64,000 bases of DNA from Psychrobacillus glaciei (GTDB lineage Bacteria > Bacillota > Bacilli > Bacillales_A > Planococcaceae). Positions 1 to 64,000 of this stretch are shown here, in pieces. Each line of letters begins with the position of its first letter. Position 1 is the first letter of the stretch. The stretch is from the NCBI RefSeq assembly GCF_008973485.1, contig NZ_CP031223.1, positions 2,728,001 to 2,792,000 of the forward strand. The letters are read 5' to 3'. A program made the translations under genes and the position numbers. The notes beneath the pieces are model-generated. The model had not been told where the DNA came from. It saw nothing but the letters and a program-made list of their open reading frames with translations, and searched no databases.

Positions 1-18
1 ACTCCATTTTTTTATTTA

Positions 19-2430
19 TTATCCTCGTAGCTCTGCCCCTGCTTGTTCTGCAAGTGCTTTTAACACTTTATTGTGCGCGTTTACTACTTCTTCATCGGTT
101 AGTGTGCGCTCTGGATCGAAGTACGTTAGTGAGAAAGCAACCGATTTTTTCCCTGGCTCCATTTTTTCTCCTTCGTATAAATCGAATAGATGTACACCTT
201 TTAGTAATCTTCCACCAGATAATTGGATGATTGCTTGAAGTTCGCCAGCTGCTTTTTCACTGTCTACTACTAGAGCAATATCTCGAGTTATTGATGGGAA
301 TTTAGAAACTGGCGCATAGTATAATGCATCCACTTCTTTATTTAATACTTTTGCTATATTCATTTCCATTACATATGTTTCTTTCAAATCACGCACTTTT
401 TGTTCTGATGGGTGTAATTGTCCGATAAGACCAATTTCCTCACCAGCAAGTTTAATCGAAGCAGTGCGTCCTGGATGTAATCCGTCTACTACAGTCCGTT
501 CAAAAGTAAGTTCATTTGAATGTCCAAGTAGTTCCATTAACCCTTCGACAATTCCTTTTAGTACGAAGAAATCGACTGCTTTTTTCTCGCCTTGCCAGCT
601 GTGATCTACCCATTTACCTGCTATGACTGCGGCTAAATGTTCTTGTTCATGAGGCAAACCTGATTCTGTTTCTCCTAAGAAAACAGATCCTACTTCATAA
701 AGAGCTACTGTATCCGCTTGGCGTGCCGTATTGTATGTTACAGCTTCTAGTAAATGTGGTATTAAACTTTGACGAAGGATGCTTCTTTCTTCGCTCATCG
801 GCATTAATAATTCAGTTACAGGAGCAGTTTCTAATGCGAATTTCTGAGACATTTCTTTTGACGTTAATGAATAAGTGATCGCTTGATAAAGACCTGCACC
901 TTCCAAGTATGCGCGAACTTGACGACGTTTAGCTTGGTAAGATGTTAGTCCACCCGGCTTAGATTCTCCCACTGGTAGGGTCATTGGAATTTCATCATAT
1001 CCGTACATACGAGCAATTTCTTCCACAATGTCTTCTTCAATTTTAATATCTTGACGGCGAGTCGGGGCTTGAATATATAAGAAACCATTTGCAGCTTGGT
1101 AGTCAAATTTTAATCTAGTTAAAATAGAAGTCATATCTTCTAACGATATTTTCATTCCTAAACGATTATTAATAAAATCAGGAGATACTACTACTTCAGC
1201 AGGTGTTTTATCTAATTCATCAACTAAAACAGAACCAGCTAATACTTCCCCACCAGCAAGCTCAGCAAGAAGACTTGCCGCACGTTCTGCCGCAAGAACA
1301 ACTCGATTTGGATCGACTCCTTTTTCAAAACGAGCACTCGCATCACTGCGTAAGTTATGATCTTTTGACGTTTGACGAACGGATCCACTTGCAAAATATG
1401 CAGACTCAATAACAACAGTCGTTGTTCCATTATGAACTTCTGAATTAGCTCCACCCATTACACCTGCAATTGCAACTGGTTCTTTGCCATTAGTAATGAC
1501 TAAGTGATTCGATTTAAGTGTACGTTCTTGATCATCAAGCGTTACTATTTTTTCCCCTTCATTTGCAAGACGAACGACAATTTCCTTTGTTTCTAGTCGA
1601 TCATAATCGAATGCATGAAGTGGTTGACCGTATTCCATTAAGACATAGTTCGTAACATCGACTACGTTATTATGTGGACGAACACCTGCGGCCATAAGGC
1701 GGTGCTGTAACCAAAGTGGCGATTCTTTTACTACCACATTTTTCACAATTTTTGCTACATACATCGGGTTTTCTTTGATTGTATCTACTCGTAGATTTAA
1801 GTAATCTGATGCTTTTTCATTACTTTCATTATAAGTTACTTCAGGGTATTTCATATCTTCCGATAAAATAGCTCCAACTTCATAAGCTACCCCAAGCATA
1901 CTAAGTGCATCGGCGCGGTTAGGAGTTAAGCCAAGTTCAAGAATGGTATCTTCTAATCCAAGTAGTGAAAGTGCACTTTCCCCAGGTGTTGCTGTTTCTG
2001 GAAGAACGTAAATACCTTCTGCATATGCTTTAGGAACAAGACGTCCTTCTATCCCTAACTCTTGAAGTGAGCAAATCATTCCGTTCGACTCTTCCCCGCG
2101 AAGTTTTGCTTTTTTAATTTTTATACCACCAGGAAGTACTGCTCCTGGACGAGCTACGATTACTTTTTGGCCAACTGCAACGTTTGGAGCTCCACAAATA
2201 ATTTGTGTTGTTTCTTCCCCAACATCTACTTGGCAAATATTGAGTTTGTCCGCTTCCGGATGCTTCACTTTTTCTTTCACATATCCAACAACTACATTCG
2301 TCATTCCTTGAGAGCGATCAATAACTGCATCGACTTCAATACCTGAACGAGTAATTTTTTCACCTAATTCTTTTGGATCAAGTCCTTGTGTATTCACATA
2401 TTCTGCTAACCATTTCGTAGATACTAACAT
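19..2430 (-). CDS. pheT: Phenylalanyl-tRNA synthetase beta subunit
   Basis: Beta chain of the cytoplasmic alpha2-beta2 enzyme that charges tRNA-Phe. The 803-residue length is normal for the bacterial bacillary form. An EMAP-like tRNA-binding fold lies around residues 40-150 (HPEADKLNICQVDVG), followed by the B3/B4 editing region (PNRADALSMLG near 170), the B5 domain around 400-475 and a C-terminal ferredoxin-fold anticodon-binding domain from about 710 (SKFPSITRDIALVVD). The ATG follows AAGGAGG at 7 nt. It lies 12 nt downstream of pheS and shares its T-box-controlled transcript. The stop is 18 bases from the window edge, so any terminator is outside. Confidence 0.98.
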   Translation of the reverse strand: MLVSTKWLAEYVNTQGLDPKELGEKITRSGIEVDAVIDRSQGMTNVVVGYVKEKVKHPEADKLNICQVDVGEETTQIICGAPNVAVGQKVIVARPGAVLPGGIKIKKAKLRGEESNGMICSLQELGIEGRLVPKAYAEGIYVLPETATPGESALSLLGLEDTILELGLTPNRADALSMLGVAYEVGAILSEDMKYPEVTYNESNEKASDYLNLRVDTIKENPMYVAKIVKNVVVKESPLWLQHRLMAAGVRPHNNVVDVTNYVLMEYGQPLHAFDYDRLETKEIVVRLANEGEKIVTLDDQERTLKSNHLVITNGKEPVAIAGVMGGANSEVHNGTTTVVIESAYFASGSVRQTSKDHNLRSDASARFEKGVDPNRVVLAAERAASLLAELAGGEVLAGSVLVDELDKTPAEVVVSPDFINNRLGMKISLEDMTSILTRLKFDYQAANGFLYIQAPTRRQDIKIEEDIVEEIARMYGYDEIPMTLPVGESKPGGLTSYQAKRRQVRAYLEGAGLYQAITYSLTSKEMSQKFALETAPVTELLMPMSEERSILRQSLIPHLLEAVTYNTARQADTVALYEVGSVFLGETESGLPHEQEHLAAVIAGKWVDHSWQGEKKAVDFFVLKGIVEGLMELLGHSNELTFERTVVDGLHPGRTASIKLAGEEIGLIGQLHPSEQKVRDLKETYVMEMNIAKVLNKEVDALYYAPVSKFPSITRDIALVVDSEKAAGELQAIIQLSGGRLLKGVHLFDLYEGEKMEPGKKSVAFSLTYFDPERTLTDEEVVNAHNKVLKALAEQAGAELRG

Positions 2431-2442
2431 GTCATTTCCTCC

Positions 2443-3480
2443 TTACACTTCTGTTCGGTGGAATTGCGATAAGAAACGCACATCATTCGTATAGAAATGA
2501 CGAATATCTTCCACACCATATTTCAACATTGCAATTCGTTCTGGACCCATACCAAATGCAAAACCAGAAAGTTTTTTCGAATCATATCCAGCCATTTCTA
2601 AAACGTTTGGATGAACCATTCCAGCACCTAAAATTTCAATCCAACCTGTTTTCTTACAAACATTACAGCCACTTCCAGCGCATTTGAAGCAAGAAATATC
2701 CATTTCAACGGAAGGCTCAGTGAATGGGAAGAAACTTGGACGTAGACGGATTTCACGATCGTCCCCGAACATTTTCTTTGCAAATATAGAAAGTGTTCCT
2801 TTTAAATCACTCATGCGAATATTTTCACCAATAACAAGACCTTCAATTTGTGTAAATTGATGTGAATGTGTCGCATCATCATTGTCACGGCGGTAAACTT
2901 TCCCTGGGCAAATGATTTTAATCGGCTTACCTTTTTTTGCTTCCATCGTACGTGCTTGAACTGGTGATGTATGTGTACGAAGTAAAATATCTTCCGAAAT
3001 ATAGAAAGAATCCTGCATATCACGAGCTGGATGTCCTTTTGGTAAGTTTAAAGCTTCAAAATTGTAGTAATCTTTTTCCACTTCTGGACCTTCCGCAATT
3101 TCATAGCCCATGCTAATGAATAAGTCTTCAATCTCTTCTACTACACGAGTTAAAGGATGATGATTTCCTGTTTTCACCGGACGACCTGGTAAAGTAACGT
3201 CAATCGATTCTTTCGCTAATTGTTCTTGGATTGCTTGTTCTTGAAGTAATGTCATGCGTGCTTCTAATACTTCTGTTACCTCTTCACGCACTACATTGAC
3301 AAGTGCCCCCATTTTCGGACGTTCTTCTGCAGGAAGTTTACCCATTCCTTTTAAAAGATCCGTAATCGGTCCCTTTTTCCCTAAATAAGCAACACGTACA
3401 TCATTTAATTCTTTGACGTTCGCTGAAGCTTCAATTTTTTGTAACGCTTCTTCTTTTAACTGTTGAAGTTGTGCTTCCAT
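2443..3480 (-). CDS. pheS: Phenylalanyl-tRNA synthetase alpha subunit
   Basis: Catalytic subunit of PheRS. 345 residues starting [12 protein letters not shown], the expected length. The reading frame is open a further 57 bases upstream, but only the ATG at 3480 has a Shine-Dalgarno (AAGGAGAG) and the family N-terminus. An N-terminal coiled coil occupies about residues 1-85. Class II motif 2 is at [16 protein letters not shown] and motif 3 at [15 protein letters not shown] four-Cys cluster ([16 protein letters not shown]) near residue 275 is usual in bacillary PheS. It is the first gene after the pheST T-box and is followed closely by pheT. About 190 nt of repeat-derived leader separate its start from the T-box terminator. 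Confidence 0.98.
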
Positions 3481-3489
3481 GTTATAAGA

Positions 3490-3671
3490 TCTCTCCTTTT
3501 CATTCAAATTCGCCTTGGCGTATTTGCTCCTGCGCAAAGCTCGTCGCAGAAAACAGTGCGTCCAGATTTTGTATCGAGCTCGCCTCGAAAAACTCCTTTA
3601 CAAAATCTGTGACATCCGCCGGAGGCTGTCTAATTTCAATTAGCATGTTTTTGGCTGATTGAAATTAGACA
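3490..3671. repeat. Repeat-derived hairpin block in the pheS 5' leader
   Basis: Non-coding stretch between the T-box terminator and pheS. It contains two inverted repeats: CAGATTTTGTA with TACAAAATCTG (about 3571-3612) and GTCTAATTTCAAT with ATTGAAATTAGAC (3628-3670, 13-bp stem). The segment around 3525-3555 (TTTGCTCCTGCGCAAAGC on the plus strand, then CTCGTCGCA) recurs in modified form at about 31172-31200 and 18160-18190. This indicates dispersed-repeat material inserted into an essential operon leader. Confidence 0.6.
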
Positions 3672-3672
3672 A

Positions 3673-3939
3673 ATAAAAAAAACCCGCCCCTATAAAAGGG
3701 ACGAGGACTAATTTCGCGGTACCACCCTGATTATTGCACAAAAATAAGTGCAATCACTCAATTCGACTAACGGCTCTACACCGGCACACCTTTACAGCAA
3801 TTGCTGGTCCCGGCGGCAGCTAACGGGGTGAACTTCTATATGCATTCTCCATTTACACTTTCAGTCAAGGTGTAAAATCCCTTTTTCGAATCGTCATATA
3901 TACTTTTCCCGATGACAGCTTTTTATAATTATCAAATTA
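3673..3939 (-). ncRNA. T-box leader of pheST
   Basis: tRNA-sensing antitermination leader on the minus strand. The T-box core GGTGGTACCGCG lies around 3716-3727 and is followed by a terminator with CGTCCC/GGGGCG arms and a run of Ts (3675-3704). A TTC triplet at 3830-3832, followed by A within the stem I region, fits a phenylalanine specifier codon, as expected upstream of pheS. Uncharged tRNA-Phe would stabilise the antiterminator and allow pheST transcription. The specifier assignment is by eye and less certain than the T-box itself. Confidence 0.93.
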
Positions 3940-3945
3940 CATTCT

Positions 3946-3974
3946 ATTATACGGAGTTTAATAAATTTCTTCAA
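3946..3974 (-). promoter_or_regulatory. Sigma-A promoter of pheST
   Basis: TTGAAG (-35, 3969-3974) and a consensus TATAAT (-10, 3946-3951) separated by exactly 17 bp on the minus strand. Transcription would begin near 3939, at the start of the T-box leader. Confidence 0.85.
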
Positions 3975-4004
3975 GTGTGACTTTTTTTATTTTATGCAAT
4001 TGGA

Positions 4005-4690
4005 CATAATGTTGCGCATCATAGATATAATGCGTCTTAGTGACCGCCAGGATTTCCGCTCTAGGTGGACGCTTTCCGAGGGGGGAGCGATGAGCCAGCA
4101 CCGTCGCTTGTGCGCCGTTTGTGCTGTCTCATCTGTCTCCCTGATCCCTTCGGAGTCGCCACCTATCGCTGCAATCCAGCATATTTGCTAACTATTCAGT
4201 GTTACTGTTCACTTATTAATCTTAACTATATTATCTAAAGCAAAATCCAATAAATGATTGGACGAGTCAAATCACGGGGAGATTGCCACTACTTTCTCTT
4301 ATTAAAGCCTTAACTTTGCATTAAATTATATGTCTCCATTGAAAATATTCCGTATGTTGTGCATTATTTATTGGGTGATAATGTCCGGATTAGTAGAGTG
4401 GATAACTTTGCGCAATACTATTGAATAGTTAATATGTTTCTTCTGGGGTGGAGCGAAAGGGCGGCGACTCCTACCGGAGGCCAACAGGATGTTGGTCACG
4501 AAGGTGTTGCCACACGATGCGGCGCTTCTAGCCTTCGACCCTCTGTGGGCAAATGAGCCTTCACAACGAACGCGTAGCGGCGGTGAAGGCTCATCGCTCA
4601 CCCGGTGGAAAGCGTCCGACCTGCAGCGGAAATCCCAGCGGCAACTTTCTTACGACGTAATATATCTATACTGCACTGGACATCTTTTAC
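4005..4690. repeat. Family A element, locus 1: inverted GC-rich arms around an AT-rich centre
   Basis: Two arms in opposite orientation: about 4023-4195 and about 4444-4666. Each arm has the same outer pieces: GATATAnTnCGTC at the outside, a GGATTTCCGC block, GGACGCTTTCC, and on the inner side GGCGACTCC with (T)AGCGA/GGAGCGA. The right arm is about 95% identical by eye to the arm at 42550-42755 over about 200 nt. The 240-bp centre is AT-rich and non-coding. Short open frames here overlap the repeat, lack ribosome sites and are not reported as genes. No terminal repeat like that of loci 2 and 3 was seen. Apart from this element the gap between the pheST promoter and 4716 holds nothing I recognise. 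Confidence 0.75.
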
Positions 4691-4716
4691 TCCCAATATA
4701 GTTGCTCAATTACACG

Positions 4717-5478
4717 CTATAATGCTAATCCATATAAAAGAATTCCTGTCGCAACTGCAACATTTAATGATTCAGCTTGTCCCAAAAGTGGCACTATTAT
4801 GTTCTGATCTGTTTTTTCTAACAGTTCCGGATTGATGCCACTTCCTTCATTGCCTACGATTAACGCAAATGAATCGCTTTTTTCGACTTCATTGAATGGA
4901 GTAGAGTTTTCAAAAGCAGTGCCGTAAACAGGTACTTGGCGATTTTTTAACTGATCTACCCATGCATGTAAATCCCCTTTTACAACAGGGATATGAAAAT
5001 GCGAGCCTTGTGCAGATCGTAGTGTTTTTGAATTGTATGCATCGGCAGTTCCTTTCCCAAGAATCACTGCGTCAATCCCTGCAGCATCCGCTGTACGAAT
5101 CATTGTGCCAATATTTCCTGGGTCTTGAACTGCATCTATTAACAGCAAACGATTCCATTTAGATTGTTCTGTTTCTTCGACAGTTTGTTGCTTACAGTGT
5201 GCGAATATACCTTGTGTATGCTCGGTTTCAGCAAGTTCTTTTTTAATGACATCATTTATTTCGACTATATCTACATTATCGACATCCCAATTTTCAGGAA
5301 CATTGGCACTATCACTTATCATAATCGTTAGCACATTTTCTTTTCGTTTGATCGCTTCTTCTACTAAATGATAACCTTCTATGATGAATTCGCCTGTTTT
5401 ATCACGTTCTTTGCGAACACTTAATAGTTTTTTCCAATGCTTCACAAGCGCATTTTGTTGGGATTCGATTCGTTTCAT
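4717..5478 (-). CDS. ysgA: SpoU/TrmH-family RNA 2'-O-ribose methyltransferase
   Basis: AdoMet-dependent RNA methyltransferase of the SPOUT class. An N-terminal L30e-like substrate-binding region spans residues 1-95. The three SpoU motifs of the trefoil-knot domain follow: QDPGNIGTMIRTADAAG (about 117), IVGNEGSGI (about 206) and PLLGQAESLNVAVATGI (about 228). 253 residues is normal. The position between pheST and sspI matches ysgA of B. subtilis. The exact RNA target cannot be read from sequence. The upstream ribosome site is weak (GGCGG, 10 nt). Confidence 0.92.
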   Translation of the reverse strand: MKRIESQQNALVKHWKKLLSVRKERDKTGEFIIEGYHLVEEAIKRKENVLTIMISDSANVPENWDVDNVDIVEINDVIKKELAETEHTQGIFAHCKQQTVEETEQSKWNRLLLIDAVQDPGNIGTMIRTADAAGIDAVILGKGTADAYNSKTLRSAQGSHFHIPVVKGDLHAWVDQLKNRQVPVYGTAFENSTPFNEVEKSDSFALIVGNEGSGINPELLEKTDQNIIVPLLGQAESLNVAVATGILLYGLAL

Positions 5479-5569
5479 TTATATGTAACCGCCTTTTTTA
5501 TTTAATAGTAACAAATTCATGTATAGCTTGCGAGAGTTTGGGGAACATAATTTCGAGGAGTGATAAAAA

Positions 5570-5779
5570 ATGGACTTTCAAATTCGAGAAGCAATATCAG
5601 CTAATATGAAAGGAAATAATCCATCTGAAATTCGAGCTGTAGTAGAAGATGCAATTCAAAGAGGAGAAGAACATTTGCTGCCTGGCCTCGGTGTCTTTTT
5701 CGAAAAGTGGTGGAAGAATACGGATGACACTAAGAAAGATGCCGTATTAAATGAACTCGCAACTGCATTTGCACAATAA
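5570..5779 (+). CDS. sspI: Small acid-soluble spore protein SspI
   Basis: 69-residue minor SASP found in the spore core and made in the forespore late in sporulation. The N-terminus MDFQIREAISANMKGN and the block HLLPGLGVFFEKWW are family hallmarks. GAGGAG precedes the ATG by 9 nt. It is divergent from the methyltransferase and ends in a strong hairpin. Its presence marks the organism as an endospore former. A forespore (sigma-G) promoter is expected upstream, but I could not place one with proper spacing. Confidence 0.95.
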   Translation: MDFQIREAISANMKGNNPSEIRAVVEDAIQRGEEHLLPGLGVFFEKWWKNTDDTKKDAVLNELATAFAQ

Positions 5780-5823
5780 AAATCATCCGTGAAGAAGTAC
5801 TTATTCTTCACGGATGATTTTTA
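5778..5823. terminator. Bidirectional terminator between sspI and a membrane protein gene
   Basis: AAAATCATCCGTGAAGAA pairs with TTCTTCACGGATGATTTT, an 18-bp stem with A/T runs on both sides. It serves the two converging genes. Confidence 0.92.
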
Positions 5824-6324
5824 TTATTCATTATCTTCCATCACATGACGACGTACGTTGACATAATAAATGATATATTGTGCGAAAGATAGAGCTACAA
5901 TATTTATAATGATTAATAATTGTGAAGTAGGGATTAATAAATGAAAGAGTGCTGAAAAAGGCAGTGACCACGTAAAGAAAGTATAAACTTTTTGCGTTGC
6001 TTTTCTTGTTATCATTTGCCATGCTTCATCATCTTCCATGTATTCAAGTGGCTTATTTCCCCAAACCGATAACTTTTTTGATGGATTTTCTTTATTATAT
6101 TTGGATAACTTAATTGAAAGAATAATTACCATAACAAGAAACACCGGAATTATTAGAAACATAATGCCCCCCTCCAATGCCTCAAGCTGTATAGAATAAG
6201 AAAATGATGTCTTGTCATTCACATAATTAGTGGCTGCACCAGTAATAATAATTGCGATTACCATAAATACCATCATAAAACCAATTTGCCATAGTGGATA
6301 CTGTACACGAAAATCCTTTTTCAT
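5824..6324 (-). CDS. Four-helix membrane protein coupled to an XRE regulator
   Basis: 166-residue integral membrane protein of unrecognised function. Hydrophobic segments lie near residues 12-32, 50-72, 113-130 and 132-150. A polar loop (YKENPSKKLSVWG and EYMEDDEAW) lies between the second and third. The ATG at 6324 overlaps the TGA of the upstream regulator as TGATG, with GGGGAGG 7 nt before it, so the pair is translationally coupled. Regulator plus small membrane protein operons of this build are common in Bacillales, with roles ranging from antibiotic response to unknown. No function is assigned. Confidence 0.85.
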   Translation of the reverse strand: MKKDFRVQYPLWQIGFMMVFMVIAIIITGAATNYVNDKTSFSYSIQLEALEGGIMFLIIPVFLVMVIILSIKLSKYNKENPSKKLSVWGNKPLEYMEDDEAWQMITRKATQKVYTFFTWSLPFSALFHLLIPTSQLLIIINIVALSFAQYIIYYVNVRRHVMEDNE

Positions 6325-6530
6325 CACCATTCCTCCCCTTCTAACCAAAATAGTTCATCCACTTTACACTCCAGAATATAGGCTAGCTTTAAAGAAAGTG
6401 TAATAGACGGCGAAAATTCCCCTTTTTCAATAAATCCAATCGTTTGTCTCGTAACCCCAGCTTTCTCTCCAAGCTCTCCTTGCGTATAGCTGAATCTTGC
6501 ACGTAATTCTTTTACTCGGTTTTTGAGCAT
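6324..6530 (-). CDS. XRE-family transcriptional regulator (short HTH)
   Basis: 68-residue protein that is essentially one Cro/C1-type helix-turn-helix: YTQGELGEKAGVTRQTIGFI (residues 15-34), followed by LKLAYILECKVDELFWLE. It resembles the short YozG-like regulators that control an adjacent membrane protein gene. The ATG follows GAAGAAGGG at 7 nt. It is the first gene of a two-gene operon and has an inverted repeat over its own promoter, which suggests autoregulation. Confidence 0.93.
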   Translation of the reverse strand: MLKNRVKELRARFSYTQGELGEKAGVTRQTIGFIEKGEFSPSITLSLKLAYILECKVDELFWLEGEEW

Positions 6531-6570
6531 GTGTAAACCCTTCTTCCAACATGTTAACTATTATAACCAT

Positions 6571-6618
6571 AATGTAATGTATACTTAACATAATGTCAAT
6601 TATTATTAACATTATGTT
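6571..6618 (-). promoter_or_regulatory. Promoter and probable operator of the XRE operon
   Basis: TTGACA (6594-6599) and TACATT (6571-6576) at 17-bp spacing on the minus strand. The -35 is embedded in an inverted repeat AACATAATG ... CATTATGTT (6587-6618), with a further similar half-site CCATAATG at 6568-6575. The half-sites cover the promoter, so binding by the XRE protein would repress its own operon. The operator role is inference. Confidence 0.65.
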
Positions 6619-6725
6619 ATTAATAATTTGCATTTGTGCAAACTTGCTATTTTTTTCTTACCATTTATAATTACTTTATTGAAATGAAATATCAGTATAT
6701 AAATATTTGTAAAGAGGAGAAAAAA

Positions 6726-8120
6726 ATGAATACATCCATGGAAAGCACAGTAGTGGCTTTAAAAGAATTTTTAGATGAAGATCAAGTATCAGTCAATCAA
6801 ACAGTTAGAGAGCTTCATAGTAAAGATGAGTCTTACCATGATGCTAGTCTTCCGGATGTAGTGGTTTTTCCAAAAACAGCTGCTGATGTTAGTAAAATTA
6901 TGAATGTGGCAAATAATCTTCAAGTACCTGTTGTTCCTTTTGGTAGAGGATCAAGCCTTGAAGGTCATGTAATACCATACGAGAATGGGATTACTATTGA
7001 TTTTTCATTAATGGACAAAATTTTAGAAGTTCGTGAAAAGGATTTACTTGTAAAAGTGCAACCAGGTGTCACCAGAACTCAATTAAATAAAGAATTAAAG
7101 AAATACGGACTTTTCTTTTCAGTAGATCCAGGAGCGGATGCTACATTAGGAGGAATGGCTGCAACAAATGCTAGTGGTACGACAACCGTAAAATATGGTG
7201 TAATGCGTGATCAAGTGCGCGATTTAGAGGTAGTTCTAGCAGACGGCACCATTATTCATACAGGGAATTTAGCTGCTAAATCAGCATCTGGTTTTCATTT
7301 GAACGGACTTTTTGTAGGTTCTGAAGGAACATTGGGTTGCTTCACAGAACTAACATTAAAAGTTTACGGGATTCCCGAGTTTACAACAGCAGCAAGAGCC
7401 GTCTTCCCTACTGTGAAAAATGCTGTAGAAGCTGTTACATCCATTTTACAAGCAGGCATTCCAATTGCTCGGGTTGAATTAGTAGATGAGAGTTCTATTA
7501 GACAAGTGAATAAGTTTAGTGGAACAGATTATGCGGATAAACCTACATTATTTTTAGAATTCGATGGCAATGAAGCAGGGCTAAAACAAGATGTTGAATT
7601 CACAAAAGAAATAATGCAAGATCACAACTGTGAGGAAATTCAATTTGAAACTGATAACACCGCTCGTACAAAACTATGGGATGCGCGACATAATTTGGCT
7701 TATGCCTATATCCACGGTCATGTAGGCAAGAAGATGATGGTAACGGACGTTTGCGTTCCTATTTCAGAGCTAGCCGACGCTGTAATTTTTGCACGAAAAG
7801 AACTAGATGCTATTGACCTTCCTGGCGGAATACTTGGTCATGTAGGTGATGGTAACTTCCATGCATTATTAATGATCGATATTAGCAACCCGGAAGAATT
7901 AGCTAAAGCTGAAACATTTAATGAAAAAATTGTGCTATATGCACTGGAACGAAACGGGACTTGTACGGGTGAACATGGTGTTGGTGTTGGGAAACAAAAA
8001 TACCAAGTCGCTGAACATGGTGAGGCATTACAGGTGATGGAAAAGATTAAACTAGCGTTAGATCCAAATAACATTTTAAACCCTAATAAAATTGTACAAA
8101 TAGAAAAGATGGATAAATAA
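6726..8120 (+). CDS. glcD: FAD-linked oxidase, glycolate/D-lactate dehydrogenase subunit GlcD
   Basis: 464-residue flavoprotein oxidising 2-hydroxy acids (glycolate or D-lactate). The PCMH-type FAD-binding domain spans about residues 35-215 (PFGRGSSLEGHVIP; GGMAATNASGTTTVKYG). The C-terminal FAD-linked oxidase domain contains HVGDGNFHALL and GEHGVGVGKQKY. The frame is open upstream, but the ATG at 6726 has AGAGGAG 6 nt before it and gives the family N-terminus. B. subtilis has glcD with glcF in this neighbourhood; here no iron-sulfur partner gene is adjacent and the gene stands alone. Confidence 0.92.
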   Translation: MNTSMESTVVALKEFLDEDQVSVNQTVRELHSKDESYHDASLPDVVVFPKTAADVSKIMNVANNLQVPVVPFGRGSSLEGHVIPYENGITIDFSLMDKILEVREKDLLVKVQPGVTRTQLNKELKKYGLFFSVDPGADATLGGMAATNASGTTTVKYGVMRDQVRDLEVVLADGTIIHTGNLAAKSASGFHLNGLFVGSEGTLGCFTELTLKVYGIPEFTTAARAVFPTVKNAVEAVTSILQAGIPIARVELVDESSIRQVNKFSGTDYADKPTLFLEFDGNEAGLKQDVEFTKEIMQDHNCEEIQFETDNTARTKLWDARHNLAYAYIHGHVGKKMMVTDVCVPISELADAVIFARKELDAIDLPGGILGHVGDGNFHALLMIDISNPEELAKAETFNEKIVLYALERNGTCTGEHGVGVGKQKYQVAEHGEALQVMEKIKLALDPNNILNPNKIVQIEKMDK

Positions 8121-8149
8121 GTATTTTTTGATCTTTTTTAATATAATAA

Positions 8150-8181
8150 AGAGTGATTCAGCGTCTCCCGAATCACTCTTC
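8150..8181 (+). terminator. Terminator after glcD
   Basis: AGAGTGATTC pairs with GAATCACTCT, a 10-bp stem with a 10-nt loop. It is flanked by T/A-rich sequence and may act in both directions. Confidence 0.75.
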
Positions 8182-8308
8182 CTATGTAGCGATGAAGTCA
8201 TCCATCTTGACGAACGACATCGCGTGTAGACTGAAGAAGAATACAGCCTATTTCTATTTCAAGTTGCTAGACAAACCCTGTCATTGCAACCTCTTACTAA
8301 ACTAATGA

Positions 8309-9274
8309 TTACGCCATCACTGATGCAAGCACTGCTTTTTGCGCATGCAAGCGATTTTCAGCTTGTTGAAAAATATACGAATTAGGTCCATCAATAACAG
8401 ATGTCGCAACCTCTTCCTCACGGTGTGCTGGTAAGCAATGCAAGAACATATAATCATTTTTAGCATTAGCCACGAGGTCATCATTTATTTGAAATCCTTT
8501 AAAGTCTGCTAAACGTTTTGCAGCTTCCTCTTCTTGCCCCATTGAAGTCCAAACATCTGTATATACCACATCAGTATTAACTACTGCCTCTAGCGGATCG
8601 TTTGATACAAATAGAGAGCCTCCATTTTCTAGAGCAATCGTTTTTGCTTTTTGAATAATTTCCTCGTCTGCTTCATACCCAACTGGAGTTGCAACCGCTA
8701 TATGCATACCCATATAAGCTGCTGCAATAACCAATGAGTGCGCAACATTATTTCCATCTCCGATATACGCAATCTTCAAACCAGCCGTATATCCTTTCAC
8801 TTCATGGATTGTCAAGATATCCGCCAATGCCTGACATGGATGAAATATATCCGTTAATCCATTAATAACAGGGATACTTGCATGTTCTGCAAGTTCTTTC
8901 ACCATATCATGGGAATTTGCCCGAATCATAATCCCATCTAAATAACCTGACAATACGTTTCCCGTATCATAAACAGACTCTCCACGACCGATTTGTAAAT
9001 CACGTGCATGCATAAACATACCGTTTCCACCTAATTGCTTCATACCGACCTCAAACGAAATCCTAGTTCGTGTGGAGTGTTTTTCAAAAATCATTCCTAA
9101 TGTTTTTCCTTCTAATAAGGGAGGACACTTCCCCTCTTTCGTCAACTTTTTCAATTCAACTGCTAGTTGGATTAAATCTTTAACTTCCTCTTTTGAGTAA
9201 TCTAACAGCGTCAATAAATCTTTCCCTTTTAAACTATCAACAACCTTTAAGTTAACCCACTCCAGCAATTTCAT
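8309..9274 (-). CDS. argF: Ornithine carbamoyltransferase
   Basis: Forms citrulline from ornithine and carbamoyl phosphate in arginine biosynthesis. 321 residues. The carbamoyl-phosphate motif STRTRISFE (about residue 65), FHPCQALAD and FLHCLPAHREEEV, with the catalytic Cys, are intact. The frame is open 150 bases further up, but the ATG at 9274 (AAGGAG upstream) gives normal length. No other arg gene lies nearby, and it has its own promoter and ARG box. Bacillus usually places argF at the end of an arg biosynthetic cluster, so its isolation is notable. Confidence 0.96.
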   Translation of the reverse strand: MKLLEWVNLKVVDSLKGKDLLTLLDYSKEEVKDLIQLAVELKKLTKEGKCPPLLEGKTLGMIFEKHSTRTRISFEVGMKQLGGNGMFMHARDLQIGRGESVYDTGNVLSGYLDGIMIRANSHDMVKELAEHASIPVINGLTDIFHPCQALADILTIHEVKGYTAGLKIAYIGDGNNVAHSLVIAAAYMGMHIAVATPVGYEADEEIIQKAKTIALENGGSLFVSNDPLEAVVNTDVVYTDVWTSMGQEEEAAKRLADFKGFQINDDLVANAKNDYMFLHCLPAHREEEVATSVIDGPNSYIFQQAENRLHAQKAVLASVMA

Positions 9275-9313
9275 TAATAAAAACTCCTTTATTCGTATAT
9301 TTATGTAATTCTT

Positions 9314-9359
9314 ATTATAAATATGAATAATAATAAAGTCAATTGAATTTTTATTCATT
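9314..9359 (-). promoter_or_regulatory. argF promoter with overlapping ARG box
   Basis: TTGACT (9337-9342) and TATAAT (9314-9319) with 17-bp spacing. The minus-strand sequence ATGAATAAAAATTCAATT (9341-9358) matches the Bacillus ARG-box consensus and overlaps the -35, so ArgR/AhrC binding should repress argF when arginine is plentiful. The sequence match is seen directly; repression follows from what is known of AhrC. Confidence 0.85.
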
Positions 9360-9368
9360 TTTAAAACT

Positions 9369-9411
9369 AAAAAAACGTCTTGAAAAGCATTTATTTGCTC
9401 TTCAAGACGTT
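9369..9411 (-). terminator. Terminator after ysdC
   Basis: AACGTCTTGAA pairs with TTCAAGACGTT, with seven Ts following on the minus strand. It separates ysdC from argF. Confidence 0.9.
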
Positions 9412-9416
9412 CTGTA

Positions 9417-10505
9417 TTAACCAAATGTAATCTTATTTACTGTATCTCTGTCTAACTTTTTAATTACTTCTATAATCAGCTTTACTGTATTTTCATAGTC
9501 ATCACGATGTAGAATTCCAGCGTGTGAATGAATATAACGAGTCGCAACTCCAATAGCTAATGCAGGAACTCCATTTAATGAAATATGCATAGATCCTGCA
9601 TCTGTTCCACCACCTGGAATTGTTTCAAATTGATAAGCAATATTATTTTCTTCAGCAGTATCTACTACCAAATCACGTAATCCTTTATGCGATACCATCG
9701 ATGCATCGAATAAAATAATTTGTGGACCTGCACCAATCTTACTTGTCGATTCTTTTGGCGTGATTCCAGGAGTATCTCCTGCAATACCTACATCAACCGC
9801 AAAACCAATATCTGGTTTTACTTTCACAGTAGAAGTTTTAGCCCCGCGCAAACCAACTTCTTCTTGTACATTACCTACTCCGTAAACAATATTCGGATGT
9901 TTTTCGTTCTTTAACCCTTTTAAAACATCAATAGCAATGGCACAACCAATGCGGTTATCCCAAGCCTTTGCTAATAGTAGTTTTTCATTGTTCATTACAG
10001 TGAATTCGAAATATGGCACAGCCATATCACCAGGTAATACTCCCCACTCCATTGCCTCTTCTCTTGAAGATGCACCAATATCAATAAACATATCTTTAAT
10101 ATCTACCGGTTTTTTACGTGCTTCTGGTGAAAGAATATGTGGAGGTTTCGAACCAATAACTCCAGTAACTGTACCATTTTTTCGAGTAACGATTGTTACA
10201 CGTTGAGCAAGCATTACTTGTGACCACCAACCGCCAACTGTTTGAAAACTTAAAAAACCTTTATCGTCGATTTTAGAAATCATAAAACCTACTTCATCTA
10301 AATGACCTGCTACCATTATTTTAGGACCGTTTGCATCGCCTACTTTTTCTGCAATTAAACTTCCTAGATTATCATACTCAATTTTATCCGCATGGGGAGC
10401 TATGTATCTTTCCATTACTTCACGTGCTTCACGTTCATTTCCTGGAATTCCTTTTGCATCTGTTAAATCTTTTAACATTGTCAATGTTTCATCTAGCTTC
10501 GTCAT
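9417..10505 (-). CDS. ysdC: M42-family metallo-aminopeptidase
   Basis: 362-residue dinuclear-metal aminopeptidase (glutamyl aminopeptidase/cellulase M group) that trims cytoplasmic peptides, usually as a dodecamer. Metal ligands and catalytic residues are visible at [28 protein letters not shown] (the catalytic Glu and a ligand), AVDVGIAGD and [14 protein letters not shown] stands 8 nt before the ATG. The context matches B. subtilis ysdC. Specific peptide preference cannot be read from sequence. Confidence 0.93.
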
Positions 10506-10671
10506 TATTTCGACCTCCTAAATAGTTTCTACGATTTTATTATAAAGTATCATGAAAGTATTTACAAAATATTAATTAAATTCTACTTGGAGTATTTCCT
10601 CGCCGTTAATTGGCTGTGAAAACAGTGTTTTTCTATAAGATTTAATTTAATTCAGCAGCGACTGAATAAAG

Positions 10672-11157
10672 TTAGTAACCTGAACGTTGTCGCTCATAGT
10701 TTTTTTCGTTTTTACTAATATACGCAGTTACTAATTCTTCACTCGTAAAACCAAGTAATTTAGCAATTGCACCATATTGAATCCATACTTCTTTATATCT
10801 TTCAATTATTGGCTCGTTTAAAAATTGATGAATTGCATTAGAGGTAGAAAGAAAAAGAGCTGTTAAATCCCCTTCTCTTTCTTCCAATGGCCATATCGTT
10901 AAGTGTTGGAGATTTTTTTCAATACCAAGGGACAACAAAAAATGAATAGAATCTACATACTCCTCTAAAATAACCTTCTGCTCAGAAGGTCCTTTTTCAC
11001 TCCAAAACTTAAAACATCTTGTTTCATTTGCTAATTCAGCTAGCTCGACAATTAAAGCTAATCCTTTTTTTATAAAGACATCTTCCACCACTTGTTTGTT
11101 TGACTGAATATATTGGTCTAATGCTTGCTGCATTTTAAAAAGTTTTTCTAAATTCAT
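10672..11157 (-). CDS. All-alpha dimeric dUTP diphosphatase (MazG-like)
   Basis: 161-residue protein of the dUTPase_2/all-alpha NTP pyrophosphatase superfamily, hydrolysing dUTP to dUMP. Metal-binding elements are ELAELANETRCFKFW (ExxE with the uracil-pocket FKFW, near residue 36) and EEYVDSIHFLLSLG (ExxxD, near 64). The ATG at 11157 has GGAGG six bases upstream; an upstream in-frame ATG lacks a ribosome site. It replaces the trimeric Dut type in many Bacillales. It is divergent from ysdB. Confidence 0.88.
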   Translation of the reverse strand: MNLEKLFKMQQALDQYIQSNKQVVEDVFIKKGLALIVELAELANETRCFKFWSEKGPSEQKVILEEYVDSIHFLLSLGIEKNLQHLTIWPLEEREGDLTALFLSTSNAIHQFLNEPIIERYKEVWIQYGAIAKLLGFTSEELVTAYISKNEKNYERQRSGY

Positions 11158-11249
11158 TATTTCCTCCAAAAAATTCATTTTTTTTGAAACCAAACTACCT
11201 TCATTATCGTATAGCAGATACAATGTATTTTACAAGGAGGACATTAGAA

Positions 11250-11636
11250 ATGGTCCATTTACTTAGATTGCTCATAATTGTCATAATAATATATGGTATT
11301 TATAAAATTCTACGTTATTTGTTTGATCCGAAAAGAAAACTCGACGAAGCATTTGAGAAGGAAGCATATTATTTTTATGACGATATAAAAAATGTCCGCA
11401 GAAATTTTTTCATTACGTATAAAGGTGCCATCTTTGAAGGAGAAAAATATTTGGGTACAACCGACCAAGCATTTGAAGTCGTATCTATTTTCGTATGGAC
11501 AAAAGATCCTGACAAGCTTCAAGGCTTTACTAAAGAAGATTTTCGTTTCCTACAAAACGAAATTAAGATGAATTACCCTGTTGCCAAGATTAGTTGGAAA
11601 AGCCCCATTGAACAACTAATGCAGGATGAAGCATAA
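11250..11636 (+). CDS. ysdB: YsdB-like sigma-W-associated membrane-anchored protein
   Basis: 128 residues. A single N-terminal membrane anchor (residues 2-22, LLRLLIIVIIIYGIYKILRY) is followed by a soluble basic/acidic domain (YYFYDDIKNVRRNFFITYKG; EGEKYLGTTDQAFEV). Length and placement beside ysdA match B. subtilis YsdB, a member of the sigma-W envelope-stress regulon with no known biochemical role. AAGGAGG precedes the ATG. I saw no clear sigma-W promoter. Confidence 0.82.
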   Translation: MVHLLRLLIIVIIIYGIYKILRYLFDPKRKLDEAFEKEAYYFYDDIKNVRRNFFITYKGAIFEGEKYLGTTDQAFEVVSIFVWTKDPDKLQGFTKEDFRFLQNEIKMNYPVAKISWKSPIEQLMQDEA

Positions 11637-11696
11637 ATAATAAACTAAAGTAACTATTTTGCACGTTGCTCGGAGTATCTTCGAGTAGAGAATTTT

Positions 11697-11739
11697 AAAA
11701 AGCGAACAATCCTATGCAAATATAGGGTTGTTCGCTTTT
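11697..11739. terminator. Bidirectional terminator overlapping the end of ysdA
   Basis: AAAAGCGAACAA pairs with TTGTTCGCTTTT. The minus-strand arm encodes the last residues of ysdA (the TAG is at 11712-11714), so one hairpin ends both ysdB and ysdA and is partly coding. Confidence 0.85.
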
Positions 11740-11996
11740 ACTATCCAAAAGATTAAAAATGCATAAATAATCATTAACATTAAAAACCCAACACGGAAAT
11801 TAGTATGTTTCGTTTTGTGTCGAAATAATTGCATTCCGAAATAAGCTCCTATACCTCCGCCAAATAATGCGAGCATCCACAAAGTACGCTCTGAAACTCT
11901 TTGTTTATGTTTTTTTGCTTGAGACTTATCATAACCCATTACAAAAAAAGCAATCAATGACATGATTAGTATAAATAACAGGATTATCTCTTCCAT
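11712..11996 (-). CDS. ysdA: DUF1294 small membrane protein
   Basis: 94-residue membrane protein with segments near residues 2-20, 40-55 and 70-90 and the DUF1294 signature GYDKSQAKK ... ERTLWMLALFGGGIGAYFGM. AAGGAG is 6 nt before the ATG at 11996; an upstream in-frame ATG is not preceded by a ribosome site. It follows rplT as in B. subtilis but sits behind a terminator. Function unknown. Confidence 0.9.
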   Translation of the reverse strand: MEEIILLFILIMSLIAFFVMGYDKSQAKKHKQRVSERTLWMLALFGGGIGAYFGMQLFRHKTKHTNFRVGFLMLMIIYAFLIFWIVKANNPIFA

Positions 11997-12012
11997 TGTA
12001 TACTCCTTGTAC

Positions 12013-12045
12013 AAAAAAGGCTGATAGAATCTCTATCAGCCTTTT
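12013..12045 (-). terminator. Terminator of the infC-rpmI-rplT operon
   Basis: AAAAGGCTGATAGA pairs with TCTATCAGCCTTTT and ends in a T run on the minus strand. Confidence 0.92.
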
Positions 12046-12054
12046 CATCTAATA

Positions 12055-12414
12055 TTATTTAGTAATTGCTTTTTTAGCTAAATCTGCTAATTGTGTGAAT
12101 GCTTGAGCATCTGTCACAGCTAGGTCAGCTAACATTTTGCGGTTAACTTCGATTTCAGCTAATTTTAATCCGTGCATTAAACGGCTATAAGAAAGTCCGT
12201 TTAAACGTGCTGCTGCATTGATACGTGTAATCCATAGTTTACGGAATTCACGTTTTTTGTTGCGACGGTCACGGTATGCATACATTAAAGATTTCATAAC
12301 CTGTTGGTTTGCTACTTTATATAATGTATGTTTGGAACCGTAATAACCTTTAGCTAATTTTAATACCTTTTTACGACGCTTTTTTGTTACTGGTGTGCTT
12401 TTTACGCGTGGCAT
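12055..12414 (-). CDS. rplT: 50S ribosomal protein L20
   Basis: 119 residues, full length, starting [16 protein letters not shown]. It binds 23S rRNA early in 50S assembly. In Bacillus, L20 also represses its own operon by binding the leader RNA. Third gene of infC-rpmI-rplT. Confidence 0.99.
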
Positions 12415-12458
12415 AGTTCATTACCTCCTGCTATTCTTTCGAATGATTGAATTTCAAA

Positions 12459-12659
12459 TTATTTCATGTAAGTAAGTAAAGATTTGATGCGTTTGTAGTC
12501 TCCAGATGAAGCTACTTTAGATTTACGTAGTTTACGTTTAGCTTTAGTAGATTTGTTAGCGAATAAGTGGCTTCCAAAAGCACGGTCATGTACTAATTTT
12601 CCTGTACCCGTTTTTTTGAAACGCTTCGCAGCTCCACGGTGAGTTTTCATTTTCGGCAT
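12459..12659 (-). CDS. rpmI: 50S ribosomal protein L35
   Basis: 66 residues with the typical basic start [20 protein letters not shown]. Part of the large subunit. It lies between infC and rplT, as in all Bacilli. Confidence 0.99.
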
Positions 12660-12689
12660 GTCGAATTCCTCCTAAACAATTGTACTCTA

Positions 12690-13208
12690 TTACTGTTTTT
12701 CGTTCTTTGGTGCAAGTACCAAGAACATGCTACGGCCATCCATTTTCGGTTTTGACTCGATTGTGGATACTTCCGTACAAGCTACAGCAAAACGATCTAA
12801 TACTCGTTGACCAATCTCTTTATGAGTAATGGCACGACCTTTAAAACGAATAGATGCTTTCACTTTATCTCCTTTTTCAAGGAACTTGATCGCGTTTTTT
12901 AATTTCGTTTGGAAATCATGTTCATCGATTGTTGGGCTCAAACGAACCTCTTTCATCACGATGATCTTTTGATTTTTACGAACTTCACGATCTTTCTTTT
13001 GCTGCTCAAATTTGAATTTACCATAGTCCATGATACGAGCGACTGGTGGCTTGGCTTGAGGAGCCACAAGGACAAGATCCAAATTTACACGGCCGGCAAT
13101 TTCAAGTGCTTCATTACGTGTTTTCAATCCTAATTGATCGCCATTTTGATCGATAACTCGTATTTCGCGTGCTCTAATGCCGTCGTTCACATACATGTCT
13201 TTGCTAAT
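12690..13208 (-). CDS. infC: Translation initiation factor IF-3, AUU start
   Basis: 172-residue IF-3, which binds the 30S subunit and proofreads start-codon/initiator-tRNA pairing. The N-domain ([20 protein letters not shown]) and C-domain ([36 protein letters not shown]) are complete. The start is placed at ATT, 13206-13208, because GGAGGTGG (13215-13222) is 6 nt upstream and the resulting (M)SKDMYVNDG aligns with B. subtilis IF-3, which also begins at AUU. The next in-frame ATG at 13196 is 18 nt from that site. An AUU start lets IF-3 limit its own synthesis. Confidence 0.96.
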
Positions 13209-13289
13209 AACAATCCACCTCCAAATAGTGTCGCGAATACATGGTTTGGGCATAAATTCCGTAGAAACGAATTACTTACGCCGTTTTCG

Positions 13290-13461
13290 ATCAAATAAAA
13301 AAACGAGCAGACATAAGATGTATGTCTGCCCGCCGATATGTTAACATGTAGCAACCTACATATTACAGTCGATCGTGTGCTTACCAGTCAACAACTTGCT
13401 GTGTCGAACAGGTGAGAAGCGGGCAGCCTCTTCTTATACCACAAACTTGTATTCAATAACC
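13290..13461 (-). ncRNA. L20-type autoregulatory leader of infC-rpmI-rplT
   Basis: Long structured 5' leader ending in a terminator (AGCAGACATA/TATGTCTGC, about 13302-13331) followed by seven Ts, about 85 nt before infC. An upstream GCTGCCCGC segment (about 13415-13425) can pair with GCGGGCAG of the terminator arm, the antiterminator geometry of Bacillus L20 leaders (Rfam L20_leader). L20 binding would favour termination. Assigned from position and structure. Confidence 0.82.
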
Positions 13462-13467
13462 TTTATA

Positions 13468-13496
13468 AATATATCACGTTGTAAATAGCATGTCAA
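13468..13496 (-). promoter_or_regulatory. Sigma-A promoter of the infC operon
   Basis: TTGACA (13491-13496) and TATATT (13468-13473) with 17-bp spacing on the minus strand, immediately downstream of thrS. Confidence 0.85.
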
Positions 13497-13504
13497 CAGT
13501 AAAA

Positions 13505-15430
13505 TTAATGTGAAACTTCTTCTTGAATTCTAGTTAAGAATTCATCAAACGGGATACTTTCAGAGTTCTGTTCTCCGTATTTACGTACGTTTACATTCCC
13601 CGCTTCTAATTCTTTATCTCCCAGAACAAGCATATAAGGAATTTTGTGCATTTGTGCTTCGCGAATTTTATAACCAAGTTTCTCTTCCCGGTCATCCATT
13701 TCCACACGTAGACCAACAGCCACTAATTGCTCCTCAATTTGTTTTGCATATTCAAAGTGCACTTCATTTGAGACAGGGATAATTTCTACTTGCACTGGTG
13801 CTAACCAAGTTGGGAATGCACCTTTGTATTCTTCGATTAAGAATGCAACAAAACGTTCCATTGTAGAAACTACACCACGGTGAATTACGACCGGACGATG
13901 TGGCTTTCCATCTTCTCCAACGTAAGTTAAATCAAAACGTTCCGGTAATAAGAAGTCAAGTTGCACAGTTGACAATGTTTCTTCTTTACCAATCGCTGTT
14001 TTTACTTGAACATCTAATTTAGGACCGTAGAATGCAGCTTCACCTTCCGCTTCGAAGTAATCTAAACCTAGCTCATCCATCGCTTCTTTTAACATGCTTT
14101 GTGCTTTTTCCCACATTGCATCGTCGTCAAAGTATTTTTCTTTATCCGCTGGATCACGGTAAGACAGACGGAAAGAATAGTCTTTTAAATCAAAGTCTTT
14201 ATAAACAGAGATGATTAACTCTACTACTTTTTGGAATTCAACCTTAATTTGGTCAGGACGTACGAAAAGGTGAGCATCATTTAATGTCATTCCACGCACA
14301 CGTTGTAAACCTGAAACTGCTCCTGACATTTCATAACGGTGCATTGTACCTAACTCTGCGATACGAAGTGGCAGATTTCGGTAAGAATGCATCCCATTTT
14401 TGAATATCATCATATGGTGCGGACAGTTCATTGGACGTAATACTAATGTTTCGTTATCCATTTCCATCGGAGGGAACATGGAATCTTGGTAGTGTTCCCA
14501 ATGACCTGATGTTTCATATAATTCTTTAGAACCTAACACTGGCGTGTAAACATGCTTGTAACCCAGCTTTAACTCTTTATCTACAATATATCGTTCAATT
14601 ACACGGCGAATTGTTGCACCGTTCGGTAACCATAATGGTAACCCTTGCCCTACTTTTTGAGAGTTCATAAATAGATCTAATTCTTTCCCGATTTTACGGT
14701 GATCACGTTCTTTTGCCTCTTCTAACATTTGTAGGTGATGTGCAAGCTCTTCTTTTTTGAAGAATGCAGTACCATAAATACGTTGAAGCATTTTGTTATC
14801 ACTATTCCCACGCCAGTATGCACCAGCGATGCTTAATAATTTAAACTCTTTTAATTTACCAGTAGAAGGAACATGTACTCCACGACAAAGGTCGAAAAAA
14901 TCACCTTGCTCGTAAATAGAAACTTGTTCTCCTTCAGGAATAGCACCTAAAAGTTCTACTTTATATTCATCCTCTTTAAATTTAGCGAAAGCTACTTCTC
15001 GAGATACATCATGTCTTACAATTTCGATGTTCTCATTGATAATTTTTTTCATTTCTTTTTCGATTAACACTAAATCGTCTGCCGTTATTGGATTCGGTGA
15101 ATCAATATCATAATAAAATCCATTTTCAATAACTGGACCTATACCAAGTTTTACATCTTTAAACAATCGTTTCACAGCTTGCGCTAGTAAATGCGCTGAG
15201 CTATGTCGCAATATTTCTAACGCTTCATCTGATTCTGGAGTAATAATTGCAATGTCCCCATCTTTTGTAATAGGAGTTTTTAAGTCAATTAATTGTCCAC
15301 TTAATTTACCCGCAAGTGCTTTTTTACGTAATCCAGGGCTAATCGATTGAGCAATTTCTTCTGTCGATGTTGACATAGGAAACTCTTTTACTGCTCCGTC
15401 TGGAAATTTCAACTTAATAACTTCTGTCAT
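13505..15430 (-). CDS. thrS: Threonyl-tRNA synthetase
   Basis: 641 residues, full length. Domains in order: TGS (about 1-62), the editing/SAD region with [11 protein letters not shown] and the later zinc-type residues, the class II core with [10 protein letters not shown] (zinc Cys), the [11 protein letters not shown] segment and motif 3 ([14 protein letters not shown]), then the anticodon-binding domain from about 540. The ATG at 15430 follows AAGAGGAG. The frame is open 51 bases further up into the leader, but without a ribosome site. Controlled by its own T-box. Confidence 0.98.
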
Positions 15431-15479
15431 TATGAACACTCCTCTTATTAATATCACTTTGTTTACAAGATAAAAAAAC

Positions 15480-15740
15480 ATAAAAAAACCCCATCCCTAA
15501 AAAGGGACGAGGTTAAATCGTGGTTCCACCCTTCTTCTGTCTATCCAATACTACAAATAGACGAAGCTCTGCATCGGCTAACGGGCCGGTCACCGGTAAT
15601 TGCTAAATTAGTTCACAATTACTGCTCTGAGGTGGTAAATCGATTGCCGATACTTAAGAAGCTTCCAGCCTAGGCTTCTCTCTCTAAAAAGTCGTACAAA
15701 CTGATTGTTGTCCTCTTCCATGCATTTCATTATTCTTATG
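15480..15740 (-). ncRNA. T-box leader of thrS
   Basis: The minus strand carries the T-box core GGTGGAACCACG (about 15519-15530), then a terminator of CGTCCC/GGGATGGGG type with a T run (15482-15512). An ACC triplet lies in the stem I area (TTTACCACC, about 15630), matching a threonine specifier. Uncharged tRNA-Thr would permit read-through into thrS. Confidence 0.93.
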
Positions 15741-15746
15741 TCAATG

Positions 15747-15775
15747 ATTATACTCCACTCAAAAATCATTTGCAA
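15747..15775 (-). promoter_or_regulatory. Sigma-A promoter of thrS
   Basis: TTGCAA (15770-15775) and TATAAT (15747-15752), 17-bp spacing. The -35 begins only 4 bases past the dnaI stop codon, so thrS starts tightly behind the dnaB-dnaI unit. Confidence 0.85.
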
Positions 15776-15779
15776 GCCG

Positions 15780-16721
15780 TTATTTCTTGTCTCGCCAATT
15801 CTTTCCTTGAAGCGAAATCGGAATGGTAAGCGCACGAATTCTTTCCATAATACGCCCAGCTTTTACTACCTCTTTTTCTCCTCGTTGTGTAAATGATAAA
15901 TGATGTTCTAATTCATCATAATTAAAATTGGAAGTCAAAAAGGTAGGAAGTTGCTCTGACATTCGGTAATGCAAGATAGTTCCAAGTATTTCATCTCTTG
16001 TCCAACTAGACATTGTTTCGGCACCAATATCATCTAGCATTAATACAGGTGCTCGTTTGACAAACTCGATTTTTTCAGCAAGCGATTGATCTTGAATCGC
16101 TTGTTTCATTTCTCGCAAAAATTCTGGAACATATACGACTACTGAGTGAATATGCCTTGCTGCTAACTCATTTGCTAGTGCTCCAAGCAAATAGGATTTC
16201 CCTACACCAAATTTGCCATAAATATAAAGACCCTTAGAGGGAAGAACATTTGTACGCTCCCACTCATTTAAAAAATCTTTTGCTGCTCTAACAGCGACCA
16301 CTCTGCTCCCATCTTCTAGGTCAACACCCGCCAAATGTGCTTCCATAACCTCTTTTGGCATATGGATACTATCAATCATAGAGGTTACTTTCCTACGTTC
16401 ATCTTCCATGACTCCACGATTACAGCGAACGTATTCCAAAGCAATAAGATTGCGATCTAAAACAAGCTTTGGTTCATAACCTTTCATATAGTTCGTACAT
16501 AACTCTAGCGATTGACAAGATTCGCAATGATGCGTCTGAGATTTATATTCATATAACTTACTCAAACTTCGATCAACTATTTTTTTCGAAATATTAGCTG
16601 CATTTTCTTCTAGAAACTTTTGTATATCTGGATTTTCTAGTACTTCTCGTTTCATGTCATCCAGTCTGGAGGAAAATTCAGGTGTTATGACCCTCTTTAA
16701 TGTCTCATTAATTCTTTCCAT
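15780..16721 (-). CDS. dnaI: Primosomal protein DnaI, helicase loader
   Basis: 313-residue AAA+ ATPase that loads the replicative helicase DnaC at oriC and during restart. The N-terminal helicase-binding/zinc region (HCESCQSLELC, near residue 66) precedes the AAA+ domain with Walker A GKFGVGKS (about 170) and Walker B LMLDDIGAE (about 230), plus sensor I (TSNFNYDEL). It begins 8 nt after dnaB and forms the classic dnaB-dnaI pair. Confidence 0.97.
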   Translation of the reverse strand: MERINETLKRVITPEFSSRLDDMKREVLENPDIQKFLEENAANISKKIVDRSLSKLYEYKSQTHHCESCQSLELCTNYMKGYEPKLVLDRNLIALEYVRCNRGVMEDERRKVTSMIDSIHMPKEVMEAHLAGVDLEDGSRVVAVRAAKDFLNEWERTNVLPSKGLYIYGKFGVGKSYLLGALANELAARHIHSVVVYVPEFLREMKQAIQDQSLAEKIEFVKRAPVLMLDDIGAETMSSWTRDEILGTILHYRMSEQLPTFLTSNFNYDELEHHLSFTQRGEKEVVKAGRIMERIRALTIPISLQGKNWRDKK

Positions 16722-16729
16722 AAAACCAC

Positions 16730-18091
16730 CTACCTTTTCGTGACGCCTAGTTCAGCTAAAAGTTTTTTTCGTTCTTCTTCTATATTTTGAACTCCATTGG
16801 TCGATTCCCCAGATTGCTTCGTTTCTCCATCTTTTTTGTAAAACCAATCTGGTACTTTCTCTTCTCGTGTCGGTTTTTTCGCATAAGTCTTTTGCTTAGA
16901 ACCCTCATTTTTCCATTTCATATATTGTTCATGTTCGTTTCTAGCAAGCTCCATTGCTTCTTTCGCTGTTTTTACATCTTTTCGCATCCAATGAGACGCT
17001 ATTTTTTCTGCATAGTTTTTCGTTAACTTCATATCAGTACGTAAGAGCACATATTGTAATAGAACATTCACAACACCTACAGGCATATTATAGTGCGTCA
17101 CTAAATGATTTGCCAACTGAACATCGGCAAGTATAGGTTCTTTTCCTTTAGCAATATCCCTTAAAACAACCACAGGGGAAGTAGTTTCTAAATAGTGAAT
17201 AAGTTCTTCTTCCTTTGTTAAAGGTGTTTTATTTTGAGGAACTGTATTTTTAGTTTGGGTCACATTTTGTATAATTGGCGCCTTTTTCGATACCGTCAAT
17301 TTATAATAATCGGCGCACGCTTTTTTCAATCTCGCTTCAGCTAGTTGCAGTTCATCATCTAACGCAAGAATGACAACTTTTTGCATTTCAATTGGATTTA
17401 GATTATATAAAAAAGCGAGTTTTGCTATTACTTCTTTTGCTTCGATCGTCATCGCAGATTTTGGAACGAGTTGCTCTGACAAACCTTCTTGTAATAAAGT
17501 AAAATCAAAATCCTCATAATAAAACGGAAGTGAATTATTTCTTTTCTTCGATTCAAATTCATCGTCATATGAAATTTGTTCCCCACTTTTTGTAGAAGGT
17601 TTAAATACATCCATAAACGTACGAGAAACATCTTTAAATCCTTCGTTCCAGTTGGACATTTGAATAAATCGATTTCTCAATTGCTTATATGCATTTTCCC
17701 CAATTTTATTCAGTAAAAACATTGACAGTAATGGATCCTTTAAAAAGGATTCCGCATCTAGAGGAGCCGCAAGTTCATAATGAAAAAAACGTGTACCCTC
17801 TTCTGTCTTTTGCCATGAACGAAGTAAACCTATTGCCTCCAAAGCGATTCTCGCTTGAAAAATCTTTCCAATCGAAACACCTAACACATTCATCAGTTGG
17901 TAATGTGGCCATTGTTCGCTACTTTTTAACTCTCCATCCGCCCATAAGGTTAAATACAAACTAATACCTTCTGCTCCAACTAATGGTTGATAAAATAAAG
18001 TTAATAATTGACGATCATAATCTGAAAAAGAATATGGCAAGCGAATTTTATACATGTCAGCTGGCTGTAGCTCCTTATATAACATCGACAA
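16730..18091 (-). CDS. dnaB: Helicase loader / initiation membrane-attachment protein DnaB
   Basis: Bacillus-type DnaB (DnaD/DnaB superfamily), which with DnaD and DnaI assembles helicase at the origin and links it to the membrane. 453 residues, with an N-terminal winged-helix region (FYQPLVGAEGISLYLTLW) and C-terminal DDBH2-like repeat (VGVVNVLLQYVL; HWMRKDVKTAKEAMELA). The start is taken as TTG at 18091, with AAGGGGAG 9 nt upstream; an ATG two codons later is 15 nt from that site. Upstream lies a repeat block, not a promoter I can define. Confidence 0.93.
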   Translation of the reverse strand: MSMLYKELQPADMYKIRLPYSFSDYDRQLLTLFYQPLVGAEGISLYLTLWADGELKSSEQWPHYQLMNVLGVSIGKIFQARIALEAIGLLRSWQKTEEGTRFFHYELAAPLDAESFLKDPLLSMFLLNKIGENAYKQLRNRFIQMSNWNEGFKDVSRTFMDVFKPSTKSGEQISYDDEFESKKRNNSLPFYYEDFDFTLLQEGLSEQLVPKSAMTIEAKEVIAKLAFLYNLNPIEMQKVVILALDDELQLAEARLKKACADYYKLTVSKKAPIIQNVTQTKNTVPQNKTPLTKEEELIHYLETTSPVVVLRDIAKGKEPILADVQLANHLVTHYNMPVGVVNVLLQYVLLRTDMKLTKNYAEKIASHWMRKDVKTAKEAMELARNEHEQYMKWKNEGSKQKTYAKKPTREEKVPDWFYKKDGETKQSGESTNGVQNIEEERKKLLAELGVTKR

Positions 18092-18119
18092 TTGCGCCTA
18101 CTCCCCTTTGTTTCTTATA

Positions 18120-18317
18120 AAATAAGAAAGTTACACTTTTTACTTAGTATCTTTTCAGACTCCTGCGCCTGTGCGCCTGCGCAAGCTCGTTGCAAACAAG
18201 AGAGTTTGTGGTGGCTGAGGAGCGACCTACTTGTCCAGCACGAGCGGGTCATACAGTCTTTGCGACACGATGTCGCGAACTTAGACTGTATTCCCTTACT
18301 AGGCGCTTACGCTTTTC
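18120..18317 (-). repeat. Dispersed repeat (family B head plus GC-rich module) directly after nrdR
   Basis: Read on the minus strand it begins right after the nrdR stop with AAGAAAAGCGTAAGCGCC, the head of family B copies (compare 31113-31130). It continues through a GC-rich part with ATACAGTCTAAG/CTTAGACTGTAT-type pairing around a GCGACAnnnTGTCGC hairpin (about 18253-18290), then AACGAGCTTGCGCAGG. No coding sequence is supported here. Confidence 0.6.
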
Positions 18318-18782
18318 TTATAAAGAAGGATTTTTCTTTAATATTTCTTTGAGTTCATCTATAAAAACATTTATATCTTTAAATTGGCGATATACAGAAG
18401 CAAATCGAACGTAGGCAACTTCATCTATACCTGATAGTTTATCCATCACCTTTTCTCCAACTACATCTGACCTAACTTCTGAATTACCCGTTCTTCGCAA
18501 CTCTTTCTCGATGGAAAACACAAGATTTTCTAGTTCATCTAACGCAACTGGTCTTTTTTCGCATGCGCGTATTAGGCCGCGTAATACCTTTTCACGACTA
18601 AACTCTTCACGAGAACCATCTTTCTTTACAACAATTAATGGCGTTTCTTCTACTTTTTCGAATGTTGTGAACCGAAATCCGCAATCCTCACATTCTCTCC
18701 TTCTTCTAATGGCCTTATTGTCATCTACTGGACGTGAATCGACAACTTTTGTGCCGTTATATTGACAACTTGGGCATCTCAT
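18318..18782 (-). CDS. nrdR: Transcriptional repressor NrdR
   Basis: 154-residue dATP/ATP-sensing repressor of ribonucleotide reductase operons. The N-terminal zinc ribbon has [15 protein letters not shown] and CEDCGFRF; the ATP-cone follows ([21 protein letters not shown]). AGGAGAG precedes the ATG. It lies between speD and dnaB, as in B. subtilis (ytcG). Confidence 0.98.
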
Positions 18783-18850
18783 ATTGATCTCTCCTAATTC
18801 CTTACGTTAATTTGTATACCTATTATAGCAATATTCTTCAATAAAATCGA

Positions 18851-18878
18851 AAAAGCAGAGGAATCTCTTCCTCTGCTA
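18851..18878 (-). terminator. Terminator after speD
   Basis: AGCAGAGGAA pairs with TTCCTCTGCT, followed by Ts on the minus strand. It isolates speD from nrdR. Confidence 0.88.
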
Positions 18879-18900
18879 ACTCATTTTGGCTAAAAGTCTA

Positions 18901-19284
18901 TTATGCTTGAACTGTCAAACGTGATTTAGGTACACTTAGTGGACCCATTCCACGGGGCATTTCAATCGTTTCGCGTATTCCAGCATTAAGAGCATCTGCA
19001 ATATAGTTAGCTGCAATCGATGGATCTAAATCACCACATGTATACACATCAATGCTCGCATAACCGTGCTCTGGAAAGCTGTGAATCGTTAAATGCGATT
19101 CGGAAATTATAACGACTCCACTTACACCTTGTGGCGCAAATTTGTGAAATGCAACTTCTCTGATTTCAGCACCAGATCTTAGAGCAGCATCAACAAAAGT
19201 TTGCTCGATAAATGGCATATCGTTAAGTTTGTCGAAATCGCACTCCCATAGTTCTGCAATAATGTGACGTCCCATTGTTTCCAA
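18901..19284 (-). CDS. speD: S-adenosylmethionine decarboxylase proenzyme
   Basis: Pyruvoyl-dependent enzyme giving decarboxylated AdoMet for spermidine synthesis. 127 residues. The self-cleavage site is ESHLTIH, with Ser near residue 63, and the conserved CGDLDP carries the acid/base Cys. The start is TTG at 19284, giving METMGRH as in the family, with GGGGG 9 nt upstream. The ATG three codons later is too far from the ribosome site. It has its own promoter and a folded leader. Confidence 0.97.
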
Positions 19285-19324
19285 TGTCCGTTTCCCCCTT
19301 TGATAAAATTTGGTATTAAAATTT

Positions 19325-19409
19325 TAAAAATCAAAGTTGACTACCACGGGGGAAAGTTAGTCCAAAGAGGTCCTAACCCTTTAAGTAGTCGGTGTACGTG
19401 AAGTACACG
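19325..19409 (-). promoter_or_regulatory. Structured 5' leader of speD
   Basis: Minus-strand leader of about 125 nt. A 5' hairpin GTGTAC-TTCAC-GTACAC (about 19392-19408) is followed by a nested pair: GACTAC ... GTAGTC outside and GTTAG ... CTAAC inside, with a pyrimidine-rich stretch TTTCCCCC before the outer 3' strand. The layout resembles a cis-regulatory RNA. I do not recognise a named class. Confidence 0.45.
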
Positions 19410-19415
19410 ATTCTC

Positions 19416-19444
19416 ATTATATGTTGTTTTTAAAAATTATGCAA
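19416..19444 (-). promoter_or_regulatory. Promoter of speD
   Basis: TTGCAT (19439-19444) and TATAAT (19416-19421) with 17-bp spacing on the minus strand. Confidence 0.8.
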
Positions 19445-19453
19445 CACATAATA

Positions 19454-19482
19454 AATCCTCTTTCAAAATATTGAAAGAGGAT
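19454..19482 (-). terminator. Hairpin terminator after gapB
   Basis: ATCCTCTTTCAA pairs with TTGAAAGAGGAT (12-bp stem). The T tail is weak (TTTATT). Confidence 0.75.
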
Positions 19483-19489
19483 AGGTAAA

Positions 19490-20494
19490 TTAAAGAGCTG
19501 AAGCAACCATTTTCGTTAAATCTACTACACGTGCTGAATAACCCCACTCGTTATCATACCAAGCAAGAACTTTTACTTTACGTTTTCCAATAACCATTGT
19601 GGTTAAACCATCGATCGTCGTTGAATTTGTGGTCGTATTGAAATCGATAGATACTAGTGGTTCCATCGTTAAACCAAGTATTCCTTTCATCGATCCCTCT
19701 GAAGCTTTTACAAATGCAGCATTTACTTCTTCGACAGTTACATCTTTTTGTAAGTCTACAACTAAATCTACTAAAGAAACATTAGGTGTAGGCACACGCA
19801 ATGCCATACCATGCATCTTTCCTTCTAATTCTGGTAACACAATCGTTAGTGCTTTTGCTGCCCCGGTAGAAGTAGGAATAATAGATTGAGCACAAGCACG
19901 AGCACGACGTAAATCCTTATGCGGATTATCTAAGTTATTTTGATCATTTGTATACGAATGCACCGTTGTCATTAGTCCGTTTTCAATACCAAATGTGTCA
20001 TTTAACACTTTGGCAACAGGAGCTAAACAGTTGGTCGTGCAACTAGCATTTGAAATTATTTGATGTTTGGATACGTCTAGTTGATGATCATTTACACCCA
20101 TAACAATCGTTACATCTTCGTTTTTCGCAGGAGCTGTAATAATTACTTTTTTTGCTCCAGCTTCTAAGTGAGCTGCCGCTTTTTCCCCGTCATTAAATTT
20201 TCCTGTTGATTCGATCACAATATCAACACTCAATTTTCCCCAAGGTAAATTTGCTGGGTCACGATCGTTTACGATTTGAACTCGTTTCCCATGAACGATT
20301 AAAAAATCATCTTCAATTGTAACTTCTCCTGCAAAAGTTCCATGAGTAGAATCATATTTGATTAAATGAGCTAATGTTTCTAATGGATATCTAGCATTAA
20401 TTGCTACGACATTAATGTCCTCTTGTACAATTGCTTGGCGGAATACCATTCGTCCAATACGTCCAAATCCGTTTATTGCGATAGAAGCTATCAT
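19490..20494 (-). CDS. gapB: Glyceraldehyde-3-phosphate dehydrogenase, gluconeogenic type
   Basis: 334-residue NAD(P)-dependent GAPDH. The nucleotide-binding start is IAINGFGRIGRMVFRQ and the catalytic Cys is in SNASCTTNCLAP. The position between coaE and speD matches GapB, which runs in the gluconeogenic direction with NADP in B. subtilis. The cofactor preference here is inferred from that synteny. The ATG at 20494 has GGGGG upstream; an earlier in-frame start would add 21 unconserved residues. Confidence 0.93.
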   Translation of the reverse strand: MIASIAINGFGRIGRMVFRQAIVQEDINVVAINARYPLETLAHLIKYDSTHGTFAGEVTIEDDFLIVHGKRVQIVNDRDPANLPWGKLSVDIVIESTGKFNDGEKAAAHLEAGAKKVIITAPAKNEDVTIVMGVNDHQLDVSKHQIISNASCTTNCLAPVAKVLNDTFGIENGLMTTVHSYTNDQNNLDNPHKDLRRARACAQSIIPTSTGAAKALTIVLPELEGKMHGMALRVPTPNVSLVDLVVDLQKDVTVEEVNAAFVKASEGSMKGILGLTMEPLVSIDFNTTTNSTTIDGLTTMVIGKRKVKVLAWYDNEWGYSARVVDLTKMVASAL

Positions 20495-20616
20495 GAAAAA
20501 AATCCCCCTGTAACTATGTGATACTTTATATTTTATAACCTTGAAATAGTATAACACATTATCACAATCATGTAGCCTTAAATTAGAATTCAGAAAATTT
20601 TTTTATTTCTTCATAA

Positions 20617-21207
20617 CTAGTTATCCCAAATAGACAATATTTTCTTTAATTGTTCGTTCGTATCTTCTAAAGTTCCGTTGTTATAAATGACAGCATCCGC
20701 ACCTTTTTCTTTAATAGAAAGCGGTAGTTGGGATTGAATTCTTGCCTTTGCATCTTCTAATGAATAATTATTGCGAGCCATCAATCTCACAAGTTGTGTC
20801 TCTTCCGTTACTGTTACTACTAAGATTTTATTCACATAGGATTGAAGCTTGCTTTCGAATAATAAAGGGATATCCATGACAATTGTGTCATACCCATCTT
20901 GTAATAAGACATCTTTTTGTCGTAGCATCTCTTCACGAATAGCGGGATGCATAATATCATTCAATTGTTTTCTATCATGTGGACTGGAAAAAATAATATT
21001 CCCTAGCTTTTCACGATTTAGCGTTCCATCCTTTGAGATAACCACTTCTCCAAATATGTCTTTGATCGTCTCAAGCGTTTCCGTTCCTTTTTCCACGACA
21101 ATGCGCGCAACTAAATCAGCATCAATAATCGGATATCCAAGTTCTTTTAGCATTTTAGATACGGTACTCTTTCCACTTGCAATACTTCCTGTTAATCCGA
21201 TAATCAT
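20617..21207 (-). CDS. coaE: Dephospho-CoA kinase
   Basis: Last step of CoA biosynthesis. 196 residues with P-loop GSIASGKST and the family elements IIDADLVAR and MDIPLLFE. It begins 12 nt after mutM and is part of the polA-mutM-coaE unit. Confidence 0.97.
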   Translation of the reverse strand: MIIGLTGSIASGKSTVSKMLKELGYPIIDADLVARIVVEKGTETLETIKDIFGEVVISKDGTLNREKLGNIIFSSPHDRKQLNDIMHPAIREEMLRQKDVLLQDGYDTIVMDIPLLFESKLQSYVNKILVVTVTEETQLVRLMARNNYSLEDAKARIQSQLPLSIKEKGADAVIYNNGTLEDTNEQLKKILSIWDN

Positions 21208-21219
21208 TTATATCCCCCA

Positions 21220-22092
21220 TTACCTCTGACATGTTCCACAATAAGTGGACGTTCGACCACCAATTGTTTGTTGCAATGTTCGCTTATTACAAATAGGACA
21301 CTTCTTTTTTCCATACATTTGCAATCTATTTTGCATATTCCCCGATTCACCATTAATTTTTCGGTAATCAGAGATGCTACTTCCTCCTTGCTCAATACTA
21401 TCTAATAGAACGATAACAATTTCATTGAATAATTGTATTTTGCGTTCTTTACTAATTCTTTTTACTTTTCGTCCTGGATGAATTCGCATTCGGAACAATG
21501 CTTCTGTTGCATAAATATTCCCACATCCTGAAACTACATGACCGTCCATAATAAATTCTTTAATCGCTTTATTTTCATACTTCGGCAAGCTACTCATAGC
21601 TAAATAATGATCCAAAGCATTTTGGTCAAAAGGCTCAGGAGCCATTAGTAATAAAGGCGGATAATCTTCTTCATTCTTTAGAAAACGCAACTCTCCGAAA
21701 CGACGAATATCTGCATAAACGAGCATGTCCCCCCCAACTAAATGAAGGATGACATGCGTGTGTCGCTTAAATTTATCCTCTACTATCTCATGTAAGCCTC
21801 TCACATAAAACCAAGCGCCTGACATACCAAGATGAGAAACGAGTAGGTAGGGTAGTTGATTTTTCACTAAATGAAAATAAATATATTTGGACCGTCTTTC
21901 GATACTTTCAATCGTCATATGTTGTAATACTTTACAAAAATATTCTACATCTAATCCTTTTAAAATCGCTTCTTTTCCATTTGCTTTAGAAGTAATAATC
22001 GTTTCTGAAACGTCCACTAATAGAATTGTTTTACCTGTAACGATTGGTTTTAACGAACGAACTAATCCTTCTACCTCTGGTAATTCTGGCAT
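21220..22092 (-). CDS. mutM: Formamidopyrimidine-DNA glycosylase
   Basis: Base-excision repair enzyme for 8-oxoguanine and related lesions. 290 residues. The N-terminal PELPEVE has the catalytic Pro and Glu. The helix-two-turn-helix region (SGCGNIYATEALFRMRIHPG) and the C-terminal zinc finger (CPICNKRTLQ ... YCGTCQR) are intact. It sits 11 nt after polA. Confidence 0.98.
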   Translation of the reverse strand: MPELPEVEGLVRSLKPIVTGKTILLVDVSETIITSKANGKEAILKGLDVEYFCKVLQHMTIESIERRSKYIYFHLVKNQLPYLLVSHLGMSGAWFYVRGLHEIVEDKFKRHTHVILHLVGGDMLVYADIRRFGELRFLKNEEDYPPLLLMAPEPFDQNALDHYLAMSSLPKYENKAIKEFIMDGHVVSGCGNIYATEALFRMRIHPGRKVKRISKERKIQLFNEIVIVLLDSIEQGGSSISDYRKINGESGNMQNRLQMYGKKKCPICNKRTLQQTIGGRTSTYCGTCQR

Positions 22093-22103
22093 ACTAAAAC
22101 TCC

Positions 22104-24731
22104 TTACTTCGTTTCATACCAAGAGGAACCATATGCATATTCCACTTTTAAAGGAACGATTAGCTTGATTGCTGCCTCCATTACTTCTGGTACGATTTTT
22201 TCGAGTAATGCAATCTCTTCTTTTGGTGCTTCAAAAATAAGTTCATCATGCACTTGTAGCAACATCTTCGTTTGCATATTTTCTTCTTTTAATCGTTTCG
22301 CCATGTCAATCATCGCTTTTTTAATAATATCTGCTGCGCTTCCTTGAATCGGCGTATTCATCGCAGTCCGTTCTGCAAAGCTACGAAGATTAAAATTAGA
22401 GCTTGTAATTTCAGGTAAGTATCTTCTTCTATTTAAAATAGTTGTCACATACCCTTTTTGTTTTGCTTCCCGAACAATTTCATCCATATATTCTTTAACA
22501 CCAGGAAAACTGTTTAAATAGTTTTCAATAAAAATTGCAGCTTCTTTTCGCGTAATATTTAAATTCTGAGATAAACCATAATCGCTAATGCCATAAACAA
22601 TTCCAAAGTTTACTGCTTTTGCAGCACGACGCATATCAGATGTCACATCATCTTTTTCAACATGGAATACGTCCATCGCTGTTTTCGTATGAATATCCAT
22701 CTCATTAATAAATGCATCCACTAATTTCTCGTCTTTGCACATATGGGCAAGTACGCGAAGTTCGATTTGCGAATAATCTGCTGCGAACATCACCCAATCC
22801 GGGTGAGATGGAACAAACGCTTTTCTAATTTTTCTACCTTCCTCTAAACGAACAGGGATATTTTGCAAGTTCGGATTTATCGAGCTTAAACGTCCAGTTG
22901 AAGTTAAAGCCTGTTGATAACGGGTATGGATTTTTTGATCATCGTCATGAATTTCTTTCATTAAACCTTCAATGTAAGTAGAGTTAAGCTTCCCTAATTG
23001 ACGATAGTTTAATATATACGAAATAATTTCATGTTCATTCTCCAACTTTTCGAGTACATCCGCCGCTGTAGAGTAACCAGTTTTAGTTTTCTTCAATGGT
23101 GTTAATCCTATTTTTTCAAATAAAATAACACCTAATTGCTTCGGTGAATTAATATTGAATTCTTGTCCTGCTAAAGCATAAATATCTTTTTCAATCGAGC
23201 GTAGTTTTTGTTCCAAATCTACACCCATTTCTTTTAAAACTTGCGCATCCACTTTCACACCATCGGATTCCATTGTCCCAAGTATGGATGCAAGTGGTAA
23301 TTCTAAATCTTTGTATAAACCGTATTGTTCATTTTCCTCTAATTTTTCTTCTAGTTTAGGCATTAATGTCCAAACTGCTTGCGCCTTTCTACAAGCATGC
23401 TCCGCAAGTTTCTCTAACACCGGAGTTGCTTTTTTTGCACCTTTTCCATACACATTTTCATCTGTCAGCACTTCATAGTAACCAAATTCTTTTGCCATTG
23501 TAGCTACATCATCCGAAGAAATGGAAGGATTAACGATGTAAGCCGCAAGCAATAAATCAAAATCAGCACCTTGTAGACTTACATTGTGTTTCCGGCTAAC
23601 AGCTTGAGTAGCTTTCGAATCAACTAAATATTTTACTTTCGTCTCATCTTCCAGCCATTCACAAAAGACTTCAGATTGAAAAACTTTAGATCCAGAGACA
23701 AAATAGGAATGCTCCCCATCAAAAAGGGCTATCCCTAGCAATTCACTTGTATGATATTGTTCATCAAACATTTCCAGATGAATCGCCATCTTACTTTTTA
23801 AAATAGATGGATTAATATCGTCTACAATTTCAAAACTCACTTCTGTAGTCGTTTGTTCATCTGTAATGTGTTCTGATTTATCTAGTAACGTTTTAAAAGA
23901 AAGTTCTTTCCATACAGCGGTCACTTCATCCATATTTGGACCATTGTATATCAAATCATCTACTGATACTTCGATAGGAGCGCTTGTTTCAATAGTAGCA
24001 AGCGTTTTACTCATTTTTGCTTGTTCTTCATTTGCCGTGAGTTTTTCTTTTAATTTCACTCCACTCACTGTATCTAATGCTTGATACAAGCTTTCGACAG
24101 ATCCATGCTCTTTCAACAGTTTGATAGCTGTTTTTTCACCAACCCCAGGAACCCCAGGAATATTGTCTGAAGCATCCCCCATGAGCCCTTTCATATCAAT
24201 AATTTGAAGAGGGGTTAAACCGTATTTTTCTTCAATATGAGATGGGGTATATTTTTCAATATCAGTGATACCTTTTCTTGTGATATATACGGTTGTATTT
24301 TCCGTAGCAAGTTGCGTTAAATCTTTATCTCCAGATACAACAATTACTTGTTGTCCTTTATCTTCTGCTTGCTTACAAAGTGTTCCAATAATATCATCTG
24401 CCTCGTACATTTCTAGCTCATATCGTTTAATACCGTAAGCATCGATTAATTTGCGGACATACGGAAATTGCTCCGAAAGTTCCGGGGGTGTTTTCTGTCT
24501 TCCACCTTTATATTCACCAAATGTAGAATGTCTGAAGGTCGTTTTCCCAGCATCAAATGCCACTAGCATATGTGTTGGATTTTCTTCCTCCATAATTTTT
24601 TGAAGCATTAGCGTAAAACCATAAACCGCATTTGTATGTATGCCATGTTCATTTGTTAATAAAGGTAAGGCGAAAAAAGCTCGATACGCGAGACTATTTC
24701 CATCTAATAAAAGAACTTTTTCAGATGCCAT
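22104..24731 (-). CDS. polA: DNA polymerase I
   Basis: 875 residues. A 5'-3' exonuclease domain (about 1-290, LLLDGNSLAYRAFFALP; MGDASDNIPGVPGVGEKTA) is followed by an exonuclease-like domain and the polymerase with motifs A (DYSQIELRVLAHM), B (RRAAKAVNFGIVYGIS) and C (LLQVHDELIFEAP). The middle domain lacks the acidic DxE motif of proofreading polymerases (the site reads MAIHLEMFDE), as in other Bacillus PolA, so 3'-5' editing is probably absent. The ATG at 24731 is favoured over a TTG two codons upstream by Shine-Dalgarno spacing. Confidence 0.97.
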   Translation of the reverse strand: MASEKVLLLDGNSLAYRAFFALPLLTNEHGIHTNAVYGFTLMLQKIMEEENPTHMLVAFDAGKTTFRHSTFGEYKGGRQKTPPELSEQFPYVRKLIDAYGIKRYELEMYEADDIIGTLCKQAEDKGQQVIVVSGDKDLTQLATENTTVYITRKGITDIEKYTPSHIEEKYGLTPLQIIDMKGLMGDASDNIPGVPGVGEKTAIKLLKEHGSVESLYQALDTVSGVKLKEKLTANEEQAKMSKTLATIETSAPIEVSVDDLIYNGPNMDEVTAVWKELSFKTLLDKSEHITDEQTTTEVSFEIVDDINPSILKSKMAIHLEMFDEQYHTSELLGIALFDGEHSYFVSGSKVFQSEVFCEWLEDETKVKYLVDSKATQAVSRKHNVSLQGADFDLLLAAYIVNPSISSDDVATMAKEFGYYEVLTDENVYGKGAKKATPVLEKLAEHACRKAQAVWTLMPKLEEKLEENEQYGLYKDLELPLASILGTMESDGVKVDAQVLKEMGVDLEQKLRSIEKDIYALAGQEFNINSPKQLGVILFEKIGLTPLKKTKTGYSTAADVLEKLENEHEIISYILNYRQLGKLNSTYIEGLMKEIHDDDQKIHTRYQQALTSTGRLSSINPNLQNIPVRLEEGRKIRKAFVPSHPDWVMFAADYSQIELRVLAHMCKDEKLVDAFINEMDIHTKTAMDVFHVEKDDVTSDMRRAAKAVNFGIVYGISDYGLSQNLNITRKEAAIFIENYLNSFPGVKEYMDEIVREAKQKGYVTTILNRRRYLPEITSSNFNLRSFAERTAMNTPIQGSAADIIKKAMIDMAKRLKEENMQTKMLLQVHDELIFEAPKEEIALLEKIVPEVMEAAIKLIVPLKVEYAYGSSWYETK

Positions 24732-24789
24732 TAACAATCACTCCCTATTTTAAAATGCGGAAACTTCCGCTTAACTTAGACTGGAAAAT

Positions 24790-24840
24790 AAAATCGTCAT
24801 TCCCTATATCTTACCACGAGAGTAAGGGGAATGACGATTC
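24790..24840 (-). terminator. Terminator after hflC
   Basis: AATCGTCATTCCC (24792-24804) pairs with GGGAATGACGATT (24827-24839). T-rich sequence follows on the minus strand. Confidence 0.9.
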
Positions 24841-24845
24841 ATATA

Positions 24846-25817
24846 CTATTCTAAGTATCCCGAAAGAATTCTTGCATATGGAGAGGCTGAAGGAATAATA
24901 ATCATCGTATCCGCCCCAATTGTTTTCTTGTAGGATTCTAGTGTTCGGTAGAGCGAATAGAACTCAGGGTCCTTCGAAAACGATAAGTTATAAATTTTTG
25001 CAGCTTCAGCTTCTCCTTCTGCTTCAATAATGGCAGCTTCTTTTTTAGCTGTTGCTAACATTTCTTTTACTTTACGGTCCGTTTCCGCCTCAATACGTCG
25101 TTTATCCGCATCACCGGTTGACAAAAACTTTTGCGCTATCTTTTGCCGTTCAGAGATCATTTCATTATAAACAGATTGCTCGTTTTCTTCTGGCAAATCT
25201 ATTCGTTTAATCCGAACATCGACTACTTCAATACCATACTTATCTTTACGTAAATGTTCATTTACTTCGGCAGTAATTTTATCATTTAGACTACCTCTAG
25301 ATGAATTTTCATCATTAATAATATCATTATATTCTAATTGACCAAGCTCTGAACGAACAACGGAATAGATGAACTCTTCCATACGAGCACTAGCATTAAC
25401 TAAGCTACCTGCACTTTTGATCATTTCTTTTGGATTTACAACGCGCCATACCGCATAATTGTCGATAATGATACGTCGTTTATCTTTCGTATTTATTTCT
25501 TTTTCAGAAAGTTTATAGTTCATTTGATATTTTGGTATTGTCGTTACACTTTGAACAAATGGAATTTTCATATAAACACCGGGTTCATATTTCACACCTA
25601 TTACTTCACCAAATTGGCGAATTATTTTGTAATCTCCTTCTTTCACAACGTACACATTTGCAAGTGCAATAACTATCACGATAAAAGCTAGAAAAATAGT
25701 AATAAATGATTTATAGTGTTTTTTAAAATCAACAGGTACTTTTTCCTTTTTAGGTTTATTTTCTACAGTTTTAAACTTTGCTTCTAAGTTGGAAAACGGA
25801 TTATTATTATCTGCCAT
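24846..25817 (-). CDS. hflC: HflC, SPFH/prohibitin-family FtsH modulator
   Basis: 323 residues. A charged N-terminal tail (about 35 residues), one membrane anchor near 36-55, then the SPFH/Band 7 domain (VYVVKEGDYKIIRQFGEV) and an Ala/Glu-rich coiled coil (ATAKKEAAIIEAEGEAEAA). HflC pairs with HflK in a large membrane ring that restrains the FtsH protease. The start overlaps the hflK stop by one base (TAATG). Confidence 0.94.
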   Translation of the reverse strand: MADNNNPFSNLEAKFKTVENKPKKEKVPVDFKKHYKSFITIFLAFIVIVIALANVYVVKEGDYKIIRQFGEVIGVKYEPGVYMKIPFVQSVTTIPKYQMNYKLSEKEINTKDKRRIIIDNYAVWRVVNPKEMIKSAGSLVNASARMEEFIYSVVRSELGQLEYNDIINDENSSRGSLNDKITAEVNEHLRKDKYGIEVVDVRIKRIDLPEENEQSVYNEMISERQKIAQKFLSTGDADKRRIEAETDRKVKEMLATAKKEAAIIEAEGEAEAAKIYNLSFSKDPEFYSLYRTLESYKKTIGADTMIIIPSASPYARILSGYLE

Positions 25818-26806
25818 TATTGTCCGCTCCCTTCTTCTGTTTTTGTATCTGTATTCGTACCGGTTGGAGGATTCGTTTGTTTTTTAGACTCTAAAGTTTG
25901 AAGTGGTAAATATTTCATCGTTCCACTTTCATCATTCATAATATAAATTTGTGCATTCGGTAATACGACATCTAACGTTTCCATTATAAGTCGTTCTCTC
26001 GTAATCTCTTTATTATATTGATATCCTGCGAACAATTTATCAAATAACGCTACATCCCCTTTTGCTTGTTCGATGCGAGAAGTTTTTATACCTTCTGCAT
26101 TTGAAATGATCGCATCTTTTTCACCAATTGCTTCACTCATTTTTTGGTTTTCATATTTTTCAGCTTGGTTCACCTTTGTATTTTTTGTTTCTTCTGCATC
26201 TGTTACGGCCATAAATGCGGAACGCACTTCATCGTTTGGTAACTCTACATCTTGTAATTTAACTGTAAGTACGGTAATTCCAATATTATATTTCTCAATT
26301 AATGAAGCAAGTAAGTCCGTTGTATCCGCTTCAATTTGTGCTTTTCCAGATGTAAGCGCATCATCTATTTTCGAATTTCCGATAACCGAACGAATGGAAG
26401 CTGATGTTGCATCATGAAGCATTTCTAGAGGATTTTCCGAGTTAAACAAATATGCTCTTGGATTTGTAATCTTCCACTGAACTACTAAATCCGTTAAGAC
26501 AATGCTATCGTCTCCTGTGATCATTTTTGTATCCTTATCAAAGGAGGTAATTTCTCCATCAGGCGCTTGCTTATATCCAAACTGCAGACTAAACGTCTCC
26601 TTTGAAAGCTTTTCTACTTTTTGAATTGGCCAAGGTATCTTAAATTTAAGACCAGACTCTGTAATAGGATCACTAGCTTTTCCAAATGTTATAACTATTG
26701 CTTGTTCCGATTCATCTACCGTATACCAAGAAGTAAATACAGCAGATAATAAAATAACCCCTATAAATAAAGCAACAATAATAGAAATCAATCTCTTAGT
26801 ACTCAT
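25817..26806 (-). CDS. hflK: HflK, SPFH/prohibitin-family FtsH modulator
   Basis: 329 residues. N-terminal membrane anchor at residues 8-28, the SPFH domain (YTVDESEQAIVITFGKA), a coiled coil near 210-260 and a Pro/Thr/Glu-rich tail (NPPTGTNTDTKTEEG). First gene of hflKC. HflKC is absent from B. subtilis but common in Planococcaceae, where it lies here near polA. A perfect palindrome lies about 70 bp upstream. Confidence 0.93.
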   Translation of the reverse strand: MSTKRLISIIVALFIGVILLSAVFTSWYTVDESEQAIVITFGKASDPITESGLKFKIPWPIQKVEKLSKETFSLQFGYKQAPDGEITSFDKDTKMITGDDSIVLTDLVVQWKITNPRAYLFNSENPLEMLHDATSASIRSVIGNSKIDDALTSGKAQIEADTTDLLASLIEKYNIGITVLTVKLQDVELPNDEVRSAFMAVTDAEETKNTKVNQAEKYENQKMSEAIGEKDAIISNAEGIKTSRIEQAKGDVALFDKLFAGYQYNKEITRERLIMETLDVVLPNAQIYIMNDESGTMKYLPLQTLESKKQTNPPTGTNTDTKTEEGSGQ

Positions 26807-26873
26807 TTCATTTCCCCTTTCTATGTATATCTCTTCTACGGAGTAACCACGCTTTTAGTTTCAAAAAATAAAG

Positions 26874-26926
26874 ATTATTACAAAAGTGTTACTGGTGCCT
26901 GGCACCAGTAACACTTTTGTAATAAT
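26874..26926. repeat. 53-bp perfect palindrome with a one-base centre
   Basis: Arms of 26 bp (26874-26899 and 26901-26926) are exact inverted repeats around a single T at 26900. The core reads GGTGCCTGGCACC. It lies between the terminator of the phoPR operon and hflK and has no T tail. GGTGCC/GGCACC-centred palindromes recur in Bacillaceae genomes and resemble substrates of REP-associated transposases. That link is inference, and no such transposase gene is in the window. Confidence 0.95.
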
Positions 26927-26946
26927 TAAGAAACATGGAATAAAAT

Positions 26947-26977
26947 AAAAAAAGCTAGCAATGCGCTAGCTTTTTTT
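26947..26977. terminator. Bidirectional terminator after the phoPR-ligase operon
   Basis: AAAAAAAGCTAGC pairs with GCTAGCTTTTTTT around a five-base loop, with T runs on both strands. Confidence 0.93.
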
Positions 26978-27057
26978 AGACAAATCATTTGGAAAAGGGG
27001 TCTATTTCAATATAGCAAATGATTGTAAATAGAATGTGAAAATAATGTAAATTTCCC

Positions 27058-28272
27058 TTACCAATTATTATTTTTATACTTTTTGTAGTAATTAAACTGA
27101 CGAGCAAGTAAAAATAACTTACGCATTAAGTGCTTATCCTTTTTATAGAACAGTGGATTACCCCACTTTCCTTCCTTCAAAAGTTGTTTAATTTCTGCTT
27201 GGATTTCTTTATTATCTACAAACTTTTTTAAAACAATTTTTGGCACAACCGTAAATAAATAATGTTCATCTAACAAGGTAAGCGGTTTTTCTTTGTTGTA
27301 AATAACATCATCTACAAAATAACGCGCCATATTATGTCCCAAGGCAGTCGTATAATAACTAGATCGCCCTTGTCGAATATTTACTTCAAATACTTTAAAC
27401 TTACCATCCCGTTCATCATATTTCAAATCGAAGTTTGCAAATCCTACATAACCGACTGCTTCTAAGAATTGTTGAAGTTTTAACATCATTTTCTCATTGT
27501 ATCTCGTAATAAGGGCCGTGTAGTTACCAATAGCAGTTACTGTATGCTCCTGGAGTACTACTTGGGCAAATGTACATAATTGTGCTTTACCCTTCGAACT
27601 CATGTAAAACACAGAATCCCACATGTAGGTGTCATCACCTGGAATATAATCTTGTATGATTAAATCTTCTATATATCCGCTTGCATTTACTTGATTTATA
27701 ACATCATTTAACTCTTCTCTATTTTCTACTCGATATACTTTTTGCTGACCCGGGAACTTGTTTTTATAATATTGGACACCATTGCTTGGTTTAATAATTA
27801 AAGGAAATAATACTTCATCCAAAAACGGCTCCTTCGTTAAACAAGAATAATAATAAGTTTTAGGTGCATCAATACCGTGCTTTTCACATAATTTATAAAA
27901 ATTCGCTTTCACGAGTAAATTATTCATCAGTTCTTCTGACATATAATTAAAGACATACATTTTTTTCAAAACTTCTGCGTTTTCAATAATTAAGCGTACA
28001 TAAAAATCGTTCGTCCCTACAAGCAATAATTGTTTTCCCGCGACCTTGTATTTCTCTGCTACTTCAGTTAAGACTGTAACAAATGCTGTCTTATCCCAAA
28101 GATTGGAGTGAATTTCTACATGGTCGATCATATTACTCCATTTGGTAAAAGACATTTCTTCTTTTCCAACTAAGATTGGCTTGATATTATATTCTTCATG
28201 AAATGAAATTGCCATATTGTATGCATTTATATCTGTCCCAATAATAATTGGGATAAAGGGTTGATTGTTCAT
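27058..28272 (-). CDS. ATP-grasp ligase, D-aspartate ligase (Aslfm) type
   Basis: 404-residue cytoplasmic ATP-grasp carboxylate-amine ligase. An N-terminal Rossmann-like region (FIPIIIGTDINAYNMAISF) is followed by the ATP-grasp core: Lys in LIIKPSNGVQYY, the loop IQDYIPGDDTYM, and the metal/ATP residues in GFANFDLKYDERDGKFKVFE and VNIRQGRSSYY. From memory these blocks closely follow Enterococcus faecium Aslfm, which activates D-aspartate for the Lys side-chain bridge of peptidoglycan. It starts 11 nt after phoR (GGAGG) and so appears to be the third gene of the phoPR transcript. The substrate is inference; another amino acid is possible. Confidence 0.8.
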   Translation of the reverse strand: MNNQPFIPIIIGTDINAYNMAISFHEEYNIKPILVGKEEMSFTKWSNMIDHVEIHSNLWDKTAFVTVLTEVAEKYKVAGKQLLLVGTNDFYVRLIIENAEVLKKMYVFNYMSEELMNNLLVKANFYKLCEKHGIDAPKTYYYSCLTKEPFLDEVLFPLIIKPSNGVQYYKNKFPGQQKVYRVENREELNDVINQVNASGYIEDLIIQDYIPGDDTYMWDSVFYMSSKGKAQLCTFAQVVLQEHTVTAIGNYTALITRYNEKMMLKLQQFLEAVGYVGFANFDLKYDERDGKFKVFEVNIRQGRSSYYTTALGHNMARYFVDDVIYNKEKPLTLLDEHYLFTVVPKIVLKKFVDNKEIQAEIKQLLKEGKWGNPLFYKKDKHLMRKLFLLARQFNYYKKYKNNNW

Positions 28273-28283
28273 ATTGACCTCCG

Positions 28284-29819
28284 TTAACTTTTAACAATTG
28301 GAATAGACACAGTAAATATTGTACCTTTCCCAACTTCACTTTCTACTTCTATTAATCCGTGATGCGCTTCAACAAGATGTTTAACAATGGCAAGTCCAAG
28401 ACCTGTACCACCAGAGTTTCTACTTCTTGCACGGTCAACACGGTAAAAGCGCTCAAATATTCGATTAATCTCTGATTTTTTTATTCCTATTCCTTCGTCT
28501 TGAATTTGGAAAACCCCGAACGTTTTGTTTTTATAGATATTCACATGTATAGTTGTATTTTCGGGAGAATACGTAATAGCATTTGCAAGCAGATTCATCA
28601 TTATTTGAATGAGTCTATTTTTATCTCCTAAAACATGAACATTTTCATCCACAGTTGTTTCCATTTTTATATTTTTTTCTTCCACTAAATGCGTAGTCAT
28701 TTCAAGTCCTCGAATAAGAATTTCACGAAGTTCCACTTTATTTAAATTAACTTTATATCCAACTTGTTCAACTTTTGATAAATCCAACAAATCATTAATA
28801 AGCATTTGTAATCGATTGCTCTCTTTATGAATAATTTCTAGAAAAGAAAGCAAGGTTTCCTCGTTTTTATACGCCCCGAACAACAACGTCTCCGAAAATC
28901 CCTTTATAGAAGTAACTGGTGTCTTTAATTCATGGGAAACATTGGCGACAAAGTCTTTGCGGATTTGTTCTAGTTTTATAAGTTCTGTAATATCGTGCAT
29001 GACAACAACAATCCCTAGCCATCTACCATGTTCCCCTATTACAGGAGCACCATATGCATCCATATAATAAGTATGAAGATTTCTCTGAATGTGAAGTTGT
29101 TCCCGATTGGAAGATTCGGTTAAAAAGAGCTTATCAATAAATGCTTCCATGTTATGAGGCAAACCTATTTTACGAAAAAGCTTACCGTCTACATTGTCTA
29201 ATGATAGTTGCAATTGATCTAAAAAGGAACGATTGACTATAGTTACGATTCCGTTTCCATCAATCATAATTAACGCACTGCCCATATTTTCGATTAGCGT
29301 TTTTAATCGCTCTTTTTCCGTTTCACGCATAATAGAAATGTCGTGTAGATTTCTCGCAAGAATATTGATGGAATTGCTTAATTTAGACATACCAGAAAAA
29401 TCATCTTCGAATGCTCTAATTCGATAGTTTCCTCTAGCAAGTTCCATCGCAGTTTCGGTTAGATGATCAATTGGTTGAGCATATTTTCTAAATATACGTG
29501 CCCCAAGAAATAAAGCCAATAAATAAGCTGCTATTACCGTAAAAAACAAAAGTAACCAAACAGAGTGCTGCACGCTAAAAATGGTATCATTTTGTAAGGT
29601 TGAAGACATCATATAATTGATATTATTTTGTTCTTCTTTTGGAAGATTAGTAGTACTTAAATAGTTGGATACTTTTTCAAATTTCGCGGACATTATTTTA
29701 TTTATGGAGTGTTCAACAAAAATTGGAAAAAGCTGTCCAAGGACAATTCCTAGTCCAGCTAATATTACTCCGATTAATATTGAATAAGTACGCAAAATTC
29801 GAGATTTATACGTTTTCAT
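28284..29819 (-). CDS. phoR: Phosphate-responsive sensor histidine kinase PhoR
   Basis: 511 residues. Two membrane helices (about 11-33 and 86-107) flank a short extracellular loop, then come HAMP, a PAS domain (LIMIDGNGIVTIVN), the HisKA H-box FVANVSHELKTPVTSIKGF and an ATPase domain (DEGIGIKKSE; GGTGLGLAIVKHL). Synteny between mdh and polA identifies it as PhoR. The ATG overlaps the phoP stop by four bases (ATGA). Confidence 0.94.
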   Translation of the reverse strand: MKTYKSRILRTYSILIGVILAGLGIVLGQLFPIFVEHSINKIMSAKFEKVSNYLSTTNLPKEEQNNINYMMSSTLQNDTIFSVQHSVWLLLFFTVIAAYLLALFLGARIFRKYAQPIDHLTETAMELARGNYRIRAFEDDFSGMSKLSNSINILARNLHDISIMRETEKERLKTLIENMGSALIMIDGNGIVTIVNRSFLDQLQLSLDNVDGKLFRKIGLPHNMEAFIDKLFLTESSNREQLHIQRNLHTYYMDAYGAPVIGEHGRWLGIVVVMHDITELIKLEQIRKDFVANVSHELKTPVTSIKGFSETLLFGAYKNEETLLSFLEIIHKESNRLQMLINDLLDLSKVEQVGYKVNLNKVELREILIRGLEMTTHLVEEKNIKMETTVDENVHVLGDKNRLIQIMMNLLANAITYSPENTTIHVNIYKNKTFGVFQIQDEGIGIKKSEINRIFERFYRVDRARSRNSGGTGLGLAIVKHLVEAHHGLIEVESEVGKGTIFTVSIPIVKS

Positions 29820-30532
29820 TGGTTCTTAGGCTCCTCAAATTTATACCCAAGACCTCGTATTGTTTTTATAAATATTGGTTTTCTACTGTTTTCTTCAATT
29901 TTGTCTCTCAGATGACTAATATGAACATCTACAATTCGAGTATCACCTGCAAAGTCATAATTCCATACTGCACTAAGCAACTGATCTCGAGTCAATACCC
30001 TATTTTTATTTTCGATTAAATAAACTAGTAATTCAAATTCTTTTGGCGTAAATTCAATAGGATTATTATTTAGTAAAACTTCAAAGCGATCAGGAAAAAC
30101 TTGTAATGCTCCATATATATATAACTCTTCGGAAGATTTTGATCCCGAGTTTTGCGCTTCCGATGACATACTAGAACGTCGAATCATCGCTTTAACTCTC
30201 GCTGTTACTTCTCTTGGACTAAATGGTTTTGTCATATAGTCGTCTGCTCCTAATTCAAGACCCAACACTTTATCAAACTCTTCATCTTTGGCAGTAAGCA
30301 TGATAATTGGTGTTTGAATTTTCTTCATACGAAGCTCTTTACATATTTCCATACCATCCATAAATGGTAACATCCAATCTAACACGATAACATCTGGATG
30401 GTTATTTATAGCAAGATTTAAACCCTCACGACCATCGCTAGCTGTCATTACTTCAAATCCTGCTTCTTCTAAATTATATTTTAATAATGTTACAATTGAA
30501 CTCTCATCGTCTACAACTAATACTTTTTTCAT
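29816..30532 (-). CDS. phoP: Phosphate response regulator PhoP
   Basis: 238-residue OmpR-type regulator. The receiver domain has the acidic pocket VVDDE, the phospho-acceptor in VIVLDWMLPF and the switch Lys in MTKPFSPRE. A winged helix follows (EFTPKEFELLVYLIEN; TRIVDVHISHLRDKIEE; IRGLGYKFE). The start is the ATG at 30532 with GGGGG 7 nt upstream. It controls the Pho regulon, including teichoic/teichuronic acid genes in relatives. Confidence 0.95.
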   Translation of the reverse strand: MKKVLVVDDESSIVTLLKYNLEEAGFEVMTASDGREGLNLAINNHPDVIVLDWMLPFMDGMEICKELRMKKIQTPIIMLTAKDEEFDKVLGLELGADDYMTKPFSPREVTARVKAMIRRSSMSSEAQNSGSKSSEELYIYGALQVFPDRFEVLLNNNPIEFTPKEFELLVYLIENKNRVLTRDQLLSAVWNYDFAGDTRIVDVHISHLRDKIEENSRKPIFIKTIRGLGYKFEEPKNQ

Positions 30533-30586
30533 TTTTTTACCCCCAATTTGATTTGAAACCCCCATTCCAAATCAACCGACTAAAAA

Positions 30587-31057
30587 TCACTTCCCATTTT
30601 CACCATCTTGATCTTCTAACATTGGTGGTGAAACATGGAATGTCCCATCTACTACTGTTTGGTCATCCTCATTTATAGCAGTAATATGAATGATCGCATT
30701 ATTTGCGTTTATATGTATTTCTTTCACCTCAAAAGTGAACTCAATAACAGAATAATGATACGCTGGATTAGGATAAGTTAATATTTGTTTCGTTATATGG
30801 GATCCTGGTCCGGGTAAATATTTTGAAATAGCAGATGTAATAACCCCACATAACATAATTGGTGGAACAACTGGTTTTTCATAAACTGTTTTGGACGCAT
30901 AGTCATGCTGTATATATAACGGATTGTTATCATTCGTTAACCCTAAGTATAAAAGTAAATCTTTGTCTTCTATCTTTTCAGTAATGGTTAATTTCTCGCC
31001 AATAGAGAGTTCTTCAATCTTCCTACCTATTTTGATTGTTTTCCCTAATAACAACAA
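30587..31057 (-). CDS. MaoC-like (hot-dog fold) dehydratase-family protein
   Basis: About 156 residues of the MaoC/R-specific hydratase fold. The motif DNNPLYIQHDYAS (near residue 45) matches the catalytic Asp/His segment of (R)-specific enoyl hydratases, and the VVPPIMLCGVITSAIS helix follows. The start is uncertain: only TTG codons fit, and the one at 31057 or 31054 is best spaced from GGGGG. Possible role in acyl-CoA or acyl-ACP metabolism, unproven. It precedes phoP on the same strand. Confidence 0.75.
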   Translation of the reverse strand: MLLLGKTIKIGRKIEELSIGEKLTITEKIEDKDLLLYLGLTNDNNPLYIQHDYASKTVYEKPVVPPIMLCGVITSAISKYLPGPGSHITKQILTYPNPAYHYSVIEFTFEVKEIHINANNAIIHITAINEDDQTVVDGTFHVSPPMLEDQDGENGK

Positions 31058-31099
31058 TTCATCCCCCAATCAGTATACTACTTATATCTTAACAATAAG

Positions 31100-31420
31100 T
31101 ATAAGAAAAGCGCAAGCGCCCTTTAGGTGCACCTTGTCTTCTCTATTTCTAGAGTGCTTTGGACGAAACATTTGCTCCTGCGGTTACTCGTCGCAAAAAG
31201 AATTTTTGTTACACTATTACCTTGGGAATTTTTGTGGAATGAGAATCTTGTGGCGGATGTTTGTCCGTCGACTTCTTGAAATTTGTAGAGACAAGGTACA
31301 TAAGGCTTGGATAATGAGAGGATAAATCATTTCTTATTCTTTTAAAAGCGGACGAAGATACAATTTCGTCCGCTCAGCGCTTCTCTATCTATAGATGCTA
31401 TCTATTTTTGGGGGTTCTAC
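31100..31420 (+). repeat. Family B repeat, copy 1
   Basis: About 320 bp. Head AGAAAAGCGCAAGCGCCC, then ACCTTGTCTTCTCTATTTCT, which can pair with GTAGAGACAAGGT at about 31285-31297, and near the 3' end the hairpin AGCGGACGAA-GATACAA-TTTCGTCCGC (31346-31373). It carries a 35-bp module (TTTGCTCCTGCGG...) that copies 2 and 3 lack, and lacks their GGATC-type internal hairpin. It begins about 40 bp upstream of the MaoC-like gene. Confidence 0.8.
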
Positions 31421-31693
31421 TTGCCCTATTGATAAAGAATGGAAAGTACCTGTTCATCATTTCGCTGAATCATAATGTCTTACTTATTTGCACGGTTATT
31501 ACTTCTTCTGTAAGGGAAATCATCTTGAGTTTGCGATACATGCGGTTGAACTTGCGTTATCACACTTTTAATTTCTGTTATACCCATATTGGAGCGACTT
31601 GATGCTTGCCCCCTGTAAAGCGTCCGCTTGCTGGGGAAATCAACCCGTTACTGGCATGAAACTTCATATACTTTCTTATTCTTTTAAAATTTT
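31421..31693. other. Intergenic stretch without recognised features
   Basis: No open frame with a ribosome site. A short AAAGCGTCCGCTTG fragment near 31617 resembles a decayed family A piece. Nothing else seen. Confidence 0.5.
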
Positions 31694-31737
31694 AAAAAAA
31701 TGTAGGCAATCTCGATTAATATCGATATTGCCTACAG
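31694..31737 (-). terminator. Terminator of citZ-icd-mdh
   Basis: TGTAGGCAAT (31701-31710) pairs with ATTGCCTACA (31727-31736). Seven Ts follow on the minus strand. Confidence 0.92.
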
Positions 31738-31781
31738 TCTAAATAGAGCAGGTTTATGCCGCTCGATTAATATTATTTTCA

Positions 31782-32720
31782 TTAAGCTAAAACGTTCATT
31801 ACTGCTTTAACTGATTCAGCAGATTTGTTCAACAACATTTTTTCTTCTTCTGTTAACTCTAATTCGATAATTTTTTCGATACCGCCAGCACCTAATACAG
31901 TTGGTACCCCAAGATAAATACCGTCCATACCATATTCGCCTTCCAAATAAGCGATGGAAGGAAGTACTCGTTTTTGATCTTTTAAAATCGCTTCTGCCAT
32001 TTCAACTAAAGAAGCAGCTGGTGCATAATAAGCAGAACCATTACCAAGAAGGTTAACGATTTCAGCTCCACCTTTACGAGTGCGCTCAACAATTTCTTCT
32101 AAACGACTAGCGTCAATTAACGTTTCTAACGGAATACCACCAGCGTATGAATATCTTACTAAAGGAACCATGTCATCACCATGTCCACCAAGTACAAAAC
32201 CAGTTACATCTTTAACAGATAGGTTTAGTTCTTGTGCTACAAACGTACGGAAACGAGCTGTATCAAGTACACCAGATTGTCCGATTACTCGTTCTTTAGG
32301 TAATCCTGATTCTTTATAAACAGTGTAAGTCATTGCATCGACTGGGTTAGTTAATACTAGGATTATTGTGTTAGGAGAATGTTTAACAATTTCTGAAGTT
32401 ACAGCTTTCATTACTTTTTGGTTAGTTTGAACTAAATCGTCACGGCTCATACCTGGTTTACGTGCAATACCAGCAGTAATAATTACTACGTCTGAGTCTT
32501 TCGTATCTTCATAGTTGGAAGTACCAATGATGTTAGCATCAAAACCTTGCACAGGGCCAGCTTCAGCCATATCTAAAGCTTTACCTTTAGTTGGGTTTTC
32601 TGCTTGTGGAATGTCCACTAAAACAATATCTCCAAGTTCTTTTTGTGCGAGTAAGAATGCAGTTGTTGCACCCGTGAAGCCGCCACCAATTACTGAGATC
32701 TTATTACGTTTTATTGTCAT
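31782..32720 (-). CDS. mdh: Malate dehydrogenase
   Basis: 312-residue LDH-like NAD malate dehydrogenase of the TCA cycle. NAD fold [15 protein letters not shown], substrate Arg loop [11 protein letters not shown] and catalytic HG in [11 protein letters not shown]. Third gene of citZ-icd-mdh. Confidence 0.98.
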
Positions 32721-32749
32721 TAGAAAACTCTCCTTTTTTGATATGCAAA

Positions 32750-32775
32750 AGGGAAGGATTAATCCTTCCCTAAAA
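32750..32775 (-). terminator. Intercistronic hairpin between icd and mdh
   Basis: AGGGAAGGATT with AATCCTTCCCT, a perfect 22-bp palindrome with a short T tract on the minus strand. With no loop bases it could attenuate or stabilise mRNA ends rather than terminate fully. Confidence 0.6.
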
Positions 32776-32795
32776 AACCTAATGTAATTTACTGT

Positions 32796-34061
32796 TTACA
32801 TATTTTTAATTAATTCATCAGCGAACTCAGAACATTTAACTTCTGTTGCCCCGTCCATTAAACGAGCAAAGTCATAAGTTACAACTTTAGCAGCAATAGA
32901 TTTTTCCATTGAATCCATAATTAATTTTGCAGCTTCATTCCATCCAAGATGTTCAAGCATTAATACACCTGAAAGGATGACAGAAGATGGATTTACTTTA
33001 TCTAAACCAGCATATTTCGGAGCTGTTCCGTGAGTAGCTTCGAAAATTGCATGTCCAGTTACGTAGTTAATGTTTGCTCCTGGAGCAATACCAATACCAC
33101 CAACTTGAGCAGCTAAAGCATCCGAAATATAGTCTCCGTTTAAGTTCATAGTAGCTACTACATCGAACTCTTTAGGACGAGTTAAAATTTGTTGTAAGAA
33201 GATATCAGCGATTGAATCTTTTACTAAGATTTTGCCAGCTGCAAGTGCTTCAGTTTGCGCTTTGTCAGCAGCTTCTGTACCTTGCTCTTCTTTGATAGCA
33301 TCATATTGGTTCCAAGTAAATACTTTATCACCGAATTCTTGTTCAGCTACTTCGTAACCCCAAGTTTTGAAAGCACCTTCTGTGAACTTCATGATATTAC
33401 CTTTGTGAACTAATGTTAAAGAAGTACGACCTTCTTTAATAATGTAGTTAAGAGCAGCGCGTACTAAACGTTTTGTTCCTTCTTCAGAAATTGGTTTAAT
33501 ACCAATACCAGAAGTTTCAGGGAAACGGATATTTTTAACAGCGAATTCATTTTTTAAGAAGTCGATTAACTTTTTAGCTTCATCTGAACCTTTTGCATAT
33601 TCGATACCAGCATAAATATCTTCCGTATTTTCACGGAAAATGACCATATCTGTATCTTCTGGACGCTTAACCGGTGAAGGTACACCAGTGAAATAACGAA
33701 CTGGGCGTAGACAAGTATATAGGTCAAGTTCTTGACGTAGAGCTACGTTTAAAGAACGGATACCTCCACCGATTGGTGTTGTAAGTGGACCTTTAATAGC
33801 GATTAAATACTCATCAATTACGTCAAGAGTTTCTTGTGGCAACCATTCGCCTGTTTGATCGAACGCTTTTTGACCTGCAAGAACTTCTTTCCATTCAATT
33901 TTCTTTTCACCGTTATATGCTTTTTCTACAGAAGCTTCTAAAACGCGGGATGCAGCTGCCCAAATATCTGGACCTGTTCCGTCTCCTTCTATGAAAGGAA
34001 TTATTGCTGTGTTCGGTACATTAAGTACACCGTTTTCTACTGTTATTTTACCTGTTGTCAT
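32796..34061 (-). CDS. icd: Isocitrate dehydrogenase (NADP)
   Basis: 421 residues, the usual bacillary length. [13 protein letters not shown] at the start, the substrate/phosphorylation loop [19 protein letters not shown] and the metal-binding [15 protein letters not shown] and [17 protein letters not shown] are intact. TCA cycle; second gene after citZ. AGGAGG stands 9 nt before the ATG. Confidence 0.98.
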
Positions 34062-34090
34062 TTGTCATTTCCTCCTACTTTCATAATCAT

Positions 34091-34121
34091 AGGGCCCAAA
34101 ACACATAAGTGTTTCAGCCCT
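34091..34121 (-). promoter_or_regulatory. Hairpin between citZ and icd
   Basis: AGGGC with GCCCT closing an inner AACAC/GTGTT stem, lacking a T run. Probably a processing or partial termination structure. Confidence 0.4.
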
Positions 34122-34141
34122 AATTCATTAAGAAAATTCTA

Positions 34142-35260
34142 TTATCTTTCTTCAATTGGAATATATTTTTGCATTCCAGGTCCGATATAATCTGCACGTG
34201 GACGAATTAAGCGGTTATCTGAATATTGCTCTAAAATATGTGCTGTCCAACCAGAAACACGTGAAACAGCAAAAATAGGTGTAAATAAATCATGATCAAT
34301 ATTTAGAGAATGATATACAGAAGCTGAATAGAAGTCAACGTTCGGTGGTAAATTCTTTTGACCAGTTACGATATCTTCAATTTTCACCGACATATCATAC
34401 CATTTAGACTCTCCGCGAAGAGCTGTTAATTTTTTAGACATCTCACGCAAATGTTTTGCTCTTGGATCGCCTTTTCTATACACGCGATGACCAAAGCCCA
34501 TGATTTTTTCTTTGTTTGCAAGTTTTGCATTAATAAAGTCTTCTACGTTGTCGACTGTACCAATTTCAGTTAACATTTTCATCACTTGTTCGTTTGCTCC
34601 ACCATGTAGTGGTCCTTTAAGAGCACCAATAGCAGCTACCACGCCTGAATACATATCAGAAAGGGTTGCAACACAAACACGAGCTGTAAATGTTGATGCA
34701 TTCAGTTCATGATCTGCATGAAGAACTAATGCTTTATTAAATGCTTCAATTTCAATTTCTTCTGGCATTTCACCTGATAGCATGTACATGAAATTTGCAG
34801 CATAACCTAAATCTAATTTAGGTGCAATCGGATCAAGTCCTTTACGAACGCGAGAAAATGCTGTCACTAAAGTTGGGAGTTTAGCTTGAAGTTTAATGGC
34901 TTTTAAGTAGTTCGCCTCATCAGACATATCTTCAGCTGCATCATCATATAATGCAAGCATAGAAACAGCCGTTCTAAGAGCCGACATAGGGTGAACTTTT
35001 GAGATTGGATAAGTTTTGAAATGATTAAGTATTTCTTGAGGAACTGACATATTATCAGCCAATTGTTGTTTTAATTCTGCAAGTTCGTCCGCTTTTGGAA
35101 GGCGTTTATTCCATAGTAGAAATACTACCTCTTCAAAGCTTGCATTTATTGCTAAATCATCAATATCATAGCCAACATATGTAAGTGTGTCATCAATAAT
35201 TGAACTGATGGCAGACTGCGTTGCTACAACACCTTCTAAACCACGAGTAGTTGCTGTCAT
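34142..35260 (-). CDS. citZ: Citrate synthase
   Basis: 372 residues. Catalytic-site segments GPLHGGANEQVMKM, IMGFGHRVYRKGDPRA and FTPIFAVSRVSGWTAH are intact. First gene of the citZ-icd-mdh operon. AAGGAGAG precedes the ATG. Confidence 0.98.
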   Translation of the reverse strand: MTATTRGLEGVVATQSAISSIIDDTLTYVGYDIDDLAINASFEEVVFLLWNKRLPKADELAELKQQLADNMSVPQEILNHFKTYPISKVHPMSALRTAVSMLALYDDAAEDMSDEANYLKAIKLQAKLPTLVTAFSRVRKGLDPIAPKLDLGYAANFMYMLSGEMPEEIEIEAFNKALVLHADHELNASTFTARVCVATLSDMYSGVVAAIGALKGPLHGGANEQVMKMLTEIGTVDNVEDFINAKLANKEKIMGFGHRVYRKGDPRAKHLREMSKKLTALRGESKWYDMSVKIEDIVTGQKNLPPNVDFYSASVYHSLNIDHDLFTPIFAVSRVSGWTAHILEQYSDNRLIRPRADYIGPGMQKYIPIEER

Positions 35261-35363
35261 AAAAATCTCTCCTTCTTGTCCAGATTAAATACTTTGTCTC
35301 CCAAGGTCAGCGGATAATGATCTATCTGGTTATGAAATGTACCTTATTCATGCTTACTATTGT

Positions 35364-35406
35364 ATTATAATCAATTTGGGCGATTTTGTGAATGAAAACG
35401 CTTAAA
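35364..35406 (-). promoter_or_regulatory. citZ promoter with an adjoining cre-like site
   Basis: TTCACA (35387-35392) and TATAAT (35364-35369) with 17-bp spacing on the minus strand. ATGAAAACGCTTAAA (35392-35406, plus strand) matches the CcpA cre consensus with one deviation. citZ is CcpA-repressed in B. subtilis, so catabolite control is likely. The site could also affect divergent ytvI. Confidence 0.65.
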
Positions 35407-35459
35407 AAAATTAAAAAATAGTGTTTTAGTTTCCAAATAGTTGAAAAGATTGGGTGAAA

Positions 35460-36422
35460 ATGATTGCTTTGCAAATAAATAAGAAAGAAATTATTTCTCT
35501 ATGGATACCAATTGGTATTATTATACTAATATTATTTATTGCATACCCTTTAGCTCTAGCAATTTTATGCGGATATTTTTTACATCCTATTACTAATTTT
35601 TTCTACAATAAGTTCAAAATCCCAATAATCTTAAGTGTTCTTCTTACGGAATTCCTCATTTTATCTGGGATTCTATTATTACTATTCTTTTTAGTACAAT
35701 CTCTCATTGATTTAATACCACTTATTCATAGCCATGTTGTAAAAATACCGGTTATCGAGTTAAAAAGACTTCCAATATTTTCAATGTTCGAAGAGGAATT
35801 TCAAACTATTTTAAATAATATAATGAATAATCTTTTGATTTACATTACTCATTTACCTTCCTATTTTTTTGAACTTTTTCTTTTTAGTATGGGATTATTT
35901 TTATCGTTACATGAATCTTTAAAAAATCGACTGTGGTTTTTAGTATACCTTCCGAAAAAAACAAGAGGTTTTAGTGAAAGAGCCTTGAAGAAGTCTTCTG
36001 GGGTTATGAACAAATTTATTTCCGTAGAAGTAAAACTATTTTTATTAACTTTTATTCTACTAACTATTGGTTTCGCCATATTAGGTCTGCATCAACCACT
36101 AAAGTATGCTTTTTTAGTTTCCTTAGTTGATAGCATACCTTTTCTAGGGACTGGCTTAATATTGATACCACTTAGTATTTACTTTTTTTTACTAAATCAA
36201 CATACTGTAGGTATCATAATCTTACTGCTATATGTATTTGTTCAGTTGACTAGGCATATTGTGGAGTCCATGTTATGGTCTTCCTCTATGCAAATAAAGG
36301 CTGTCCACGTATTCTTTCTAAGCGCGGCAGCCATTTTAATCTTTGGAGTAATAGGAATATTATTTAGTCCATTCATTTATTTAATCGCAAATAAATGGAT
36401 AGGTATTACAAAGTCTTCATGA
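35460..36422 (+). CDS. ytvI: AI-2E family (UPF0118) membrane permease
   Basis: About 320 residues with around eight hydrophobic segments and the family block LVDSIPFLGTGLILIP. YtvI-type proteins of this superfamily are poorly characterised; related members act as ion or small-molecule exporters. ATG at 35460 or GTG two codons earlier; the ribosome site is weak either way. It overlaps the end of convergent fxsA by 17 bp. Confidence 0.85.
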   Translation: MIALQINKKEIISLWIPIGIIILILFIAYPLALAILCGYFLHPITNFFYNKFKIPIILSVLLTEFLILSGILLLLFFLVQSLIDLIPLIHSHVVKIPVIELKRLPIFSMFEEEFQTILNNIMNNLLIYITHLPSYFFELFLFSMGLFLSLHESLKNRLWFLVYLPKKTRGFSERALKKSSGVMNKFISVEVKLFLLTFILLTIGFAILGLHQPLKYAFLVSLVDSIPFLGTGLILIPLSIYFFLLNQHTVGIIILLLYVFVQLTRHIVESMLWSSSMQIKAVHVFFLSAAAILIFGVIGILFSPFIYLIANKWIGITKSS

Positions 36423-36798
36423 CAATCACTTGACCTTTTTTCATTTTTTTTCGAATCCATTTATAAATAAGTGGTTTAAATAGATTTCTGGAAGGACCAA
36501 ACAAAAGTAATAGACCTATAATATCTGATATAAAACCTGGAAAAATGACTAATATAGAACCAATAAATACACATATTCCATTGATAGCTGCTTCTCCAGG
36601 TGCTTGATGATTTTTTAAACTATCTGAAAACTCTCTAAATGCTTTCATTCCTTGTTTTTTAACAAAGTAAGCTCCTATTATTCCTGATGCTAAAATGAGA
36701 AGAAATGTATAACCTACTCCGATAGTTTTACCGGATAAAAGTAAAATATATAATTCCATTACTGGAATGACAATAAATAAACTTAAAATCCATTTCAT
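36406..36798 (-). CDS. fxsA: FxsA-family membrane protein
   Basis: 130 residues, three or four membrane segments, with the family patterns PVMELYILLLSG and FPGFISDIIGLLLLFGP. FxsA affects phage exclusion in E. coli; the Bacillus role is unknown. ATG at 36798 with GGAGGG upstream. Confidence 0.92.
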   Translation of the reverse strand: MKWILSLFIVIPVMELYILLLSGKTIGVGYTFLLILASGIIGAYFVKKQGMKAFREFSDSLKNHQAPGEAAINGICVFIGSILVIFPGFISDIIGLLLLFGPSRNLFKPLIYKWIRKKMKKGQVIVMKTL

Positions 36799-36822
36799 GT
36801 ATTCACCCTCCATATATATGGT

Positions 36823-36856
36823 AATTGCCTCACCTTTTATGGTGAGGCAATTTTTA
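36823..36856 (+). terminator. Hairpin with T run on the plus strand
   Basis: AATTGCCTCACC (36823-36834) pairs with GGTGAGGCAATT (36841-36852) followed by Ts on the plus strand only. It lies between pyk and fxsA, both minus-strand, so it may block transcription from ytvI entering pyk antisense. Confidence 0.7.
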
Positions 36857-36874
36857 GATTAGGTTTACTTTTGG

Positions 36875-38635
36875 TTAAATTATACTTGCCTTACCGTGGT
36901 AAATAACACCACTTTCAGCATCAATCGTAAGTTCTTGTCCGTTACTGATTAAACTTGTAGCATTGTTAACACCAACAATTACAGGAATGCCTAAACTTAG
37001 TCCAACTACAGCAGCATGGCTAGTTAGTCCACCTTCTTCTGTAATGAGTCCTTTACACTTCTCAATAGCAGGAATCATGTCTCGATCGGAACCAATTGTA
37101 ACAATGATACTATCAGAGGTGTCCTTTCCAAGAAGCTCTCGTGCATTACTTACAACAACTGCTTTCCCAAAAGCGGTAAGCTTGCCAATTCCTTGTCCTT
37201 TAGCAACCATGTCGCCAATGACATGAACTTTCATTAAATTAGTTGTACCTGCCTCACCAACTGGAACACCCGCTGTAATAACTACTAAGTCACCATGCGT
37301 CACATATTGATGAAGAATACTTTCTTCAACTGCCACTTCTAATACTTCATCCGTTGAATAAGCTTTTTTACCAACAATAGGGTACACTCCCCAAACTAGT
37401 GTTAACTTTCTAGAAGGCACACTAGAGGAAGTCACTGCAATGATTGGAACACCTGGTCTAAATTTAGAAATCATTTGAGCTGTATGTCCACTTTCAGTAG
37501 GTGCAATAACCGCTTTAACTTTCAAATTTATCGCTGTATGAGCAACTGCTTGACCAATTGCATCAGTTAAGTTCACTTCCCGAGCTTTACTTAACTTCGT
37601 AACGATTGATCGATAATCTACCGCATTTTCCGTTCTTTTTGCAATCTTATCCATTGTTTGTACAGCCTCTACTGGATATAAACCCGCTGCCGTTTCACCG
37701 GATAACATAATCGCATCTGTTCCATCAAATATCGCATTCGCTACGTCACTTGCTTCCGCACGAGTAGGTCGTGGATTACGCTGCATGGAATCTAACATTT
37801 GAGTAGCTGTAATGACTGGCTTACCCGCGGCATTACATTTTTGAATAAGACTCTTTTGAACTAATGGAACTTCTTCTGCAGGAATTTCTACTCCAAGATC
37901 TCCTCTTGCTACCATTAGACCATCCGATACTTGAATAATCTCATCAATGTTATCTACGCCTTCTTGGTTTTCAATTTTAGGGATAATTTGAATATGAGAA
38001 CCGTTATTCTTTTCAAGGAGCTCCCGAATTTCCAATACGTCTTTTGCACGACGAACAAATGATGCTGCGATGAAATCTACACCTTGTTCAATACCAAATA
38101 GAATATCTTTTGAATCTTTTTCCGTTATGCCAGGTAACTGCACAGATACCCCTGGAACATTAACACCTTTATTGTTTTTTAAAGTCCCTGCGTTTTGAAC
38201 AAATGTTGTTATAACTCCATCGTTTGTGTTAATTTTTGTAACGATTAATTCAATTAGCCCATCATCCAGTAATATAGTAGAACCAACTTGTACATCCTCG
38301 ATTAACTTTTCGTACGTTATAGAAAAACGGCTACTATTTCCTAATACTTCGACCATGGAGATTTCGATTGTTTGACCTGAATCTAACTCGATACCATCAT
38401 TTTCCATTTTATGCGTGCGAATTTCAGGACCTTTTGTGTCTAATAATATCCCTACAATTTTCCCTAATTTGTTTGACACTTCTCTAATTCTTTGAATTCT
38501 TGTCGCATGTTCCTCGTGATTTCCGTGTGAAAAGTTTAAACGAGCAACGTTCATACCGCTTTCAATCAGTTTTTGTAACATTTCCTCTGATTCACTTGCG
38601 GGTCCAATTGTACATACTATTTTTGTTTTTCTCAT
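36875..38635 (-). CDS. pyk: Pyruvate kinase with C-terminal PEP-utilizer domain
   Basis: 586 residues. TIM-barrel core ([69 protein letters not shown]), allosteric C-domain and the extra Bacillus-type domain with [20 protein letters not shown]. Final step of glycolysis. It lies 38 nt after pfkA, the usual pfkA-pyk pair. Confidence 0.98.
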
Positions 38636-38673
38636 AGTCCTGTCCTCTCTATATAAAAGTTATTTCCATTCTA

Positions 38674-39648
<975 letters not shown>

Positions 39649-39686
39649 CTATGTATTTAATAACTCAAGCTTAACACGAAATGGAT

Positions 39687-39717
39687 CAAAAAAAAAATGC
39701 GTCTAAACAGACGCATT
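39687..39717 (-). terminator. Terminator overlapping the end of accA
   Basis: AATGCGTCT (39696-39704) pairs with AGACGCATT (39709-39717), with about ten Ts following. The accA stop (39703-39705) lies inside the hairpin. Confidence 0.9.
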
Positions 39718-40671
39718 CTCCTCACTAAAAACCCCTATATTTTTAAATTTCTTATAACGGTCTTCAATTAATTCATCCGCTGTTAATTTACAAAGCTCCT
39801 GTAACGAATTAATAAGAGCTTCTTTCATATATTTGGCTTGTGTTTCAGGATCTCTATGAGCACCACCATGCACTTCTTTAATAACTGTATCAATAATCTG
39901 CATTTCTTTCAGGTCAGGTGCTGTAATTTTCATTGCTTCAGCCGCTTGCTTTGCAAGAGATGAGTCTTTCCAGAGAATTGAAGCTGCGCCTTCAGGTGAG
40001 ATTACCGAGTAAGTAGAGTTTTCAAGCATTTGAATACGGTTTGTAAGACCTAAACCAAGTGCTCCTCCACTTCCTCCTTCTCCGATTACAACACTTATAA
40101 CAGGGACTTTTAAGCCCGCCATCTCCACTAAATTTCTTGCAATTGCTTCACTTTGTCCTCTTTCTTCGGCAGCTTTCCCTGGATAAGCACCTTTCGTATC
40201 GATGAAACAAATAATAGGGCGATTAAACTTTTCCGCTTGTTTCATTAAACGAAGTGCTTTTCTGTAACCTTCTGGATGAGGCATCCCAAAATTTCGTTTT
40301 ATATTTTCTTTTGTATCAATTCCTCTTTGATGCCCAATAACTGTTAGTGGTTTTCCTTCTAAAAACGCAATTCCACCAATGATTGCTGCATCATCTCCGT
40401 ATAAACGATCGCCATGCAGTTCGATAAAATCTGTAAATAATAATTGTATATAATCTCTTGAAGTGGGACGTCCTGGATGTCGTGCTACTTGAACACGGTC
40501 CCAAGGCTGCATATTTTCATAAATATCTTTTTCTAGTTTTTTTAATCGTTCTTCTAGTTTTTCGATTTCCGCTGTCATATCTACATCTGCTCTTGCAGTG
40601 TATTCTTTTAACTCATCGATTTTTGTTTTTAATTGAACAATCGGTTCTTCAAAAGGCAATGTTTTTACCAC
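39703..40671 (-). CDS. accA: Acetyl-CoA carboxylase carboxyltransferase subunit alpha
   Basis: 322 residues, crotonase-fold subunit. [36 protein letters not shown] and [12 protein letters not shown] are typical. It starts at GTG (40671) with AAGGAGG 7 nt upstream and overlaps the accD stop by 7 nt, so the pair is coupled. It forms the carboxyltransferase with AccD and makes malonyl-CoA. Confidence 0.97.
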
Positions 40672-41534
40672 GTTGTAACCTCCTTATGGACATGCATTTT
40701 AACAAGTAATGATACTTTTTCACGCATGTCTTTTCGGTGAACGACAGCATCTAATTGACCATGATCCAATAAAAACTCGGCCGTTTGGAAATCCTCCGGA
40801 AGTTTTTCGCGCACTGTCTGTTCAATCACTCTTCGACCAGCAAATCCAATTAACGCTTTCGGCTCTGCTAAATTAATGTCCCCAACTGAAGCAAAACTAG
40901 CCGAGACTCCACCAGTAGTTGGATGTGTCAAAATAGAAATATATAATTGACCTTGATCACTGTGTCTTTTTAAAGCGACAGATGTTTTCGCCATTTGCAT
41001 AAGGGACAAAACCCCTTCTTGCATTCTCGCTCCACCACTTGCAGTGAATATAATAAAAGGCACTCGCAGTTCTGTCGCTTTTTCGATGGCTCTTGTAATT
41101 TTTTCTCCGACCACGGACCCCATGGAACCCATTCTAAAATGTGAATCCATTATCGCTACCACTACTTTTTGCTCTTCTAATGCTCCTACTCCTGTTAATA
41201 CAGCCTCATTCAAACCAGTTTTCTTCACATCTGATTTTACTTTTTCAGTATAACTTGGAAAGTTTAATGGGTTAACTGTTTGAAGATGATTATCCATGGA
41301 AACAAATGAATTCTCGTCTAAAAATATTTCCATGCGCTCAAATGCTGTCATTTTCATATGGTGATCACATGATGGGCATACTTTTAAGTTTTTCATTAAG
41401 TCCTTTGTAAATACGTTTTTTCTACATTCAGGACATTTCATCATAATTCCTTCTGGCACATCGTTTTTGGCTTTATCTGCAGGAATTGCTACATATTTCT
41501 TTTTATGATTATTTCTAAAAATATCTCGTATCAT
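40665..41534 (-). CDS. accD: Acetyl-CoA carboxylase carboxyltransferase subunit beta
   Basis: 289 residues. N-terminal zinc ribbon CPECRKNVF ... KVCPSC, then the crotonase core ([46 protein letters not shown]). ATG at 41534 with GGGGAG upstream. First gene of accDA, next to a FadR-like regulator that may sense acyl compounds. Confidence 0.97.
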
Positions 41535-41612
41535 ATATTTATCTCCCCTGTTCATTAGAAAAGTGCAAGGCTCTGTTGCTAGAAAATTAGTTGAAAGGAT
41601 AATAATTCTTCC

Positions 41613-42245
41613 TTATTGAATTAACAAAAGCCATTCGTTATATAGAGTTACTGCCAATTGTTCATCTCTATTTTTCAAGCCATTGAGCAATTTTCTCCAC
41701 GTTTCTTTTTCTTCTGTTCCCATTGGATTTCTATAAGGTTCCCCAGCAAATTGTTTTAACAAAAACCATATTTTCAATGCAAGGCGATTATCGGATATAA
41801 TAATTATTTCTCTAATGATATCCTCACGAATAACCTCTTCATTTTGCAATTTAAGTAGGAACGCATCCCAAATGAACTGACTTGAAAAGTTTTCTGAGGT
41901 GCATATTGTTCGAATCGCTTCTTTTTCTAGTGTTTCCCTTGTCTTGTGAACGTCTTTTTTAGACTTAGATTCTTGTAAAACAAAAGTAGATAATAACTCC
42001 ACTAATTGATGTTTACGAAAATCAGAAAGAAAAGTTCCTTCCCCTCTTCTTGTTTCAATTAATCCAAGTAATTCTAAACTTCTGAGTGCTTCCCTTACAG
42101 TTGACCTGCCAACCTGCATTCTTTCTGCTAATTCTCTTTCAGAGGGCAGTTTACCTCCAACTGCAACATTTTCTTCTTTAATAAGCTCTCTCAGTCGCTT
42201 AACAATCTCTAAAAACATTTTGCTTGAATTATTTTTGGGATTCAT
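41613..42245 (-). CDS. FadR/GntR-family transcriptional regulator
   Basis: About 210 residues. N-terminal winged helix (GGKLPSERELAERMQVGRST; VREALRSLELLGLIETRRGE), then an all-helical FadR-like effector domain that lacks the obvious Asp/His metal cluster of FCD proteins. ATG at 42245 with GGAAGAG upstream; an ATG six codons earlier is possible. It lies upstream of accDA on the same strand, so control of fatty-acid synthesis or overflow metabolism is a reasonable guess. Ligand unknown. Confidence 0.85.
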   Translation of the reverse strand: MNPKNNSSKMFLEIVKRLRELIKEENVAVGGKLPSERELAERMQVGRSTVREALRSLELLGLIETRRGEGTFLSDFRKHQLVELLSTFVLQESKSKKDVHKTRETLEKEAIRTICTSENFSSQFIWDAFLLKLQNEEVIREDIIREIIIISDNRLALKIWFLLKQFAGEPYRNPMGTEEKETWRKLLNGLKNRDEQLAVTLYNEWLLLIQ

Positions 42246-42272
42246 ACATGCACACTCTTCCATTTATTACAA

Positions 42273-42318
42273 AGTGGTCTGACCACTGATAGTTACTAGC
42301 ATACAAAATATTTGTCAA
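42273..42318 (-). promoter_or_regulatory. Promoter and operator of the GntR regulator
   Basis: TTGACA (42313-42318) and TAACTA (42290-42295), 17-bp spacing. Immediately downstream is AGTGGTC-T-GACCACT (42273-42287), a perfect 15-bp palindrome of the TGGT-n-ACCA type bound by FadR/PdhR/LldR regulators. Its position over the transcription start implies autorepression. Confidence 0.8.
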
Positions 42319-42431
42319 AACGTAAAGAAAAAACTGTACAAAAGAGCACAGTCGATCTTTTACAATTTATAATAACAAAAAGCTAGATTCGGTTATTTGA
42401 ATGTATTTATTTAATTTGTATTATTTATTCA

Positions 42432-43299
42432 CACGTCTGTTGATTAACTATTTTCTTACATTTTAGCAAAAAAGGGCTCATAGAATCCATTTGCATTGAC
42501 ACGTTTTCGGTTTACTTTGGACACTTTAGATATATTGCGTCTTAAGAAATTTGCCGCTGGGATTTTCACTGCAGGGCGGACGCTTTCCGCCGGGTGAGCG
42601 ATGAGCCTTCACCGCCGCTACGCGTTCGTTGTGAAGCCTCATTTTGCTCACTGAGGGTCGAAGGCTAGAAGCGCCACATCGTGTGGCAACACCTTCGTGA
42701 CCAACATCCTGTTGGCCTCCGGCTGGAGTCGCCACCCTTCCGCTTCAATCCACCATATTTGCTAACTAGTCAGTATCACTACTCGCCATTAAATGTTAGG
42801 AAGCATTGTCTAAAAAATCCGATAAATGGATGAATTTTACAAACTAGCAACTAAACGCGACTATCCTCTCATTATAATGGGTTTACTTGGAATGAGATGA
42901 CACTTATTGATTGGACATACGATAAATAATGGGTACTAACAAATAACCACTATCCTTGTGGCACTTTTTAATATTTAGTTGGAATTTTAGAGTATTTAGT
43001 TGGAAAAGCATTTATTCTTCACCTTTTTATACGTAATTACCCTACTTTGAATAACTAGCAAGCTCAATTGGATTGTAGCGAAAGGGAGGCGACTTCTGTG
43101 GGAATAGCACGAGCTGAAGACCCTGGACTAAGCGCAGCGAAGGAAGCGGCTGAAGCCGCGCCCGCGGAAAGCGCCATCCCTGTAGCGAAAATCCCTTCCG
43201 AAGTTTACTAAGTCGCACTATTTTTAAAATATAATTTATTGGTTACCTTTAGTTAATTCACATATGTTATTGGGAATAATCAGCTAATCAACTGACGTG
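42432..43299. repeat. Family A element, locus 2 (868 bp, terminal inverted repeats)
   Basis: Bounded by CACGTCTGTTGATTAAC (42432-42448) and the inverse of CACGTCAGTTGATTAG (43284-43299). Inside, a left GC-rich arm (about 42527-42760) and a right arm in opposite orientation (about 43070-43225) flank a 310-bp AT-rich centre. The left arm nearly equals the right arm of locus 1. The right end supplies the last four codons and stop of dnaE. A frame within the left arm (starting MATPAGGQQDVG) is repeat-encoded and not considered a gene. Confidence 0.82.
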
Positions 43300-46200
43300 A
43301 TTAATTTGGTTTTTATTTGAGTTCTTCCATTTCTCCGTTCAGATTTTCCTTCTATTATTATGATCGTCTGCTCCTCTAATAATAAATTATATCTTGAATA
43401 CTCTTCAGGAAATAAAGTAATAGAAATACTTCCAGTTTCATCTTGTGCAGTTACAAATGCCATGGACTCTCCTTTTTTTGTGCGAATCCTTTTAATTTCT
43501 TGAATAAGGCCAACTATTTTTACATTCCATTCTTTTGTTGACTGTTGCACATCCCATATGTTGTCGATTTTTTCAGAGGCATTTTTTTTCACAGAAACAG
43601 TTGGATGTTCCGAAAAATATTGGCCAAGTACTTCTTTTTCAAATTGAAGCTTTATCAATAATGGCATTGGATCGGATTTTATATATTTTGATTTCCCAAA
43701 ATGAGAAGCGTCCCCGCCAAACAAATCATTTTCTTCTGTTGGACTAACAAGTTCGGCGTATTTTACCGCTGGGTCTAATGTTGCCAGTAACGTTGCCCTT
43801 TCTTCGTTCAATTCATCCATTGCTCCTGCTTTAATAAGGGGTTCAATATTTTTTCGGGTGAAATGGATAGCACTTAAATCAGAGGCGAATTCAAAAATAT
43901 CCATCCAGTTTGTTGTTTTATTAACTCTTTGTTGCAATAGCTTTTGTGTAAACGAATGTGAAACCCCTTTAATAGCTTGCAATCCAAATCTCACAGCTCC
44001 ATTCTCCACGGAAAAGTATGGTTGACTATTTTGAATAGATGGTGGCAGAACTTTAATACCTTTTTGTTTCATTTCCATTAATAACTGATTTATTTTCTCC
44101 TGATTTCCAGACGCTGAACTTAATATTGCACAGTAAAATTCAACAGGAAAATGAGCTTTTAAAAAAGCCATCTGATAGGAAATAAAACTATAAGCTACCG
44201 CATGGCTCTTAGGAAATCCATAATCTGCAAATCGAACAATTAAATCATAAACGGATGAAGCAGCAACTTCTGTATGTCCAAGTAATTTTGCCTTTTTAAT
44301 AAAATGGGTTCTTTCTTTTTGAAGTATTTCTCTATTTTTTTTACTTACTGCTCTTCTAAGTAAATCAGCTTCTCCAAAAGTAAAGCCTGCCATTTGTGAA
44401 GCAATTTGCATAATTTGCTCTTGATAAACGATAATACCATATGTTTCTTTCAAAATGGGCTCTAATACTGGATGTTCATAGGTAACAGCTTGCTGTCCTA
44501 ATTTTCTTTTTGCATATAGCGGAATACTTTCCATCGGACCTGGTCTATAGAGTGCATTTACCGCAACTATATCTTCGAACTTTGTCGGTTTTATTTGTTT
44601 TAGTGCATTTCGCATTCCTGCCGATTCTAATTGAAATACACCAGTCGCATCTCCATTTTGTAACAGTTGGAAAGTAAGCTTATCATTTAACGGAATAGTA
44701 TCTAAGGTTAATTGGGAAGTTTTTTTATAGTTAATCAGATTTAATATACGATCGATAATTGTTAAATTTCTTAGACCTAGAAAATCCATTTTAAGCAAGC
44801 CAATCTGTTCTAATTCTTTCATGGGCCATTGGGTTAGAAATATATCATCATGGCCATTTTGGATAGGCACCACATCCACAAGTGGAACTGGTGAAAGGAT
44901 GACACCTGCTGCATGTGTGGAGGCATTTCTAGGTAACCCTTCTAATGCCAATGCCACGTCAAACCATTTTTTTCGAATTTCTTCTGTCGCGATAAAGTCA
45001 CGTAGTTTTTGCGATTGGTCGTATGCTTCTTTTAAAGAAATCCCTAGTTTAGAAGGGATGAAGGAAGAGATGGCCTCGAGCGTGGTTGATTCAAATCCAA
45101 ACACTCTAGCCACTTCTCTTGCCACTGCTTTTGCTGACAGAGTTCCAAATGTAATAATTTGAGACACATTTTGTTTACCATACTTTTCAGCTACATATTG
45201 AATTACTTCCATTCTCTTTGAATCAGCAAAATCTATGTCAATATCTGGCAAGGTAATACGTTCCGGATTTAAAAAGCGTTCAAACAAGAGACCATACTCG
45301 AGCGGGTCTACATCGGTTATGAAAAGCGAATAAGCAACGAGAGAACTTGCGGAAGATCCCCGTCCTGGTCCAGTTAAGATTCCTGCTTGTTTCGCAAATT
45401 TTATAAAATCTTGCACAATTAAAAAATAATCTTCATAATTCATCTGACCGATAACTTGAAGCTCATAATTTAAACGATCCAAATACTTTGGCGAGATGCT
45501 TTTCACTCGAATTTTTAATCCCTCTTCACAAAGGTTACGTAAGTAGTCTTTTGCTAAAACGGATTGAGGCAACTGATACTTAGGCATATATTGCGATTGC
45601 TGTTCAAATGATACCTGACAACTTTCTAACATTTTTTCTGTGTTTTCAAGCCACTCCGGAACGTCTGAAAACCAATTGAACCATTCTTCACCTGAAAGTA
45701 CATGAAATGAATGATCGGAAGGCTTTAATCGATTACGATCAGACATTTTAACTGATTGATCCATCGCATTTAATACTTCAAAAGCAAATGCATCTTCTTT
45801 CTCTATGTACCGACTCATATGAAAAGCAGTAATTGGTATTGAAAGTTTTTCCGCAAATGAGGTAATCTCCGCTTCTATTCCTTGCTTTATCCCATTTGGA
45901 CGTTCAATTCCGGCATATAAATTTGTAGGACTGACGATTTCAGCTAATTCGGCCATTGCATTAGGAGTAAACGAATCGTCGCATTTATAGACGACGATTA
46001 ATCCCTCATTGTATGCTTGCAACCATTTTATCGGTAGTTCAGATAACTCTCTAGTTTCTAAGCTACTTGAGATTTTCAGTATATTTTCATATCCATTACT
46101 ATTTTTAGCGTAAAGTATTATGGAGCTAGGATGATTATCTAATTTTATTTTAATCGAAAGTCCTATTACTGGATGAATTTGGTGTTTTTTTAATTCGTGC

Positions 46201-46349
46201 CAAAAAGGCAACATACCATACAATCTGCTGTTTGTAATGGCGGCTGCCTTGGCATTATTCAATTTCAGTTTTTGGATAAGTTGCTCCAATTGAATCGTAC
46301 TTTTCAGCATATCCGCTGAAGTTACTATTTGTGGATATACCGTTACCAT
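43284..46349 (-). CDS. dnaE: DNA polymerase III alpha subunit DnaE, with degenerate PHP site
   Basis: 1021-residue C-family polymerase, the error-prone/primer-extending replicase of low-GC Gram-positives. The polymerase core is intact (TGPGRGSSASSLVAYS, LPDIDIDFAD, ASTHAAGVILS, VYQEQIMQIASQMAGF, YGFPKSHAVAYS), then the helix-hairpin-helix and OB (GSISITLFPEEYSRY) regions. The N-terminus, where PHP domains have HxH, reads VYPQIVTSADML, so metal binding there looks lost. It ends soon after the OB fold, roughly 75-90 residues short of B. subtilis DnaE, and the stop is inside a repeat terminus. ATG at 46349 is chosen by GAGGTG spacing over an upstream GTG. Confidence 0.96.
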   Translation of the reverse strand: MVTVYPQIVTSADMLKSTIQLEQLIQKLKLNNAKAAAITNSRLYGMLPFWHELKKHQIHPVIGLSIKIKLDNHPSSIILYAKNSNGYENILKISSSLETRELSELPIKWLQAYNEGLIVVYKCDDSFTPNAMAELAEIVSPTNLYAGIERPNGIKQGIEAEITSFAEKLSIPITAFHMSRYIEKEDAFAFEVLNAMDQSVKMSDRNRLKPSDHSFHVLSGEEWFNWFSDVPEWLENTEKMLESCQVSFEQQSQYMPKYQLPQSVLAKDYLRNLCEEGLKIRVKSISPKYLDRLNYELQVIGQMNYEDYFLIVQDFIKFAKQAGILTGPGRGSSASSLVAYSLFITDVDPLEYGLLFERFLNPERITLPDIDIDFADSKRMEVIQYVAEKYGKQNVSQIITFGTLSAKAVAREVARVFGFESTTLEAISSFIPSKLGISLKEAYDQSQKLRDFIATEEIRKKWFDVALALEGLPRNASTHAAGVILSPVPLVDVVPIQNGHDDIFLTQWPMKELEQIGLLKMDFLGLRNLTIIDRILNLINYKKTSQLTLDTIPLNDKLTFQLLQNGDATGVFQLESAGMRNALKQIKPTKFEDIVAVNALYRPGPMESIPLYAKRKLGQQAVTYEHPVLEPILKETYGIIVYQEQIMQIASQMAGFTFGEADLLRRAVSKKNREILQKERTHFIKKAKLLGHTEVAASSVYDLIVRFADYGFPKSHAVAYSFISYQMAFLKAHFPVEFYCAILSSASGNQEKINQLLMEMKQKGIKVLPPSIQNSQPYFSVENGAVRFGLQAIKGVSHSFTQKLLQQRVNKTTNWMDIFEFASDLSAIHFTRKNIEPLIKAGAMDELNEERATLLATLDPAVKYAELVSPTEENDLFGGDASHFGKSKYIKSDPMPLLIKLQFEKEVLGQYFSEHPTVSVKKNASEKIDNIWDVQQSTKEWNVKIVGLIQEIKRIRTKKGESMAFVTAQDETGSISITLFPEEYSRYNLLLEEQTIIIIEGKSERRNGRTQIKTKLITSVD

Positions 46350-46364
46350 ATATAACACCTCAAT

Positions 46365-47294
46365 TTACAACTTTTTTAAATCCTCAATTACCTGATCTGC
46401 TTCCTCCCAAGTTTTTACGGAAGCACCGGAAGCAAGCGGATGACCACCGCCACCATATTTTTTTGCAATCACATTAATAATAGGGCCTTTTGAGCGGAGA
46501 CGTACTCTGATTTCTTTTGTATCTTCAATGAAGAATACCCAACATCTCATTCCTCTTACATCCGCTAAAGATCCTACTAATAAGGAAGCCTCAGATTCAT
46601 CAACATTGTATTTCTGTAAAATCTCTGTTGTCAGTTTAACAAATCCGACCCCGTTTTCAACCATGCTAAAGTTTTCGTAAACATACCCTTTTAAATGGAG
46701 CAAGTTTCTATCTACTTCATACATTCCGTTAAACAATTCCGTACGATCAAATCCATAAGAAAGTAGCGCTCCTGCATAGGTCATTGTTTGTAATGTAGTA
46801 CTTTGAAACATGAACCTTCCAGTGTCCCCAACTATTCCTGCAAACAGCAATCTCGCAATACTTGCATTCATTTTCCAACCCTTATAATCCTTCGCTTCAT
46901 CAAATAATTCACAAATCATTTCACTTGTAGAGCTTGAGTTCGTATCCACCCATAATAGATCACCATAAGCATCATCATTTGGATGATGATCTATTTTAAT
47001 GATTGCTTTACCTAACTTGTATCGCTCATCATCTATTCTTTCCGTATTTGCGGTATCCGTAATAATAATTAAAGCATCCCTGAAATCGTCATCTGTAACG
47101 TTATCAGGATGAGCTAAGAAGTCTAATGTATTTTCATGTTTTCCTGTTGCTAATACTTTTTTTTGTGGAAAATTAAATGAAATTAACTCTTTTAATCCAA
47201 TTTGAGAACCATAAGCATCCGGATCAGGCCTTACATGTCGATGTATAATTATTTTGTTAGCCTCTTCGATTGTGTCAATGATTTGTCTTTTCAT
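46365..47294 (-). CDS. nrnA: DHH-family oligoribonuclease / pAp phosphatase NrnA
   Basis: 309 residues. DHH motif IIKIDHHPNDDAYGD, the early HRHVRPDPDAYGSQ and the DHHA1 domain GGGGHPLASGA. It degrades nanoRNAs and hydrolyses 3'-phosphoadenosine 5'-phosphate. Directly upstream of dnaE, as in B. subtilis ytqI. Confidence 0.95.
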   Translation of the reverse strand: MKRQIIDTIEEANKIIIHRHVRPDPDAYGSQIGLKELISFNFPQKKVLATGKHENTLDFLAHPDNVTDDDFRDALIIITDTANTERIDDERYKLGKAIIKIDHHPNDDAYGDLLWVDTNSSSTSEMICELFDEAKDYKGWKMNASIARLLFAGIVGDTGRFMFQSTTLQTMTYAGALLSYGFDRTELFNGMYEVDRNLLHLKGYVYENFSMVENGVGFVKLTTEILQKYNVDESEASLLVGSLADVRGMRCWVFFIEDTKEIRVRLRSKGPIINVIAKKYGGGGHPLASGASVKTWEEADQVIEDLKKL

Positions 47295-47387
47295 TTCATT
47301 TCCTCCATTTAATCAAGTTTTCTATTCGCATTTTCACAAATTAACCTATACAATAATGAAAGCTTATTTTTTTATTGGAGGTTCATT

Positions 47388-47696
47388 ATGTTTCTTAATG
47401 GAATATTTATATTAGCAATTATCGTTTCTTTTGTATGGTATTTTTATTTTAAAACAAAACAGTTTCGTACTTCACTACCAATTCGGAAAAAATGGTTTTC
47501 AGCTAAGGCTTCTATTTGTTTAGGTGCATTTTTATTGTTTTTTGGATTGAACTTTATCATTGTATTTCCCTCGTCCGTTACGTATGTAATCTCTGCTCTA
47601 TTTATCTTAATAGGTGGTTATTTTATGTATTATAATTATAAAGTATTCAAGCATTACGGACAATTTGTTCAAGAGGAACTAGATTTAAACAAATGA
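47388..47696 (+). CDS. ytpI: YtpI-like membrane protein
   Basis: 102 residues with three hydrophobic segments (about 2-20, 42-62, 64-82) and a short cytoplasmic tail. ATTGGAGG is six bases before the ATG. Same place and build as B. subtilis YtpI. Function unknown. Confidence 0.88.
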   Translation: MFLNGIFILAIIVSFVWYFYFKTKQFRTSLPIRKKWFSAKASICLGAFLLFFGLNFIIVFPSSVTYVISALFILIGGYFMYYNYKVFKHYGQFVQEELDLNK

Positions 47697-47724
47697 TGCA
47701 GCTTTAGAGCTGCATCATTTTTAT
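47691..47724. terminator. Bidirectional terminator between ytpI and ytoI
   Basis: AAATGATGCAGCT pairs with AGCTGCATCATTT around a four-base loop. The ytpI stop codon lies in the first arm. Confidence 0.92.
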
Positions 47725-49031
47725 TATCGTTCTAACAATTGGTACGTAATCATTGCTTTTCCTACAAGTTGTTTTTCATTGAATACTTCTAAATCCATTT
47801 TTGCTACTTTTCTACTCATCTCTAACACTTTGGTGTTAACACGCAGAATACTTTCTAACTGTATTGGCTTCGTAAAATAGATCGTCATATTTTCTACTAC
47901 GCTTTCCCCACGTTTGCGAATTTTCAACGTTTGAGATCCAGTTTCAGTCAAAAGAATGGAGAAGGCACCATAAGACATCGCCCCATAATGATTGGTCATT
48001 TGAGGGGTTACGACAAACTCAAAAATAAATTCCTCTGTAGAAATTAGTTTTATTTGCTGTTTGACAATATCGTCAATTGTTTCTCCATTTTGTGGTTGTC
48101 TGGAGGCAGCTTGCAATGCTTTTAGCACATCTTGTCTGCTTATGACACCTTCTAAATTGTTGTTGTCTCTTACTACAGGCAACAAGTCGATTCCTTCCCA
48201 AATCATCCGATGGCTTGCAGATGCTACGCTTGTTTTCAGGGTAATAGCAATTGGATTTTTCGTCATTACTTTCTCCACTAGTTCATCGCTTTCTTTTCCA
48301 ATAACATCTCTTGCAGTAACAATCCCTACTAGTTTATTAGCTGCATCTACAACTGGAAAACCCCCGTGAGTCGTTAATTGGTTCAATTCACGATATCGCT
48401 TTACATGATCATTTGTTTGAAGAAAGAACGTATCTCTTAAAGGAATATATATATCTTCAATAAGCAATACATCTTTTTTTATAAGTTGATCATCGATTGC
48501 ACGATTAATCATTGTAGCAACTGTAAAAGTATCATAGCTCGTTGAAATAACAGGTAGCTCTAAATCATCTGCTAGTTTTGTTATTTTCTCTGATACGTCA
48601 AAACCACCCGTTACAAGTACGGCTGCTCCAGCAAGTAATCCATGTTCATGCACTTGGAGACGATTTCCAACTATTAGTAAATTGCTAGGTCCTACATAAC
48701 GCATCATATCTTCTACTTGCATTGCACCAATAACAAATTTATTTAGTGTTTTATATAGACCGGCTTTTCCGCCTAAAACTTGTCCATCGACTATATTTAC
48801 AACTTCCGCAAATGTTAATCGTTCAAAATGCTCTTTTTTCTTCAATTCAATTCGGATTGTTCCGACACGTTCGATTGTACTAACAATCCTTCTTGTTTCT
48901 GCTTCTTTTATCGCTCGGTAAGCAGTTCCTTCACTTACAGTTAGATCTTTTGCAATTTTTCTAACAGATATTTTATCTCCAACTGGGAGCTTTTCTATAT
49001 ATGCTAAAATTTGCTCATGTTTTGTTGTCAT
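47724..49031 (-). CDS. ytoI: CBS/DRTGG/hot-dog regulatory protein YtoI
   Basis: 435 residues. N-terminal winged HTH (SVRKIAKDLTVSEGTAYRAI), DRTGG domain (about 90-190), two CBS modules (about 195-310: GGFPVVDAANKLVGIVTARD; LLPVVRDNNNLEGVISRQD) and a C-terminal hot-dog thioesterase-like domain (NHYGAMSYGAFSILLTETG). The architecture points to a nucleotide- or acyl-CoA-sensing regulator. Target unknown. Confidence 0.92.
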   Translation of the reverse strand: MTTKHEQILAYIEKLPVGDKISVRKIAKDLTVSEGTAYRAIKEAETRRIVSTIERVGTIRIELKKKEHFERLTFAEVVNIVDGQVLGGKAGLYKTLNKFVIGAMQVEDMMRYVGPSNLLIVGNRLQVHEHGLLAGAAVLVTGGFDVSEKITKLADDLELPVISTSYDTFTVATMINRAIDDQLIKKDVLLIEDIYIPLRDTFFLQTNDHVKRYRELNQLTTHGGFPVVDAANKLVGIVTARDVIGKESDELVEKVMTKNPIAITLKTSVASASHRMIWEGIDLLPVVRDNNNLEGVISRQDVLKALQAASRQPQNGETIDDIVKQQIKLISTEEFIFEFVVTPQMTNHYGAMSYGAFSILLTETGSQTLKIRKRGESVVENMTIYFTKPIQLESILRVNTKVLEMSRKVAKMDLEVFNEKQLVGKAMITYQLLER

Positions 49032-49095
49032 GTAGTCACATCCAAACGATTGTTGTACGTTTATTGTACCACATTATTCACATTTTCTTAGTGAG

Positions 49096-49776
49096 CTACA
49101 GTTGCACAATTCCTCCAGCATTTAGAATTTGAACTTCGGAATTTGTCACTAATACCTTAAAATGATTTGGATCTTGTTGAATGACTGGAAATGTATTGTA
49201 ATGAATCGGTACTACTATTCTTGGTTTTAGAAGTTCTGTAGCATAAGCAGCATCTTCTGGTCCCATTGTGAAATTATCTCCAATTGGTAAAAAGGCAACA
49301 TCTATATCGTTTCGATCACCAATCAGTTTCATGTCCCCAAAAAGAGCGGTATCTCCCGCATGATATATAGTCTTGCCTTCTGCCGTAAACAAGATTCCTC
49401 CTGGCATTCCGGTATAAATAGTACCATTATCTGAAGTATCATATGAAGAACTATGAAAAGCATGAGTGTATTTAACTTTTCCAAAATCAAATTGATAAGC
49501 TCCACCTAATCCCATTTCATGGGTAGTGATTCCTTGCGTTGCTAGATATTCGGCAAGCTCAAAAGGTGCAACAACAAGTGCATTACTTTGTTTTGCAATA
49601 TCAATTGTGTCACCAACATGATCATTATGACCATGCGTTAACAAGATAGCGTCTGGGCTTTCATCAGAGGCATTTAAATCTGTCATTCCATTCCCTGAAA
49701 TAAATGGATCAATTAAAATTGTATAGTTCCCTGTTTTTATTTTCACTACTGAATGTCCATGATAACTAATTTGCAT
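49096..49776 (-). CDS. ytkL: Metal-dependent hydrolase, UPF0173 (YtkL)
   Basis: 226-residue metallo-beta-lactamase fold. [11 protein letters not shown] start, HxHxDH motif as [10 protein letters not shown], later metal ligands [11 protein letters not shown] and [13 protein letters not shown] at 49776 has AAGGAG at 8 nt; a TTG two codons upstream is too close. The substrate is not known for this family. Confidence 0.93.
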
Positions 49777-49886
49777 TGTCAATTCTCCTTTTAATTGTTT
49801 TTTTCTTTCTATATTTCATTCAACTTTAATGCTAGAATTCCTCTATTCTGCTATTCTTAAATTATAAATTAAAAAGAGGTGCTCAG

Positions 49887-50978
49887 ATGAAACAAGTAGA
49901 AAAAATTCAAAGTTATTTACAATCAAATAATATTGATGCAGCTTTTATAACAACTCCAGACAATGTTTTTTATTTTACTGGATTTAGAAGTAATCCACAT
50001 GAACGATTACTTGGTGTATTAATCTATAAAGAAGCAACCCCTTTTATTATTTGTCCTAAAATGGAAATTCCAGATGCAGCTGCAACAGGATGGTCTGGAA
50101 AAATTGTTGGCCATCAAGATACGGAAAATGCTTGGGATATTGTTGTTCAAACAATTCAAGATAATATAGGTACTATTAATACTTTAGCAATTGAAAAGGC
50201 TCATTTAACTGTAGAGCGTCAAGAAGCTATTCAAGAGAGAATTCCTTCCATTCAAATTTCAAGAATCGATGAAAAGATAAATGAGCTACGCGTAATTAAG
50301 ACTGAAGATGAATTAGTTAATATGCGAAAAGCTGCTGAGCTTGCCGATTACGCAATTGAAGTTGGTTGCAAAGAAATTGCGGAAGGAAAAACTGAGTTAG
50401 AAATATTAACGGCTATTGAGTTAGCGGTAAAAGACAAAGGCGCATCTCAAATGTCATTTGATACAATGGTCCTAAGTGGTCCTAAAACAGCTTCTCCTCA
50501 TGGTAAGCCAGGTGATCGCAAAATCCAAAAAGGGGATTTAATTTTATTTGACCTGGGTGTTATTTACAACGGTTATTGCTCTGACATAACAAGAACAGTA
50601 GCTTTTGGAGAACCTTCCGCTGAGAAACGTGAAATTTATGAAACTGTTCGTCGTGCCGAAGAAGACGCTGTAAATGCAGTGAAACCAGGAGTAACCGCAA
50701 TGGCTCTTGATAAAATTGCACGCGATGTTATTACGGAAGCGGGTTACGGTGAGTATTTCACTCATCGCTTAGGACATGGGCTTGGAATTTCCGTGCACGA
50801 ATTCCCATCCATCACTGGTGTTAACGAGATGAAATTAGAAACTGGTATGGTATTCACAATTGAACCTGGCATTTACCATCCTGAAATCACGGGCGTACGA
50901 ATAGAAGACGACGTTGTGGTTACAGAGGATGGCGTAGAAGTACTTACTAAGTTTCCTAAAGAATTAATTGTTTTATAA
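49887..50978 (+). CDS. M24-family Xaa-Pro aminopeptidase/dipeptidase
   Basis: 363 residues. A creatinase-like N-domain (1-130) and pita-bread catalytic domain with the five metal ligands: FDLGV, CSDITRT, THRLGHGLG, FTIEPGIY and RIEDDVVV. It cleaves Xaa-Pro bonds in peptides in the cytoplasm. Plus strand between ytkL and a large repeat region. AAAGAGG precedes the ATG. Confidence 0.93.
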   Translation: MKQVEKIQSYLQSNNIDAAFITTPDNVFYFTGFRSNPHERLLGVLIYKEATPFIICPKMEIPDAAATGWSGKIVGHQDTENAWDIVVQTIQDNIGTINTLAIEKAHLTVERQEAIQERIPSIQISRIDEKINELRVIKTEDELVNMRKAAELADYAIEVGCKEIAEGKTELEILTAIELAVKDKGASQMSFDTMVLSGPKTASPHGKPGDRKIQKGDLILFDLGVIYNGYCSDITRTVAFGEPSAEKREIYETVRRAEEDAVNAVKPGVTAMALDKIARDVITEAGYGEYFTHRLGHGLGISVHEFPSITGVNEMKLETGMVFTIEPGIYHPEITGVRIEDDVVVTEDGVEVLTKFPKELIVL

Positions 50979-51271
50979 GAAAATCGTAGACGTCTTTTAA
51001 GTGAATCTTGTCTTTTCTATTTCTCAAGTACTTTAGACTAAGCATCAACTACACTATTACCCTTGGAAATTTTGTGGATCGTGAAGTGACTATGTCACTT
51101 CACGATCCACTTTTTTTCGGTAATCTTGTGGCAGATGTTTATCCGTTGCCCTCTTGAAATATATAAAGACAAGGTGCATTTGGTTTGGATAATGAGCGAT
51201 AAGATGCTATCCCAATCTTTTAAAAGCGGACTAAGATACAATTTCGTCCGCCCAGCACTTCTTTATAAATA
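50977..51271 (+). repeat. Family B repeat, copy 2, interrupted at its tail
   Basis: Starts at the peptidase stop codon. Contains CTTGTCTTTTCTATTTC pairing with AAAGACAAG at about 51165-51173, a perfect 15-bp hairpin GGATCGTGAAGTGAC-TAT-GTCACTTCACGATCC (51076-51108), and the terminal hairpin GCGGACTAAGATACAATTTC with GTCCGC (about 51226-51251). Its continuation CTATCTATTTTT...GGTTCCAC resumes at 52084, on the far side of the family A element. Confidence 0.85.
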
Positions 51272-52074
51272 CAGGTCTGTTGATTAACCAAAAATGACCA
51301 GTAAATTACCATTTAACTTTATCTATGTAGCATCTATAAAAACTAGCATCGCCTTAGTTAAAGTAGGCAAAGAACTCATTGTTTATAAAGTGCGTCGCAA
51401 GAAAGTTACCCCTGGGATTTCCGCTACAGGGCGGACGCTTTCCACCGGGTGAGCGATGTGCCATCACCGTCGCATGCGCGCCGCTTGTGAGGGCACATCC
51501 GACTCCCTCATCCGGCAGGAGTCGCCGCCCTTCCGCTACAATCTAATAGTGCTTGTTACTTATTCAAAAATGATGAATTAAATCCAGTCTTATGTTGTAT
51601 TTTCTATAGGTAAAAATCTATGATTCGTTGAATGTGACAAACTATCTAGTGATTGGTATCGAATTATTACAAGCGATCATTGCTTGAATGGCTATTAGTA
51701 ATATTATGCAACTATACTAGGGTGACTCAGGTAATAAGGGGAATACTTTTTATTATTTGAAATGGGCTTTCATTATATAGAAAAGCCAAATACTTATGCC
51801 GTAGCGCTGCCTAAGCCGCATGAGCCGAAGTCATGAGACCCACTCGGGCGCAGCACGAGTTGGCTCATGCAAGGTGCAGCAAGCGCGAAGGCTCAGCGGT
51901 TCTTGTGGTACAACGCACTATATCTAAAATTTGTTCTATATTATATACGTATCTCTGTGTGACTGAAATTGTACCTTCGTCCAAACCGAAACGAAAACAA
52001 ACAATTTCTAACGAAGATTTTAATGCTTTCCTTACAAGTATTTTGTGTAAGAAAGTGGTTAATCAACAGACGTG
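51272..52074. repeat. Family A element, locus 3 (803 bp), inserted in a family B repeat
   Basis: Bounded by CAGGTCTGTTGATTAACC (51272-51289) and the inverse of CACGTCTGTTGATTAACC (52057-52074). Left arm about 51394-51545, right arm about 51800-51930 (more diverged, with GTGCGTTGTACCA in place of the usual outer block), AT-rich centre between. The flanks share ATAAATA at 51265-51271 and 52077-52083. No coding frame with a ribosome site inside. Confidence 0.83.
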
Positions 52075-52292
52075 AGATAAATACTATCTATTTTTTTCAG
52101 GTTCCACCTGCTCGCCGATTCATATATACTGAGGACGGTAAAAGTATAAAACAATTAAGATCGAGCCATTGCAGGATTAGAGGCATAACTTAATTATCCA
52201 GAGTTCATATGCATCTAGAACTTACCTAACAGTCAATTACATACACATTCTTATCTAATAAGAAAAACAAAATCCTTTTATAGGGTGCTTTT
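52075..52292. repeat. Tail of family B copy 2 and spacer before crcB
   Basis: 52084-52115 continues the family B tail (CTATCTATTTTT, then GGTTCCACCTGC; compare 31398 and 55173). The rest, to the crcB stop, is AT-rich with no recognised feature. Confidence 0.6.
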
Positions 52293-52640
52293 TTATTTCC
52301 CAAAAGAATACCCTAAAAATGCTAAGCATAATCCCCCTGCATAAGTAATTGTGAAATATAGAATCCATTTTCGGGGCAGCTTCTGAAGTGTAACTAATTC
52401 CTTATTCAAAGTAGAAAAAGTAGTAAATGCTCCTAAAAATCCAGTACTTATAAGTAATACATACATTTCATTTAAGCTAAGGCTTGCGATAAATCCCAAT
52501 AAAAAAGAACCACTTAAATTGACAAAAAGTGTCCCAAAAGGTATTTTACCTTCCACATTTTCATTCCACTTTTGAGCAATATAAAATCGGAATATAGCCC
52601 CTAGAAATCCTCCTACAGATACAGCAACAATTGCAGTCAT
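52293..52640 (-). CDS. crcB: Fluoride channel subunit CrcB/Fluc
   Basis: 115 residues, four helices. GGFLGAIFRFYIAQ at the start, GTLFVNLSGSFLLGF, and the pore signature GFLGAFTTFSTLNKE. Forms a dual-topology fluoride exporter. The start overlaps the preceding crcB stop by four bases (ATGA), giving the tandem heterodimer arrangement typical of Bacillales. Confidence 0.95.
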   Translation of the reverse strand: MTAIVAVSVGGFLGAIFRFYIAQKWNENVEGKIPFGTLFVNLSGSFLLGFIASLSLNEMYVLLISTGFLGAFTTFSTLNKELVTLQKLPRKWILYFTITYAGGLCLAFLGYSFGK

Positions 52641-53008
52641 CTTGTCACCTCATGTTTCCATCCTAGATTACCCATAACAATACCACCAACTACACTAATC
52701 AATACGTATAATACAGCAAATATAATTTCCCCTTGCTGCAATAATTTCACTGTTTCTACACTAAAAGCAGAAAAAGTGGTAAAAGAACCTAGAAAACCTG
52801 TAGTAATAGCCGTTTGTACATTCGGTGAGAGTCTACTTTTATGAAAAACAGCTGATGATAAAAAAGGAAGAAGGTAACAACCTACTAGATTTACTATTAG
52901 TGTTGCAAAGGGGAATATAGAATGTGAATAAAGTATGAGTCCAACCGAATATCTTGTTAAAGCCCCTAATGCTCCTGCTATACCAACAAATAAATAGGCC
53001 AATTGCAT
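52637..53008 (-). CDS. crcB: Fluoride channel subunit CrcB/Fluc (first of pair)
   Basis: About 123 residues. VGIAGALGALTRYSVG, PFATLIVNLVGCYLLPF and TTGFLGSFTTFSAFSVET identify the family. The start is uncertain: ATG at 53008 sits only 3 nt after GGAG, and TTG at 53002 has better spacing. I see no fluoride riboswitch in the short upstream gap, which holds only the ald terminator. Confidence 0.93.
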   Translation of the reverse strand: MQLAYLFVGIAGALGALTRYSVGLILYSHSIFPFATLIVNLVGCYLLPFLSSAVFHKSRLSPNVQTAITTGFLGSFTTFSAFSVETVKLLQQGEIIFAVLYVLISVVGGIVMGNLGWKHEVTR

Positions 53009-53035
53009 CCACTCCATTATTGTTTTCAAATAACA

Positions 53036-53070
53036 GAACACCCAAAGTGATGAATAACCTTTGGGTGTTC
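53036..53070 (-). terminator. Terminator after ald
   Basis: GAACACCCAAAG pairs with CTTTGGGTGTTC, an exact 12-bp stem with an 11-base loop. Confidence 0.88.
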
Positions 53071-53082
53071 AAAATTTATTTA

Positions 53083-54198
53083 TTAATTTAAAAGTGTAGC
53101 AGCGTCTACGTAAGGAAGACCTTGTGCTTCAGCAACCGCTTTAAAAGTAACATGACCAGCTAATGTGTTAATACCTTTTTGTAATGCAAGGTTATCTAAG
53201 CAAGCTTGGCTATATCCTTTGTTTGCAATTTGTAGAGCATAAGGAACAGTTGCATTTGTAAGCGCCATCGTAGAAGTTCTAGGCACCGCTCCTGGCATGT
53301 TAGCAACTGCATAGTGTACAACACCATGTTTTTCATAAGTTGGGTTGTCATGTGTTGTAATGCGGTCAGAAGTCTCGAAAATTCCACCTTGGTCAATGGC
53401 AATGTCAATAACAACAGAACCAGGAGACATAGATTTAATCATTTCCTCTGAAACAAGTTTAGGAGCTTTAGCACCTGGAATTAGAACTGCACCAACTACT
53501 AAATCAGCCTCTTTTACTGCTTGTCCAATATTATATGGGTTTGAAATTAATGTTTGCACATTTCCGCCAAACAATTCCTCTAATTGACGAAGACGGTCAG
53601 GGTTTAAATCGATAATTGTAACTTGTGCTCCCATACCGACAGCAATTTGAGCAGCATTTGTACCAGCGATACCACCGCCAACTACTGCTACTTTTGCACG
53701 TGATACTCCCGGAACTCCTCCAAGTAAAATTCCTTTACCACCATTAATTTTCTCTAAATATTGTGCACCAAGTTGTGTTGCCATACGACCTGCTACTTCA
53801 CTCATAGGAGTTAGTAGTGGTAATGAGTTATTTGGAAGCTGAACCGTTTCATACGCAATAGCTGTTACCTTTTTCTCAAGTAACACTTTTGTCAAATCTT
53901 CTTCTGGTGCTAGATGTAAATAAGTAAAAAGGATAGATTCTTCACGAATTAAAGTAAATTCTTCATGAGTAGGTTCTTTAACTTTCATAACCATCTCTTG
54001 ATTCCAAGCTTCTTCCGCAGTTTGTACAATTGTTGCTCCTGCAGCAATATAATCCTCATCCGTAAAACTAGAACCTAAACCAGCACCTGTTTCAATGATT
54101 ACTTCGTGATTATTATGTTTCAAAGTAACCACACCAGCTGGCGTCATAGCCACTCGGTTTTCGTTATTTTTAGTTTCTTTTGGTATACCAATACGCAT
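53083..54198 (-). CDS. ald: Alanine dehydrogenase
   Basis: 371 residues. [20 protein letters not shown], substrate Lys in [15 protein letters not shown] and the NAD fold [21 protein letters not shown]. Interconverts alanine and pyruvate/ammonia; needed for spore outgrowth on alanine in relatives. ATG at 54198 is preferred over one two codons earlier because AAGGGG is then 8 nt away. Confidence 0.97.
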
Positions 54199-54418
54199 TT
54201 CCATATCCCCTTATGTATTTAATTTTAAAAAGAGTGATTCAAATAAATTGAAACACTTAAAACATCTTCATTTTATCATTTATACATTTAAAATGCTTCA
54301 TTAATTTATAAATATCCTTAGAAAAGTTCGATAGATCTCCTTATTATTAAAAAATAGAAGGAATACAGAAATAAATCTCGAATTATATAAATATAATAAG
54401 AAATAGGAGGTTTTAAAC

Positions 54419-54871
54419 ATGACATTAAAATACAAACAAATTCTAGTTGCTGTTGATGGTTCAAAAGAAGCGGAGTTAGCTTATAAAAAATCGGTTTCGA
54501 TTGCAGCAAGGAATAATGCTACATTAAATTTAATCAACATTATTGATACAAGATCATTTGCAGCAATCGAAGCTTACGATCGTTCGATTGCTGAAAGAGC
54601 ACAAGTATTTGCTGAAGATTTACTTGAAGGCTATAAAAAAGAGGCAATTGCTTGCGGAGTTCATAATGTAAATGTATTAGTTGAATATGGTTCTCCCAAA
54701 ACAATGATATCAAAAGACATAGCGAAAAAAATAGAGGCTGATTTAATCATTTGTGGAGCTACCGGGCTTAATGCTGTTGAGCGATTCCTTATAGGAAGTG
54801 TATCTGAATACATTGTTCGTTCTGCAGCATGCGATGTTTTAGTAGTTCGGACGGAAGAAAAAGACGATTAA
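54419..54871 (+). CDS. Universal stress protein (UspA family)
   Basis: 150 residues. ILVAVDGSKEAELAYKKS at the start and the ATP-binding signature GATGLNAVERFLIGSVSEYI. Soluble nucleotide-binding stress protein. AGGAGG upstream. Divergent from ald and followed at once by a family B repeat. Confidence 0.94.
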   Translation: MTLKYKQILVAVDGSKEAELAYKKSVSIAARNNATLNLINIIDTRSFAAIEAYDRSIAERAQVFAEDLLEGYKKEAIACGVHNVNVLVEYGSPKTMISKDIAKKIEADLIICGATGLNAVERFLIGSVSEYIVRSAACDVLVVRTEEKDD

Positions 54872-54879
54872 ATTTCACG

Positions 54880-55200
54880 AAAAACGCAAGCACCTTTTAA
54901 GTGCATTTGGTCTTCTCTATTTCTCGAGTAATTTGGACGAAACATCAGCTACACTATTAACGTTAGAGTTATGGATCATGAAGTGACTACGTCACATCAT
55001 GATCCATTTTTTTCGGTAATCTTGTGGCTAGTGTTTGTCCGTCGCCCTCTTGGAATATGTAAAGACATGATGCATTTGTTTTGGATAATGAGAGATAAGA
55101 TGCTTACTTACTCTTTTTAAAGGCGGACGAAGATACAATTTCGTCCGCTCAGTACTTCTTTATCAATGGAAGCCATCTATTTTTCTAAAGTTCCACTAGC
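54880..55200 (+). repeat. Family B repeat, copy 3
   Basis: Starts 8 bases after the stress protein stop: AAAACGCAAGCACC, then TCTTCTCTATTTCTCGAG, a hairpin GGATCATGAAGTGAC-TAC-GTCACATCATGATCC (54973-55005), and the end hairpin GGCGGACGAA-GATACAA-TTTCGTCCGC (about 55122-55148). It lines up with copy 2 along its whole length. Confidence 0.85.
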
Positions 55201-55471
55201 GCTATTCAGCTACCCAATGAATTATGTATACTTTTAGATGTTAGAAATAAAAGGAAAACTTGCAGAGGAAATTAACCTTTTCATCATATTCCAATTCAGA
55301 TTGCTTTATTACTCTTTGAGAAAAGCTTAAGCATCCTCCTTTAAGAGCATCTTGTTTTTACTTTACTCAATTACTCTGTACTAAAAACCGTTTCACTATT
55401 AACTTGCTCCACTTTTCTACTGACCTACTTTGTTTCATAAAAAAAATCCATAAGAGTTGATTAAGTGTTTA
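55201..55471. other. Intergenic stretch with a decayed family B head
   Basis: GAAAAGCTTAAGCATCCTCC (about 55319) followed by TTTAAGAGCATCTTG and CACTATTAAC resembles the first 90 bases of family B, strongly diverged. No gene seen. Confidence 0.45.
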
Positions 55472-55675
55472 TTATTCTTCTAATGGTTGAATTTGAATTT
55501 TTAATACCTTATCAAAGTTAATAAAAACCACAACATCATCGTATGGATAAATTTTTATTACTCCTGAAATTTGAGAAAATAGTTTACTAAAAACTTGTTC
55601 TTCATCAGAGCCTTGAATCTCGAGATCATAGCTCTCTTCATTTTCCAAAACTATTGATACTCCATAATTTTTCAT
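55472..55675 (-). CDS. Small hypothetical protein
   Basis: 67 residues, acidic (MKNYGVSIVLENEESYDLEI ... KVLKIQIQPLEE), predicted beta-rich and soluble, with no recognised domain. AAGGAGGT lies 10 nt before the ATG, which supports translation. It stands alone between repeats on the minus strand. Confidence 0.65.
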   Translation of the reverse strand: MKNYGVSIVLENEESYDLEIQGSDEEQVFSKLFSQISGVIKIYPYDDVVVFINFDKVLKIQIQPLEE

Positions 55676-55974
55676 ACTAACTCGTACCTCCTTCTATTCT
55701 ACTGTCATAATAATAAATCAATTCGGAACCAAAAAGAAATCTATGTGCATAATAAAAAGCCACACTCTACTGAATGCGACTCCTTTTTAATTAGCTCTAC
55801 AACTTCTGCTAAGGCGAAAGCTTTGCACAGAGATCCGAGAGCAATAAGCTCTCCGAAATCACAACTCAACTATACTAAAGCACTCTTCGTGTCACCTATT
55901 TTCCAATGAATACTTAATTGAGTTAATTTCATAAATAGTATTTGATTATTAAAACACGAACAATTATTAATTTA
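55676..55974. other. Intergenic stretch without recognised features
   Basis: AT-rich, no supported frame. It contains short GC-richer pieces near 55815-55850 (AAGGCGAAAGCTTTGC) that may be old repeat debris. Confidence 0.4.
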
Positions 55975-55998
55975 TCGCTTGGAGCGACAGGTGGCGAC

Positions 55999-57637
55999 CA
56001 TAGCCGTGTACTTAAGAAGAATAGTAAGTTTCAAATTATATGTTTTTACTATTTTTCGAGAAATTTAATGTTGCAAATGAGTGTTTTGAGGTTAGAATAA
56101 GATATGTTCTAAAAAAAGAACATAACAAATAAACCCAAAATAAAGCAGTTTCCAACTACCTTTAATTTGGATTTTTTGTGAATTTAATCAAACAAATAGA
56201 GTGTGTGGTTCTGGCTTTGTCGATTTTAAGTTGAATTTTTCTGTGGTAGGAATAAGACTCTTAAAGAACAAACTCCAGCTTCGTGCACTTTTTTTGCTTT
56301 CTAAAACGAGTCGGTTTATCATTCTAGAAATCATACGGATCGTTAAATCTTCACTAATAAATTTATTTAATGTTTTCCAAACTACCTTTCGAATAAAACC
56401 TGTGGTTATCATGCTTAACAGCATGACAATACATTGGCAATATACGTGGCATAACCAACGTTCCATTTTCATGTCTTTTATTTGATGGATTTTCAAATGG
56501 GATTTCCATGTTTTAAAACGAAGTTCAATCTGCCATCGAACACGATATAACTGAGTTATTTTTTCAACGGAAATAGTAGGTGGTAAATTAGTTATGTAAA
56601 TAGTTAGTCCAGAAAGTGCAGCTACATTTTCTTTTGGAATAGAGCGGCATTTTTTTTGATAACTTCTAATTCTTTTGTTTATATTTTTTGCTTCTTGCAC
56701 TTCATCATGGCGATAAATAACACAACGTGTGGGCATTTTTTTATGTCTTCCCACATAAATTTGATTCCACTCTCGATATTGTCCCCTAGGTAATGTTTTT
56801 AATTCTTCTTCCATGTATAAACGCTGATAGCGTTGGTTTTCAATAAAGGAACCATCTTGATGACGAGGTGGATTATCAACCTCTACAAAGAACTGCGAAT
56901 CCATTCTAGCTCTTGAAAGATAAAAGGCTTCAGATTGATGAATTTGTTCAAATAAATCCAAATGATAGTAACCTAAATCCTGCAAGAATAAATCCCCTTT
57001 TTCTAAACTAGCTAGTCGTTCGAATCCTGCGGGACTGTCTGCGGATTTCCCTTCATCTAAATTAAACCAAAGTAATTTCTCACTTAAGTAATCAAATTCA
57101 AATTGAATTTTAGCACCAGCATCTCTCGTTCCTTTATACTCATTTTCATATGATTTAGGGAGTTTAAAGCTTGTACTATCGATAATTCGAATCCGTTTGT
57201 ATGGGGAATCTTTCTTTAATTTCATTTCAGCCAATGGCGCCTGAAGTTGATATTGAAATAGACGGTCAAATAGGGCCTTAAAAAAGTCGACAGCTTCAGT
57301 AGTGAATCGTTTATTTAAACCTGATTTAGTAATATTTATATGATGTTTTTCTAAATCGTGGCATAAATTATTTAATGAGGGCTGAACAAGATTAGCATTT
57401 TGTCGAAAGACAAGTGATAAAAAGTCGGAAGCTGAAAATTGCCGCTCCCGTTTAATAAATCCTGTTTCCTTCGCTAGTTGTTCAATATTTTTAGGTAGAA
57501 AAAGTTGAAAACATTCTTTTAAATATAAATTATGTTGATTGTACATAAAAGCCTCCTCTAAGTTGTCGTTTTAATACTAACTTAAAAGAGGCACTTATTA
57601 TGAAAAATAATTGAATTAGCTTAAGTACACGGCTATG
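55999..57637 (-). mobile_element. IS231-like element of the IS4 family, complete
   Basis: 1639 bp with perfect 18-bp terminal inverted repeats, CATAGCCGTGTACTTAAG (55999-56016) and its complement (57620-57637). The CAT...CTTAAG form is that of IS231 ends. It is flanked by a 10-bp direct repeat AGGTGGCGAC (55989-55998 and 57638-57647), in the 10-12 bp range of IS231. One intact transposase inside. The perfect ends and duplication imply recent insertion. Confidence 0.95.
56188..57546 (-). CDS. IS4-family DDE transposase
   Basis: 452 residues, intact. The IS4 signature Y-x2-R-x3-E-x6-K is present as YRVRWQIELRFKTWK near residue 340, with earlier acidic positions in IRIIDSTSFKLP and FLQDLGYYHL. 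GGAGG is 5 nt before the ATG. No frameshift, so the element is probably active. Confidence 0.95.
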   Translation of the reverse strand: MYNQHNLYLKECFQLFLPKNIEQLAKETGFIKRERQFSASDFLSLVFRQNANLVQPSLNNLCHDLEKHHINITKSGLNKRFTTEAVDFFKALFDRLFQYQLQAPLAEMKLKKDSPYKRIRIIDSTSFKLPKSYENEYKGTRDAGAKIQFEFDYLSEKLLWFNLDEGKSADSPAGFERLASLEKGDLFLQDLGYYHLDLFEQIHQSEAFYLSRARMDSQFFVEVDNPPRHQDGSFIENQRYQRLYMEEELKTLPRGQYREWNQIYVGRHKKMPTRCVIYRHDEVQEAKNINKRIRSYQKKCRSIPKENVAALSGLTIYITNLPPTISVEKITQLYRVRWQIELRFKTWKSHLKIHQIKDMKMERWLCHVYCQCIVMLLSMITTGFIRKVVWKTLNKFISEDLTIRMISRMINRLVLESKKSARSWSLFFKSLIPTTEKFNLKSTKPEPHTLFV

Positions 57638-57835
57638 AGGTGGCGACTCCAGCGGGTGGCCAACAGGATGTTGGTCACGAAGGCGTTGCCACACGATGTG
57701 GCGTTCTTAACCTTTGTTCCTCTGTGAGACAGAGGAGCCATCACAAGCGACGCGAATGCGGCGGTGATGGCTCAAATCGCTCACCCCGCGGAAAGCGTCC
57801 ACCTGAAACGGAAATTAGTGATTCGTTCAACCCCT

Positions 57836-59026
57836 CTATAATCCTGCTAATCTCATCGTATCTCTTGCTATCATTATCTCTTCGTTTGTTGGAATTACAA
57901 GTACTTTTACAGGCGAATGAGGATAATTAATAAAAGTTTCCTTGCCACGTAGTTTATTTAAATCATGATCCAAATAAACGCCCATAAATTGAAGACCACT
58001 TAAAACTTTTTCTCGAATAACTTCGCTATTTTCTCCTATTCCTGCTGTGAAAATAATAGCGTCTACGCCATTCATCCGAGCAGCGTAAGATCCAATATAT
58101 TTATGTATACGATTTGCAAAGACATCGAGTGCTAACTGGGCGCGATCATTTCCCTTGGAAGCTTCTGTTACAATTTCACGCAAATCACTTGAGAATCCAG
58201 AAACACCTAACATTCCAGATTTTTTGTTTAAAATATCTAATACTCCTTCTGCACTTTTCCCCGTCTTTTCCATCAAGTATGGAATAAGAGCTGGATCTAT
58301 ATTCCCAGATCTTGTCCCCATCGTTACTCCTGCAAGAGGTGTAAACCCCATGGAAGTATCGATGGATCTTCCACAATCTATAGCTGCAATACTAGCTCCG
58401 TTTCCTAGATGACAAGATATAAATCTTGTCGTTTCAATTGGCCGGTTTAATAACTCTGCAGCACGGTAAGCAACATACTTATGCGATGTTCCATGAAACC
58501 CATACTTACGAATCCCATATTTCTCATAGTACTTATATGGAATGGAATATAAGTACGAGCTTTCTGGCATCGTTTGATGAAATGCTGTATCAAAAACAGC
58601 TACTGTTGGAATTTCGGGCAATTCTTTTGCAAACTCTCGTATACCTGTAATATTTGCAGGATTATGTAATGGTGCAAGTTCCGAAAGTTTCTCTAATGTT
58701 GTCATTACTTTTTCAGTAATTAATACGGAATCACTATACACTTCCCCACCATGCACAACTCGATGTCCTATTCCTTGAATGTCATTTAAAGTGTTGATAA
58801 CTCCTTTTTCAACTAACTGTTGCATTAATAGTTTTACTGCTTGTGTATGATTGTCCACTTGTTTGATTAGTTGTACTCGTTCATTTTGTGTCGTCATTGT
58901 AAAAATTGGATCGCTTAAACCAATTCGCTCTATTAAGCCTTTTGCAATCACTTTTTCTTCTGGCATTTTCAGTAATTGAAATTTTAAAGACGAACTACCT
59001 GCATTGATCGCTAAAATATTAACCAT
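57836..59026 (-). CDS. ackA: Acetate kinase
   Basis: 396 residues. [10 protein letters not shown], the catalytic [34 protein letters not shown] and [14 protein letters not shown] are intact. Overflow metabolism: acetyl phosphate and ADP to acetate and ATP. The repeat family A arm lies just beyond its stop. Confidence 0.98.
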
Positions 59027-59091
59027 TAAAAAACGCCCCTTCTTTGAACAAGTAGTTTAATTGTACTGTTCAGAGTAGAGGCGAGCAACTA

Positions 59092-60021
59092 TCATTTAGA
59101 ATTTTCTTCTTGCCATATATCGATTTTTTTAAAGAACAGTTCCATCGCTTCTTTATTCGACATATTTGGAACTTTTGCTAGTAGTATTTCTCTTGGAGCT
59201 CTTAAATCCTCGCTTTTCTTTTGAAGAATGAGTAAACTCTTTTCCTGTCCTTTTGTTTTGAAAATAGTAGATGGAAACTGAATAACTGCTAGAATCCAGC
59301 CATTTTGTTTTAAAAATTTATGAAGGTTTGGAGCTTGTTTGGATTCAAAAATAGTGTCTGGTACTAAAAAGTATAAATATCCACCTGGTTTTACATGCTT
59401 CATTGATTGTTCGATAAACAAATGATGTGCATAAGACATTTCATCTTCACTTTGAAGGAAATAATCACTTGCAGTTTCAGCATCTGGATAATAACCAACA
59501 GGCAAATCACTTACAACAATATCAGCAGGATCGATTAATAAAGGCTTTAAAGCATCTTGTCTAAATAACTGAATATCACAAGTTAGTAATTCCCCCGTTT
59601 GGGCTGCTAACTGGATTAATAAGTCATCTATTTCAACTCCAAAAGCATGATTCTCAGACGGTAATGAATTCATAATCGTATAAAGTAAATTACCTGTTCC
59701 TAGAGCTGGGTCTAAAATTGCCAGTTCTTTTTTGTCTTTCGTCATTTCCTTCACAAAATAGGATACCAATAAGCCAATTGCATCAGGAGTCATTTGATGG
59801 TTTACTTGGACTGACTTTTTCATCCCTTTTAGAATTGCAAGTTGAACCGCTTTTCTAATCTGCTCTTTAGTAAGATTTGTCACTAATGGTGTTTTTTTAT
59901 CTGTAATCCATAATTCAAGTGCGTAAATCACACCTTCTATATACGTCACAGACTCCTGTTCTTCTATAAAACTACTTTCTTGATCAATAAACGTAAAAAC
60001 TTTTTCGACATTTGTATGCAT
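59092..60021 (-). CDS. ytxK: YtxK, N6-methyltransferase-fold protein
   Basis: 309 residues. AdoMet-binding motif I is DPALGTGNLLYTI and the fold follows class I DNA adenine methylases, but the catalytic NPPY position reads SDLPVGYYP. That substitution also occurs, as I recall, in B. subtilis YtxK, so base methylation activity is doubtful. Upstream of ackA on the same strand, as in B. subtilis. Confidence 0.88.
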   Translation of the reverse strand: MHTNVEKVFTFIDQESSFIEEQESVTYIEGVIYALELWITDKKTPLVTNLTKEQIRKAVQLAILKGMKKSVQVNHQMTPDAIGLLVSYFVKEMTKDKKELAILDPALGTGNLLYTIMNSLPSENHAFGVEIDDLLIQLAAQTGELLTCDIQLFRQDALKPLLIDPADIVVSDLPVGYYPDAETASDYFLQSEDEMSYAHHLFIEQSMKHVKPGGYLYFLVPDTIFESKQAPNLHKFLKQNGWILAVIQFPSTIFKTKGQEKSLLILQKKSEDLRAPREILLAKVPNMSNKEAMELFFKKIDIWQEENSK

Positions 60022-60039
60022 ATTTATCCCTCAAATTAA

Positions 60040-60066
60040 AACCCACTCTTAACTAGAGTGGGTTAG
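60040..60066 (-). terminator. Terminator after tpx
   Basis: AACCCACTCT pairs with AGAGTGGGTT, followed by TTTAATTTG on the minus strand. Confidence 0.85.
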
Positions 60067-60075
60067 ATTGTTTTA

Positions 60076-60582
60076 TTAGTTAGTTAACGCTTTTACTGCA
60101 TCTAATGCTTTTTCATAGTCTGGGTGATCCGTTCCTTCGCTCACATATTCAGCGTAAGTAACAACATCATTTTTATCGACTACGAATACAGCACGAGCTA
60201 ACAAACGTAATTCTTGCATCACCACTCCAAATGCTTCTCCGAAAGAAAGGTCGCGGTGATCCGATAAAGTCTGAATTGCATCTGCGGCATTAGCTCCACA
60301 CCAACGCTTTTGTGCAAAAGGTAAGTCTACAGATATGGTTAATATTACCACATCATCACCTAAACTCGCAGCACTTTGATTGAATTTATTTGTTTGTGTA
60401 GAACAAACGCCTGTATCTAGGGAAGGTACTACACTGATTAAACGAACTTTACCAGCTGAATCTTGAAGTGTTACGGCTGATAAATCATTTGCAAGCACTG
60501 TAAAGTTTGGTGCTTTTTCTCCAACTACTACTTCTTTTCCAACTAATGTTATTGGATTATTTTTAAATGTTACTTGAGCCAT
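60076..60582 (-). CDS. tpx: Thiol peroxidase (atypical 2-Cys peroxiredoxin)
   Basis: 168 residues. Peroxidatic Cys in [15 protein letters not shown], resolving Cys in KRWCGANA, about 35 residues apart as in Tpx. Removes peroxides with thioredoxin in the cytoplasm. Confidence 0.97.
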
Positions 60583-60617
60583 AATATGTAGCCTCCTTTT
60601 TCATTATGTTCATCTTA

Positions 60618-61196
60618 CTAGAATATGTTCTGCTCTTGCAACTCTTTTGACACGGAAGTATGTTTGTAAGCACCTATTTCCTTTTTATCGTAAACGGCTT
60701 CATGCACAACTAAAGTATCTGCGATCATATCATGGATAGCCTGATTTTTCGGTGTAAACGCTATAACAAGATAGGGAATATTAAGCGGAAGGACAGAAAT
60801 CAGACGACCAATCCACTCTCTAAATAGAATTGTACTCCAAGTAAGTTTATCATCATTCTTTGAAATAACTAGAATACCAAAAATCATCTTTCCTACCGTT
60901 TGATTGAAGAATTTCGTCATCAATACAAAATATGCGTAAAAAAGAAAGGATGTTATTAATGTAAATGGTGCATACCAGGTAGGGTCGTTTATCTCTAATG
61001 AAAACAAACGGAAAATGGGTTTAATTAATAACATTCCAATAGAGGATAAGATTAATATATCCGAAAAATATGCCCAAAATCTTATCCAAAAACCAGCAGA
61101 TTTCCGTTCAAATTCAGTAGTTTTTTCGCTGATTTGCTGGGTTATCGATTCATTCGCTTGCACATTATTTTCTTCCATCTGTACAAATTCACTCAT
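60618..61196 (-). CDS. yteJ: RDD-family membrane protein
   Basis: 192 residues. A soluble Glu/Gln-rich N-terminus (about 35 residues), then RDD-domain helices (FWIRFWAYFSDILILSSIGM) with QTVGKMIFGILV and QAIHDMIADTLVV. The ATG at 61196 is better spaced from AAGGAGG than the one at 61199. It follows sppA by 10-13 nt, as in B. subtilis yteJ-sppA. Confidence 0.9.
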   Translation of the reverse strand: MSEFVQMEENNVQANESITQQISEKTTEFERKSAGFWIRFWAYFSDILILSSIGMLLIKPIFRLFSLEINDPTWYAPFTLITSFLFYAYFVLMTKFFNQTVGKMIFGILVISKNDDKLTWSTILFREWIGRLISVLPLNIPYLVIAFTPKNQAIHDMIADTLVVHEAVYDKKEIGAYKHTSVSKELQEQNIF

Positions 61197-61208
61197 CATT
61201 TCGCCTCC

Positions 61209-62222
61209 TTATCTGTCACCATATAAATACATCATTCGTGGTGCACTATTATCTGCTATAAGTTTTCCGATTAATTTTGATTCCATATCTAACCCTAAGA
61301 AAGATTGTGCTTTTAGAGCAAATAGGGAAGAAAGACTTTGAGAGTAGCCATATTCAATTACTTCCGCATCTTCTAATTTTTGATCTTTCTTAATCGCTTG
61401 AATAACATCCTCCAAATAACCAACATCATCTGCCAGGCCTGCTTCAACTGCTTGTCGACCACTCATAATTCGACCATCTGCAACTTTCTTCACTTCTGCT
61501 ACAGTCATATGACGACCTTGAGCGACGATTTCAACAAAATCCTCATATGATTCGTTTAACATAACTTGTAACATATTTCTCTCTTCATCTGTCATTTCTC
61601 TTGTTGGACTCATAATATCTTTATAAGGACCGGATTTTATCGTAACAAACTCTACGCCATATTTTTCTGCTAGTTTACCATAATTAATGCTATGCATGAT
61701 CACACCGATAGAACCTGTAATCGTTTCTTTATTGACAAAGATTTTATCCGCAGGTGCCGATATGTAGTAACCACCTGATGCTGCCATACTTCCCATCGAA
61801 ACGTAAATTGGTTTTGCAGTGTCATCTTGAATCTCTTTAATTTTTTTATAGATTTGAGCGGATTCGACAACTCCTCCACCAGGGGAATTCACTTGCAACA
61901 CAATTGCTTTTACAGAATCATCTTGTTTTACTTGATCTAATTGTTGCAAAAAGAATTGGTGATTGTAACTTTCTGTTCCAAAAATGGAAGATGCACTACC
62001 CGTATCCTGAATAGTTCCATCGACTGTTAATACAGCTACCCGGTTGTCTATATCTCCTTCTTCTAATACAGTTTCATAAAAATCAGAATTAGATATAGAT
62101 GCAAATTCATCCATTAAAGATGTCCAGTCCGTTGAAAATACAGTTGATAAAGTGTTTACAAAGATTGATATTACTAATAATATGGATGCTCCTAAAATGG
62201 CAAACCAACGTTTCATATTCAT
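61209..62222 (-). CDS. sppA: Signal peptide peptidase SppA
   Basis: 337 residues. N-terminal membrane anchor (5-25), then the S49 protease domain with the catalytic Ser in SMAASGGYYIS and catalytic Lys following TGSIGVIMHSINYGKLAEKY (the Lys-Ser dyad). Degrades leftover signal peptides at the membrane and, in B. subtilis, contributes to lantibiotic resistance. AGGAGG upstream. Confidence 0.95.
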   Translation of the reverse strand: MNMKRWFAILGASILLVISIFVNTLSTVFSTDWTSLMDEFASISNSDFYETVLEEGDIDNRVAVLTVDGTIQDTGSASSIFGTESYNHQFFLQQLDQVKQDDSVKAIVLQVNSPGGGVVESAQIYKKIKEIQDDTAKPIYVSMGSMAASGGYYISAPADKIFVNKETITGSIGVIMHSINYGKLAEKYGVEFVTIKSGPYKDIMSPTREMTDEERNMLQVMLNESYEDFVEIVAQGRHMTVAEVKKVADGRIMSGRQAVEAGLADDVGYLEDVIQAIKKDQKLEDAEVIEYGYSQSLSSLFALKAQSFLGLDMESKLIGKLIADNSAPRMMYLYGDR

Positions 62223-62358
62223 ATTGGTGCTCCTCCTTTTGTTCTCCTCTTAACATACGAAAAGAATTCCTAAACGTTTCATAAAATGGTAAAATAAATA
62301 TAGAAAAGCGCACGGCACTGTAGCTATCTCTCATTCTAATTTGAAAGGAGAATGCAAG

Positions 62359-63159
62359 ATGAACTCCCGAAATGCAATATATCTTTATACTAAGAATGAC
62401 ATAGAATCCTTACAAAAAAAAGACGTTTTAGCGAAAGTCATAAACCAATATGGCTTTCAAGTTGTTGAAAACGATATCGAGGCTTCTATAATTGTGAGTA
62501 TTGGTTCAGATGGTACTTTTTTGCAAGCGGTTCGTAAGACTGGATTCCGCGAAGATTGTCTATATGCCGGTATCTCAACAACAGGCACATTAGGTATGTA
62601 TTGTGACTTTTTAATAGAAGATATGGAAGCAATGGCGGAAGCTGTGTTACAGAATGAAATGGAAGTTCGTAAATACCCTTTACTGGAATTATCGGTCAAT
62701 CATCATCCTAAATTTTATTGCTTAAATGAGTTCACTATACGTTCTAATATCATCAAAACTTTTGTATTGGACATAATAATTGACCACAAACTTTTTGAGA
62801 CGTTTAGAGGCGACGGAATAGTTATTTCGACTCCGACTGGAAGTTCTGCTTACAATAAGTCGCTTAACGGGGCAATAGTAGACCCACTACTTCCTTGTAT
62901 TCAAGTAACAGAGATTGCTTCCATGAATAATAATGAATATAGAACACTTGGTTCTCCCTTCATTCTGAGTGGTAGTAGGTCGCTTGAACTTAAATTACAT
63001 AAAGACTGGAATGACTATCCGTCCATGAGCACCGACAACGAGGCTTTAAGTATACAACATGTGGAGACCGTGTCTATCGCATTAAGTAATCAAGTGGTGA
63101 AAACAGTGAAATTAAAAAATAATAGTTACTGGGAAAAGGTAAAACGATCCTTTTTATAA
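62359..63159 (+). CDS. nadK2: NAD kinase 2
   Basis: 266 residues, matching YtdI of B. subtilis (267). GSDGTFLQA is the GGDGT-type motif and CLNEFTIR the NE motif, with TPTGSSAYNKSLNGA. Phosphorylates NAD to NADP. ATG at 62359 with AAGGAG 8 nt before; the TTG six codons earlier overlaps that site. Confidence 0.96.
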   Translation: MNSRNAIYLYTKNDIESLQKKDVLAKVINQYGFQVVENDIEASIIVSIGSDGTFLQAVRKTGFREDCLYAGISTTGTLGMYCDFLIEDMEAMAEAVLQNEMEVRKYPLLELSVNHHPKFYCLNEFTIRSNIIKTFVLDIIIDHKLFETFRGDGIVISTPTGSSAYNKSLNGAIVDPLLPCIQVTEIASMNNNEYRTLGSPFILSGSRSLELKLHKDWNDYPSMSTDNEALSIQHVETVSIALSNQVVKTVKLKNNSYWEKVKRSFL

Positions 63160-63191
63160 AAAACAGGTAGACATAGCGCTACCTGTTTTTT
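63158..63191. terminator. Bidirectional terminator between nadK2 and rarD
   Basis: AACAGGTAG pairs with CTACCTGTT, with A and T runs on the two sides. Confidence 0.9.
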
Positions 63192-64000
63192 CTTACTTCT
63201 ACAATTTTAGAAATAGTAAATAAGATTAATGCTGCCCAAATAAATGAAAATGAGATAAATTCAATTTTGCTAAACTTTTCATGATAAACAAAGATGCCAA
63301 CTAGGAGCATAATAGTTGGAGCAAAATATTGAATAAAGCCAGACATATAAAGTGGCATTGTTTTCGTTCCTTTTGCAAACATCACAAGTGGTACCGCGGT
63401 TGCTACACCAGTTAAGGCTAGTAAAATCATGGTACTAGCATTTGATTGAAAGAAAACCGCTTGATCCGTCACTAATAAATATCCAAAATAAATAAGTGCT
63501 ACTGGAAAAACAAACATTGTTTCTATTGTTAAGCCTCTTAATGGATCAATTGTTAAACTTTTTTTAATAAAGCCATAAAAAGCAAATGTCAAAGCTAGTG
63601 TAACAGCAATCCATGGAATTTCTCCATATGAAACTGTTAAGATAGTAACCCCAGCTGCTGCAATTGCTACAGAAAGTTGTTGAGCCCTTGATAGTTTTTC
63701 TTTTAAAAAGATAATGCCTAAAAGTACAGATATTAATGGGTTTATGTAATATCCTAAACTCGATTGTACTATATACCCTGCATTTACTGCATATATGTAA
63801 GTAAACCAATTTCCAGTTACTAAGTACGAAGCAAGTACGAGACTCCAAAAAGCCTTTTTATTCTTCCAAAGCTCCTTTAAATCACTTATCAACGTCTTAA
63901 AATTTTTGCTTAAGATAACTACGAAAAATGTAAAAATAAATGACCAAATCACTCGACTCGCAAGTATTTCATCACTTGAAACATTAACTAGTAGCTTCCA
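63179..64000 (-). CDS. rarD: RarD-type EamA permease (5' end outside the window)
   Basis: At least 273 residues visible with ten-helix DMT organisation. The frame continues to the window edge with WKLLVNVSSDEILASRVIWS, the typical RarD N-terminal region, so the first about 20 residues are missing. NWFTYIYAVNAGYIVQSSLG and SLGYYINPLISVLLG are characteristic. The substrate is unknown in Bacilli. Confidence 0.92.
   Translation of the reverse strand, partial: WKLLVNVSSDEILASRVIWSFIFTFFVVILSKNFKTLISDLKELWKNKKAFWSLVLASYLVTGNWFTYIYAVNAGYIVQSSLGYYINPLISVLLGIIFLKEKLSRAQQLSVAIAAAGVTILTVSYGEIPWIAVTLALTFAFYGFIKKSLTIDPLRGLTIETMFVFPVALIYFGYLLVTDQAVFFQSNASTMILLALTGVATAVPLVMFAKGTKTMPLYMSGFIQYFAPTIMLLVGIFVYHEKFSKIEFISFSFIWAALILFTISKIVEVRKNR

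Follow-up and report, generated by a model that had tools for sequence, protein, structure and literature searches.

An 803-bp block at positions 51272-52074 of the window, the 64-kb stretch of Psychrobacillus glaciei DNA analyzed here (G000:C1:2728001-2792000; 36% GC, from a genome of 4.35 Mb), is very probably a non-autonomous, long MITE that an IS4-family transposase, of the IS5377 type, mobilized in trans through a cut-and-paste mechanism. The block has inserted into a copy of another repeat, family B, and its interior holds a nested GC-hairpin unit that may be mobile in its own right. The features that define the element and its insertion site are as follows (window positions).

51272..52074, + strand: non-autonomous (MITE-like) element of 803 bp with IS5377-type ends
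51272..51290, + strand: left terminal inverted repeat, CAGGTCTGTTGATTAACCA, from sequence reading and end pairing
52056..52074, - strand: right terminal inverted repeat, CACGTCTGTTGATTAACCA on the - strand, from sequence reading and end pairing
51263..51271, no strand assigned: left target-site duplication, TTATAAATA, abutting the left end directly
52075..52083, no strand assigned: right target-site duplication, AGATAAATA, abutting the right end directly and matching the left copy at 7/9 positions
50979..51271, + strand: 5' part of the family B repeat that the element splits, which aligns with other B copies
52084..52150, + strand: 3' tail of the split family B repeat, in agreement with the tails of 40 other B copies
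31105..31420, + strand: uninterrupted family B copy, from the alignment of B copies
54879..55205, + strand: uninterrupted family B copy, from the same alignment
51074..51110, + strand: terminator-like structure within family B, a hairpin and then a T run (-30.3 kcal/mol, z -9.06, folded as 51070-51120), just 3' of the ORF at 49887-50978

The boundaries that a first-pass annotation had proposed for this block are exact to the base. Its first base is C (51272) and its last is G (52074), and the terminal inverted repeats are identical at 18 of 19 positions. The same annotation had described the block as devoid of a transposase, and indeed the longest stop-to-stop frame spans 83 codons and a transposase match search, combined with inspection of the frames, returned nothing for this block or for the 37 listed elements introduced below. 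The whole element folds more stably than all 20 of 20 shuffled versions (z -5.32).

A direct repeat, ATAAATA, had been read as a possible decayed target duplication whose right copy lies two bases off the element. A direct repeat does flank the element, but the offset is not needed: a 9-bp duplication with two changed bases abuts both ends. Under this reading the B tail lacks four bases next to the right copy, and an alternative alignment of the right flank yields only about five duplicated bases. Taken alone, a 7/9 duplication is not decisive. We adopt the 9-bp length because the duplications of the family as a whole are 9 bp long.

Removal of the element restores the repeat that it interrupts. 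When position 51271 is joined to position 52084, a continuous B tail results, as judged by alignment with 40 other B copies from the sampled parts of the same genome. The sequence TATCTATTTTT is present within two mismatches in 40/40 of these other tails, a TTCCACC-like block in 38/40, and the far end, ATTCATGTATACTGTGGACGGTAAAA, within six mismatches in 21/40; the joined copy has all three. Since the other B copies of this genome continue in the same manner, we assign the tail at 52084 to the B copy, as had been proposed, on the strength of 40 paralogous copies rather than of an orthologous empty site. The two uninterrupted B copies with which the comparison began, placed near 31100-31420 and 54880-55200, are likewise present. 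Among 18 genus-mates, we located the neighboring peptidase gene in all 18 and the FluC-like gene in 14. None of them carries a B tail or an outer element at the corresponding locus, and none has an orthologous B copy free of the element. One genus-mate (L407) has GC modules between the peptidase and FluC genes. In another (L403), where no FluC gene was detected, a stretch resembling B lies about 0.5 kb downstream in reverse orientation.

Family B may itself serve as a terminator, to judge from two of its copies. The B copies at 50979 and 54879 begin no more than 10 bases past an ORF end, and a hairpin with a T run is found in both (one folded, the other read by eye). Family B also has stretches in common with the interiors of some outer elements.

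The ends of the 803-bp element recur throughout the genome, as the first-pass annotation had predicted. The end motif has 69 genome matches at up to three mismatches, compared with six for a reversed-pattern control. We paired ends in a sample of 0.36 Mb in 94 blocks, chosen for such ends, related DNA, or matches to a transposase or to the Bacillaceae-1 RNA (RF01690), and took as candidates those pairs in which at least 12 of 19 end positions are alike. Among the 73 candidate pairs, the 9-bp duplication is perfect in 14, 8/9 in seven and 7/9 in ten. Thus 31/73 reach at least 7/9, compared with 0.8% of 5256 cross-pairs that combine the left and right flanks of different pairs. The 42 pairs that fall below 7/9 include many overlapping or chance pairings and perhaps some old copies. 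Looser pairing over somewhat more sequence gives 42 pairs with at least 7/9. From these we listed 37 elements by hand, retaining 34 of the 42 (eight overlapping or doubtful pairs were dropped) and adding three with weaker duplications, namely 2770432 and 3089689 with 6/9 and 3242551 with 4/9. The listed elements are 370-1214 bp long, and their longest stop-to-stop frames span 51-134 codons. Pairs of such ends with 9-bp duplications also occur in other Bacillales.

MITEs are usually shorter than about 600 bp. The outer element resembles them in its many dispersed copies, and its length of 803 bp exceeds their usual size. In two genus-mates (G010 and G015), paired ends lie about 250-300 bp apart. 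The right-end 99 bp are ∼79% identical in two elements that lack GC blocks. We considered whether this conserved right end could be the tail of a protein. The frame in question (in L072) has no Pfam or NCBIfam match and the frames of the aligned copies are broken, and we therefore take the right end to be shared DNA. A frame at positions 3042-3347 of L072 resembles an IS1182-type transposase fragment; it adjoins the right end of an outer element, and the locus is perhaps a composite of two dead elements.

The GC profile across the element (0.32, 0.56, 0.30, 0.54 and 0.33) agrees with the earlier description of inverted GC-rich arms (0.56 and 0.54) around an AT-rich center (0.30). What that description missed is that the arms belong to a second, nested unit with ends of its own. 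This unit and its relatives in the window are listed here.

51382..51926, + strand: nested inverted GC-hairpin unit, with ends related to TAGATATA-TGCGTC (13/18 end bases alike)
51400..51549, + strand: left GC-rich arm, a strong hairpin (-62.4 kcal/mol, z -3.58; 0/200 shuffles as stable)
51790..51925, + strand: right GC-rich arm, not clearly above chance stability (-50.6 kcal/mol, z -1.30; 18/200 shuffles as stable)
4022..4668 (G000:C1:2732022), + strand: GC-hairpin unit that stands free and lacks outer ends; it shares 644/651 positions with the unit at G000:C1:2466000 and holds a Bacillaceae-1 RNA at 4481-4547 on the - strand
42432..43299, + strand: sister element of 868 bp with a duplication of only 6/9, a nested GC unit at 42527-43226 and a Bacillaceae-1 RNA at 42649-42715

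At least one GC-rich block is present in 34 of the 37 listed elements, the exceptions being 1823801, 2607663 and 3267031. In many elements these blocks form a unit bounded by TAGATATA-TGCGTC ends (35 candidate pairs, some of them due to chance), often together with the Bacillaceae-1 RNA. The motif alone is unspecific, with 74 genome matches at up to two mismatches compared with 38 for a control. The units were also compared with TA-targeting (IS630/Tc1-like) elements. They begin with TAGATATA and end with its complement, such that a flanking TA is indistinguishable from the end sequence; no duplication longer than TA was seen at the three free copies.

Ten GC units were chosen for alignment, and eight of them proved to be 94-100% identical. 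Three of the eight are free (605475, 2466000 and 2732022) and five are nested (1356043, 1247700, 1007686, 3089768 and 3242661); the units at window positions 42527 and 51382 are only 58-62% like the eight. The five nested units sit in outer elements of two unlike subfamilies. Among four of the carriers the outer flanks show 67-87% similarity; the fifth, 3242551, resembles them in its terminal repeat alone (best blastn E 0.03). Its flanks instead match those of the element at 51272-52074, with identities of 84% across 113 bases and 79% across 110, and the interiors of these two sister carriers differ (59%). The disagreement between flank and interior identities thus reveals that sister carriers hold unlike interiors and that unlike carriers hold the same one. 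The poor duplication of 3242551 (4/9) weakens this carrier as evidence on movement of the GC unit.

Judging from these alignments, either the GC unit spread recently or its copies were exchanged by conversion, and the free copies with their sharp, unrelated flanks favor movement over conversion. The free units at window position 4022 and at G000:C1:2466000 are 266 kb apart and have unrelated flanks, and the unit at 4022-4668 probably reflects a recent move. We tentatively suggest, as a reading that falls a little short of probable, that there are two layers of mobility, with the RNA-bearing GC-hairpin unit acting as a non-coding cassette, itself mobile, that inserts into unrelated IS5377-type carriers or takes the place of their interiors. 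If so, RF01690, which Rfam lists as a small RNA, would in this genus largely be the cargo of selfish DNA or its hallmark, with the outer elements as its landing platforms. No DNA match to the element or to the GC unit was found on plasmids.

The Bacillaceae-1 RNA, RF01690, is listed in PMC2864571. It has 68 matches in the genome, 67 of them above the cut-off, and all eight near-identical GC units hold one. Twelve of the 68 lie inside outer elements with a duplication of at least 7/9. An end found by the genome-wide motif scan is present in ten of these 12 elements; only inspection of the surroundings of RNA loci revealed the remaining pair, 1007612 and 727005, the latter doubtful. These ten compare with 0.44 expected for about 28 kb of elements (p about 3e-11). 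Three further matches lie in elements with weaker duplications. A family B match is present within 500 bases of 30/68 RNA matches, on the opposite strand in 27 of the 30. Outside this genome, RF01690 was found in one element with a complete end pair in each of the genus-mates G010 and G015 (L220 and L223; 20 of 22 such loci scanned) and in none of the non-autonomous elements at 12 loci from other genera.

The Bacillaceae-1 RNA occurs in sister elements and in free GC units, and a covariance-model search found no match above the gathering score within 51272-52074 itself. Moreover, at least 16/68 RF01690 matches have no element, B copy or GC module nearby by the criteria used here. Not every copy of the RNA is therefore explained by these associations. 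One of the matches that stand apart, at window positions 18235-18300, precedes GGCGCTTACGCTTTTC, whose complement is a variant of the B start motif. An arrangement in which family B and the Bacillaceae-1 RNA form one unit bounded by GAAAAGCGCAAGCGCC found no support: of the 68 RNA loci, 52 were tested, and the motif lies on the left in 17 of these, on the right in seven and on both sides in none.

These observations bear on whether the elements have been domesticated, with the GC hairpins or the Bacillaceae-1 RNA serving the host and copies being kept for that purpose. The strong hairpin of the left arm is compatible with such a role, as is the CsrA binding suggested for the reverse complement of RF01690 in PMC4333381, where the strand of RF01690 is doubted. 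Domestication is nonetheless unlikely, given that sister carriers differ in their interiors, that the element at 51272-52074 has no RF01690 match at the gathering score, and that neither B, outer element nor GC module was detected between the peptidase and FluC genes in 13 of the 14 genus-mates with both. The element is most likely without function for the cell.

The identity of the mover can be approached through ISs with the same ends. A collection of species genomes was scanned for CACRNSTGTTGATTAACCA, which gave at least 120 stretches; 80 were taken as loci, of which 76 were considered to be from Bacillales. After end pairing, 10/80 loci have 9/9 duplications among the matches listed, including two (L304 and L317) in which the pairs are unusually long and may be due to chance. 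The ten include at least two ISs. The IS from Paenibacillus brasilensis (L246) is 1248 bp long and encodes a 373-aa IS4-family transposase, and that from Planococcus (L259) is 1253 bp long with an interrupted transposase frame. Profile searches with the L246 protein hit DDE_Tnp_1 (E 3.6e-33) as well as NF033592, a model of the IS4 family (E 8.7e-65), and its best plasmid matches include Geobacillus proteins annotated as IS5377 (55.8% identical over 87%). An IS5377-type IS of Geobacillus thermodenitrificans (L445) has the ends CAGGCGTGTTGATTATCC and CACGAGTGTTGATTATCC and a 9/9 duplication; one from G. stearothermophilus (L444) has the same ends and flanks that agree at only 3/9. Such ends with 9/9 duplications were also found at three of 13 further loci with related transposases (Planococcus lenghuensis L361, L362 from G074 and L364 from G023).

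The 14 ends of seven such ISs match the consensus of the 74 listed ends of this genome at 14-18 of 19 positions. IS5377 and its relatives thus resemble the 803-bp element in their ends and in their 9-bp duplications, and differ from it in being about 1250 bp long with a transposase gene. A Y..R...E......K motif like that of the IS4 family is present in five of the seven and was not found in the longest frames (284 and 156 codons) of the other two. The IS4Sa subgroup is tabulated with CA------T ends, duplications of 8-10 bp and lengths of 1150-1750 bp (PMC2266710, Table 1). These ends, duplication length and size fit the IS partner, as does the YREK-type motif; the placement is by features and not by tree, and IS5377 is unnamed in the main text of that paper. 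MITEs, and the IS231-MIC231 cassettes of Bacillus cereus, are likewise non-autonomous, with IS4-family ends and modular content. They differ in having other ends, and the element studied here further differs in holding a second non-coding hairpin unit in its interior and in that no partner was found in its genome.

Movement in trans is supported indirectly, by analogy with these transposase-bearing ISs that share the ends and the duplication length. An IS5377-type transposase would recognize ends of the CACGTCTGTTGATTAACCA form and make a 9-bp staggered cut, the 803-bp element would move by cut-and-paste, and the partner would since have been lost from this genome. The L246 protein query found matches in 28 of 101 genomes. 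No IS5377-type transposase was found in this genome, where the five matches (best E 4e-5) fall on copies of an IS231-like IS and on a broken copy of it. Genus-mates have kept remnants, namely an IS5377-like remnant beside an end of the matching kind in G015 (L378) and IS5377-like pieces on contig C48 of G010. Because the transposase was not found here and remnants are kept in these relatives, the outer elements of this genome are probably orphans.

A transposase that is at hand belongs to the IS231-like IS at window positions 55999-57637, which encodes a 452-aa protein and has the ends CATAGCCGTGTACTTAAG. It has four copies that are at least 99% identical over about 1640-1660 bp, all in GC repeats, and a broken copy at G000:C1:479198-479913; it looks recently active and target-specific. 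An IS4-family transposase is thus available in this genome, and the resident IS might have moved the 803-bp element. This is very unlikely, since its ends match the outer-element consensus at only 8/19 positions, all four copies sit in GC repeats, and IS231 duplications are tabulated as 10-12 bp (PMC2266710, Table 1), compared with 9 bp here. End match and duplication length together speak against it as the mover, and likewise set the element apart from IS231 and MIC231, for which ends beginning with CAT and a 10-12 bp duplication are given. An IS1182-type transposase, suggested by a fragment in L072, was also rejected, as no convincing facing end pair was found among 34 PF05598-or-nearby transposase loci in this genome and its relatives. 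That the block arose by chance juxtaposition or by recombination of repeats, and never transposed as a unit, is scarcely credible, for although the genome is rich in shared repeat modules and B stretches recur inside some outer elements, the 9-bp duplications far exceed the control and the joined B tail is continuous.

The assignment of the outer element as a long modular MITE of the IS5377 branch is thus well supported, and its mechanism is an ordinary one. A large repeat family with relatives in other Bacillales is thereby assigned to a named transposase branch, which makes its ends and the length of its duplications predictable. More unusual is the nested unit with its RNA, which seems to move on its own. 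Its near-identity across unlike carriers, with sister carriers differing inside, makes it a testable example of a mobile non-coding element housed within another. RF01690, a catalogued RNA of unknown function, is placed in a mobile setting, and its copy number and spread may reflect transposition and not regulation. We found no description of this element in open-licence papers on the end motif, MITEs, IS4, IS5377 or RF01690.

Two observations concern the wider distribution of these ends. Three viral contigs (L477, L480 and L481) carry facing pairs of outer-type ends 1.1-1.3 kb apart, as expected for the IS itself, and because of this IS-like spacing phages may spread the IS. A contig filed under Arthrobacter beigongshangensis (L270) has a 727-bp outer element at 3561-4287 with a perfect 9-bp duplication, and may be misfiled Bacillales DNA.
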